The notes under the pieces are model-generated. The model saw only the letters and a list, made by a program, of their open reading frames with translations, had not been told where the DNA came from and did not search any database. Positions 1 through 64,000 of a DNA stretch of 64,000 nucleotides are shown piece by piece. This DNA comes from Phytoseiulus persimilis (taxonomy: Eukaryota; Arthropoda; Arachnida; Mesostigmata; Phytoseiidae): positions 8,246,001 through 8,310,000 of the forward strand of contig CM075102.1 in the NCBI GenBank assembly GCA_037576195.1, given 5' to 3'. The first letter of the stretch is position 1. The number at the start of each line of letters is the position of its first letter. The translations under genes and the position numbers were made by a program.

Positions 1-3000
1 TAACAAACAGGAACGGGAACTATTGAACGAGACCGATTCGCAACAGCCTCGGCAGCACCGACAACAACAACAACTCCGACGACGAAGCCGGAGGAGTTCA
101 GTCAGACCTACGACAGGGTCTGCTCGCTATCGATCGGTGTCTCGATTTTCGCTGAGCCAGACTCATGCTGGTCGATCCGTCAGTGCACCTCAGGCTCGCG
201 GTAGATTCCTTGACCCCTTGTCAACATCCACATGGCTCAACATGCGATTTCCGAAGATGAGCTCAGCTGTCGGTAATTGACTCCCAATATGGTGTAGCTC
301 GGCCTGGTTGGCGGGAAATACCGCGATGTTAGATATTCTAAATGTAGCTCTCGGCTCGAAGTCTCCAATTGGTGACATATCGACACATGATTTAACATGT
401 CGCGTCGTGACGTTTCTCATAAGCTCTCCCTCACGCGCATGTGATCCTCTGTAGATCCCAGTGAATCTCCATGACGTCAACCGAAAGCTATTTCCTTCCC
501 TCATGATAAAGACCATGCCGTGGATCTTCTCGACCCGCAACAACCGCCCCGAGAGCGAGAAGTCGAACATTGCATTGAAACATTGAGCCGACAGAACGTT
601 AAATAAAATCCGCCGAGAAGGCCTGGGGACCATTGCTGCTCCCCGATTCAGATGAACGGGCGGAAAGTCGATCTCCCATGTTCTGTCTCCTCGTTGATGT
701 TGTCTGCCAGACCTCCTGCTCAAAATGTTCGGCTCGCTCTATGAGAGCTGTCCTCCTCTAGGTGTAGTCGAACGAGTAGTGGAAGAAGGCAGGCTGCTTG
801 CTAGCGAGGCTGGCGAGCAACGAATGGAGGAAAGAAGGTCGGCCGGCAGGCACCAAGCAGGAAGGGAAAAGGAAGCTGCTCGTCTGTGTGTGCGGACCCA
901 CCGAGCAACGAACGAAGCGACCATCCTACGAACGAACCAACCCACCAAGCAACGAGATAGAGAGTTCCCTTCTCCTCTGTAGCGTCAGCCATGCAGCCAG
1001 GATGGCAGGCCGGCGGGGTACGAGAGCGGTTTTTCTCCCCGCCCGAAACTCCCAGTTCCTCTGCTTCGAGGAGAAGTTGCTCCTTTCCTATCAGCCTCCA
1101 CTCTCTGAGTCTCGCTTTTCGTCTCTTCCCTTATCCTCCACTCCTCTTCCAGTCGTGAGTAAGCGAGGTTCTGCGTGGAACCCGAGCTCCAGCCGCGGAT
1201 GTCGACCTCGGTTCCGCACAGAGCCGAGGGAAAGGGACGGAGAGGAGTTTTCGAGGGAAGTGCGTCGGTGGTTCGTTCTATGAAAATGGCTGTAAGGGGA
1301 CTCGGAGGAAGCACAGCCGAGCTCCCCTCTTGGTGTCCCCTCGCAGCACTCTTCCCCCCCTGTGTCCCTGACGCCGTAGAGAGGGGCTCTCTATCTCCAT
1401 GCCTTTATATATTAGAGTGCTCCCTGTTCGCCCACTCTCCGTCCCTTACTCACTCGCCCGCTCGATCCCTCTGCCCGCCCGCCCGCCCGCTCGCTCGCTC
1501 GGTCGCTTTCCCCGGCAGTGCTGCTTCCCTCTCCTCCCCTCCGACCCCCTCCGGCCTCCTCTTCGTCGTCGTCGTATTGAGCTCTCTGCCCGGCTGTGCA
1601 CAAGGCAGACAGGCTCGAGCGCTGAAGGCAGCACCGCTCTGGCTGTTCGCCATCCGAGCAACCCCTCCCGAAGAAAGCCTTAGGAAACGAACGAGCCCGA
1701 GCTGCGGTGCAGACTCGGGCTCCGTTCAGGATCGCTGTTTTCCGATTTCCCTTCTCCTCTGCCCGAACTGCTTGGCCCACGAGCAGCAACGCCACCGTCG
1801 GCACCATCCAACCGACAGCCGAGGCGCCAACCACTAGCACTACGACTACTATGAGGACGAGAGCCCTGCTCGCAGTTCCACGACGTCCTCGTTGGACGAG
1901 TGGAGGAAAAGACGGCGACAAATGTTTTGGTCCCCTCCCGTGAAGCAAGCGCAACGACAGCGCTGCATGCTTGGCAGCGCCCCGTAAACACCGACCAGAC
2001 GACAGGCGGCAAACTGCGCCGGCCCGCGAAAAGCGGCCTAGCATGGTCGATAAGGATATGTATCACAGAGCACGGATCGCAACTTGAGTAAGGTGAATGA
2101 AGAAGGTGTCTCCTTGCTCACAGTCTGTATGGATGTTCGATATTGCCGAAAGTCCTCGTCCCTTGTTGCTCTTGACACCCCGACCAACGTCCGGAACCGA
2201 AGCTCCGATACGGACGCAAACCGATTCATGCAGCTTTTTTGGAATTCCGAAACATGGCAGGGGGATTTCCGGGCCAAAATCGGAATCCATGCATTCACTG
2301 AGAGAGTCGATGTTGGGGGAGACCGAAACGAGTATTCCGTCTCATTCACTCCTGAGGGCGAGTCGCCGCTCATGGAGGGCAGACGACGCAGATTTCGACC
2401 TTTGACGACCCGTTGGGAGCGTCTCGATGGGTGGATTCCGTCAGGCGAACTTCGTATATAATGAGTCCATATTGAACGAAAGGAAAACACGCCCCGGAAG
2501 AGCAAGTCCCGCGGGACCTATCAATCCGTTGAATATCAGTTTCAGACATCCGAGATTGAATTCGTTGCCGCCAGTCGTCGAGGACTTTCAATGATGTTGA
2601 ATCGCCCATTCGCAGCTTCTGAACAGCCATGCGGGGACCGTAACAGTTGTAGACTCCAGAGGGGGTTCCGTTCGACGACTGCTTGCGATGGTGGACCTTC
2701 CCAGTGGTCACATGCGAAGCTGTAGAGGGGGTCGTTCAGCAACATTTCGTAGCTCGATGAACAATCATAGTCATCTCATTCTCTCTGTCAGATTTGATCC
2801 ACTCTCTATGATACCATTTGGTGGAAATGAAACCAAGGCTAACATCGGAGACGGAGTTCGGGATCAAAATAATCATTCACAGCCAAAGAGTTTAGAAGAG
2901 AACAGCTGATCGACTATTTCGTTCTCACCGTCGTCGTCTGCTTCAAAATGAACGGCGCTTTTCCCTCCGAGCGGCCTGCCAACCCTTGGGCCACCGACCT

Positions 3001-6000
3001 CCATCGCTGCTACCGAAGAAGGCAACCCTCTGTACCCCTTCTATATATCTGTAGCTTCGCTATTTTTCTGCTTCTTTCACCTCAAGGTTTAAACTCAATG
3101 TTCATCGGTCGCTGCTTTCGCTTCCATTGATGTTCGATTGATTGATGAAAAATTGTGGAGAAGTACCGGAGCTCGATCCTATACGACCTTCCATCATGAT
3201 ATCGATGCACATACGCGTCACTCTCGTCGTTCGACCCTATATGTTCCAAGTGTAGTGCGCGCGTCAGCTGATCGGACCGACCCCTAGAAGAAACCAACCC
3301 CGAGGAGGTCGCAAAATCAAAATTTAGCCGAAATCTGAGCGTGATTTTTGACAGAACGCTATGGTATCCGCGGTGACCGCCGCACAGTGCGCGAGCTAAT
3401 GCAACAGTCGGAAGGTCGCCGTCGGTTCGACTTTCTGTGTGTTGAGTGCAATCGCCGCCCGTTTCGCCGAACAGCTAAGCAGACAACCTAGCTGGCTCTC
3501 AAGCTAGACGAGAATGCAGCCAACCGAGCGAGCGATGTACGGCAGCAGCAGCACGACCACCACGGCCAACCAGGGAAATCGTGTTTTCTGCGGCACACTC
3601 CCCAGCGCCCGCTGCACTCTCTACTCCGCACCGTCCAAATCCGCCCATCACACACACAGAGCGACCGCCGCTGCTCACCAGCCAGGGTATGTGGTGCTGT
3701 GCTGCCGCTGCTGGCTGACTCGTTGGTTCGCCGCTTACTAAGAATTGAGTTCTTTGAAAGAGGCCGTCCAATCTAGCCGCCGAGACGGACGACCGGCCGG
3801 CCGGCCGACCGACCGGCTGGGAGGTTGCTTGGAGAATTCTTCTCGTGTATTTTCAATATATGAGAGGGCCTCCTCACCACTGTCGAACTCGTCGTAGCAA
3901 GAAGACCTCCACCAGCCGAGCACAGCGACCGCGTTCGCCTCATGCGCGAAGCTGACTGATTCGTTACTCGCTAGCTGACCGACTGTCAGACGACTCTGCT
4001 GGCTGGTAAGGAAGCATGCTCTACGCGCGCGCCTGAGCCGAATCCTGCGAGCAAGGGTCGTTTCGCGCCAAACTTTCAAAAAGCGTCAGCTGATAGATTG
4101 AGTCTCAGAAAACATCATGCGCTCCGACAGTATGACCCTCTGGAGGACTTCGATGATGTTGTGCGCGATGACACGTCCGGCTCAGAATCTGAACGCACGT
4201 TTCAGACACGGACCGCAGAATCCGGTCCGACCCGAGAACGAAATTCAGGCAAAGACAGAGCCGCGGCTGAACGCGGGCAGCGGAAAACGTGAAACGCGCG
4301 TGTTTTCGCTCGGCAAGTCTGTGTAACTTTACGACTGACTGTGTGTTGCTTGCCGTTAGCTGCGCAAGAGCTCCGCAGTCAGCAAAATAGAACGTGGCCT
4401 ATTTCGACGACGACGGCTGTGGAGCAGCAGCTTCAACGAACGTCGCTTGCCTGCCAGTTCGCAGGATGGCTGGCTGGTTCAGCTGACGGACGGACTGACA
4501 GCTGCTTGCTTGCGGGCCGCTTGCTTGGCGCGCAGGCAGCGGTACCCAGCCGCTGCCTTGCTTTCCAAACAACAGCCACTACAGCTACGGTGTAGTCGAA
4601 ACGCGCGGCCCTGACGTGCCGAGCCGTCCGCGTTCAAGAACTGTCGCTTCGGCCCACGGCTGGAACGACTGCAGCGCCCCCTCTCCACTTTGTTAGCCAA
4701 CTTGGTGGTGGTGGTGCTTGTTCGCTTGCTGGCGGGATGGCTGAATTGCTGGCTGCCTGGCTGGGCGGTTGCTGCCGCCGCTGTACCACCGCAGCTCGCT
4801 GAGACCGGAGCAGCCAGCGACGCAGCTCGGCTGCCTACCGTAGTCAGCCAGCGGGTTGTCGAAGACCGGCACCACTAGTTTGCTGGCCTGTCCGTTCGTT
4901 CACTGACTGGGTAGCTGGCCGTCGAGGTCCCTGTTGGAGGACAACGAATACGCGAAGACCGACTGAGTTTCCGCGAGCAGCTGCCAGACGGTATCGACTG
5001 CCGGTGTTCGGCGGAGCCAAGCAGCCGATTGAATCAATGAATGAACGCGTTTTCAGCAATAATAAGCTCCTCATATCATCGTCTTACAGTTGTCCGCCCG
5101 CCCGCTCGTTCGAATCCGAACGCGGGCTCGCGGAAATCGATGAAAACGGACGAGGTGGGAACAGAGTTGGGCTTCTTCGAAACAACACCATGGAACATGC
5201 GAGATACGAGCCACTCGAATGAATTTCTCTCGCAAAGCCCTCGCATTCGGGAGAAAAAAAAATCGAATACAGTTCGTCTGATAGATTTCCTGTCATACGC
5301 AGAAATGGCCGCAGATATGCAGATCCAGTACCGCAGTGAACTCACAAGGAGTTCAGATCGGACACCCGTTAAACCGTTGAGGTTACTGGGTACATTCCCG
5401 GCAAGACGTATCAAACAGAGTCTTTCGAAGAGTACTATTCCGGGAGAATTTTGAATTTCCGCGCGCTCCAGCTCCCAGGGGTGGTGGATATACGAGAGTG
5501 CCTTCGAGGCGCAGAACAAGGCATTTTCATTGACAGGGGGTCCTGGTCTGAATAACAGCGATCTCCACTTGACCAGGAAGCAAGTTAGCTGAATTCTGGC
5601 TGGCCGGTTCCACCCTTTGAGAATTCCTTCCCGAACAGAGCGGATTCCTCTCAGGATTCAAGACGAGAATCACAGCATCGCAAGACCCAAAGCGGCAAAC
5701 GCTGCTCCTCAGCTGTGGCTCTTTATTAATTCATACTCATGGACCTGAATGGGGTAATCAACGGAGCCCACTCTCACTCCGTTGTTACACACTAAACATG
5801 CGTACGAACCCGCGACCAGATGGATTCATGGGTGGCCAACAGGTTGTCGCTTCGATTATTGCTGTTGTCGTCGTCGTCGTTTTTGTTGTGGTGGCGGCTG
5901 ACGAGGCTCGACGATTATAAATATTAGAAGTCGGAGATCATTAGCTCTGCTGATGCGGCGGCCGGGGCGCAACTCGGGAGCGGGCGATTCGAATTTCATT

Positions 6001-8600
6001 GCCAGTTCAGCAGTGGGTTGCTCGATCGTTTATCTCCCGCACTTGTCGGAACTTCCACCCCTGTCTCCTACTTTGCTCTTGTTCCAGCGCAGGTAGGGGA
6101 GTGCGGAAGTAAACCGTGAGGAAAGAGCGGTGGGATCAGATTGTTTGAGCACGGGTGTCGATTTGCAGGATTTCAACGCCTCGCACTCATTAACAACCAG
6201 TTGATCTATGGGTGACTGAGCGCCGTCGAGACCGGCCTCGGAGGAAGGCGGAGAGGTGCCGCGCGCAATTTGTTTTCTGCGAGTGCCGATCCATCAATCG
6301 ACCACGATTGCTTGTTCAACCAACGTGTCACTGGAACAGCGTTCCAATGTCTCTAGAAGTGTCCCTGCAGAAATTCCTCCCAGCTAGGGGTTCAACCGCA
6401 GGAGAGCATCCGGTTGGACTCGGAAGATGTTCGCATCCTGCCTTGTAGTTCGCCGTCAACGCTCGCCGTCCTCCTCAAGGATCGGTCGCGTGGTTCCATC
6501 GCCCATCGATCCGTTGTATCGCTGTGGATTGGGATATTAGCGGATCAATCGGGGAACCGAAATACTATTCTTTCCCCCAAATGGGTGTTTTTCCTCCCTT
6601 GCAGCGCGCTTGCGATGGCGTTGATCGCGTCAATCGAGAGAAGCGCGTAGGGAATCAACGTCCGGGATCCCAAAGTCGACGAGCCATGCGCAAGTGTTGA
6701 CCAGCTGTGTCAAGCCAGCAACCACCATCCAGCAAGCAGCAAGCGATCATAGTGAAGGTTATTCGACGTGGAGCTGGTGAACGAAACAGGGAAATGCGAG
6801 TTCTCCGGCTGGGAGCGTACGAAGGGGAAACGGGGTTAGCCTACTGCAAATCCCTGTGTTCGATCTTCGGAAAAACTCAGTGTTGGACCGTGATTGGAAT
6901 CGACGAGCGGCTACAATGAGCTAAGGGTTCAACTGACTGCTTGTCCGGATGATTCGCCGTGTATAGTTTTCTGGCGAAGGAACCGAATGCGCTGCCGCCA
7001 CTGGTGCTCCTTGCCACTGCAACGTCGACGTCGCCGGATAACCTTCAGCAAGCGGCTGTTCAAACCATGCCTCTGTAGATTCGTCCTCTATCACCGCTGG
7101 CTAGCGGGTTGGTGAGCGGACAGACTGTCGGACGAAATGACTGGATGGCCATCTATCTAACAGGGTCTCCCTCCGTAAACCGGAGCGAAGACTGAAGCCC
7201 CCGGATCGAGGTTGATGCAGGACTCGCTGCCTTCCTGACGGTCTCACCGCCTGGATGGGGTCTTACCTCCCCGACCGGTCCCTCCGACAGAAAGCTCTCT
7301 TACCCCGGTCCCCCGGCGGCGCCGATCGAGGTGGGGTAAGGCTGCTCGGTACCCTGAGCTCCCTATTTTCTCTACCCTGGGGTTTTCTTCCTTCCTCTCT
7401 CTCCCGCTCACCATCGGACCAAGCTCTCGCCGCCCACTCGACTTCACCGACCCCCTTGTCTGAAGGAATAGGTTCTTCTTGAACGTTCAGCTAGTAGCCA
7501 GCCATCTTCTACGTTCGAATAGGGGGAGACAGATTCAGTTCTTCTCGTCCGTGTGTTGACTGTGGTTTCTGTATAGGTGTTGTATAAGAGCTCTCCGTGA
7601 CGAGGAGGAGTCACTTATGGATGAGGAGCTCGCATTGTATCTGGAGCGAAGAACTCGGATTCTGTTTTTGCTCCCCCGTTGAAGAGGCGCAACAATGTAG
7701 CATTTATTCTTCTAAGAGAGATCTCTGTAATCCTTGGGAAGTTGCGATATGACGTCAGGTGACGGATGTTTCAAGAGATTCCTCGAGAGACGTAACGCAG
7801 ACTAGGAAGAGGACGGTCAAGATTTCCGGCGCTAATTGCGACGCTCAACTGAGTTTGGCTCTGCCTGAGTCATCCCTGATTTAGAATGAGGATGAAGCTG
7901 ATTCCACTTCCGGATGCGGCGAGCGAGATGCCGAATTCTCGAAGCAAGATCGAAAGTCGCAATTGAACCAGCCTCCGCCGACAATCTCGAATATTTTGCG
8001 TGGAGCTCGACTCTACGGTCACATGTTTCCTCTCATCGGAGGAGAGACCACAACATGACGTCTGGACTGCGAGGTGGTATTATCCTCATTATTCTTCCCC
8101 AAGAAAATTGATGTTCTTTCTGCTCGCTTGATCCCTTGTTTTCCTTGTTGTCTGGAATCGTGAAGAACAAACGGAAGTTCTCATGGCACTCCAGTTGCTT
8201 CGATGATGATGAGCATGGGCTGGCTCAATCGATTTCTCGTTCCTCAGCTCTCGGCACTTGTTGCGCAAGCCGCGTGAGATCAGGCATGCATCCAGCGAAT
8301 ACTTTTTCCGCCGGCAACTCTGACTCTTCGCGCAACGGCTCTACCCCGAAAGGAGACCCCGCGACTCACTTGAACGGGTCGAGAGACTCGAACCGAGACC
8401 CTGTCGAACGGAGGGAGTCTTCTAGCGAGGCCGGTAGATGAGAGATTCCCCGTGGATACTTCTCCAAAGCTGTTCGAAAAGTTCGGTTCCGCTGTTGGCG
8501 CGAATCGGACGCCTCAAAAAATGAGAACAACCAACGCATGATTTTCGATTCCGATATCCTCGTCGGAAACATTACGTTTCCCAGGACCGCATCCCCCTTG
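1..8600. other. Non-coding region, no gene supported
   Basis: Open frames here (the longest about 210-220 codons at 1.2-2.0 kb) overlap on both strands, are dominated by Arg, Ser, Pro and Ala and follow GC-rich simple sequence, so they look like chance frames. GC-rich patches lie at 1.0-2.0 and 3.4-5.0 kb; a GTC/GTT trinucleotide stretch is near 5,860-5,890. Confidence 0.6.
1480..1504. repeat. (CCCG)n then (CTCG)n tetranucleotide repeat
   Basis: Three to four CCCG units run into four CTCG units inside a pyrimidine-rich patch (about 1.38-1.60 kb). Confidence 0.85.
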
Positions 8601-10900
8601 CGCTTATTCCCCTCGTTGTTCCCGGCAGCGATTTGCGTCCGTCGACGTAGTTGTTAGCGTTGCTCTCCTTGTCGCCAATGTCGAGACGAACAACACCAGC
8701 AGACGCAACAGCTACAACATCATGCGAATCGAAGTTGTTGTTGTTCGCTGCTGCTGCCGTCAGCCAGCAGCGACTAGCGGTGGTGGTAGCTGCCGCAACC
8801 AACAGCAGCGAGTTTTCTCTGGCTGGCTGTGCCGTCGTCGACGGTCGGTCGGTCGGTCGTCGTGGTTGCTGTTGATGCTAGCCGAGCAACCAGCCAGGCA
8901 GCTCGCTATCCTTGTGGCGCCGAACGAACGCTCGCTCGCTCGCCTTGCTGCCGCCGCCAAAGCCATTCCACCAAGTCAGTCAGCTCGCTGCCGAGCCAGC
9001 CAGCCAAGCAGCGACGAACAGGCGACCAGGCAGGCAGTCAGTCAGTCAGCTCGCAGCCGTGGCTGCTGCCGTCGACCGACGCGGCGGCAATGGCAGAAAT
9101 AGACCGAACGAACGAACGACAGACAGACAGACGGACAGATAGACAGCGAGCCGACACACACACACACACACACAGGCGGACGGACCGACGGACATACGCT
9201 CACACACACACACACGGCCGAGCGAGCGAGCGCTGGTTGGCAACGGACGGCAAACGCCAACAATCTACGGAAGGAATATCCATCCATCTAGTCAGCCACT
9301 CGGCCCGGCTCGCTTGCCATCCAACTTGCCAGTCACCTTGCTTGCTTACCATGTAGCTTGCCAGCGGATCAGCCAAGCAAGCAAGCCGGAGAACAAGCAG
9401 ACAGACGGCGAATGTTGGACAGCTCAAACGAGCCACGAACCAACGGAAGGATGGACGGACGGAAAAAACAACAAAAATTGTCGAGTCTCCGCTATCGCCG
9501 AACGCCGATCGAACCAGTCTATCCGCGGAGCTCGATCTCCAGGATTAGGGGTATCTCGAGATTTTCCCTGGGCATCCTCTGTTCTAGCTCGCAGTACTCA
9601 GGACCTTCCGGTAGCCCTTACCCATGTCGCCGTATACAGTCTTTCCGGTTCCAGCAGGACCGGAAATACGGACCGATGTTTTTGAGTGGATGCATATGGT
9701 ATAGATAAGATTCTGCGGTAGGATTTCAAGTCGTCTGCGTGATATTGGTACAGAGAGTTATGGTGTAGAGCTATGGTCCCGCGAATAGGGAGTCACAGCG
9801 ATAGGCGCAGAGGAGTCTCCTGCGATTTCAAAAAGTTCGCCACAAGAGCGTTCTGCTTCTGTTTTCGCCGCCACTGTTGTTGGCGCTCCGTCAGATAGAG
9901 GCCTGATCCGAACTCTGGTGGCCGGGTCGTCTGTTCGTCGATTCAGTTTGTGTTTCTTTCGGTTCTCTGCTGCTGTCAGCCGACGGCGACGGAAACGACA
10001 GCGGCGACGACGACGTAGACCCTATGAGAGAGGCTCTCTCCGTACGTTGTCGCGGGATACAGCGACAGAGGAGCCGGCAAGCGAGCAGCGACCGTGCTAG
10101 CTCGCAGCCAGCGAGCGAATACAGCCAGCGGAGAGAAGTAGACGACACAGTCGTCGCTCGGTCCGACTCGACTATGCTCGCTGCGTTCGTCCGTTGCTTG
10201 GTCGCTTGAGGCGCACCACCGGCGGCAACACCAAGAGCACCACGAAAACGACGACGACAACAACTCTCTTTCCTCTCTGAATCTGTCGGTCTATCTGAGT
10301 CTCTGTCTGTCCGCATGAAAGTCTGTGCGTCCCCTCGTTGGTTGGTCCCAGCCACCATAGCGAGCCGAGAGAGGAGCGCTGCGAGCGAGAGAGAGAAGAG
10401 AAAAGAATAAGAGGAACGAGTCTGTCAGAGAAGCAGGGGGTACCTTCTGGGGCTCTCTTTCACTCGCCAGCGAGCGCCAGTCGGCTAGCTCAGCTGGGAT
10501 GTTCGTTGCTGGCGGTTCTTTCATAGCCTTTCTGCAGCGGGCGACTCATAGCCGAGTTCTGAGCCAGAGGGAGAAAGCGGCGATGGCGGCAGCAGCAGCC
10601 GGGTGAGCAAGCAGCCTGCTGTCGTTGCTGGGGGTTCGATGCCATAGCCCGCTCGGCTGGGGAGTTCTTCTGTGTGTGCCTTCGTTCGGCCGCGCGGTCG
10701 GTCGCCCGATCGACCAAACAGGCGGCCAGTCGCTTCGGGGTACAGCCGCATGCATCGGGGACTCCTCGTTCTGACTGAGCTGCGAACCCCTTGGAAGCCG
10801 AACGCGAACTGAACTCTGGCCGCCTGCATTGCTTCAAGCTTCGGGCGCTAGCGGCCGCGTCGCTTCCGACTTAGCACCCGCTCAATGGACTGTCAGTCCA
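8600..10900. other. GC-rich, simple-sequence-rich non-coding region
   Basis: Dense short tandem tetranucleotides (CGGT, CGCT, GTCA, AGAC, CAGC types) and CA runs. CpG is frequent. A CpG-rich promoter region of an unseen gene is possible, but no coding exon is visible. Confidence 0.6.
9106..9216. repeat. Compound simple repeat: (GAAC)n, (AGAC)n, then two (CA)n runs
   Basis: GAAC units, then AGAC units (9,118-9,145), a CA run (9,154-9,173) and a second CA run (9,201-9,215). This is the core of a wider simple-sequence patch at 8.6-9.5 kb. Confidence 0.9.
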
Positions 10901-13900
10901 GGAGTGAGCCAGCGAGCAAGATGATTTGGCTATTTTTAATGGTAGTCACAGCGGCGGCCGCGGCGAGGGAGTGTTATTGGCAGTTAGTTCCGATCCGACC
11001 TGCCGCTGGTGACGACAACAACACCTTCGTCACGACGATGATCACCATCTTCTTTTTCTTAACGAGTAGTAAAGTATTGCGCGCTCTCCGGTTTCACTTG
11101 TTGATTGTCGTCGTGATCGGTGGTGGTGCCGCCGCTGCTGCTTTAACTGTCGTCAACCAGGCAGCAATTAATCAACAGGTTAGGCGGTCCTTAAGTCGAT
11201 CCGTCGCTCGTTCGCTCGGACAGTTAGCCAGCGGGCGCGCGGACAGACAGCTAGATAGCTGAACCTACAGGCCATCACCCTGTCATGACGATAATGTATC
11301 AATCAGTGGATCACTCGATCCGCTCAATGGAAGAGGGATGGATAACAGTTTCATCGCGTCGACGCTCAAACGAACCACTAAGCCCGCTCAGCTGATCGTC
11401 CAGGATGCACAATGACAACTTTGACAAAACTGTCACCCGACGTCTCGTGTCGAATACGTGAACGACACGGCGCTGTATAGCGATCAACACGGGTCGGGAT
11501 TGAGACTCTGAGGGTTCCTCCGAATACATAGGAACTTGGAGTCATGGAAACTCCATGAAACAGCAGAACCCGTTCTTCTTCCAATAGGTCGAAGAGTCCG
11601 ATGTGTTCCACGCAGACGGAATTGGAATCCAGTTTGAGTCTTCGAGCGACTCATCACGCCAGGCCATCACATGTGATCCTCCCAGAGCCCTCAAGTGTCA
11701 GGAAGACCTGTTATTCGTTGGATTGAGCAGCTCCCCGGTTTTGGAAATTCCGCAGCGGCCCCAGACATGAAGTACCGATATTCTGTATTGTTGCTGGATG
11801 CCTTTGCTGTTGTGGTCAACGTTGCCGTCTTCGCTGTTGTTGTTCTTGTTGCTGCCGCCGTGGCTGCTGCGGCCGAAGTTTGCAACAACGCCACAACGTC
11901 CTTAGTCGTAGCCTTGTGCTTCTGTCCGGCCGTTGCCGTCGGCTCGGATCGATTTTAATCATAGTTGCTGTCTGTCTATTGTTGCGTAAATTTATTTTTA
12001 TTCTGCTAGAAATAAATTTCGCACAACGCAAAACAAACGAGAGCACACGAGAATGACTGCACTTCGGAAAACGTGCACTCAGTCTCGGAGTTCCTCCATC
12101 GCAAAACACATGACGACTCCTGACATGAAGCGCAACTTCTCGATTCCTCGTTTCTGTCAAGGATGAAGGGACCGGAGAACCATGAATTAAGAGAACTGAT
12201 AACGGAGATTTCAGCTTGGATTTTGAGCCCGGAAAAGGTTCGAAACAAATCCGAATATCTACCTAAAGGCGATCGGGTGGTCGGCACGGTGTCTGTCCTA
12301 TGGGCTCGTCCCTCGTTCTGTGTTTGTTCCTTAACGAATCTACGTAGCGAGATATCAAAATAATAATGCTTGATTACCAATGTGCCGTTTTTTAATTATT
12401 CGCGAGACCGCGACCGAGCGACCGTACGACGCTGCCCGACCAGCGCTTGGGAATCCTAAAACGGGATTCGTATCAAACCCAAGTTCGGGAAATTCCATTC
12501 TGGAAGCTCCGTCAAGCATTCATAACATGAAGATCACAACAATGTAACACTCCACAATGAATAAGTCAATTTCCCGGAGAGAATCGGACTTCGTGGTGTT
12601 TCCACTTTTCATTCACCTTCATAGCAACAACAGCTCCGAGGAGTGCGGCAGTGCCCTGCCTGACTGCTCCTGTTCGAGCTGATCGAGAATTCGGCGCGAA
12701 AATGACAGCGACATGTGTTTAGAGACGAAATGGACCGAATGGAACTCCACCACTAAGAGTACCGTTCGCAGCGCAGACCTCAGACGCGTGTTTTAGAAGA
12801 TCAACAAAAACATTCTCTCACCCAACCTCTCACTCACGTTCGCGACACTTTGTTGACCTTTGTAATCCACCCACCGAGGAATGAATCGAACGCATAGCGC
12901 TCGAGGTTCCGCTACATGATCAAACACGTAATCCAAGCTCTCTCTGGAAGCTCTTCTACGTACGCTACAACGCTACTTCGATCGTGTATCGCAAAGATGG
13001 TCATCTCTGAACGAGTTCCAAGAACTTCGGATACATCTGGTCCCGGGTGTGATTTTATGAAATGAAGAAACCACACGGGAAAGTAGCCAAAGGTCGAGAT
13101 ATCCGCGGCAACCATCGAACGCTCCCTTGCCAGTGAAACCGAGAGGATTCGGAAATCATTGGGAGTGAACTGCGATACACCATCGTCAACCCTATCCGAA
13201 CAAGAATCCTCAGTTCGTTGAGAACCAGTCGACCAACAGAACTGTCCAGACTTCGAACTCAACGTGTCCAGCTCGATCAGCTCAAGCCACTCGTTATGCC
13301 ATCGAGTATCAGGCCCAATCCATCACCGAACATTCTAGGATTGGGGGATACAAACCAGAGGAGATGTCGAATCGCATGCCGGAAGGACTAAACGGAGAGA
13401 GTTTCAAAGCCCCTAGGCCTGGGGCCGTATTTGTAAACAAACCCGAGACGCGTTCGATGATTGCCGTCACTCTTCATGCTTCAAAAAACGGGTACTCACT
13501 TTTACGTTTGGTGAGAGCTTGTTATCATTGGATATGATGAGAAGACCCATTGGTACAGAGGTAGGATCAGTTGAGAAACAACCGACCTGTGGCACACACA
13601 GATCGACGTCGGTCCTAACTGACCGTAGTCCTCATCATTCTACGTTCAAGTCCTGAGAGCAAACGCCGGGTCCGAGTTCGCTTGTTGCTTCAGGTTCGCT
13701 TAACAGTCTGCGTCAAGCAGTCCAAATCACTAGAGTTTGTTCACTTGCACTTTTGGTCGAACGATACTGTGTTGGAAGACGCTTCTCACGGCTCTGCGCG
13801 CGTCGAATACGATCGGCACCAATGTGCAGCACGCGAGGTTGTCTTCGGAGTGGCGACTAGCTGCGAACTCCCCGTACAAAGGTTCAACACAGACTGAACC

Positions 13901-15464
13901 ACGTTCGCCATAATGGCCAAGGCTCTGCTCGACGTTCCGAACACAACAGCTTCCCTCTCCGAAAGGCGATTCCTGTTCGCCTTTCTGGCCCGTCGTCTGC
14001 TACGGATTCCGAGGAGGAGGGTATTCTCTTCTCTGTGCTTTCGCCCGCCTGACTTGCTTTGGCATCGCGATGGTGGTTGGTGGTGGCGCTGGCGGCGTAT
14101 TTTAGATTATATAGAAGAGCGAAGGCAGCACAAGTAGCACGCAGACAGAGTTCGCTGGCGATCAATATGAGTCAGAGATTTACGCTGAAGATAGAGAGGT
14201 CTTCAAGCGACACCGATATTAATTACAAGAGATATTTATCGGTGGTTTGTCCCGTTCTCGATCTCATTGCCGTCTCCGATGATTCCGCGAAGAAGGCATG
14301 CCATCGAATGTTGCGATCAGTACCTCCGATGTTGCTCGAGCGTTCGCGTGGCGAAACCTTATTGTACGAAACCTAGCGAAATGTATCCATTGCTTAGAGC
14401 TCGGGAGCATCCCGCCAGAAATACCCTTCAGCAAAATCTCCGATCCCGCCAGAGCGCCAGGATCGAAGCTCGATCGTGTCCGACCAATGCACTATGTGCT
14501 GACCGTGCCTGGCGCGTCTAAGCCTACGAGGTATCGCCGACAACCCAACGAAGCGCTGTCGACTCTTGAATTCGACGAATTTCCGTGAGATTTTTCGCAA
14601 TTTTTATCAGAAAGGATGGGTGATCACTCATGACTAATGTCTCGCATTGTCTTGCGACTGGAGTAATGCAATCTAAAGAACTTTATTTGATCAAATGCGC
14701 GAATCCAAGTGTCTAGCATTGATATTTAGCTGGCGCCCCGTAGCAGACGACAGGAATACATTAAGCAACGAATCGGCTCGAAGTGCTGAATAATGCTGTG
14801 ACGTCAGGACCCACGTGCTCTCTTCGACCAATCGCAGCGCAGGGTATATGTATGTTTGGTCGGCGACTGTTTTGGGGTCGAAGAGGAGGGGCCAGAAGCG
14901 GCAGCTCAAGTAGAGGATGCAGCAGTTCCTGGGCTGACGCATGACAGTCGCGTTCTTCTTCTTTCGCTCTGTATCACAAGCGGAGAAACAAACCATAGCA
15001 GCACTGCGAGCAGCCTTGCAACGCATCGCCGACGTCCGGAAATGCCCGAGGTACAGGTGATCAACCTCGCGGTCCACCTGATACTTAAGTACGTAGGAGT
15101 TCAGCGAGGAGCATGGGGTTTTTCGGCCATTTCTACAACCAGTGAGAAATGTTCGCGGGTTTTCGATTTGAGCGTCGACACGGCTAACGGTGCGCATATC
15201 TTGTTGGAGAGCGTTCGATGAGTCACATCAGCTGAGACTCACACGATTGGAGGGTGAGCGAGAAGAGATTCGTACCTTTGTCTATATCGTCGTTCCCGCT
15301 GTCAGATTGAATGAATGAAGCACATCGGATGATTCTGATATACAGAGTTCATTCCGGGGAACTCATTTCAAGGGCGAAATTTCCAGTGTCAATGTTTATG
15401 AGACTTCCCATGACCGCAGCGGCCTACCTGTCGAAAATAACCCCCCTTCCCCCTTGATATGAGC
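10900..15464. other. Non-coding region, no gene supported
   Basis: Two hydrophobic, Ala/Val-rich frames (10,885-11,262 and 11,695-11,958, plus strand) arise from GCC/GTT-type simple sequence. Nothing else recognisable. Confidence 0.55.
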
Positions 15465-15733
15465 TTGATGGAAGGCCGAAAACCTTGGCGCTCAGTCCAG
15501 ACTCGATGGACGGCTCGATGGAATTTCCGGGAGATTGATGGAACTTCCACTTCAAAGTTCGATGGAAAATTCCTTTGGCCGGCTTATCGGAGCTCGATGG
15601 AACCGCTAGTCAGAAGCCAGATGCGGGTATCAAGCTCGATGGCGCCGTACCGTGAGAGCTCGATGGAAATGTCATCCCAAAGTCCGATCGGATCCATTGG
15701 GGAAAATCTTATGGAATAATGAACTCGACGGAA
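15465..15733 (+). repeat. Cluster of a TCGATGGAA-like motif, about ten copies
   Basis: Same-orientation copies at 15465, 15503, 15515, 15535, 15559, 15594, 15636, 15660, 15709 and 15725. Five are exact TCGATGGAA or differ only past TCGATGG; the others differ mostly by one base. Spacing is irregular (12-49 nt) and the sequence between copies is not repeated, so this is not a normal satellite. Confidence 0.9.
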
Positions 15734-16225
15734 GGTGCTGGAACGATTCCAACGGTTCACAATTTTCGGAAGACTGTCGATAACGTCTCCAGCCGGAGAA
15801 CTCTGAGCAAAGTCCAAGCTTCTCTGTGCAGCTGGCTGCTCGGGCTCGGGCTGAAGAGCTGGGTCCACATAGCTTGTGGTGTGGCACTGCGTCATTCGAT
15901 GACGTCAAACTATTGATCATGGAATTTCTTCCGTCCAGGAAGTATTGTTTGTGTTCTTCCGATGCCTCTCTCGGAATCCACTCGACAGAGCTCAACAGGT
16001 CTTCGAAGATGCCTCGCTTGCATTCGAATGTATTATGAATACTCGGCTTGCGTTGGTCAGTCGAACGAGTTGTCAAACGTGAAACACACGTTGGATTTTC
16101 CCGCCGCCTCAGGCGCTTATTGTTCTCGCCGCACTGTCTTCGCAGCACCGATCCAACACACACAGAGACGACGGTGGTGGTGGTGTGGTGGTGCTGCTGC
16201 TGCCAATGTCGAAGGCAGCGGCGAA

Positions 16226-16297
16226 GCAGCCAGCCAGCCATCTAGCCAGCCTGCTGGCTCGTTCGTTCGTTCGTTCGCTGGCTGGCTGGCTGGCTGC
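16226..16297. repeat. Inverted repeat built of CAGC/GGCT units
   Basis: GCAGCCAGCCAGCCA at 16,226-16,240 is the exact reverse complement of 16,283-16,297. The 42-nt loop contains a (GTTC)n run. It sits in a tetranucleotide-rich patch (16.15-16.55 kb). Confidence 0.9.
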
Positions 16298-19200
16298 TGC
16301 CGGGCTGGCTGCCTGACTCGCCGGCTCAAAGCAATCCGCTGTATATTTCCACATCGGACGGAGGAGCGCTGGCTGGCTGACTGCCTCGTTCGTTCGCTCG
16401 CTAGCTGGCGGCCTGGCTGGCTGGCTCACTACTCGCTGCCGGCTGCTGCTGACTGGCTTCGTTGTAGCGACGAACGAAAGAACCACCACCAAGCAACCAG
16501 CCGAATAACCGGGCAACGACGGAAACAACGAAGTTGCTTGCGTCGCCGCTAGTAATGCACGATGTATGCGTCTGGTGCTCGAACCAGCCCAACGGTACTG
16601 CCGCTCCTAACGCTACTTTGACCCCACAGAGTCCAACACCTCGAGAACTAGACAATCAATGACGAAATCGATTGCTACTGGGAGCTGCGTTAAAAGCCTC
16701 CTTAGATCTAATCGACGAGGATAATCCCAACTTCAACGATACAGCCATTTGAGTTGAGCGATGGAAAATTGATTTTCTACTCCTTAGGAACTATCAGGAG
16801 CTCAAGGAAGAACCACAAAGTTATTGCAACGTCCCACAAAATTACCACAATGAAAACCTGAAGGTGACGCGGTCTTCACTAACTGGCCACAAGACCGCCG
16901 CCATCCCCGAAGGACAATCACATCGGGGGGAATGGGGATGGAATCCGCGCGGCTTCGTCGATGCTTCTCATTATTGACGAGGTGGCGACTCCAGTGGAGG
17001 CCATTGAGGAGCTTGCCACCCCGGTGGATTCGCAAGATTTCCAAGAGCTCGGAAAGTTCATTATGTGCCGAAGGAAGTGTTTAAAGGCAGCCAATGATGA
17101 GGGCAGAATTGCTCTGCTCAAAAATGCTCTCAGAACGTCGCCCAGAACCGCACTGAAAGCTCCAGATACTTCACACTGTGGAAATCCACTCGATTACCGA
17201 TTTATCGCATTCGATATGATCAATGCTGAGAATTCCTCTATGGGGGGAGAATTCCAGTCGGAGAAAACATCCCTGATCGACCTCCCTTCCCGAGACAGAA
17301 AGTAACGAGAGTTGGAGTCATATCTTGAATGCACCCTCGTCCGTGTACCGCTATCCTGAGGGCAACTATTGGCCGCTGTCTTTCGCTTCCTCCGGGAGAA
17401 ACTTCCAGGTAACTTTTCGGCTCGGTTCTCATCGCGGGGAACATGAGGCGATATCGGCAGAGCGCTTCGAGCATCTTTTCCTGAATCCGTGCTCGCTCGT
17501 GAAGCTGTGTTCGACCGAGTTGGACATGGCCGGAAGAACTGGGGGCATTTGCTTGAGGAACAAATTCAGAGCCGTGTTCCTCACCCAGTGATAAACTTCT
17601 CGCAAAGATGGCTGCCGAGATACCTGGGAGCGAAGATAGGCTACTCATGGCATTGCACGTGCGCGTGTTCATTCCGAACTCCGAAGTACTCCATCTGGCT
17701 GGAGACTGTGGAAATATGTTCTGGAAGAGAGAAGCTCAAGATAACAGCTCTTGGTCGTACAACCTTCAGCATCTTCAGGCACCCAAAACGGCTGCTCATC
17801 TCCACGGTTAGGGCAACGGATAGGTACTATCCGAGATTCAAATTAGAGTGAGAATCAGAACTGCTTCTTCTCTAATTCTTGTTTGAGCTGCTCCAGCTCT
17901 GGGTTTCTTAGAGATCGTCCGAGCCGAAGAGAGCACGGGATGCGCACTGAGCTGAACGAGAGCCAACGAGCAAAACAACCCCTCAACCCGACGGACCGTC
18001 TCGGATACGAACCCCGAAAACAACCTTGTCTATTTGTTTCTGTGGATCAGATTCTGGCGATCGCTCATCGGTAGCCGCACTGGAATCCCGTCTCCGAGTT
18101 TCACTGCCCTGTTTCGAGGCTCCGCTTCGGGCTCCAAACTCGAACGAGCGCCTAGTTTAACCCTAAAGCATATTTCGTTGAGAAGAAATCGGCTCTCCAA
18201 GTTCCACAGAGTATTCATGTTGTCTCTAAGAGGTGGATTCTGGCATTGGGCTTAGCTTCCGTATCATCTCCCGAAACGCGTTCCCTTCGATGATAGAGTT
18301 GAGAGTGCCAACCGAGATTCTCGTTTCCGAGACTCCTAGAGCTAACACACCAATAAAAGATTGCGTCGGAGCCGATTTGTGTTGCGCTCGTGGAATCCCG
18401 CGACCTTGGATTCCCGAATCCCTGGTCGCGTTTGCTCACCGATGCTCGCGAGCGCCCACCAACGCCTGAGTATTCGAGGAGATCCTCGAACTGCAAGGAA
18501 GGAACGGAAACGGTTTCAGATGACGCCATGAACACCACTGGTTCGAACGCAAGTTTTGACAGAATTTCGCGGATCGCGCGTCATGGTTCCTTTCTGTCAC
18601 GAGTTGTGCATGGGACACTTCGATTTGCTCCGAAGTTCCTTGAGTGGAAGCTCCTGAAGTACAGCGCCAATGAACTTCAGCGTGCAGGGAGCATCTGTCG
18701 AGCGAGAGTCAAGTCACGAGAGGAGACGATCCAGCAGTGTTGACGCCATCCTCAGATAACCAACGGAACCACACGTCGGGAAAACTTGAGCTCAAACTCA
18801 AGATTTTGCTCATGAGAAAAAAGCTTCGGAATTTGAGGTCCCCCCTTTGTTGTTGTATTTGTTGTTGGGGCTGGTGATGCTGTTGCCATTGTAGTTGTTG
18901 CTGCTGGCGGTTGGAAAGATGTGTGGGCTTCGTTCTATTCCCCTGACGGCACAGCGCCAGATGAACAAACCGTGTTGGTCAACTTCTCTGGGGGAGGACA
19001 ACGTTGCCCAAGCGAAAGGAGCGGAAGAGAGAAAAAAGAACCAAAATAAAATTATTGCTACGAGGTGAACAATATTCCAGCTGTGAGCTTTCTGTCTGCT
19101 TTGAGAGGAGACTCGACCGACGAGCCAACGTGGACTCGACCGTGCCTGGGATATGGCGATAGAGTTGGCTGGATGTGACTCGCAAGCTACGCTAACTGGC

Positions 19201-20008
19201 CAGCGAGCGGACAGAATGACGGACGGATGGACGCCTGGCGACACGTCACTCGCAAGCAACTCCAAGGCCTGTCTTTCTATCTGCGTTCAGACGGCAAACA
19301 TCGCGCTCTGTGGTAGAACGCCGCACACAGCCGCACAGCGAAAACCACACAAGCCTACACCGGACGACTTTCATTCGACTTTAGCGCTCGACTTCGAGAG
19401 CTACTCGAGTCCGTCTGAACTGTTCGACTTCAAGCTAAAATCATGCTGCTCCAGATTTCCGTTATACTTATCGATGACCGTTGACTAGAGAACGGTGCCC
19501 GTCAATTGGAGGCTCGACCGTCTAAATGCCCCCGAGGATCGTTCTTCCTATCTCTGGATTCTCCGTTTCCTGGACCGATGCTGAGAGAGATGATTCTCGG
19601 TTCGATAACGGCTTCGAACCGTTTCCAAAGCGTAGCGGTCGTTCTCAATAACCGTCAGATCGAAGTCCATCGTCGGCGTCGCGTGGCCACGGTCTCCCTA
19701 TCGACAGCGCTCGCAGTCTGCTGCCCATTGAATCACTCGTGAGTTGGAAGTGGTGGTTCACAACCTCAGAACTGGGCCCCGGTGATGATCGAGATAATAA
19801 TTAACGGTTGTGGTTCTTATAAAATTTGCATGGCGAGCTACCGTTGACGCGTCAGCTGCGAAGGCCACAAGTCAAACATCGAGTTTCCTAACGGGAGTAA
19901 TCGTTCACCGAGATCACCCTTCGAACATTACAGAGTAAGGTGTCATCATCACGAACAACATCATCACGGAGATCGGCTGCGGTGGCCGTGGTCTTACCTA
20001 AAGGAACA

Positions 20009-20023
20009 GAGAGAGAGAGAGAG
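20009..20023. repeat. Short (GA)n microsatellite
   Basis: About seven GA units in non-coding sequence. Confidence 0.85.
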
Positions 20024-22490
20024 ACACTCGACGCCGGAGGTACTTGAAGCTAATAGCCGAATCTCAATCAGTTCGCAACCGGCTGTGAAGTACACGAGGA
20101 ATTTATCTCCACAGCTTCTAACGCCTCACCGAGCAATCATTTGATCGATTGGCGCTATAAATTACATTTCTGTCACTGTTTGAACGTGTCAGTCAGACTC
20201 GAGCATCGTGATAAGGTCTGGGAATCGAGCGCTGAGGGCGAAGTTATTGTGACGAAGTGAAGTTTTGTTCCGGTCGGAGCGGAACGCCGTGAATAATTGC
20301 CTCTCCCACTCGTCCCGACAGAGAGTTGGATTCCCCCATGAGTGCTTTTCGGCCGATTGTGAGGATAATTTCGACAGCCGCCGACGGATTGATTTTATGC
20401 CCAGTTGATTAATGGCGTGATGAACGGCGAGAATCAGTGTGAGATTTACGGTCGTTAATCGGCTCCTTGAAACCACGATCTAGTGAAGAAGATTACGATC
20501 GACCAATCGACGACACAAATTAGATGTTTCATTCATTGATCTGACTTTACGTCAGCGTGGACCCTGATAGATCTGGCGCGTAGCGGATGCGGTTTACGGA
20601 ACTATGCTCCTGTCAGTAAGACCTCGCAGAAGTTGTCGCGCACGGTCAAACAGCCTTCTGGTTCTGACGAAGGGGTTCGCGTGGTGAACATGAAATGATC
20701 TCCTCGAGTTTCTCCCGGTCAAATAGGGGTTGCGCCTGGTGCAGGGATCGTGTGGAACCCATGGCCTCTGCGAACTTCTGATCCCGTTTTGTAGAGAATT
20801 GTGTCACTCAACGGACGCAGTTGAAAGCCATGGAAATGTCTTGAAATCAGTTCAGACTCTATTTCGCGTTTGTAATCGGAGCTAGGATGCAATGAAAGCC
20901 GAGAAACATAAAAATCCCTTCCGGTCGGAGCGGAGCGAATTCTTTGAGACCGTCTTGAGCTCGGAACTTCTGAAAGTGAATGTATTCGATACATTCTTCG
21001 CCGCTTTAGCTCATCATGATCTGCTCATCTCGAACTCGAAGTGAAATTTCTGAAGAGAGTCCAACGGAAAGGATTCCACTGGACATCCGAGACCAGCTCC
21101 CGCTTGGTCAGGACATCGCCGTCAAATCGGGAGATTGATGACAAATGTATTTTTTGAACCAGCCATTCCGAAACGCATAATGATTGTCTAATATTCGGGA
21201 ATCCGCTCGAGTTCTGATGGCACAGAAGTCCGAAACGGCTCTTGTTGAGACTTGAGTTACCGATCCGGATTCCCGAGACGTTCTGGATGGTGTTGGAATC
21301 TTTGCTTTCTTCCTCCTCGATCACGTTCCGAGCAGCATCCCTTTCCATGAAGCCTTTCGAGATCTCCTGAGTGCAGGAATAATGATCGCGCGGAATCCTC
21401 GTGTTCGGCTAAGCAATAAATCTCTAGAATGTCATAGAGATGCCAGAACTGAACCCGCCTGACATTCGCATGCATGAAAAGGAACGGGAGTTCCCCGAAA
21501 TCGCTGATACGCCGGAGAACCCGGAGCGCTCTCTGACGCCGCTCTCCACATATTCTTCCGTGAACGTTTTTCGTGAAGCTTCATCGTGTTATCGGCAAAT
21601 GTTCGCTGCAAAACAAATGACTTCCTATACAACCGCTCGTTGCTGCAATACGCTTTCTGTCCGGTATTCTTCTATCTGGTTTGAAATCGCCTTGCCGTTC
21701 GGAATCGTGCGGCTAGCTGGTTTGCTCCCTCGCTCCTTCGTCGCTCGGTTTCCTCGCTTGCTTGGCGTTCGCTTCCAACTCTTTCCATGTACTCCTCGCC
21801 ATCATCGTCCACGTCTTCGTTGCCGTAGCTTTTCTTGCCGATGTCGTCGACGCGCGGCTTAGATATGACCAATGGGAGAGCTTCGCAGGATCACTCTGTT
21901 GGAGAGAAGTTGGAGTTGAAGATCAACCTCGATTATATTCAAGAGGCAGAAGCAGCCTCAATCTCAAAGCTCTCCTCGTCTCACACGCAAAACGGAGATC
22001 CCTTCAGAATCGCGACTGGTTGACGCCTCACACGATTGATGGAACGTAGCACAAGCCGTCAGCTGTGCGCAGTCCTCCCTGGTACTCTCGATGAGCATCG
22101 CCAGAGTCAATTCCCTTTCCCGGGCTATCGAACGAGTGGCGTTACTCAACAGCGAAGACCGTTACCGTGACCCCCATGCCGTTGATTCACGTCGGAAGTT
22201 ACAATGCTGCATGGATTTTCTCGTGCGTTACATACTCCTGCGAAACTTGTCGAGATCAGGAGCATGGGAAGCCTGTACAGTTGTGGATTCACATGGAAAA
22301 CTGCCGTTTCGCCGGCAAACATGAGACCAACAGGCTTTCCATGATCCTGTCGCTGCGATGGAGATCGCCGTTCTTCCAAATCTGTCGACCGGGGTTCTGA
22401 TTGTCGGAAATTATTCTCCACTGGGATTCGAGACTGAAAAGCATGATACTGGTCACGAGTTGAGAGCATTTCGCCGTTGTTTCGCGCTTC

Positions 22491-22525
<35 letters not shown>

Positions 22526-22527
22526 AA
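22491..22527. repeat. (GA)n microsatellite
   Basis: About 37 nt of GA repeat with one interrupting AAG, in non-coding sequence. Confidence 0.95.
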
Positions 22528-25500
22528 TCTGCGTCTTCTTATGAAGCGTGGAGAAGGGCCCATCCCTCCTTCGTACATTTGAGCCCGGTATCTAGACCAC
22601 TGATCGACCCGCAGCTTCTTTTTGAGATTCATGTGAATTCCAGGAGAGAAATTCTCGAGATCCTGTCCGAAACGCGGCGTCTCCCGACAACTGCGCTAAA
22701 ATACCCTCACGTCGCTTAACGGACGTCTACGCCATTGTCGACTCCACCCACCGCTGCGTCGACGTATCTGACGCGAAATTGTTAATTAGGATTTTCTTCG
22801 ACTCAGTTACTATACCCGCTCATCCCTCTCGAACATCACGCTGATAGTTAGCTGTTTATATCATCGACGGCTTTCCAAAACGTGCAGAAGCATAGACATC
22901 CCGCAGTATTGGCTCAATTGTGAGAGAACAGAACTTTCGAGGAACTAAATCATAATCAATTGGAAGTGTCATGAGCGTTTCTGAGGCGGCACTTGTCGAG
23001 GAGGTTTCCCCATCAGCGAAAAACTTTTTTTTAGCCTTCGAGGGAGCATTCATGTGCCGTACCTAGAATGAGAGCGAAAATAAACCTGCATGCCTCCGAC
23101 ACCAACGACTGAGTTGGGCCACTTCTCAAAACCGCAGACCTCCTCGATACCCCCTATGATCTCCTCTACTTTGGCGGATTGCTCCGCTCCTCCGACTCTT
23201 CGCAAGTCTCGTTTGTAGGATCTTCCATTCAATCGAGCGACCGGAAAGAAAATAGTCGAGTCTGACCAACAGCGGCTATCGGTGGGCACTGGGTGACAAT
23301 TATTAGCCGTGATACGAGATGAAGCGGATTTGCCGCGGTACGACACCACGAACTGGGCCACAGGAACACTAGCGCTTGTTATCGACTGACTGATCCAAGC
23401 CCTGCCCTTGTTGTCCTCTTCAACGATATGAAGAGACTGTGGAGTCTTCAGTATGTCTGGAGGCTTATGGAATAGTCCATGAGGCATATTCCATACACAT
23501 TCTCCTTGAGCCTTCTACCCGTGTGAATCAGAATGTGGAAGGAGGAAGCCAGGCCGACAGGGAAATACCATATTCTCCACGATTGGGAGGCATGCCCATC
23601 AGCTACAGATTGCCCGTTAGCTCCAACGGTAGATCCGTTCGCTCACAAGTTTTTCGACCCTCTCGTGGAATAGCCGTTCACTGGAAAGAGCCCTACAGCC
23701 AAGAAGAAATGCAGTACTCCTGGCACAAGACTTCATCGACCACGAAGTTAGCTACGGGCACCACGAACCGATGATTGGAGACCTTCAGGAGAGGTATATC
23801 AAAGAGCCGCCTTCCATGCCCCTTCACAAATAGCTTAATTAGTTCGCCTCGACTCGATCCCCTCAGATCTAGATGGCGATGAGGTGGGGTAAGGGCAGAG
23901 CATCGCAGCCTCAGGGAGAGATACGTGAACAGGTCGAAAATCCGATGGCCCGATGAATCCCTCCAGTCGGAGCCCAGAATGTCAACAAGTGTTTCATCAC
24001 AGAGGCTATCAATCGAAGTTGAAAAGCGTGTCGACGGAATCCCACAAGACGTTGATCAACGTGTCGTGAGTCTATGCGATGCCGGCTCGAACCAAAGCTT
24101 ACAACCTCGATCGAGTGTCGGTTCCTTTCGGGGGCAGGGCGGGACGGCACGCGAAATACGGTACCGGTCGTTGCCAAACGAACGATGCCAAACGACTGGA
24201 TCCGAGACAGATATTCGTTCCAGAATTTCGATCGCCACAATCGCAGTCAAGTCTCTCCGACTCAAAAACCCTGGGAGCCACGCTACGGTGGAAACCCAGG
24301 GATAAAACTTACTGGTCTCCTCTCTATTGAGGCTGTTCCCGAGGAAAACAAGATATGACTCATAACTAGAGCCCAGGAGTTTAGGTGGTTTTTCGAAAAT
24401 ATCTCTCCATGGCAATGAGTCAATCTCAGGCAATTTATGGAAAGATTTTGTTGGAATAATAATAGAAATCACCTAAACTTCCAGGCTCTAATCATCACTT
24501 GAGAGTGATGGACGTTTCCACAAGTTACGGAGGGTTTCATAGGCAAGTTCTGATTTCAGAAGGCTCTGAGCTGGCGGAATTCGGCTGAAAGCGGTCGAGT
24601 CCGTCCTGAATAGCGAACGAGGAACTCTGGTTCCCAGAGAAGATACCTCAGATCCCGCGGAGCAGGGCGTCGCAGTCCACTCTCTGGAGCTCCTACTCCG
24701 ATATTCTGGAACTATTCCGGTACTCACAGGAGGTCTTAAGGCAACGGCTCTGACGTGGGAAGGCGGATTTCGCAGTACTCGGCACCAGTTCCCGCGTCAG
24801 GACGTTCCACTGGTGGCGACGCCACCATCGGACGTTGACTAGAATGAAAACACTTCGTCGAACTTGAACCTCGTTGAGAGAAGTCGCATTCGATTACATT
24901 GCATCTGATGACCCGTAGACAGCCGGAGACCGGCCCAGCCTTTTGCGGCAACATGCAGATCAGGATGAGTCGAGGGACGTATCCAGGAACGGTGATGTCA
25001 TAAAGCGTTGGAAACAGCTGAGAGCCGTTCAGCTCAGCGACCCCAGAACGCCGCTCCGCCGTGAAGAGATACCAGGCATCGTTTCGATATGGAGCTACGC
25101 AGGATTCCGGCCACACGAATGCTTGAGATATTCTCCGATAATCACTCCACCCCTTGATGTCGAAAGGTTGGGAGAAGGTTCATTGAACTCAGTTCGGGAT
25201 GTATAAACATTGGGACACGTTCAACTACGCGGGATCGGGGGCCTCGAGCTGGTGCTCCTGACGCTTCGGCTCTGTGAGGTGGAGGTTATGGTACTCGTAG
25301 TTTCCGAATCCGTGCCCGCCGTCGAGCGAACGCAAACCAGCCGCCGTGACGGTCCCCGTGACGGCTTTCGCAGCGCGCGGTCTCAACGGAACTCGACCCG
25401 CGTTCGCTGCTGCGCTCTGTGGTGGTCACGTAGATAAAATTGCCTCCTGCCACAGCGTGCCAGGCCTCCAGCCAGCCTCGAGCTCCCTCGCGAACCCGAG

Positions 25501-28500
25501 CTGGCTGGTTGGGCGCTCACTCTCTGATTAAAAGCGTGCGAGGTAATATCATCATTCAGGGCACTTGGAGCGAGAGAAAATTTTGTTCCGTGTGATCCTG
25601 CTGATGGATTTTCTGCGTCAGCTTTCAGAACTTGAGGAAGCGATTCTTTCTTCAGGATGAACCGTCAATTCCTGGACACGACAAGTGTCATTCCGAGCGC
25701 GCGATCATCCTGAGCTCGACACGCGGAATGGGTCGATGAGCTGAGCCATTGATGCAGAATTCAAATCAGACCTGGATTCCGGGGAGGAAAACCTGTCGAC
25801 AGCCGAAACCTCGGACGAAAGGTCGGGAGACGCAGGTTTCGATCGGATGGACCCAGCGCTCGATTCTTCGAGACAAGCTCACGAGCACCTGTGTGTATAC
25901 GGCTACGAGATTCGGAGTGGATCGTAGCCGTTGTCGCATTCGGAGCGATAGTAGGGACGGGAATCGGCATCGACCGAGCTCAGTATGAGGAATGACTGAC
26001 GCTTCTTCAGCGGAATCCCGACGGAGAGGATGGTCAGCTGCCTTTGAGCCGGAATCATCGACGACTCTTTCCAGTCATCGATCCTCCCCGCCTCCCCGTT
26101 GTCCGCATGGTCTCTTCCTGAAGATTCCAATTCGGGCGCTGGGCTGGGCCCCCGCATCACAGGGGTGCGTTTCCGGCCATTTGATCCGAATCTCGGCGAT
26201 GAAGATTCTCGAAACCGTTCGACCACGAGCGAGTCAGACGTTCTTCAACTCTGCCTGTATCGCAGCTTTCGAATCCGAAATTTAGTCCAGGTCAGCCACA
26301 TAGCTTGTATGACTTCACGCGGCCGGGTTGAGGGTGAAACGGGCCCATGACGGAGTCGAACCGCCATTCTGAGACGACAAGCGCAATCTGTGGATCATCT
26401 TTGAACTCGAGAATAATTGTATGTGTTTGCTTCCGCCGTCGTCCCAGTTCGGCACGAGGTATTCATGAGAGCCGTCCCGATTTAGCCTTTGGGGCTTCGG
26501 GGCAGTTGGCCGCTCCCCGAGGGGAGCACGAATCAATATTCACAATGCATGTGCGATCTGCACGGCCAGCAGTACGCCAGCCACGTTGCACGCTGTCCTT
26601 CCATATATTCTCCGCTAAAACGATCGAGGTGAAGAATGAGGTGTTTCGCGAACGCTGCAGCAATCTTCGGGAGGGGAAACTCGCGTACGAGGAAACGTCT
26701 CTGTTGGTCGAATTCTGCGCGGATTATGGCTGGTTCTTGCGCTTTGGAAAGTTTCGTTGTCTCTCCGTAGCTGAAACACCCGTGATATCCCCATTGAGGA
26801 TCAAGTCGCCCACGTGCGAGTTCGTTGAGTGGATAGAGGAACAAGGAGACCGCTAAGCTTCCTCCACTCGGATACGACGTCCATTCAGATCGATTTGTAT
26901 GATCTGATGGAGCATTTGGCAACATTGCAGTTCACGTCATAATGTCGGAGCACTCGAACCAGCCTCGGGCGAGTATCGATTTTAGAAACCTACAAATCGA
27001 GAATCTGCTCATTTTTCCTCATTTTTCGAGTTTCCGATGCCAGAAGGAAAGTCTGGATCGAGAGAAATATCAAATCACCTCCTTCCTTTATTGGGTATTG
27101 AGGTCTCTCTTGTCTTCCGGATGTAGTTTCAATATGGAAGCTCCTTGAAAAATCTTCGTTCGGGCGCTCGATGCGGACTTGGCGACCTGATGAGCCTGCG
27201 CCGCGAAGTTCTGAATGAGATTTGTTCCTCAAGCGAAGCCTCTCGGGCAATCGCAGGCACCGCCCGGACCGGAGATTCGCGGATTCGGGGGCCAGGACAC
27301 GGGACGTCTGCGTCTACCCGGGCTGAGGGATGATTCCTGGGGGGAAGAGCCTAACGAATACTCCCTTTATTGCGAAGGATCATAAGTTATTTACAGTAGA
27401 GATTTTATCGTGGAACTTCTCAGCCGCGTGTTATTCATCATCGCTCTCCTTGTGAGCCAAGACCTTGAGAGCGATCGATGCAGGGCTCGCTGCCGTCGGA
27501 CTTGAACGCCGCGCCACAAGTCGTGGAATACAGCACTCCTGAGCGAGCAAGGGGGACTGCTCAATAATGAAACTCGAATATGATTCACAGCAATTATTTT
27601 CGAAAGCCGAGTGCGCTCAAGCCTGTCAACAGGTGGAATCCATTTCCATTCACGTGCGGAGTGAATGTATGCCATCGGCCGTATCATCGTATTCAACAGA
27701 CGCACGCCTCACATCGCTGGCGAGATGTTTCAGTCAAGTTTTTGGAAGTCATGACTCCCGTCACGTAATCATCTGAAGCAGGATGGTAACGCAAGAGTGA
27801 AAGGTTGACTTTTTCAGGGAACTCGAGCACTTTCTGTTTCCACGACCTGACAGCGGATGTGGATTCGCGCCCACGAGAGTCGGTCAAGGACACCGAGGTT
27901 GGATGTGGTCAACATGAGGCTTGAATGCAAGATACGAGACGTGGACTCGAGATTTGTAAGCATCCCGTTGGGAAAATCCCGGAGGAATCCGTCAAGCCCG
28001 AGCGTGTTCCGTCCGTTAATTTCATATTGTTCGACGGGACGGAGAATCATTCGTCGGCTTGTCAGTGGGAACCGCGACGAGCACTGAGGTTGACAATCTC
28101 TCATGTGGCCCAAACTTCGCGACTGCAGCGCTCGTAGAATGCCGTTTCGTTATTGAAGGGAAAGCACGCACCGTATCGTAACGATCTCGTTGAGCTCGGA
28201 GCTCTGGGTTGCTCGTGAGAAATTTGAGCTTCCGGTGGAGCTCGTCTCAGAGGATGAACAGGTTGAAATTCAGAAGGACTGCGCCCCGACAGACGTGAAA
28301 AAAGAGGTTGTCTCCGCGTACCGTGACTCTCAACCCCCGTTTTCTCTGCCGCCGTCACCTGGATTCGCTTTCCCGATCGGGTGGACAGTTTGTGACAAAA
28401 ATCTCGGTTCCGATCGGGTACGGATACTGTGGGCGCTAGATATGAACGGAGTCAATCCGAACTTCGCTTTTGCTTTTGTCCCTCTGGCCTCAAGCACGCT

Positions 28501-30753
28501 CAATGTCGTTGACGACGGCATCGCTTTCCCACCTGTGAACTCCCACCTGATGAACGAGACGCTGTTTATGCGTGTCTGCCAGATTTCCCGTTCGGATTTT
28601 TCCAACGATTTTGCACAAATATTCCGATGAGCGCGCAAGAGAACAGCGAGCTCACATGTTTGCACGGCGCTCCTTTCCCGCCAATCTTAGAACAATGCTC
28701 TTTTCCGATTGCATGACAATTTGTGAGCGACGGGCAATCGCAATCAACGGAACTTCCAAGCTCGTTGGAGAGATCTCCCCGCGAGGTTCCCGCACCTAGA
28801 ACGAGACCTTCCGGAAACACCTGTTTAGAGTTCGAGAGCATCAATCTCTCAAAGTTTCCATACCGTTTCACGCGTTGCATCCTCGTTCGACATGGCGAAT
28901 GGCTCTTTATCGAGATTATGAACGGGCTTGAGCGAATTCCTGAGCGATTTCAGCGGAGTGGATTGATGCGGATGCGCTCCCGGTCTCGTATGGACCGCAT
29001 TTGACTCGCAGTCGACCGTTACCCACAAGTTCCATCGCAGAGTTCTATTCAGGAACATGCCCCGCGCTCTGGAAAGAAAGAAAGAAAGAGAAACGGCGGT
29101 GCTCATATGCGCCATGTAGAGAGATTTTTTATGTATGTTACATTCGTTGAGAATAAAGTAAACAACTGCCTGCGGCTCGGGAGTTGACGCAAGATCCCGA
29201 CGTCGACGGCACAGCTGTTATTTCTCCTCAATGCGGTGAGTCCGACACCTGTGCGGCGTTTCGCGCCGTATGCGAAATAATATCTGTAGTTCTCCATTTT
29301 CGCTGGCGTGGCGAAAAGCAGGACATGATAAACGTTAGATTTCAGCGTACCTCGGGCTCGTTCGAATCGAAATGTGTGCCATGAAGTTCAGTTTTTATGG
29401 AATTTTCATAAGGCCGTGGCACTGATTTTCGATGCGACCGGCGAAACGTGCAACGAACAGGGACGGTCTTGTGCCGTTGGCTTCTAGTACTTCCCGTCAA
29501 AACCTCGTCGCGCACCAACAGATTTTGGGAGTGACTCTCTGTGCACGCATAGAGCACGAAGCAAAATACTCTACCTTTCCACCTGAATTCGATGGCTTCA
29601 TACCGTCGAAATTCAATCCAATCTTTTCCATGAAATCGCTGGTTGGGATCTGGAGAGGTATCGTGAACGACGTTTAACGACTGTGAATGTCGCACCGATC
29701 TCAGAGAACTTCGCAGTGCCGAGTCGGGTGTAAATAATCATTGCATAACGTTTGCACGGCCTCCGATCGTTTCTCTCCAGAAACCCAGCTCAGGTATCGA
29801 TCGCGGTGACGTTCCGGCGACGAACGAATCACGATGAATCCTTCACGACCCCATGCCTAGATCAACCTGTGGATGGAATTTGCTGCGGGACATATCTCCG
29901 ATCGCGAGTCGCCGAGTCGAAATCAGCGAGCACCGCATCTGATGTCCAAGATGCGAAGTCAGCAGCGCAGCCTCGAGAAAGGGGCAGCGATGACTCGCCC
30001 TGTTTCCCAAGGTTTCCATCCGCACCATGGTATTCGGTCTTCGCCAGTCCGTAACTCCGAGATGAATTCCCATTCCTGATATCCTGCTCCAAGTGCCAAT
30101 CCAGTCTCACTGTCAGCGTTATCAAGTGTTGCTCCGGGCTCGTGGTCAGGACGAGTACCGTCAGCTGCGAGCTCGAACCCCCGGACCGACCCAGGGGGCT
30201 ACGACTTCCCCCTCTGAGTCGAGAAATGTCTTCCGTATGATTTGTCCGATCTCTGCTGGGGACTGGGACGGGCGAGCTCAAATGAGATCTTATGGTTGGG
30301 AACTTTTCTGCTCGAGCAGGAGCTTTCCCCAAATGGCGAGTTTTCCGGAGACCAGTTCGGGCATCGTCTTGCGAACTCGTGTATGAAGATTTCCAGTGTG
30401 ACGGGAAGTCATGAGCAAACTCAGAAGCGCGTGGTTTCTTCATCGATATTCAATCGTTCGGAATGATTGTTCCCCATCCCACACCTGCTCCTGTTTTTTG
30501 AATGTTCCTGTGAGCACTTTCAATTGCGGAGAAAGGACACAAATGGACACAAACAAGTCGACTCGATACTGAAGTCAGCTCCGTTTGCCGGAAGAGGTGT
30601 GTACAGGCCGTCTGCTTAAGGTCACTTGTCCGAACCTGTAACGAGTTGCTCAAGAGGTCGATAACCCAACGGAATCCACGTGGAGCTCAAAAATTTCGCG
30701 AGCAGTGAGAGCTTCAAGGAGCCCGACAGTTAGCGTCTGATGTGGGTGAAGGA

Positions 30754-30780
30754 GGGGGGGGGGGGGGGGGGGGGAGGGGG
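30754..30780. repeat. G homopolymer (21 G, A, 5 G)
   Basis: Uninterrupted run of 21 G (30,754-30,774) then A and five more G. It could fold as a G-quadruplex and is prone to length errors. Confidence 0.95.
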
Positions 30781-31621
30781 TCGATCCGGATCTGCCTCCC
30801 ACAATATCGCTCTGCTCACGCTGTGGCTCGATGGGTGCTCTGACTTCCGGACGTGAGGTTCCTGTCCGACTTCGCCCCTCACGTGATGAGTTCCTCGAGA
30901 CGTTGCTGTCCCCGTCAGAGCAAATAGCACAGCTCATCGATCAACTCAGCCACAGGAAAATATCCCGTGAGGAAGTGTTGCCCGGACTCCTCTCACGATG
31001 CTTATTCTCCTGATCCGACCACAGATATCAGCGATTGATTCCAAGCTCGACGAATGCGAGAGGGGAGGGGGGAACTTGTGGAGCTCTCTTGCGTCTCGAG
31101 CAACTTATGATATTGAAGGCTACCGTGGGACGGATTCCTCATGATTCTTCGCAGAGACGTTTGTTATTTCCACTGCGTAGTCCCGCAGCGACGCAAGCTC
31201 AGCGAGACCTCACTGAGATTCACTCGGAGGGTAGTACTGCATGCGAAACACGGAAAGATCCGAGAATAAGCGTTCGAGGAAGTAAGCGGGACTTTCCGAT
31301 CCCCTCGCTCTCCTTCTTTACGGCGCCCCCCGTCCTCCGGCAGTTTCCAAGATCGGTGCTTCCGTTTTTGGGAGCACAAATCTCGATTCTCTTCTCTCTT
31401 TCCTCGACATCCGTCCGAATGATTCAGGAGTGCTCGGTTTTTGCAGAGCGCGCGTTCAAAAACAAACTGCATCTTTTCAGAGGTGTGGTGGGGTCACCGC
31501 CAGAGCTGCTTTTCCCATGTTGCAGTCTTTTCCAGTTTTTCGTCGCTTTTCCGTCAGCTGAACTTTCTCCCCTCCTCAGTTTGATGGTTCTTCTTCCTTT
31601 GCCGCCGCTACTATTGCTGGA

Positions 31622-31646
31622 TGTGTGTGTGTGTGTGTGTGTGTGC
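31622..31646. repeat. (TG)12 microsatellite
   Basis: Perfect TG repeat within a pyrimidine-rich non-coding stretch. Confidence 0.95.
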
Positions 31647-31782
31647 AGCACAAGAGAGACCAGCTCCAAGTTCCCACTCGGTCCCCGTCCTTTGGCACCC
31701 CTGCCGTCTTTCCCTGCTCCGGTCCCTGGCTCCCTCTAGCCAGTCAGCCTCTGTGTTCTCGGCCGGCGGCTGACTGGATGGC

Positions 31783-31798
31783 AGGCAGGCAGGCAGGC
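31783..31798. repeat. (GGCA)4 tetranucleotide repeat
   Basis: Four GGCA units in the pyrimidine-rich stretch at 31.0-32.2 kb. Confidence 0.85.
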
Positions 31799-34429
31799 TC
31801 CCCGCTCGTGAACTCATCGCACTCTGCTCCTCTGCCAATCCCCCCTGTTAGCCCTCGGTTTTCCCCAGCCCTCGTCTGTCTGTCTCCCCGTGCTCCTTTC
31901 CAGCGAGTCCCCATCTCGTCCCGTTCGGATCCCTTCAGTCCCCGCACCCGACCGGCGTGGCTACGAGGCAGCCAAACAGCCATCCCAGCTCCGCTCTTCT
32001 TGGGGTCCTTCGGCAAAGGAACCCAGGGTGGGTTGCGAACCGAGGGGAGAGCAGTCTGTGGAGGGAAGGAGGGCAGCCGAGCACTGGGCTCCCTCGCTGA
32101 CTAGGGAGACTATTCTCAAGGGGTGAATGGGGGATGGACGGGATACGATGGGGGATGGAGAACGACGAAGGGTGGGGGGCAGAGAAGGAGGCACCCGACA
32201 GGGCCAACACCGGACCGAGACCCTATTTCGACTACCCCTACACTTGTCCCCTACGTCGACGGTGGTAAATATAGCGACTGAAGCCAACACCAGCTAGAAA
32301 CGAGAGTCTCCTCATTTGTTTCACTTTCTGACCCGTTCCCCAGCCACTGTTTCTTTCCCGTTCTCAGTTCATTCCTCGACCCCTGATTTGCCCGCCACTG
32401 GAATCGCTCGCACCTCTCAAATCCTCGTAACATGGAGAAAATCTTCGCCTCGAGAAAAGAGCTATCGGGATTCCAAGGAAATCCGATTCGTGCACTCCGA
32501 ACTTGACGATTCTGGTCGGAACAAACGTAGGCTCCTAATACAAATAAGTCCCAAAATATGATGACCAGTTTCAGGGGTTGTCAAAGGAGGCCACCTACGA
32601 TTCCTGCATGCAACTTGGGGGCCATCTTTGCGGAACGAGGTTTTCGCCTGAGCGAGAGCGAATCCACAACAGCCTCGGCGGAGCTGAGCGTCGATGTGGA
32701 AGGAGACGCGATGATCATATCATATTTTATTGTATTTATTTAATCTTTCAAGTGGCGGAGCACGTTCTGGCATCCGCCGAAAATCACCAAAGTCGATCGA
32801 GGTCAGCAGGTAGAGTGTGTCGATGGCTCTCCTATGATTAGTCTTCGGTCTTCGATTTGCCTTGTAGCCAATGTGGAATTTCGCAAGGGGGGGGAAAGCG
32901 TCGAATGTTGCGGGTGGATATTGAGAGATAAAAGGGTAGCATCTTGAGGAATCGAGTTAACGAATAAACATTCAAGAAGTTGATTGATCTTTTATGATCG
33001 GAAGTTCGAAGATCGAGCTGAGGTGTGGGATCAATCGGCATGGTCTGTCGGATGGTATGTTAGGCTAAACTCCGAGATTACGTTAAGTTTGACAGCCGAG
33101 GCGGCCGCAAAGTGTCTAAAAAGATCGCCAGAGCTAAGGGTTGAACTTTGTCAAAGCCGCATCCCATACTCACACACACAGGCGGCTCGCTAAATTCGTC
33201 GTGAGGATTGGAAAACACGTGAATCTCTTCTTATTATTGTTGATGTCGTAGTTTGTCTGTTGTAAAGATGTACCTAGCGACCTCTTCAAGATCTACCTAG
33301 GCCTTTGTATTGAGTACTGAGTATATTATTGTTGTTGTTGTCGGTTGGTTGTTTTGTTAATTCAACCTTGATTTTACCTAGCCAGGAAACCGCCACATTC
33401 CCAGCTCAGTATTACGTTCACTGAGTTCTTCCTCTTACTCCTATTCTTCATCCGAAGATTTGTTTTGTTTGTTGTTTTGGTTTACCTAAAACGACGCTCA
33501 GGTCGGCTACCTATTTTGATGGTTTGGTTTCGAAAGTAGAACGGGCGTCTTCCAGCGCCGTCCCCTTATCATGTTTGATTTTCATTTCTGATTAGTGACT
33601 GCTGTCGCTCTGTAGAAACTCTCTTTCACACACATTGCACGCGGCCTTAGCTTAGGCTCGCAATCTTAGTCGTCTTCATTCATCATTCCATTTGGTACAA
33701 AAGCTTACATTTTTATACAGGACTCCACCGCAGTCCGACCCGGACTCATGACTCTGACGACCTGGAACGGCCTCTGAGCAAGCGTGCTGGTCAGCAGGTT
33801 CCGCCGCGTGCACGTGAGCTCCGAGGCCTTCAGGTCGACCAATGTTTCGAGGTACGAGGCTCAAAGGAGAAAACCCTTCTGGAACTCGTGTACGCTTTAC
33901 CTCTGATCATCGTTCGACTCTCTGTCTCCAACGATGGCTTCTCTGCACCCACAGAACATACAGGCCAACCGACGTAATAAGTGTTTCATGACGGCGTCGT
34001 TAGTTTTCGACGGGGAAACCGTGTCTCGACATTCAGCTAGTTGGATAGTTTGATGGATAGATGGATCAACCGATTGATGGATCGATCGTCATCATGGTAT
34101 GCTCTTGTACTGCCTCACTCATAATCTAAACACCGGCCACGCAATCCTCCTGCCGAATCAAGATGAAACGGGATCGAGTTCCAACATTTGGTAACGAGAG
34201 TGAATTCCATTTTTGAGAACACGCGAGAGAGGGACGAGGTTGCAGATCGTCGGTGTGAGATCTAGTAGAAAAACCCGTCCAACTGAGTATATTGCTTGAG
34301 CAAATCGTAAACACAAGCTGACAAGACGACGTTCGAAAACCGGAATGAGATTGCCGACGCGACGAGAGCCGCAACGGTCGACAAATTTTTAACTCAAAAT
34401 CAGAGTAACACAACAGAAACGGTCTGATT

Positions 34430-35594
34430 GGGAAAAACATAAAGAAGGGCTTTATTGGGGGACGACAGGATCAGAGGCAAAAATGAAAACTTACAAAAAT
34501 AGAAAAATAAGTCATGCTCTGTTACTGAAATTATGGTATGCGCAAACATTGTAATCGCACGCATGCTTTCTCGCGGTCGCATGAGCGACATTTATGTACA
34601 AGGCCTGGTATTCGGTTCGGTCATCGACGTTCGTTTGTGTGACGACGGTTTCTTTCGGATTCAGTTCTCCAATATCTCGGACAATAGAGTATTTGGAGGT
34701 TCCTCGAGTGAAAGGAAGACCACGGGCGGATTTTCTCATGTGCCGTGATCTTTGGAGACCCGCAGCGGCGAATAGTTCGAGTGAGCTCTTGACACGAACC
34801 GAACTCCAGCGTAGCAGCTCGCGCTGTTTGACACGGACATCGGGTTAGGATTGATTTGAACATAGGATGACACAAGAGGAGAAATATAGCTGGCACAAAA
34901 AGGAGGGCACGATCGACGAAAAATAAATAGATGATTCCTACTTACAGAAGAAAATGGCAGTCTACCATCAGCCTCCTTGAGAGGGATGTGAAGAAATTTA
35001 CAAGACGAACCTCCACCGGAAGATTCGCCAAATGTACACTGCATTCTGTGATCTTCATTTGTGTTCGATCTAACGCTCAACTTTGCCCTCGTCCCCTCAT
35101 TATTAAAGTCTCTCCACTTCGTTCCACAAACCCAGCTGGGAGTTTCGAAGGTCCCGACTTTCAACAGCTAGCTAGGTCGAAGCTGACGATAAGTTTCTCG
35201 CCGCTCAGAGCCTCACGGAAACTATTTTCGAGCACGGGTTGCTGTTGCAGTCGTCTGTGTAATTGAATGTCTACAGTTCCACCCTCTATACAGTTAATGA
35301 TACAATTGGTTTGTTCAGGCTACCGCCAAGCGCCGTGAACCAACGGCAATGCGATGAGCGTTTCCGTATTTTGTTCCTTTCGATTCGATACCTGATCGAA
35401 ATCCGACATATTCCTGGTTACTTGTTTCTTCTCTCGTTCGCTAATTGAGGAACCGAATTCCGACTGAGGATCCAGTTCGCGCACGCTGAAGGCTGATCGT
35501 CATTCTTTGAGAATTTCGTTGCGTCTTCAAGACGGTCATCGGTTCCTGTTGTTCTTTAGTGATGGTCTCATTCCTTCCTTCTTTGCCGTTGCAA
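34430..35594 (-). other. CadN: Probable CadN 3' UTR
   Basis: About 1.16 kb from the CadN stop to the first well-formed poly(A) site on the minus strand. No competing gene model fits it. The end is inferred from the signal at 34,451-34,456. A longer form is possible: paired AATAAA signals occur at 32,735-32,740 and 32,726-32,731 on the same strand. Confidence 0.5.
34451..34456 (-). terminator. Poly(A) signal AATAAA, likely CadN
   Basis: Minus-strand AATAAA about 1.14 kb after the CadN stop. Some 35-60 nt downstream is a T/GT-rich stretch (TTTCTGTTGTGTTACTC) of the kind that binds the cleavage-stimulation factor. Confidence 0.55.
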
Positions 35595-35713
35595 CTACTG
35601 CTGATCTTTTCCGTCGGGTGCCCCATTCTGTTGGGCGTAGATATCAGCCAGCTTCTGGAACCTCGGACCCCAACCATTCAAGAAATCGAAGTCCTGTTCC
35701 TGGTCATCGGTTC
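35595..35713 (-). CDS. CadN: CadN exon 15: C-terminal catenin-binding segment
   Basis: Encodes residues 3160-3198 and the TAG stop. [20 protein letters not shown] with LADIY matches the C-terminal end of the catenin-binding region of classical cadherins. A further 13 residues ([13 protein letters not shown]) follow the point where many classical cadherins end. The acceptor is TTTGTAG|GA, in phase with exon 14. Confidence 0.94.
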
Positions 35714-38700
35714 CTACAAACAAGAAAAAGAGTCAGGAGTGGCACGCCAGAATACAGGGACAAAGGGAACAATAGCTCAACGCGCAGAGGAGCCACGATA
35801 GTTACGAATTCGTGGGTCTTGCGCGGCTGTAGAAGTCGAAATGAGGTAGAATAGTCTCGACGCTTGGATAACTTCTCGAGATGCACAGAATGGTTCGTAT
35901 ATCAAGTCATGAAAAACTCATCCGGAATCGTAGAACTCGGAAGATCCCTCACCAGTGGAGTTCAGAGAGCTGAGAGAGCCAGCGGTGGATCCGCTTCCTT
36001 CGTAAGCATAGGTGCGCACGTCGTCGAACGGCGGCGCGTTAGGGTCATTATCAACCTTGTCGAGGTGCTCCGTGATGAAATCGCATACATCAGAAAGCGG
36101 GCCTTCCTTGAGCGTAGGCAGCAAACCCGGCTTGGCGCCTAACTTCTTCAAGGTGCCGTTGTGCATGAGGCCAGGCTGCATGAGGATGTTGCCGTTGAGC
36201 CCGTTCATGCCATTCGGTTCGATGGGAATCCGGAGTGGCGTGATGTCGTAGGCATTCATGTCGTCTTCGCCTCCGCCTTCATCATCGTACGAGATGATAT
36301 TCTCTCGAATGTCATCTTCGCACGGACCGCCGCCGAACTTCTGGTCTGGTCGGCGGGATCGCGTATACGCCACGATCACCAACACTAGGACTGCATCGAA
36401 AAAAAACCCGGTTAGTTTGGCTGTGTCACATGGGGCGGCCGGAGGGGGTGAAACCGTGTGCTGATAACGAATGTCGCCGTGTGATGAAGAAATATACCAT
36501 GAAGGAAAAAAGAAATTCCAGGCCCTGAATACTCACTGAGAATGTTCAGAAGACAAACCAAGATAGCTGCAAGTGCAGCCATGCTAAGCCTCATGATTTT
36601 CTCCTGGTGAAGTGCGCCGCAAAGCTCTTGGCCGAAACCTTCGGGGCAGATGCAGAAGAATCCTTCTCCATTCCTTCGATTCATGCACGTTCCCCCATTG
36701 AGGCACGGCTCTGCGAGGCATTCGTCCAGGTCTGTGCAATTCTTTCCGTCTTCGGTTATGGTAAAACCAGGTGAGCATCGACATTCGTGGAGCATCCACA
36801 AGTCTACGCAGACGAAGGGCCTTGGACAAGATATGCCGTGGCATGGGTTGTTCGAGGGGCAGCCGTCGATGAGGTTGCGGAATTCCAGTACAGCAGCGCT
36901 CTCCGACCCACTTTCCATGGGCAGGGTGCGGCCGTCGATTCTGATGTCGTTCATGCAACCTTCCTGGAAGTCGTTGTCGACGACGGTAACCCCCGGCCCG
37001 ACGTACTGGACGTCACCTCCTGCAAGCACTTGTTGCTTCTCAACAGCTAGCAACTGGTGAGGCGAAGTGAAATCGAGTAGCTCATTGAACCGCTTGCCCC
37101 AACCGCCATCGAGGGCGATTGTAGCAATGGCACCGAAACGCATGACTTTAACCGTATGCCATTGCCCGTCGTTGACAGATACGTAAGGTAGCCACAGTTC
37201 CTTCTCTTCAGATGCTCGATGCCTATCTAGGTTGAAGCGGAACCTCAGTTTCTTGTCACGGATTTCAAGAATGGCGTACTCTCTGCCGTGTTTGCTACTA
37301 AGCCGCAGTAGTTCTCCGTTCTTCTGGCGAGTCCTGAACTGGAGTTGCAGGTCCGTACGGAACGGGTGGGGATCGAACGACAGCGCGTATTTGATGTAGG
37401 AAGATTGCTGGAACATTTTCGAGCTCGTTTCCCGATCGCAGTTGGGCCCAGAGTATCCTGGATCGCAGACGCAGTCCGCGTTGCGATACGAGCCTTCGCA
37501 GTGCCTGTGGGAGAAAAAAAGAAACGTTAATCAAGGACTGCGTCGGGCCGCTTTCTATGAGGCCTCCGATGAGCACGAGGAAACAGCACGAGCTGCTCCA
37601 AATGTTCGGAGGACCTCTGTAACTGCAGTCAGAATGATGGAGTCAGTCCCATCCCAGGTTGGAAGGACGAAGGTAGAAAAGGACTCACCCGTGACCACAG
37701 CTGTGGGCGTGCCCGGATTCAGCGCAGGATGTTTCCGCAGGTGGACATCCGGGGACCGAGTTGAAACTACTGCCGGGACTGGCGAGGTCGTACATTTCAC
37801 TGTTATGGATAACGTTCTTGATGCAGCCGTTGAAGCCATCCACCATGTTCGGTCTATATGCCCAATCGTAGGCTTGTGTGAGTTCTTTCGTTACATGCAC
37901 GCCGCCCAGTTGAAGTGGACTGTTCACATTCAAGAACTCGTTGAACGGGGGAATGGGGTTTTCGAGTGTGGTGACATTTTCGCAGCGGCTACGGTCTCCT
38001 CCGTTAGCGTCGAGGTATCTGCTCTGCATACAGTGATTGAGGGTGATTCTCGCCGTTTGTCTATCCCAATACAGATCGATCCGTTGCCAAGAGCCATCGT
38101 GGACCGGGTCTTCCGGCGTGACGGTGAGTTCCACGGTCCCGGATCCGAAGTCCAGGAGCAGACGGGGTTTACCGTCGACGAGCTCGAGGCTCACGAAGTC
38201 CTGCACGACGAGTTCCTCGGCGTCGGGCATGGCGATGGGTCCGTTGTAGAGTAGCAGGCCATGCGGCGAAGTTGTCATGAACTCCAGTGACAGGTGGCTG
38301 CTCTCGCACTGCTGCAGCGGAGGGAACCACGCGAAGCCTTTGCCGTTGAAGAAGCGAGTCGTCTGCTGGCACTGAGGCCCGTAGAATCCTGGAGTGCACT
38401 TGCATTGAATGCCGGTGTGCGTGTCGAAGCACCGGCCCCCGTTGAAGCAGGGGTAGGGTTTGCTGCGACAGGTTCGTTCGCGCTGACTCTCGGGAGAATA
38501 GTCCCGGGCGAGGCATTCGCACACAGAGCGCACGAAAGCGTTCACTCCCACGAACGATGTCCTGTTCGCGTTCACCATCACCGGGTTCTTCTCCACGACG
38601 AGCTCGTTGCTGCAGCTGCCCTCGCAGTTTACGTTCTCGTACATGCACTCGTCGATACCGACTTGCGTGATGTTGATGCCGACCTTGCGTTCAATGAGCT

Positions 38701-41700
38701 GGCGGTTGAGAGCCACCAGCCCGTTCAGCATTGACGCCTTGTAGTACGGCGAGCCGTGAGCGGCGAACCGCACGTCCGTGATGGGCGGCCGCTCTTGCTT
38801 CAGAATCACGGAGAATATGTCGACGTTTTCGGGCTTTGTCTTGACAAGTTCCGCTATTATGTCGCGGAAGTCCTCCATTTTAGACTTGACCTGCTTCTTG
38901 TTCTGCCAGTCCCAGACTCGGATGAAGTCTTCGTCGCTCAGCCCCGCGATCCGGATCGATCCCGAGTTGTGGATCGCCTCTTCGGGGATCTCTTTCACGG
39001 TGACCGTTACGTTGGCCGTCGCTTCCTGGGTGTGCATTCGGTCGTAGACGAGGAATCGCAGCTCGTAGAGACCGCTGCCGGTGACGTTCTTCATGGTGAT
39101 CATGCCCGTGTCCGTATCCAGTTCGAAGTTCTCGTGTTCTTTGTTGTTTTCCCAGAAAAACGTCTTGTCGGGAAGATCCCAGTCGTCGAAATCCTCGACG
39201 TGGACGCGACCGATTTTCGTCGGTGGGTTTTCGCCCTTGAAGTTATATACAAAGATATTTTTCGCACCGGGATGCATACGATTATCGTTGGTGTCGCCGA
39301 TGATTACGGTGAGGGTGGATGTCCCCGTCAGGCTGGGACTGCCAGAGTCCTTTATCAAGATGGGGACAAGGAATTCTTTGCGGACTTCTCGGTCGAACTG
39401 CTCCTTCGAATGTACCACTGCCATTCCGTCGCCGTTGGCGCCGGTTGGATCGTGCTCGACTCGGAACAAGTCCTTGATGTCTTCGGGTGCATTTGGATCC
39501 ATACGGAATGTGAAGGGCGGCCCGTTATTTTTGGATCTGTCGTCATCGTCAGTCGCTAGGATCTCCTGAACTTTCATAGGCGGTGCTCGTTCGGGTATGA
39601 CGGGTCTGTAGTCGTATTGGAACCTCGGCGGATTGTCGTTGATGTCGGAGACGACCACGGTCAGGGTCGCCGTGGCTGTCCGGGCCGGGGTTCCGTCGTC
39701 GATTGCCAGAATCTTCACTTGGTGTCGAGGGGTTTCTTCTCGATCCAGAGGCCGTTGGATCTTGACGACACCGTTGTTGCTGATGGTGAACTGGCGTCGT
39801 TTGTCCGAGCTCCGGTCGATCTGGTAGCTGACTTTCGACTTGCCTCCTTCGTCAGCGTCGGTCGCTCGGAACGTCGCGAGGCTGGATCCAATCGTGGAGT
39901 TCTCCGGCACCGAAACCTCGATGTTGGGCTTCTCGAACTCCGGTCGGTTGTCGTTTATGTCTCGGAGCCTTACGCGGACTTTGGCGTAGTCCAAATGATA
40001 AGGGTCAGCACTTTCACCACCGTTGTCGCTGACTTGGATGGTCACGTTGAAACCGTACCTCTGCTGCAGGTCTTCGTAGTCCAGAGGCTGCAAACGTCAA
40101 CAGTCCCAAGGTTAGATGTTGAAGCCGGCTGGAACACAAACACATGATCCGCCGCAGCTAGCGCGGGAACAGCATGAAACGCATGTGAGTCAAAGTTTCG
40201 AACGAGTGAGAGAGCTTCGAATCACTTGCTCACCTTGGCAATCTTTAGCGATCCTGTCCCGTCTGAATTGGTGACCATTGTAAAACGGTCCGCCCCAAAC
40301 GAGTTATTCATGACTTTGTAAGAGAATCTGTTGGTCTCCAGCAGATCACCGTCGTTGACTGAAACCACCAAGATGGGCGCTTCTGGGATGTTATCGGCCT
40401 CCGTCTCATCCACCTCGACATACCATTCCTTCTTGGTGAATTCTGGGGGCATATCGTTTATGTCCTTGATCTTGATGGTGGCGGTGCCTGTTCCTTTCAG
40501 ACCGCCACCGTCAACCGCCACTACCTGTGAATTCGCAGAGAGAGACAACAAAACCACCGTTAGAGAAACGAATGATGTGCTGCCTAGCACCGCGCGCAGC
40601 AGACGCCGGCGATCCATGGTCTGCGTGGACGACCCATATTAACTTCCTTCCTTCCGTAACGTAACAGCCTCCTCGCCGAAAATCGTGCTCGGGCATACTG
40701 TGTCAACATTAACCGTTCAAACATTGAGCGAGCGAGGCGGAAAGAGCTCAAAACTTGAGCGATGACGCTCTTTGGGAACCTCCCCGATAGCGATGGAAGC
40801 AACTTCTCTTTCTCTGGAAGCCCCACTCGAGGGCAGAATCATGAAGCAATCGCGGCACGCACCTTGATGGTATACTCGGGATTCGTCTCCCGGTCCAGAC
40901 AGCAAACCGCTGTTGAGATCACGCCGGTCTCCTCGTCGATGGCAAATATGAGTTCGCCGTTCTCGTTCACTTGGTTTTGCTCGATTGAATACGTGAGCTT
41001 CGCGTTTGTCCCCTCCATTGGATCGTCGTAATCCGTAGCCGTCATTGTCATAACGGTCATTCCAGCTGTTCCGTTCTCTGTAACATTGCCCGTGTAGACC
41101 GCTCCCGCGAAGAACGGGGGGTTGTCATTGATGTCTGCGGGAAGAAAAAAGAAAGAACGGTCAGTGCCCTGGAGTTTCGTGGGGCAGGGGTGGCAAGTCG
41201 CGAGACTTTGTAGAGCAGCAATGAACTCTCTTGAACATTCAAGAGCGCGATTTTCTCTCAATCGAAAGCGCTCCCGAATCACTACCAAAATCTCGTCAAC
41301 TTTTGGAGGAGGATTCGACGTGAGGCGAAAAAACTAACTGGATGGGTGTGACCCATTATCGCACAGTAACGAACCGGAATAAGGATCATAAATTATGCAT
41401 ACCCTTCAGATTGACAAGCACGTCAGCGAATCCTACTAAACCATTGCCGCCTTCGTCTTCCGCAAACACTGTGAAACGCCACTGAGATCGGCCATGCGGT
41501 AAATCTCTATCCAGAGGCTTGAGCACATATATTTCCCCGGTTGTTTGATTGATGGCGAACTTGTTATTTTCGGAGTCGGTGTTGTCCACTCCTTGACCGG
41601 TCAAGAAATAGACGATGTCGGACTCGCGATCCCGATCTCCGTCCGTGGCAGTCACCTGATTCGCAATACACGAAATTAGTCATGTCAGTTGAGCGTGGTC

Positions 41701-44700
41701 GCTTGGCTTGGGCGCCCTCGATTCCGGTTGTTTCTACGCGGGCTTCCTCGTGGCAGTATCTAAGAATAGTTCTCGCAGCGACGTCCGGCGACTGGGAGCC
41801 CGGAACCGTAGTCCCTCGGAAGGTGGGTGTTAGGGTTGATTGGAACGAACATTTTCATGACACAAGATGGAAGCAGACTAAATAACGCTCGGAGGCGGGA
41901 TGTTCCGGCAGAAAACTCGAGGACATTAAACAAACAGAAGGATTCAAACCTATGACGGCTCTACTTTTTCTGGAAATTCAATCCAAGCGGCTGTCATCTT
42001 CCGAGCCGTATTGTCCACAATTGAGGGACACGGTTTCAAAATAAAATATTCAAAACAAGGAAGAGCGTCAAATCAGTGATGCATGATCGAACGAGTTCGA
42101 TAACAGAATAAAACGAAATGAAAAGCAAACCTTAAGGATCTGTTTCGGGAGCCCGAGTTCATCCTCCTCGGGAATCGTCGTCTCGTATGAAGGTCGTTCG
42201 AATTTAGGAGGGAGGTCGTTAATGTCTTTGACCTTGATCCGAACGACGGTCTGGTTCTCGTGATAGGTATCCGAGGCGACCAGAGTCAAGTTGTACTGCA
42301 AAGCAACTCACCGTGAGAATTTTTTGAGGAAGATTCCGATCGTTCTCCTCTACAATCTGAGCATCATACGTGGGTACGGTAAATATGGGCGCGTTATCAT
42401 TAACGTCCTTGACACGGATCAACACCGTCGTATGGTTCTCGTTGAGGTTGTCCGACGCGACCAATCGCAGTCGGTACTGAATCCGAGCCGCGTGCGTTCG
42501 CGTAAAATGTTAGTTCAGCCATGCGTACGGTTAGTCGCCTATGAGACCCTCAGCTGTCGGTCCGCATTCGGTCCGACATCAGGTCGCCCATAATTCTTGT
42601 TTCGGGTATTCACACGTCATGGCACTGACCTCTTTGCGTGTTTCATAATCCAGTGGGCCTGCCACGAAAATGGCTCCGGTTTCGTTTTTGACCGCGAAGG
42701 CACCCCCTATGTTTCCTTGGGTGATCTCGTAACGGATGCGGGAAGCTGAAAGCGAGTTTGGAATTTTCAGTTCTTGAGTTCGTCTGCTTCGGGGGTTTCG
42801 GATCGCTCCGAGAAACTTCACTCAACATTCACTCCCACATTTATCCAGGGAAAGTGAGTTGGACGGTACAGCGGGCGAATTCGGTGCAGGTGAAGAAAGC
42901 GATTAACGGGAAAGAGCTCGCGGAGTGCACGACCTAATTTCGGGACGATTCTCCGACTCGAAAGTTGGAGAAATCACCATGGAGCACGAACAAAGGCATG
43001 AATAAACATTTCCACTCGGAACAAAGACGCTTCCCGCCCGCTTTCATTCACAAAAACCCCCAGTCGGGAGTGGAGAAGATAGGAGGAGAATGAGCACGAG
43101 AATCGCGGGTAAGGAGAACTAACGACAGATGGGGCGCACGCCGAATAAGGAGAAAAAGAAGCTCCAGGAGGAGAAATTCGAGCAGAGCATTGTTCCTCGT
43201 TTCACTGTGGAGTTTCTCGCCGCTCAGTTGCAGCTCGGGTGCCGATGCAGACAAGAGGGAGATTCCGAAGAAAACTAAAAATAACGGGCGAATCGCTCAG
43301 AGCCTCCACATCAAAAAGGTGAGGCTCAAATCCGCCGCGAGAGCCACATTGGTCTTTTGTGGAGAGGGGGGGATGGATTTGGAAACAGGGGGGGGGGGGG
43401 GGGGGGGAGGATTTGGAAACAGGGGCGGTTTCGATTTTCTCGGTAGAAACGATGGCTACTCACACTCGTCTTTATCTTTAGCAGTAACAGTGATCACTGT
43501 GTGCTGTACATCTTCGTCCTCGTTGACTTCGGCCTCATACAGGGCTTGTGAGAAGTACGGGGGATTGTCGTTCTTGTCTCCGATCCCGATGCGGATGTAT
43601 TTCGTCACCGAGTTGGGTTGATTGCCTCGGATATGTGGCCGAGCGGACGCCGCACCGTCCTCTGCGCGAACCTGGATGGCATACGCCAGCTTCTCCTCTC
43701 GGTCGAATTCAACTTTGGTGTAAATGTCGCCAGTCTCCCGATCAATGGTAAAATACTTATCGCCCTGATCCTTGGACTCGATTGCGTAGTACACCTTGTT
43801 GTTAGGGTAAGTGCCATCCTTGTCCACGGCTTGCACTTGGGTAACCTTTGTGCCCGAAGGCATTCCTTCAAGAACAGTCTCCTGCTCTCGCTCGATGAAC
43901 AGAGGAATTTCGTCGTTCACGTCCTCCAGAACAATGTACACTGTAGCCTCGGAGGCCAGTTGCTGGATGCCGTTGTTCTCGACGCGAATCGTCAGGTTGT
44001 ACTGTTGGATCTTCTCGTAGTCGAGTGGGTAGTTGACGAACAACTCTGCCCAAGTGTGTCCGCCGTCGTTTCGCTGGTTCAGATAGAATGTGTCTTTCTT
44101 GTTCGTCTGTTCGGTGCTGCCCTTCATGAGGGTGTAGAACACATCAGGATTGTCGGGAATCCCAGAGCGCGCTTTGATCGAGATCACCTTCGAACCCACT
44201 TCGAGGTTCTCTTTGATGAAAATCGGTCCGTAAACAGGTTGGTCCCAGATCGGGGGGTTGTTGGCCCGGTCGACGACATCGATGACAACTTCCACCGTGG
44301 CGGAATGCTGCGGCGTGCCTTTGTCCGTCGCGATGGCACGCAAGTGATACGAGTCTCGGTCGAGTGGTTTCCGCAGCTGGATCCATCCGCTCTCGGGGTT
44401 GATCGAGAAGTAGTGCAGGTCGGCGGGGTCGTAGGGAGCCGTCAGGTTGTAGACGATGACACCGTTCAGGTCGGCGTCCTCGTCGCTGGCGGACACCCTC
44501 AGGATAGGGTTGCCGATCTGGGTGTCCTGTTTCACGTTTTCTCGGTACTCCTGCCGATCGAAGAGCGGAGGATTGTCGTTGACGTCGGTGATTTCGACTT
44601 TGAACGAGCAGACGCCCTCGAGGGGCGGACTGCCTCTGTCGGTGGCCTTCACCGTCACGGAGACGAAGCGTCCGTCGTCGCCTTCCCTGTCGAACACTTT

Positions 44701-47700
44701 GTTGGTCCGGATCTCACCGGTCACCTCGTCGACGCTGAATTTGGTGCCTTTCTGGTTGGGTTGTTGCACCATGGAATATCGAACCTGTCCGTTGTGGCCT
44801 TTGTCGTTGTCTTTGGCCCGGACCCGGATGACCGACGTGCCGCTCTGAGCTCCTTCTTCAACCTTCGGTGCGTAGCTACTGCAATCCTCGAAGATGGGCT
44901 TATTGTCGTTAACGTCTGTGATGAACACCACCACGAGAGCCGTTGAGGTGTGAGGCGTTAGTGCACCGTTCTTACAGCACGCGCCGTCGTCCCTCGCCGT
45001 CACGTTCAGCTCGTATTTATCCCTGCGACCAAGGAAACAGAATGTTAGACACGTCGCAACAATGTGTCACGCATACGACGGATCGCATGTGACCGCTCGC
45101 TGCGAGCTCCCCGCCAGGGGTCTCTCGACCCGCGCTTCCGGTTGGTTTGGTCTCGCTGCATCTCGAACCCCCGTTTCGGAACCGACCCGGGTCCCAACCC
45201 TCAGGAAGCGTATTGCTAAAATGGGTCAAATGTCCCGACGAAGGGGAACACCCGGATTGGCCCGGGCGTACCCAATTTTCTCCCCAGTCGAAGGTTCGGC
45301 GAAACCAGCCAGGGTCCTCTCACCTGTCCAGGCTGATCTTGCCAGTGTCGATCAAACGAATGACTCCGGTTCTCTCCTCGATCTGGAACATGCCGCTTGT
45401 CGTACCAGAGTTGACAAATCCGAAGAGAACGTTGTCGCCATCTTTGTCTGAGGCGACGACCGTTGTGACCAGGGTTCCTGCGAAGCAACAACAGACAGAG
45501 TCAGGAACCTATGCAGACTTGGGGGAGAAGAGCTAGGAATGTCAAAACGTGATGTCTGTCACGCTATGAAAATCTCGCAGGGACGAACACAAAAGCTGCA
45601 CGCCCTGTTCGTTTAATTGTACCGATGAGCCGCGGTATTTCGATCTCACGAAGATTTTCTATGTCTCCGATTTCGATGCGCACATCGAACTTGATTCTTG
45701 TGAGAATCCTCTCGACTGAGTTCTCTGATTGCGTGCGCTTTGGATCTCTTCGATGGCAGAGAGTCGGGAGACCGACTCTGAAAGCGGTCGATCCAAGCGG
45801 AGACGCAGCAGCGGCAGTGCTACCAGAGGTGAACCAGAGTATGAACAAATTGTCTTGTCCCTCTTGAATGACTCGATTCGTTCCGTTTGTTCTTTTGCCC
45901 CGTCTCCTCCCCTTGTTCGAGCGCTCGATTGGTTTCTCAAGCGCTCAGCGCCGTGGAATAGATTTCTTCCTGAGATATAGTCCGCTGAACTCTTTCTTCT
46001 TTTCTGTCGACAGTCCAGTTCCCACGCTGCTACAAAGTATAAACGAGAGAACAGCATGGAATATTTTCATTTTTCTCTTCTGTTTCTCTCTTTCATTCTC
46101 GCATCGGGTGCAGCAGTGTTGCGGTCGTTTAAATTCCTGCTGGATGTTTCGAACGGTGTTCCGAACGCGGACGCCCAGGGCTCCACGGGAAGATAATCTC
46201 TCCGAAGTATTTTATTGCTTGCCGCTAATTTTACGAGAGCCCATTAGACCGACCATTGAAGTCGGATGTTCAACGCAGGGGCTCAGCCTTTGGAAACTAA
46301 GCCTCGACCTCTTCACAGCTGTCTGCACGGAGTTCACTACGCAGTCGAAACTAACTTCCGCCGTCTGCGATCGACTCCCTCGTCAACTTGACAGCTCCGC
46401 AGGAGCTATTCCATCTCGAGCGATGAGAACGATATGATTTATAAGATGGATGACGGAGGACTGAACTCACCTGGACCGGCGTTCTCGTCCACGTTTGGAG
46501 TGTAGACGTCCTGGGAGAATTTCGGGGCTTCGTCGTTCTTGTTTTCGGTGTATATGCGAACGGTTGCCGTTCCTGTGAGAGGGGGTTCGCCTCTGTCGGT
46601 GGCCTTTACCGTTAAAACGTACGTATTGTTGACATCCGCATCGAGCCGTTTGTTCGAATAAATGTTTCCCTTCGAGTCGATGGTGAAGTCTTCCTTGTCC
46701 AGCGAGTATGTGATCTCGGCGTTTCGGCCAGTGTCCATATCGGTCGCTTTAACTTTGAGGATAGACGTCCCGATAGGAACGTCTTCGTCGATGTTGTGCG
46801 CTTGGTAGTCGGGTAGTTCGAACCGAGGCGCATTGTCGTTGACGTCGGTCACTTTGATGACGAGGTCGACCGAGGTGGAAAAACCTCCGGAGTCTTCGGT
46901 GGCTGTGACTACTAGCTGGTAGCTTTTCGGTTGGCGCAGATCTTCGTAATCGAGCTCTTTGGCAAGCTTGACAATGCCCGAGGTGGGCCCGATGTTGAAG
47001 GTGCCCGCTCCTTTCCCCTGGGCCCTCAGCGTGTAGCGAATCTCTCGATCGGCGAACGATTTGGCTTTGACTTCGATGATACTGAAAGCGAGCGATAACA
47101 GGAGCCGGGTTAGTTAGTTTCGAAAGTTTCGACCGAGCGCCGCCGCATTCGAACCCGCCATCGTCCCGTCATTTGCATGAACAACTGGCGATCAATTAAG
47201 AGGTCATGCAGCTCTGAGCTGCGGAGAGTTTCAGCGGAGTGTCCCTCTGCTCTTCAGAGTTAGCAAGCGCGGCGACGGAGCGTGAGACGGGGAAGGCGGA
47301 TCAGAGCATCCTCGAGTTCTACGTCGAGTAAGAAAATCCTCCCAGATGTCGTAAGACTCGGTGCAGAAGCTTTTCCCGTTGCAACAGTTACTCATCCTTG
47401 TCAAGTCGCGTGTCCTAGAGAGGACTGACGACTCAAGAAGGAAAACAACGCTCGATTCTCGCCGCCATCGGAACATCCCACCGACTTCGAACAAATAATC
47501 ATCAACGTGGCATGAAAATCAAGTTCCATGAAATTCAAATGGTAGCGGTCACCCAGACCGTAATAGCGCGGCCAACTCGAGTCAAGAGCAAGTATTGTCC
47601 GTTCTCCCGCTGCAGACAGCAGACCAAACGTTCGGTCTCTCGCCCCGCGTCTTTTCTGGGCTCGGGTCGGCGACCTCTCACAATACCGATGATGCCGACT

Positions 47701-50700
47701 GGATGGCTGGTTGGCGGGCAACGAAAACACCAGTGCGCAGAGAAGACACCGCGGCGTAAAGGAGGCTCCGCCAACTCGCTCCCTAGCTCTATTTATCGAC
47801 TAGCCGAACCGCAATGCCGAAGATGATGAACGAGATAAAACAGCGATCGTTTACTTTCGTACACTCTTTGTGTCCCTCAGGACATTCTGAGCGATTTGGG
47901 CACGATCGCGAAACGAGCGCCGCCCACAGAGCTCCACAGCCTCAATGCTCGCCTCAACTTTAATTGTCGTCCCCACGAGGAATGTATAACAATCGCGATA
48001 GTTGAACAAGGGTTCGAAAAGTCGGGACCAGGGAAAGGTTGCGGCTGCAAAAGGCAACTAGCGAGAGGGAACGGAGAATCGGAGCTGACCAGAGTCGCCA
48101 CCCGAAACGACCGATAGCGAACTTACTCGGAATCCTTCTTCTGGCTTTCAGGGATGGTCGCCTCGTATTGAGGGACGTAGAACTGTGGAGGGCGCTTCCC
48201 GCCAACGATGGACAGACGTTCTTCTTTGGTACTCTGGTACTGCCGTTCCCCTTCGGGTCCGCTGAGATCTTCAGCTTTGACGTAGAGTACGTATTCCTTG
48301 TCCAGCATGAAGGGGGCATTGCCCACAGTGATTATTTCGCCAGAGAGGGCATCCACTTCGAAGCGTTGGCCACCTGGTGAGCAAAAACACATGATCAGAT
48401 GATTTCGAATAGTTCTTCCATTTCTGAAATTGTTGAAACATCATCAAGTCGGACAAGATGGAAATTAATCGAAAATTTGCGGAGGTAATCAGAGAAGTAC
48501 TCGACTCTCTTGCCTCCTCCAACAGAGAACAGATCATCTCTTACATGGCTGATTGCCGTGAAGATGCCGTCTCAAAACGATCAAAATCCAGGGATATTCA
48601 GAAACCATGACTTTGCATTAAGAGCTAAACTTTGAACCGCATGAGACCCATCAAGAAATGACCCGAGCCAGAACTTGGAGTAGGCTCCGGGCAGTCACAA
48701 CGTTCCTTTGAGCTGGCTCATAATAGGCTTTGCTAACTTTGATCCCACAGTTTGTCGCCGACAACGATTGTCTCCCCCAACAAAGGTGTCAGAGTGGCGA
48801 AAACCGCGAACGCCCAATCCTCAGAGGCATTCCAGCGACCGAGCAGAGGTAAAACGAGGGAGAAAAAGAGGCTTCCATGGAGGAACGAAGTCGACCCGAC
48901 AGCACAATGCGAAACGTTCGATCACCGCCAACCGACAAGGCCACTCCTTCCAAGTTTGCGTTACGGCCCGTATTTAGCTGGTAGATTACGGCCATTCATT
49001 ACGCACACGAACAGAGTACAGGTATGAGGAGGGTAGCGGCGGTCGAGAGAAAAAAAGTAGCACGGAAAGCTAGGATGCAACCGAAGTAGGTAGCTCCTCT
49101 TAAAAATGGCCTCCAAGACGTTTCATGCGAAAACTGAGAACCGTCGTGGGCAAACGAATTCTCTCGGAGTGAGAGCTCGGAGCTGGAACTCTCGGGAACC
49201 AGCCAGCCCATCCCTCGGGGTTCAATCTCTAGTTTTCCCTCCTCTACCCCGCTGAACGCCTCCTTGGGGGGGATCTTCTGGTTGTGAGAGGTGTAGGATC
49301 CGCTTCCGTGGGCTTGATCAGAGAAAAGTAGGAGCAGAAACCGACAACGATTGGCGAAGAAACTCAAAAACAGAACAGCGACTCCAAGAGAAGGGTAGAT
49401 TGTCTTCCCGGGTCCTGGCTCCAAGATGGCGAGCCACTCCATTCTCTCGATACACGACTTGATTGGGTCAGAATTCAATCTAGTTCGCTGTTAGAAATAA
49501 ACTGCTCTGAGAAGGCTCAGGACGCGGTCATCAAGAGGCATTGTCACTCGTCTTGGTGTTTCCTCAAATTAACCCTTGTTGTTGATTGTGTCGTTACGCT
49601 TAGTATTTTCTTGTGGCATGGGCTGGAAGAGCCGGAGAAAAGCGACGCGTCAAGGGTCGTTCCGCTTCCGACTCGGTGAAAAAAATTAGACCGCGGGACG
49701 GATGTGCGAGGAATCGCTCACACTTGCGGAAAACACCTGCTGCTGTTGCTGCGCATCAGAATAGACGAGACTTCATTCTGGCCGGGCCGAGGCCAACCAA
49801 GGATAGCTCAGGAGTCAGAAAGCGAGTTGGCAGCAGGGATGAAGTCTAGTTGCCCCGTTTCTCTGAACTCGAGCCTGCCAGGGATGGCTACGGAGTTTCC
49901 GGGGCAGGTCACGGAACTTGGCTAAGTCGGGTGAATTCAAGGATGAATTGCAGCTGCACTTACTTCTGTCTCGCACGATTGTGTATCGGATGTTATGGTC
50001 GCTGTCGGGGTCGCGAGCCTGCAGCTTGAAAACAGGAGTACTGGGCGGGGCGTTGAGCTGCACGACGGCTTGCATCGGTAGCGGTCTGTTGATGAAGTAC
50101 GGCCGCTCATCATTGACATCCGTGATGTGAATGATGATTCGCTGCCTCTCCTTGTCGGGTCGGTTCTGTTGCTTCACCAGAACCCAGAAGTCGATGGTTT
50201 TCTCCTTGTCCAGCTGTTCGTAATCCCATTTCTCCTTGACTTTCACTTCTCCGTTCGCCAAGATTGTCACCCATCTGCAAGAGGAAAACGATCGATCTCT
50301 TTAGTGACTTCACACCAGGGCACCTGTCGGTCATAGAAAGCAGCTCGAATCACTCGATGAGAGCGGGAGGGATCGAGTTCCGTTGCCGCATGTTAGGCAA
50401 AGGACGCTCCTTCTGGCATGCATCAGTCATTCGTTTTCGACATTCGAACGAAGTTCCGATGTTCGAGCTCGGAAAGTCTTCCGATCAGTTAGTCTGTCAG
50501 TCGGTCAATCGGTCAGTCACCGTGAGGATCTCTCCGCTCGGCATCCGCCCTTATTGGTAAGCGGTTGACGTTCGGACGGAAGCACGTAATCGATTAGGTT
50601 GCTTTTCGAAACATCTGCCGCGCGCTTTTGATTCTGTGGCTGCAGCCGAGAAGCGATCAAACAGCACTGAATCGAAAGCAATCCAAACCACCCGATAACC

Positions 50701-53700
50701 CATAATAATCAAGCAGTGGCCACAGAAACGAGGCACGGAGCCAACGGGTCTGTGGAAATTTCGCTCTCCTCCAGAGAAAAGTGGAAACGGGTAACTTGGT
50801 GCGGTGCGCCGTGAACGATCCGATAGTTACACGAAGAACGTTCACTTGGCACACATTTCAACAAGCGGATAGAACGCTCGGAAGCAAACGTTACCAGTCA
50901 ACTTCATGAGATCTGAGGAATATTTCCAGAACTAGAAACCGTTCCATGCCGTTCGGTTGGGCGGTCGGCTGACCGTCGCGATTGCGAGGCTCTCGCGATT
51001 CGGCGCGAATGACCTCATATCCAGATTCTGTTCCGTAAAGATTCACTATGAGGGATCGAGATGGAGCTCCTCGAAACACCTTCCGCAGAGCGAGTCGGAG
51101 CCTTTGATGAGCCCTCTTGTGGCGCACACGGGAATGAAGACGATGTACGGTTGAGGACATACAGCGGGAAACTCTTTATTTTTGCTCGATATTGTACTGG
51201 AGAATGAAAGCTCAACTCGCGAATCCTCGAATCGCACTTGGCAATGAGCCATGTCATCAATGTCCGGGTTATTTGTTCTTTAAGTTAGGTCATTCGTCTC
51301 GTATTCGTCGCGTCCCTGTATTATGATTAGCACCGCCGATCCCCGCCGCTTCCCTTGCAAAATCACAAAAAGAGGAGCTCGGGAGAACAGAAGCGAATAG
51401 ATAGAATTTCCGTTGAGACCGGAAGCCTCAGGAGGATGACCGAACAGAACGCTCGTACGTCCCCGGTCCCGGAGAGCTATTCGAAGTCGTCGACCTCACC
51501 GTAGACGCAGCCCATTTCTTCGGACATCATTTGGGACGCACTCATGTGCGGATCGTCATCCTCTTCGAGTTCAATTCCTTCGACGTCCTCCTCGACGAAT
51601 TCGGCAGGATCGACCTTGATCTCCTGGACGCTGTCTTTCATTGTCTTCACGATTGAATGAATTTTCATGAGATCCTTTTCCATTTCGCGTTTGGCAAGCT
51701 CGTCTTTGAGCTTGAGCTTCTTTGGTGGAGTACCAGTCGCTGCCGTCGTCGTCACGGCCGGACCATGAAAGTTTCCTTCCAGATTGGCGAGTATATCGTA
51801 GTTGATCTTCCCTGACGATCTTTGGGTCAGGACATCGTCCAAAAGTTTCTGGGGATTTCTTTTCTGAGGGGCTTTCCGTTTATTCGTTCGAGTCTTGTGC
51901 GCTTCGTCCCGTTTGGGCTTGTCTCTGAACTCGCGGAGGTACTGCATGTTCTCCTTCACCCATTTCTTGGTTTTGCGTACGACCTCGTCTTCGCGGAGCA
52001 AATACTGATCGATTTCGTCGTCGTCGATGTCCGAGAAAGTGTCGTTCGCCTCTGTTTCCGGCACGACGTAGTCGACAACCCGGTCCTCGCCCGCCGAGTG
52101 CGGCGACAAGGGCCCGCTCGAGTCGTGGTGCTGCTCTCCACCCTCGTCGAGAATCTCAATCGAAGCAGACGTAATCTGATCAGCGAGTATCTCCATCTCT
52201 TCTGTGGTTAGCTGGAATTTTCTCATCACTTCCTCGTCCTTCACGGAGTTCGCGAATCTCAAAGCCACCTCCAGCTGGCGCTGTTCGATGAGGCTCTCGA
52301 GCTGCAGCTGGAACTCCTTCGTTTCCTGGATGAGCTCCTCGTCGATGCTCTGCTCCTCTATTTTCTTGTGCTGTTTGCTTATCGGCGGAAGATGCTCGTC
52401 CATGATGTCTTTATCGTCCGTGTCCAGGAAGTCAGCGACTCGCATTTTTCCGGCTGGAGTGTCCGCAAACTCTTTCAGCCGGAGCTTGAGCGTCGAGGTG
52501 GATATGCAGACGAGTTCGGCGAATTCCGAGAAGCTCCTGTTGAAGCCGTGGTATCTGCATGCCGCCAACAGCGCCGATCCACACAGTCCTGCGGGCCGAC
52601 GACCGATGTGCATCCAGTCCCGATTCATCCGTTGACAAATTCGAACAGCTGTGTTCATCACCCTTTGGCACTGGTCCCCGAGCTCGAGCTTCTGCGAGAA
52701 CCTCATGATGAGCAGCGACGGGTCCTGAACTGGGATCGTGAGGAACAGTCCGCGGCAGATCTTGTTGTAAACTTGACCAAGCTCCCACACGTTCACTTGA
52801 ACTATGTCTGACAGATCGAGCAGCATAACCGGCATGTTGTTCAATCTGGCCACGATGTAAATGCACGCCGACAGAGTTTTCGACCACCTGACTCCGAGCG
52901 TGAGTTTCCGATTCAGGGCCTGGTCATAGAAATTCGTAGACTGCGAAATCGCATCCTCAGAGAAGTTCAGGGATGACGCAATCCGTCGGATTTCGTCGCG
53001 AGCTCGGTGCAGGAGCAGCCGCCGTCGCTCGTCGGCCGTAGAATTGCCCTGTATCCCTCCAACACGTGTGACTCCACCCGCACCCACACGTGTGCCGAGA
53101 GCTCGGACCCCTCCTCCGGATGTTTCTTCGAACTGGAGCTCGGACACAATGAAACTGCTCTCCGCGACCACGCCGCAGTCCCGGCAAACCGCATGGCCCT
53201 GTTGTCGGTCTTCGACGATGCTCGAGGACCCGCAGCCGGCACACGCGGTCATTACGCTGCTCGTCGCAGACCGATTTCAGGTTTCGTTGCTCGCACGAGG
53301 TGCCACGATTTCAATTTTCTCCAATTTGCCGCTCCACTGTGTCGAGTGTTTTCCTCCCAGGCGACGACGACGACAGCCGCCGGCTATCGAATGTTTAGGA
53401 ATAGTGAGCAGACGCCGTAAACAAACGCCTGCTGTAAAAGCAACCACAACGACAACGGTGGCGGTAGCGGAATCGGCATTAACAATGAGAGCTGCAACGA
53501 CGCCAGCACCGGCCCCAGGAAGCAGCACTGTCGCTGGCACCACAATACTTTAGTTATCTTTCCATGATGATAATGGAGATGAGCAATTCCAAAAAAAAGA
53601 TAATGAACGATGAATTCTCCATCGTGGACGGGACCAACAACAATGGCTTGCGGTACTTGAAAAGGAGCAGCACTGCGGCTGCTGTATCGCTCGCTGCCCT

Positions 53701-56700
53701 CTACCGGCTACGATTTGAATTCACATCGCTTGTTCCCCGGGATTCCCGAAATTTCCAGCCGATTTAAAGGTTGCGATTAAATTCATTCTTCGTATCTGCC
53801 GACCGGGATGGAGGAGGAAGTTGCGAAGAAAAATTGGGGACACTTTCCGGATGGCAAGCAAAATTTGAATTACCATACTATCGGTGGCCGTACTGTCGTA
53901 CTTGTAGTTTGAGAGGTGACTCATCTTGGTTGTAGGCCCAACAACCACGGAGAATGAAAAAGTCACGCATCGGATCAAACCAAGAACCGAGGAATTCTCG
54001 ACGGACCGCACAACAACATCGGGATCTCGATCGTTCCGAGTTGCAGTCGGCCTCCATTGGGTCCTCCGTACACAGAATAGCAAGGAACGAATGATTTCTG
54101 CCGGTCATGTCGACGCCGGCGTTTCCTGCATTCTATATCCGCGCAACCAGAACTTGAGAAGTCTTTGGATACGTCGACTTAGCTCGAGACCGGTGGCCCT
54201 CGTTTGTTCTTTCTCGGAACAACCGGAGACTGCACCACACCCTCGGACCAACTGCACGCCTCCCTAAAGGCCAAACTAGGCAGAGATATAGTAACGAAAC
54301 GAGATGAAGAAGAAGAAGAACGCGGAACGAACGACGGCTTTGAAAAATGCAGCCTTCTTCTCCTTCGCTTCTTCTTCCCCGTTCAACAGAAATAAGTAAT
54401 TGCTACAAATTGATGACATCAGCGTGACGACGAGCAGTGGCGACTTCGGCAGCGACCACCGGCCCGGCGACTTCGAGCGGCTCCACTTCAGATTGCGTCC
54501 CACCTATGTAAATCCATTATGCAGAACGAAAGCGACGTGGTCGACATTGGTGATGGTAAAGCGTCCATCCCGCCAGGGGATCGGAAAGGAGGACATTATC
54601 GCGTTCATATAATCATTTCCCATCGAGCGTTGTCAGAAGGTAGTGGATGCGATTTACGCCAATCGAGCGATTCCTCAGTCCATTGACGATCGACCGTGAG
54701 TGCTCGATGCTCAAAAAGGAGACGACGGATCCCTGGCTCCGATAGCGTGTCGATTGAATGTTCATAGGGTCGGCGCGCATCCAGCTAGCGACGAAGCCGC
54801 AATAGGCGATGAGTTTACTCAGCTAATTGCTCATTAGGGACGCTTGACATTCTCGAAAAGGAGTTCCGTCCTCACTTGCGAGCGCGCTCTGCAAGGGTCA
54901 TTGCATTTGTTCGCTCGTGTTGCGAGTCGTATGCGACTTTTTTCCACATTGAGCACGAACGAGATTCCGAACAATCGAACGACCTCAGGCGAGGAAGCGA
55001 AACTCGGTGCTGCGGGACCAGCTAGAAGGGACATTCGCGAGTGACGATGGACACAAAGATCAAATACGCTGTCATCGGCAACGTCTCAGAGACTCGAAGG
55101 AAGAACCGCGAAAATGAATCGGAGGAAGGAATCGACCTCTGCATATTCTCAACTTGAGCGGGAAAGAGAAATCAGGCTTGATCGTCTTGCGGCGGATCGA
55201 GCTCGAGGTTCGAAGACAGACAACATCGTATTTTATGCAGTGCTCGCCACTGGACTGTCTAGCTGTTTGGTGGAATAAAAACAGCCACCAGACAGACGGA
55301 GCGGTTGTTCAACACGCCAGGGGTCTTCGGTAAAGCCAGCACACATTCTGACCATAGACAAGTCATGCTTGAATTTACTACATGTAGAGCATGGTTCGTT
55401 CAAACACGCCGTGATTCCCAATCCTTTACCAAACCGATTCCTCTTGTGTCACACGTCGGTCTGCTTCGAATTTGAATCGCAAATCGCTGTCTCGAAACAA
55501 GGGACACGTATCCGACGAATCCCCACATCGTGTTCAGCAACCACAACGACGAGAACGGCATCCATAGAAACGACGACCCGCGGAATGAAACCGAATTCCG
55601 AATGTCTAACTGATACGGTGAGATGTCTTCTGGGGGAAATAGCGAGACATCACGTCAAACTCTGGGCCGAGTTCGGTTTGAGGGCCAGAACCCGTTCCTG
55701 TGGTCGAACGACGAAACTCTCCCAGGGACCCCAGGAGCAACCCGAGCCTGTGGGTGCTGATAACGTCATGGTTTTCGTCGGCATCCAATCGGATTTCCGA
55801 ATCGCGCTCGAAGTGTACGGATACGGGGATAGAGGAAGCTGCTTGAATAAAAGATGAATTTGAACAACGACGCGGGGAACCACGGACTGGGTGAACTCTC
55901 GCATGAGCGAACGAACGAAGAAGGGGATGGAATAACGGCTCAACATTCATCCGTGAAGAATGCGCGAAAATGAAAAGGTTGAGTAAATGGATCAATAAAC
56001 GACCGCTGTAGCCACAAGTATTCGGCGAAATATAGAGCTCTGAGCGCTAACTCGTTTTTGTCAGCCGCCGCAAATATTTGCTCCAACAGGACCTCCCCAT
56101 AATGGACGCTTCAGTTATTCCTTTAATATCCCGGAAAAAACCCACTTCTCAGGGCCTGGACTACAACTTCTGGTGACCCATGACCTCCGCAAAAAGATGC
56201 AGGTCGCCGCCGCGGATGTCACAGCGAGCGCAATTTCGTTTCCAACTGCCATTCACAACGTTCAGTGCTCAACTCCGTGTGAGTTGTGAGCTAACGACAG
56301 CTCCCGATGACTTGAAATCCGACTTGGCAAACGAAAATATGCATGGATTCATGCATGCTCGGCCGGCGACATTCTGTAAGGGGTCGAGCGCTAAACACAA
56401 CAAACACGGTCGTCTGTTCCGAACGCAGGACGACACGCAACGACGATGGGGGAAGGGAAACGGAGGGAGAGGAGCGGGCTGCCTTTGAGTTTGTGAATCA
56501 GCAAATGAATGGATCCGACCGATCGACCGCCTGCCAAAGCCACTCCCGAGCCCGGATCGAAGCCAGGACTCTGCCGAACTCGATGAACTTTGGAATTCGT
56601 TCCAGAGTCCGCTTTTCAGGATCATCATTGAATTTTGATTCGGCACACACGACAAGCAGACATGCCGGGGAGGACGAGCTCAGAGCCACTTTTAATGGTC

Positions 56701-58622
56701 GGGTCGACAGCTATCTCCCAGAGATCAACCGCGGCCAAGCCGTTCGAAAACGCGGCTCCTCGTGGACACTCAGGAGAGCCAGTCAGTCTTCCTCGAGGCC
56801 TCGGAAGAGCAACGGATGTCGTTGCCAACAAATCGATCGCCTCGATAATCCCCTCTGAATCTACTTTCGGAGGAACGTATCCATCTCACTGACACTAACA
56901 AGTACGGAAAAGAATAAAAGGAACTAACCTGTTGGCCGCTTCTAGTTCGAAGGATTCTCCGGTGTACTTCTTGTCCAAGGTGAACACGGTCTTGTTGGGA
57001 CTGCTTCCGTCGGTTTCCTTGAATTTGTAACTTTTGGTGGGTCGGATGGAGCCGAGAGGAGTGGATCGTCTGCTCCGGTGCTTTGACTCCTCGTTTTCAA
57101 GTTTGTTATCCTTCATGAGTTTCATGTAGTTATCAACCCGGGAATCTGGCGATATTCTACCCTCGGGCGGGATGATGTAAACCGTGATCGGAACCGGCTC
57201 ACTGGAAAACGTCAGCCGGCTGTCACGCCGCGTGTCGTTGAGAATCGCTCTCAGTTGGAGCGTAATCACGTATAAATCCTCGGTGGTTTCTTCGTTGTTC
57301 TGCACTTTTTTCGGGGTTTTCGTCGCGTCGTCCCGGTCACTGAGATCCGTTCTGAGATCACTGTCCGGGTGCCTCTGGCTCGTGAGAGTCTTTAGCTGCG
57401 AATTGTGTTCCCAGTCTTCCAGAGGTTTACGAGTGAGCACCAGTTGTCCGGTTTTGGGTACCATGGCGACCAAAGGGTTCCTATCAACCAGTTTGAAGAT
57501 GATCTGGTCGCCGTCAGCGTCCTTGCCCTCCACCTGACCGATGACGGTTTGGGGTTCGGCATCGGCTCGCACGCGGAATTCGTAGGATTTCCGCAGAGGG
57601 ATCGGCGGGTTGTCGTTCTCGTCCGAAACGCTGACCGTAACGTTCACGTAGGCCACCTCGGGGCCAGCTTGAGCTTTGATGACGAGGTTGCGGACTTCTT
57701 TCTCTTCTCGGTCCAGCCGAACCTGGCTAGCGATTTTGACGCGTCTCCTGGTGTACTTCACCAGCTTGAAGGTGCCGTTCCCGTTCCCCTCGACGATAGT
57801 GAAGTTAGCTCCTTTGTTTGTGGTCAGTATGAGATCTTCCATGTTGTTCGTGAATACCATGAAGCCGGGATCACGGTTCTCGGGCAAGAAGCCGAGTTTG
57901 CTCCCCTCCGAAAAGGTGAGGCGATGTTTGTGCGGCACAATATGCACCATCGCTTGGTACGTCGGGTTCAGCGTTCCGTTGATATTCTCGCCCACTACCA
58001 ACGGAGTACTAGTCGGGGCTCCCTTCCGGTCTTCGTCCTCCCCTTCGTCGTGGGCTCCTGACTCCCAAGAGGCGTCCGGCTCGTTGTAGTCGAACCTGAC
58101 TTTCGGATGAGGACTTTGACGGTTCTTGTGTTTCGCCCAGTCGAGAAGACCACACACCATAAGGTGGCCTCCGTCGCTCAGTGCGAAACTGTTTGATTCT
58201 TTCAGGCTGCTCTCCAGCAAGTTGAAATCATTCTGGACGACAGGCATACCCTGCATCACTAGGAATGACTGTCCGTAGTAGTTCAACAGACGAAGTATGT
58301 AGCCTGGATAGGCGGCATCGGTGACAACGATATGCTCGGGCCGCCAGTCCACGGGACCGCTCGGCTGGGTTGAGGCTTGAGATCTTTCTATAAACGACAT
58401 GAGTAGAATAGTGGCTAGGAATGCCTTCCCTAAGTACCGCTTCCCGACAACTCTTCGAGACGGCCGTTTCGAGATTGGACTATCGTCGGACTTTATGCTA
58501 TGTACATTATGCGGGATCCGGTGACGGCTCCGCATCCGGTAGGAGGTGGTGGATTCCGCATCTGGGCTCGGGAGCGCTAATCGGCTCCTCAGGAGGCTGT
58601 CCCAGCAGGGAAGAGACGCCAT
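35595..58622 (-). CDS. CadN: N-cadherin (classical cadherin, arthropod CadN type), complete spliced gene
   Basis: Calcium-dependent homophilic adhesion receptor of the plasma membrane; in arthropods it acts in axon guidance and synaptic target choice and links to actin through beta- and alpha-catenin. Seen here: 15 coding exon positions (14 constitutive plus a choice of 8a or 8b), every junction GT-AG with matching phase, total 9,597 nt and 3,198 residues, near the roughly 3,100 of Drosophila CadN. Order: hydrophobic signal region (about 64-78), long N-terminal region with an RSRR site (516-519), about 16-17 cadherin repeats marked by DxNDNxP linkers, the non-chordate cadherin region, EGF (2431-2464), LamG (about 2470-2672), EGF, LamG, EGF pair, one membrane helix (about 2999-3022), and a tail of about 175 residues containing [10 protein letters not shown], a [14 protein letters not shown] block and [12 protein letters not shown]. 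The start is the first ATG after an in-frame TAG (58,647-58,649) and has a good context (A at -3, G at +4). Intron 1 holds Brf1. Vertebrate-type cadherin is excluded by the EGF/LamG modules. Confidence 0.96.
35953..36390 (-). CDS. CadN: CadN exon 14: second half of membrane helix and cytoplasmic tail
   Basis: Encodes residues 3014-3160. ILVLVIVAY completes the helix, and basic TRSRR is the stop-transfer signal. The tail carries [19 protein letters not shown], conserved in classical cadherins, and [18 protein letters not shown], the core of the beta-catenin-binding region. The acceptor is GATGCAG|TC and the donor ACTG|GTGAGG. Reading through the donor adds 11 residues ([10 protein letters not shown] included) before a stop. 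Confidence 0.95.
36537..37504 (-). CDS. CadN: CadN exon 13: EGF, LamG2, EGF pair and first half of the membrane helix
   Basis: Encodes residues 2691-3014. It finishes the second EGF ([12 protein letters not shown]), then a laminin-G domain ([20 protein letters not shown] onward), two more EGF-like modules (CPSNNPCHG and [16 protein letters not shown]) and the first half of the transmembrane helix ([15 protein letters not shown]). The donor CTCA|GTGAGT cuts inside the helix. In Drosophila the exon at this position is one of the alternative pairs; here I see one version only. Confidence 0.95.
37689..40087 (-). CDS. CadN: CadN exon 12: last cadherin repeats, non-chordate cadherin region, EGF and LamG
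   Basis: Largest exon, residues 1892-2691. Linkers [20 protein letters not shown] and [10 protein letters not shown] mark the final repeats. Then comes the region from [18 protein letters not shown] to [16 protein letters not shown], typical of non-chordate classical cadherins. A six-cysteine EGF follows (2431-2464), then the first laminin-G domain (about 2470-2672, with GLLLYNGP and [10 protein letters not shown]), then the start of a second EGF. The donor is CACGG|GTGAGT. Confidence 0.96.
40234..40524 (-). CDS. CadN: CadN exon 11: cadherin repeat
   Basis: Encodes residues 1795-1891, phase 0 at both ends. The acceptor is TTCACAG|GTA and the donor [29 protein letters not shown] with the linker DINDMPPEF is followed by the next repeat up to GTGSLKIAK. 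The reading frame seems to continue upstream of the exon, but that part has no cadherin similarity and is intron. Confidence 0.93.
40525..40862 (-). other. CadN intron 10
   Basis: 338 nt, GT-AG. Nothing recognisable inside. Confidence 0.75.
40863..41134 (-). CDS. CadN: CadN exon 10: cadherin repeat
   Basis: Encodes residues 1704-1794. The acceptor is CCGCAG|AC and the donor AAG|GTGCGT. It completes the linker DINDNPPFF and continues through [20 protein letters not shown] and [13 protein letters not shown] to [14 protein letters not shown], among the most conserved stretches of arthropod CadN. Confidence 0.93.
41403..41655 (-). CDS. CadN: CadN exon 9: cadherin repeat
   Basis: Encodes residues 1620-1704. 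The acceptor AATCAG|GTG joins in phase 0 to either 8a or 8b; the donor is [30 protein letters not shown] and the later [12 protein letters not shown] are strongly CadN-like, and the linker Asp codon is split into exon 10. Confidence 0.93.
41656..42130 (-). other. CadN intron between exons 8b and 9
   Basis: 475 nt, from the weak GTTTGC donor of 8b to the AATCAG acceptor of exon 9. No third version of exon 8 is seen in it. It may hold splicing signals for the 8a/8b choice. Confidence 0.7.
42131..42295 (-). CDS. CadN: CadN alternative exon 8b (mutually exclusive with 8a)
   Basis: Exactly 55 codons, phase 0 at both ends. It encodes [18 protein letters not shown], the linker [10 protein letters not shown] and [15 protein letters not shown]. 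The acceptor is TTTGCAG|TAC and the donor AAG|GTTTGC, weaker than that of 8a. The 16-nt spacer to 8a consists of little more than the 8a donor and the 8b acceptor, so the branch point for 8b must fall inside 8a. It is a tandem duplicate of 8a that has kept its frame and key calcium residues, so it looks functional. Confidence 0.88.
42312..42476 (-). CDS. CadN: CadN alternative exon 8a (mutually exclusive with 8b)
   Basis: Exactly 55 codons, phase 0 at both ends. The acceptor is ATTCAG|TAC and the donor is the strong ACG|GTGAGT. It encodes the end of one cadherin repeat ([18 protein letters not shown]), the calcium linker [10 protein letters not shown] and the start of the next repeat ([15 protein letters not shown]). 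Its 3' end lies only 16 nt from exon 8b. Exon 8b has the same length and phase, with about half of its residues identical (28 of 55 by my count). Confidence 0.9.
42630..42745 (-). CDS. CadN: CadN exon 7: short cadherin segment
   Basis: Encodes residues 1526-1564, entering in phase 1 and leaving in phase 0. The acceptor is CTTTCAG|CT and the donor [29 protein letters not shown] followed by GPLDYE is a typical mid-repeat. It is immediately upstream of the alternative exons 8a and 8b, and its phase-0 end fits either of them. Confidence 0.92.
42746..43463 (-). other. CadN intron 6, with a G/C homopolymer
   Basis: 718 nt, GT-AG. It carries the 20-nt G run (C run on the coding strand) 57 nt inside the donor, flanked by a 17-bp direct repeat. 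No alternative exon seen. Confidence 0.75.
43375..43425. repeat. 20-nt G homopolymer flanked by a 17-bp direct repeat
   Basis: GGATTTGGAAACAGGGG occurs at 43,375-43,391 and again at 43,409-43,425, with a run of 20 G (43,388-43,407) overlapping the first copy and one A between the run and the second. It lies in CadN intron 6. Confidence 0.95.
43464..45022 (-). CDS. CadN: CadN exon 6: five cadherin repeats
   Basis: Encodes residues 1006-1526, the second longest repeat-bearing exon. Linkers in order: [36 protein letters not shown] (calcium motif degenerate), [12 protein letters not shown] and [12 protein letters not shown]. The acceptor is TCGCAG|G and the donor GTGAGT after DKDE. Unlike the exons around it, it holds several repeats without an intron. 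Confidence 0.95.
45324..45477 (-). CDS. CadN: CadN exon 5: part of a cadherin repeat
   Basis: Encodes residues 955-1006. The acceptor is CTTCGCAG|GA and the donor CAG|GTGAGA. The peptide contains the calcium-coordinating ASDKDGDN, then [21 protein letters not shown], the second half of one repeat. In the forward frame of this exon no long open frame exists outside the exon, so it is found only by joining phases with exons 4 and 6. Confidence 0.92.
45478..46470 (-). other. CadN intron 4
   Basis: 993 nt, GT-AG. Short frames only, none cadherin-like; no duplicate of exon 5 seen. Confidence 0.75.
46471..47081 (-). CDS. CadN: CadN exon 4: two cadherin repeats
   Basis: Encodes residues 751-955. 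The acceptor CTTTCAG|T joins in phase and the donor is GTGAGT. It carries a complete repeat ending in [12 protein letters not shown], then a second whose linker is the altered [10 protein letters not shown]. The DRE motifs typical of the cadherin fold (ADREIRYTL) are visible. It continues directly into exon 5 through the split Gly codon in NAGPG. Confidence 0.94.
47082..48126 (-). other. CadN intron 3
   Basis: 1,045 nt, GT-AG. I looked for a second copy of exon 3 or 4 (as for exon 8) and saw none. Confidence 0.75.
48127..48373 (-). CDS. CadN: CadN exon 3: cadherin repeat with degenerate calcium linker
   Basis: Encodes residues 669-751. The acceptor CACCAG|GT completes the Ser codon, and the donor is [20 protein letters not shown] is the usual mid-repeat turn. 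The next linker is unusual: no DxNDN motif stands before [16 protein letters not shown], and a charged insertion ([15 protein letters not shown]) replaces it. This inter-repeat joint may therefore bind less calcium and be flexible. Confidence 0.92.
48374..49963 (-). other. CadN intron 2
   Basis: 1,590 nt, GT-AG. It contains a chance minus-strand frame (about 159 codons, 49,478-48,999) that begins with TTG and has no recognisable domain. Nothing else stands out. Confidence 0.75.
49964..50274 (-). CDS. CadN: CadN exon 2: cadherin repeat
   Basis: Encodes residues 565-669. The acceptor CTTGCAG|A completes the split Arg codon from exon 1, and the donor is GTAAGT. The segment [20 protein letters not shown] is a typical second half of a cadherin repeat. 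The calcium linker [10 protein letters not shown] and the start of the next repeat follow. The exon is recovered 6.65 kb from exon 1, across the intron that holds Brf1, and the phase still matches. Confidence 0.93.
51175..51180 (-). terminator. Poly(A) signal AATAAA, likely Brf1
   Basis: Minus-strand AATAAA, with A-rich flanks, about 300 nt after the Brf1 stop. It is followed by GT-bearing sequence (GCTGTATGTCC, CCCGTGTGCG). It lies inside CadN intron 1, so CadN transcripts must bypass it. Confidence 0.55.
51477..53252 (-). CDS. Brf1: Transcription factor IIIB 90-kDa subunit (TFIIB-related factor), intronless, nested in CadN intron 1
   Basis: Nuclear initiation factor that, with TBP and Bdp1, recruits RNA polymerase III to tRNA and 5S genes. 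The frame is 591 residues, ATG to TAG, without an intron; other animals' Brf1 is about 660-680. Seen: a zinc ribbon with C4-x2-C7 and C23-x2-C26, then two cyclin-fold repeats (about 75-165 and 175-265; [18 protein letters not shown] is the classic second-repeat helix), an acidic/basic linker, then [12 protein letters not shown] to [14 protein letters not shown] (about 430-470), the Brf1 block that binds TBP and Bdp1, and an acidic C-terminus. It is a Brf1 rather than TFIIB because of that block and the length. It lies 1.2 kb from CadN exon 2 and 3.7 kb from exon 1, same strand. No stop or frameshift suggests decay. Confidence 0.95.
   Translation of the reverse strand: MTACAGCGSSSIVEDRQQGHAVCRDCGVVAESSFIVSELQFEETSGGGVRALGTRVGAGGVTRVGGIQGNSTADERRRLLLHRARDEIRRIASSLNFSEDAISQSTNFYDQALNRKLTLGVRWSKTLSACIYIVARLNNMPVMLLDLSDIVQVNVWELGQVYNKICRGLFLTIPVQDPSLLIMRFSQKLELGDQCQRVMNTAVRICQRMNRDWMHIGRRPAGLCGSALLAACRYHGFNRSFSEFAELVCISTSTLKLRLKEFADTPAGKMRVADFLDTDDKDIMDEHLPPISKQHKKIEEQSIDEELIQETKEFQLQLESLIEQRQLEVALRFANSVKDEEVMRKFQLTTEEMEILADQITSASIEILDEGGEQHHDSSGPLSPHSAGEDRVVDYVVPETEANDTFSDIDDDEIDQYLLREDEVVRKTKKWVKENMQYLREFRDKPKRDEAHKTRTNKRKAPQKRNPQKLLDDVLTQRSSGKINYDILANLEGNFHGPAVTTTAATGTPPKKLKLKDELAKREMEKDLMKIHSIVKTMKDSVQEIKVDPAEFVEEDVEGIELEEDDDPHMSASQMMSEEMGCVYGEVDDFE
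56929..58622 (-). CDS. CadN: CadN exon 1: signal region, N-terminal region and first cadherin repeats
   Basis: Encodes residues 1-565 (last codon split, phase 2). A basic N-terminus precedes the hydrophobic run [15 protein letters not shown] (about 64-78), with a plausible signal cleavage after SQAS near residue 84. The signal sequence is unusually far from the first Met, so the in-frame Met30 is an alternative start. One clear cadherin calcium linker is present (SDENDNPP). A multibasic RSRR at 516-519 is followed by the strand that leads into the next repeat and could be a furin site. The donor is CAG|GTTAGT on the minus strand. Whether a 5' UTR exon lies further upstream cannot be seen. Confidence 0.92.
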
Positions 58623-59299
58623 TTTGTTTCGGCAGATCACGCGACTCTATGTTGTCCTCAACAGTTCAGGTTGCCGCTACAAAGCGACCCCCCTCCAGCA
58701 GTGGATGATGCCGACTCAGAACTGGACATGGCCCCGCCTGGAAAACGAGAGAACGGATCGGTTAAACAGCGATACAAAACCATCATAAGTGAACAATGTT
58801 ATCAGGTGTCAGCATCGTGGTCGCGCAGCTTTCGAGGGATGATCCTTTCCCCCCCCCCCTTCAGTTCTAAATACGCTCTAGCGTTCCGTTCCATGATGTC
58901 CGTAGGTTTCGGAATAATTTGGGCACCGCTCAGAGCGTCCTGCTCCTGCCTCTGCTTTGTTCACTTCCTTCTGCACACGATGCTGCAGTCGAGCGGTTCC
59001 TCATATTCCGGCGTTTGTACCATAATAAAGCCGCATCATACTCAATGTCCGGAACGACCACGGAACAGTGATGCAGGTGTGCTGATTTAGGCATCCTCAT
59101 CGTGCAAGTTTCAGATTTGCCTCTTGCGCGGCTCAGTTCCTGTGAAGGTTCTCGAAGACGTCCAGACCACTGTCAATCGCGGAAAATGGCGGAATGAAGA
59201 CAGGAGCGGATTTCATAAAAAGCTGTCAGCCGCGTCAGTTCAGCATCACATTCCAGCTTCTGTTGGCCGTTTCTTGTTTGTATCCGCTAAGTGTCTGGT

Positions 59300-59367
<68 letters not shown>

Positions 59368-62300
59368 ACAGAAAACCACAACGAACGGTTTCCAGAGCAA
59401 ATGTCGTTCGACAACCCTTTGAAGAATTCTGTCATGACCCACGAAGTTGAGGGTCGACCGTTGTATACGCACGTCCACGATGGAGCAACTCGCGTGGAGG
59501 TGTTTCCACAGAAATTGAGTATTTCTCCACACCGTTGGCCACTCGGTAAAAGTAATATCTCCACGTTTATTGTTCGATTCACAAGGTCGGGTGGGGCCTT
59601 TGACAGATCGGAGGGGGCTCCCGAAGCCGGGGAGCCGGGAGAACCCTTCGGCTGCCAGCAGTAGATCTGGAGTGCTGTTGATCGCTTGCTGAAGAATAGC
59701 GGAGCGAAATCTCGACAGACGTTGAAATAAATTCAGATATTTATTCGGTCTCTCGCGACTTCGGCAGGGCTCCCAGAAGCAGCACCCAGTAGCCAAATAA
59801 GGCTCGTATTTCGTCGCCGTGGAGCCGTGTAAAACTTCCCGAGGAGTTTTCAAGAAGCGGGTGCGCCAGAATACCAGACACGGTGTTATCGAAGCAGCCG
59901 AATCCGCTCTCTCGCGCTTCCTTGGCGGCAGTCGACGGATAAAACCCCATCGAGAACTTGGTTCGGTCTTCATCACGAAATACGCGACGTGGAGTTTTTT
60001 CTTCCCCGAGGTCCGGCGAAAGCTCGCGATCGCCAGTCTCGGACTTCAGTGATCGATGAGGTATATTCGCCGCGGTCTCTATTCTCCCCTTCCACCCGCT
60101 GTTTCCCCCATACGGAGTGATAACGTTTAGTTCGGCGGGCCGCATGCGTGAACGAGAACGCCGTAATAACGTCGTCGGTCCGAATGGACGTAGCAGCCAA
60201 TAAACCGCTTCCGCCAACTCGGCGGTATTCCAGTTGACGGAGCGTACATCCGCCTCGCCCCCGACTCGGGTCCGTTGTACCTCCACTCAAGCTGAAGCTA
60301 GAGCGGGGCGTTGTAAGAAGCATCACTCACAAATCAACCAGCCGGTCTGCGCAGGCCGAAACTACTCCGAAACGATTCCGTCCTCGCCAAAGAAAATAAC
60401 TCACTCTGTTCGGCGATAACATCGGATTTCTAACTCCAAGGAGCTCGGGTGCAGGACGGAATTCGCACGAAGGATTTCGGCAATTCCCCTGAGCAGCTTG
60501 TTCGACATCCTCGCAGCAATCCTCCCTCAGATAATAATAATTGGAGCGAAGTTGCACTGCTCGGGGGAGCGGGCCACTTCGAATACCGGGTAGATTCTAC
60601 TGCCGTAGATGTTCTAAGCCGAGTTTTCAGCTCAAAATCGATGGGTTTACAGGGAGATTCGAGCGGCCGAAACGATCGACACGGATAAACGGGGAGAAAC
60701 AGACCGTGAAACCTTGACGTGAGTTTTCCCTCGTTGCAAGCTTCTTCCAATCATTGTCAGAACCAAGAAGGGAAGCGTTGCTGACGCTTTCCCGGTGGCC
60801 GCAACGCAAGCTGGCAGCTCGTATTGCTTCTAAGTGTCACGTTGATACAGACCGCGGACAAAGGTTCGCCAAACAATTAGGATAGAGGAAGAGATGGCGA
60901 AAACAGCGAGAAGAACATCCAATTTGGAAAAGACAAGCAAAACAACGCGAGCAGTAGCGGCAGCCTCGCGACGCCCGTGATGACGATGAATGATCCGAAA
61001 AGCGACGGCCTCAAACAAACTCAAGACTAGCGACCGAGCTCTCACGTCTCCTGAGTTAGAGGGAGGTTAGCAGCAGCAGGAGTGAGTGACAGGTACGGAG
61101 TTCCTGTCTGGAGCCCACCGCGATGTCACACAGCTGGGGGCGCTGTTAAATTCGACTCCGCTATTTGAGTCATTGTTTCCGCGTTTTAACGTCTCGTCTA
61201 AACGGTGCCGCTGCACCATTTGAGCAGTAGGACCATCATCCCGAAAACAATAAGGTGTTCAACAACGACCGCTTGTCTATACGCAGTGACACTGCTTGAC
61301 GCCATCGACCATCTGACAGCGTCCGCGTCTTTCGATCAATCTAGTCTATATATTTCACGTTCCCGTCTTGCGCTCGCCTCACAGTTCAATGTGGAAGCCA
61401 ACGTAACGAAATCGGCGAGGTTTCTTGAATATGTTTGAAAATCGATTTCAACTTCCCTCCTTCGAGTTTTAGCGTTTGTGGAGAGGTCAGGGTGAGCTCG
61501 GTATCGGGGCGGAAGCTGGGTTTTATTTCAGCTCGCGAATCGTGCCGGTCGTGGTGGAGGTGCAGACGTGCACGGCCCGACCCGTGGCGGAAGGACATCA
61601 GCTTCAACAGAAACCGCAAAACATTTGTCTCCTGGCTTCCCTTCATTCCTCGTTCGCTTCGTATATCTTTCGGTTGGCTTGTGACAGACAGCAAGGCCCG
61701 GTCGCCACCGCCGGCTCTATTATCAGTTGGAGCTGCTCCGGGGAGTGCCGTTGGTCGCTTCATTCGATTCGAAATTTCGCGCGTGGTAGATCACAACGTG
61801 CTTCCCTAATGAAGTCGTTCAACGACCACTCGTCCCCGGAGCCTGTTGAGGCGTCGCCGTCCTCGCTGATACCGAATCTGCCGCCGACATCGATAGCGCT
61901 CGTCTTTGGAGCCACCGTCGGATTATCGCCGATTCGCGGCCAGCGACGGCTGAACGAGAGTCCGTCGTTGCCCGCTTGATGTACGTCGAAGCAGAACGAG
62001 TTGGAAACGACCGAGAGCCGAGGAGCCCAAAACGTATGTTTTGCCAACGGAAGCAAGGACCCATTCCCTCGCGCGGACGCTCGAGGCGCAAAACAAATGG
62101 TGGAGGGGACGAGCCTCGAACGAAGAGCGGAATCCTATTCTCCTGATCGGAGTTCCTTGGGGAGCCACTGAGTCTTTAATTGGTTGTAGTCTTCCACCGC
62201 ACCAACTTCTTCCCTCCAAGCACCGCGCTGCTCTTCATGCTCCGTCATTGCTGCCGACGCTCCGGCTTGCACCACCACCCCCCGAGTTGAACAGACACCG

Positions 62301-64000
62301 CCACGGAGCATCTTTCGCATAAATCATGTTGCTTCAACGGCGGCGGGCAACGGCTTTTCCAGCGATGTGAAGCAGCGAGCAGGCGACCAGACCACGACAG
62401 CGTCGACGGCAACAACTGCTCAGCATTGTGGCTCCAAGGCGAGTAACCAGAGAGAAAGAATACTTGTTCGCTAGCACAGACATCGCCGGCGAGGTCAGTG
62501 ACTTCGGGCTGCTGCCAGAGACCTCGTCGTGGTCCTCGCCAGAGACTTCAGCGGTCGGCCGGTTGATGCGTTTTTCCTCTTCACAGAAGTTTCGCCGGAG
62601 CCCGCTTCCAGCTTTCGGCTTGACGACTTTGCCACCCAAACCAACCACGAAACGAGTAAACGATTTAGATGTAGAGGTGCGTCACGGTGTTGTTTAAAGG
62701 GTTTCCAGAGACCGGCCCGAGGACACTTCCGTTCCTTTCGGAAGGTCTGGGGAGCGCCCTGTGTTTACTTCACTTCTTCCCTCCGTCCGCCCGCCCGGCC
62801 GGCAACTAAGGGATGGCGTGGCCAGTTGATGGAGTCGTCAGTGGTTTCGTTCCTGCGGTCGGCGTTCTCCATCAACAGAACGCGTTCGAGTGAAGAGCCC
62901 TCCAAGTCCATCATTATCCGCCGGGAGAGGAAGGTTTACCGCTTTCACCGACTGTCAATCGGAACAAGAGCACCGGCACGATCGGACAACACCCAAGTGT
63001 TTTTGTCCGGCTGTTGCTATTCACGCTTTAATATCAATTGGCCAGGCACCCCGATCGGACGAGACATTACTCATGGTGGCCCCACATATTCGCCGACTCC
63101 GGGCTGAGCGGTCCAGAAGAATCGCCGGTGCGAGTTCGAGCACCTTGATGACGATCGGTTGGTCGGCTCGGAGTTCTTCGCGCGAGAGTGCATCGAATGC
63201 AGCAAGAGAACGAATCCATCTTCCGTTCGTTCGCAGCGGCTGTGTGCCCTTCAATGCGGCGCCGACTCAATCGGTGACGTGTTGGAACACGTGATATCAT
63301 CGCATTCATTGTCACCTTTCGCCGAGGATAAATGCCTCCCCTATCGACCCCGCCGTATTCGTCATCGAAAAAGGACACCCACGCACAACCACCGACTTTC
63401 ACAACTGAAACCGTAGACGAGGCAGGAAAATGAAACCATCCGCGCGATCCCTGGCGGTCGCCATCGACGCCTCCTAGTCATCACGACTGTCATCGGGTTG
63501 GAAGTCGGGAAGCGGCCGTTCTCCACAACTTCCGTCGTTGTTTGGCTTCATGATTTGATATGATTTTCGCCCCGGCCTCTGCTCTCCCCGGCGTCGTGGA
63601 CGCGCACTCGGAAGGCTCAGGCGTGCGAAGCTCAACGCGGCAATTTCGATGAGATGATCACGTGGAATTGCTCCGCGGTGGCTCGCATCATTGCATTCTG
63701 GAATGCGAGCTCCCGCGTCCACTCGCAACAGCATTGTGGATTCTCTTCGTGACACCTTCATTAGTGGCGTGAGTGTTGATCTCAACTCATCGCCGACGTC
63801 TTCTATTTCATCCTGCGGTCAACTCATGAACACTATTATCCTTTCTAGCTAGCGTTCACCTTCGGCGCAGCGTTCGGAGAAACAACTCCCAACGGGATTC
63901 GCGACCTGTCCGGTCGCAGCGTTCAATCACTTGTCACTCAGCGACCAAGGAGCCACTTTGGTTAATTCGAAAACTCGGATCAACTGAATTATTCGATCAA
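58623..64000. other. Region upstream of CadN: likely 5' UTR and promoter, no second gene seen
   Basis: Only the GA tract stands out. Short overlapping frames on both strands lack recognisable domains. A CadN 5' UTR exon or promoter is expected here, but no clear TATA or splice pair fixes it. Confidence 0.5.
59301..59366. repeat. (GA)n microsatellite about 680 bp upstream of the CadN start codon
   Basis: Nearly perfect GA repeat of about 60 nt; CT on the CadN sense strand. Such tracts bind GAGA-type factors in arthropods. A promoter role is inference from position only. Confidence 0.95.

Follow-up and report, generated by a model that had tools for sequence, protein, structure and literature searches.

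The window (the whole stretch of 64,000 nucleotides that was analysed) contains on its minus strand a gene whose exon products match cadherin repeats, Ig_Shg, EGF and LamG in Pfam. These domains are arranged as EC repeats followed by Ig_Shg, EGF with two LamG, and a transmembrane segment, this last stretch being read by eye; EGF and the start of the transmembrane segment are in the same exon as LamG, after which comes a 146-nt intron. In addition, the classical cadherin cytoplasmic family PF01049 was matched (E 1.9e-15), and in the whole genome searched (a 181-Mb assembly in 127 contigs) this family gave two matches, both inside this gene. Since this domain set is combined with PF01049, the gene is, as judged from its predicted products, CadN-like, a type III classical cadherin gene, in agreement with an earlier note on this DNA that had proposed a CadN-type gene. 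The gene model is incomplete at its 5' end, and the exon numbers follow that note. Besides the spacer between exons 8a and 8b (Table 1), 12 intron spans of 146-993 nt were modelled, four of which are alternatives around these two exons. Searches with the 536-aa exon and with 8a found no relative in the set viral_contigs, and none in genome_contigs either.

Table 1. Features around the exon pair (window positions; exon bases stand to the left of the slash in donors and to its right in acceptors).
Feature	Position	Strand	Details
Exon 7	42630..42745	-	donor GAG/GTCAGT, phase 0 at 3' end
Intron 7-8a	42477..42629	-	153 nt; CTAAC branch-site matches at -34 and -55
Exon 8a	42312..42476	-	165 nt, 55 codons; linker DVNDNAPIF; donor ACG/GTGAGT
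Spacer	42296..42311	-	16 nt, GTGAGTTGCTTTGCAG; 8a donor plus 8b acceptor
Exon 8b	42131..42295	-	165 nt, 55 codons; linker DINDLPPKF; donor AAG/GTTTGC
Intron 8b-9	41656..42130	-	475 nt; the 8a-9 alternative is 656 nt
Exon 9	41403..41655	-	acceptor AATCAG/GTG; donor AGG/GTATGC

Between the apparent N-terminal exon of CadN (56898-58646) and the next one identified (49964-50284) sits an open frame of 599 aa (51480-53276, minus strand) that carries TFIIB repeats together with a BRF1 domain; apparently, a TFIIB/BRF1 gene is nested, on the same strand, inside a CadN intron. An AG-rich tandem repeat with a period of 4 or 6 is present at window positions 59301-59367.

Exons 8a and 8b are homologous and interchangeable in frame

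Two tandem homologous phase-0 exons of 55 codons each, 8a and 8b, were found exactly where the earlier note had placed them. They share 28 of 55 amino acids and 95 of 165 nucleotides; a set of 2000 sequences generated by a first-order Markov model of 42295-41660 reached at most 14 amino acid identities. In-window blastp aligned 8a and 8b with E 3.7e-17, the remaining in-window hits reflecting EC-repeat likeness or low complexity. When the genome was searched with 8a, which gave four matches in all with only the best candidates scored, the top hit apart from 8a itself was 8b (E 4.2e-10). By their translations, both are homologous 55-aa EC-linker-EC segments. Nei-Gojobori analysis of the pair gave pS 0.77 and pN 0.32 (pN/pS about 0.4); synonymous sites near saturation together with restrained replacements fit an old duplication and point to two coding exons under selection. 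In the linker, 8b reads DINDLPP (42226-42200, minus strand) where 8a reads DVNDNAP, the asparagine being replaced by leucine. The replaced asparagine is a calcium ligand of the inter-domain linker, and the 8a and 8b forms may differ in linker stiffness.

Both 7-8a-9 and 7-8b-9 are in frame and free of stops, and the frame is also kept when both exons are skipped or when 8a is joined to 8b without the spacer. By contrast, the 346-nt composite of 8a, spacer and 8b is frameshifted and runs into a stop at its nt 256. Nothing in the geometry bars the pairing of the 8a acceptor with the 8b donor, and the main regulated choice might accordingly be one between productive and unproductive mRNA, with the stop in the composite exon lowering CadN levels. 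We consider this very unlikely: it leaves unexplained the retention of 8b as a full-length homologous coding exon under selection, and the composite would carry a strong GTGAGT in its middle.

The spacer and the predicted branch site of exon 8b

Adenosines are found in the spacer only at positions 4 and 15, and, judging by these positions, there is no plausible branch adenosine in it. Because the spacer is far below the modelled introns in length (16 nt versus 146-993 nt) and has no plausible branch adenosine, 8a would not be joinable to 8b, so that the claim that the two exons are not plausibly spliced together was borne out. The sweeping reason given for it, that an intron of 16 nt is beyond any spliceosome, is false in this general form: according to an excerpt of PMC9505925, the 8806 annotated introns of Stentor comprise 8173 of 15 nt and 633 of 16 nt. 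In the same excerpt, the branch A of the 16-nt introns is mostly at intron position 11 (442 of 633), unlike the two adenosines of the spacer described here. The existence of such introns in Stentor (PMC9505925, in part), the GT...AG ends of the spacer and the open frame across joined 8a and 8b would all suit removal of the spacer as a tiny intron, with both exons in one message. Against this stand the adenosines confined to positions 4 and 15, the 146-993 nt of the remaining modelled introns of the gene, and the duplication of half-domains that 8a and 8b together would cause; we regard it as scarcely credible.

The lack of a plausible branch adenosine in the spacer implies that the 8b branch site should lie in 8a. 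The best candidate is CTCAC (42317-42313, score 5.7), whose A at 42314 is at -19 from 8b and is the third-last base of 8a, within its last codon. Bases -3 to -1 of the 8a donor (42314-42312) overlap this predicted branch site. With branch-site weights that were home-made from a consensus, 10 of the 11 other acceptors, all except that of exon 7 (4.6), reached 5.7 within -17 to -40, as did 13 of 114 exonic YAG sites (about 11%). The CTCAC match is thus supportive of a branch site at 42314, without being conclusive.

A further indication comes from the AG inside GTGAGT (42308-42307), which lies between the predicted branch A and the true 8b acceptor, 7 nt from the former. An AG 7 nt from the branch A is usually too near for use. 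If the branch site were further upstream, for instance at the alternative candidate CTCAA at -30, this AG would compete as a frame-shifting acceptor. That the AG would be skipped with a branch at 42314 but would compete with an upstream branch argues by inference for 42314. On these grounds, the placing of the 8b branch point inside 8a, as the earlier note had it, is the most likely one, with 42314 as the best predicted position.

Proposed mutually exclusive use and its mechanism

Taken together, we consider it highly probable that 8a and 8b are tandem mutually exclusive exons of a CadN gene, a type III classical cadherin, and very probably correspond to ME-13, that each mRNA contains either 8a or 8b, and that the branch site for 8b is in 8a. 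Productive mRNA would run from exon 7 through 8a or 8b to exon 9, and the choice would swap one EC-linker-EC segment of the ectodomain. Joining of 8a to 8b would be barred by a spacer that is merely a donor plus an acceptor. The 8b branch site would best be placed where the final codon of 8a coincides with its donor, with U1 on 8a and U2 for 8b excluding each other. The room between the first donor and the second branch point is too small for steric compatibility, with a 16-nt spacer and a predicted branch A upstream of the donor. With the branch site anywhere in 8a, the 8a-8b "intron" would have no branch point of its own, and exclusion would therefore go beyond crowding. More tentatively, and with somewhat less than even confidence, we suggest that the last codon of 8a does triple duty, providing a residue, part of the 8a donor and the 8b branch adenosine. 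U1, bound to 8a, and U2, acting for 8b, would in that case be rivals for the same few bases, a zero-distance steric exclusion with no intron between the exons, and a spacer of 16 nt, not a multiple of 3, would ruin the sole misproduct left by the geometry.

The exclusion had been described as purely geometric. This applies to the correct 8a-8b join; the spacer-retaining composite is not blocked by geometry and is made unproductive by its frameshift. Moreover, since the frame is kept when both exons are skipped, at least one of them must be secured by other means. Exclusion alone would leave open how one exon is picked, and the proposed regulated choice would need regulators.

Long-range RNA pairing between docking and selector sequences, known from other arthropod exon clusters (PMC6071210, in part), could in principle impose the exclusion in place of spacing, and 14 imperfect inverted-repeat pairs were counted in 41650-42640 (a raw count). 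However, the predicted folding of the 346-nt unit is unremarkable (z -1.25, with 11 of 100 shuffles folding as well), and with a 16-nt spacer such pairing is unnecessary for exclusion, though it could still steer the choice. As the cause of exclusion it appears highly improbable.

Exclusion by spacing has precedents in vertebrates. In the portion of PMC7969005 at hand, OGDH exons 4a and 4b are exclusive through a branch point near the donor, and alpha-tropomyosin and alpha-actinin are cited likewise. The pair described here resembles OGDH in that the distance from the first donor to the second branch point is under the proposed limit of about 50 nt. In human OGDH, the branch points sit 25-41 nt past the donor, within the intron that separates the two exons (same portion of PMC7969005), whereas the present spacer is too short for a branch point and the best candidate lies within the first exon, where it overlaps the donor. 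In the available part of PMC5740500, 57 human clusters, 9% of 629, contain exon pairs that might interfere sterically; they share the criterion of a donor to branch point distance under 50 bp, concern other genes, and in that part no spacer of 16-nt size is reported. What is unusual about the present member of this known kind of exon pair is that donor and branch site apparently overlap. Among arthropods, steric hindrance has reportedly been proposed for the Dscam exon 17 pair (Yue et al. 2013).

Comparison with the arthropod CadN exon pairs

The exon pairs of CadN serve as a model for alternative splicing that is conserved; the accessible part of Hsu et al. (2009) (PMC2655722) describes them in insects and in Daphnia. 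That part gives N-cadherin exon lengths of 63 aa for ME-7, 54-55 aa for ME-13 and 68-70 aa for ME-18. The gene kind, the exon length (55 aa here) and the position of the linker motif all liken 8a/8b to ME-13a/13b, and the pairwise identity of 51% (28/55) compares with 47% for Drosophila ME-13 (PMC2655722, in part). The ME-13 motif DxNDNxPxF, with no DRE, is fitted by DVNDNAPIF of 8a; in DINDLPPKF of 8b the second N is missing, and this DINDL in place of DxNDN, together with the 16-nt spacer, sets the present pair apart. The proposed likeness to ME-13 held up in length and motif position, and from these sequence features 8a/8b are very probably the ME-13 pair. No ME-7 or ME-18 pair was found in the gene: minus-strand frames of at least 25 aa, compared within 6 kb, yielded no second pair of tandem exons. 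Such company is not strictly defining, as Apis lacks 13b and 18b according to the same excerpt of PMC2655722. In the same work, Drosophila and Tribolium use 13a in neural and 13b in mesodermal tissue. The available part of PMC5473995 gives Tetranychus urticae and Metaseiulus occidentalis one type III cadherin each.

If the host is a mite, the pair would extend beyond the species surveyed in PMC2655722, as far as its excerpt goes. In the literature searched, in which subscription journals are barely covered, neither this pair outside insects and Daphnia nor a spacer so short was found among the reports listed. A pair squeezed to 16 nt illustrates how spacing alone could guarantee exclusion, and opens the limit of such steric exclusion to testing.

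Splice-site strength and a paralogous cadherin

Splice sites were scored with a small leave-one-out set, trained on 10 sites or fewer. The donors scored 10.97 for 8a, 4.02 for 8b, 1.89 for exon 9, 2.2 for exon 13 and 6.59-12.08 for the others. The acceptors scored 9.49 for 8b and 5.15 for 8a (others -4.41 to 12.27), with pyrimidines at 12 and 9 of 20 positions, respectively. The weakness of the 8b donor noted earlier was therefore confirmed; the suggestion drawn from it, that 8a is the default form, was not, as exons 9 and 13 have donors with still lower scores and the 8a acceptor is poorer than that of 8b. Since 8a is superior in its donor and 8b in its acceptor, neither can be called the default; scores trained on 10 or fewer sites do not decide the matter. 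The donors of exon 9 (GTATGC, 41403) and 8b (GTTTGC, 42131) are both unusual in having GC at +5/+6.

A second Ig_Shg gene, at C2:49.01 Mb, has counterparts of the exons that run from the latter half of exon 8 up to the transmembrane region. Its exon end is identical to 8a at 13 of 22 positions and to 8b at 9 of 22. The two introns flanking it showed no second exon copy, the best match there having 10 of 55 identities; given this lone 8a-like exon end and the two introns examined, the idea of the same exon pair in the paralog was rejected. The comparison points either to 8a as the form closer to the ancestor or to a loss of 8b in the paralog.

The single 8a-like exon end of the paralog (C2:49.00 Mb), with no second copy seen in the two flanking introns, would also be in line with 8b being a decaying or unused copy in a gene that yields the 8a form alone, as would the weak donor AAG/GTTTGC, the DINDL with its missing second N and the absence of 13b from Apis (PMC2655722, in part). 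Yet 8b is open across all 55 codons, in frame, and provided with acceptor and donor; its pN/pS against 8a is about 0.4 despite near-saturated synonymous sites; and the exon 9 donor is weaker than its own. We consider decay or disuse of 8b unlikely, and retain the mutually exclusive use of both exons as the best explanation.

The paralog (C2:49.005-49.016 Mb, plus strand) is shorter than the CadN-like gene and encodes Ig_Shg and two LamG stretches, with no PF01049 match, possibly representing a reduced cadherin with few repeats.
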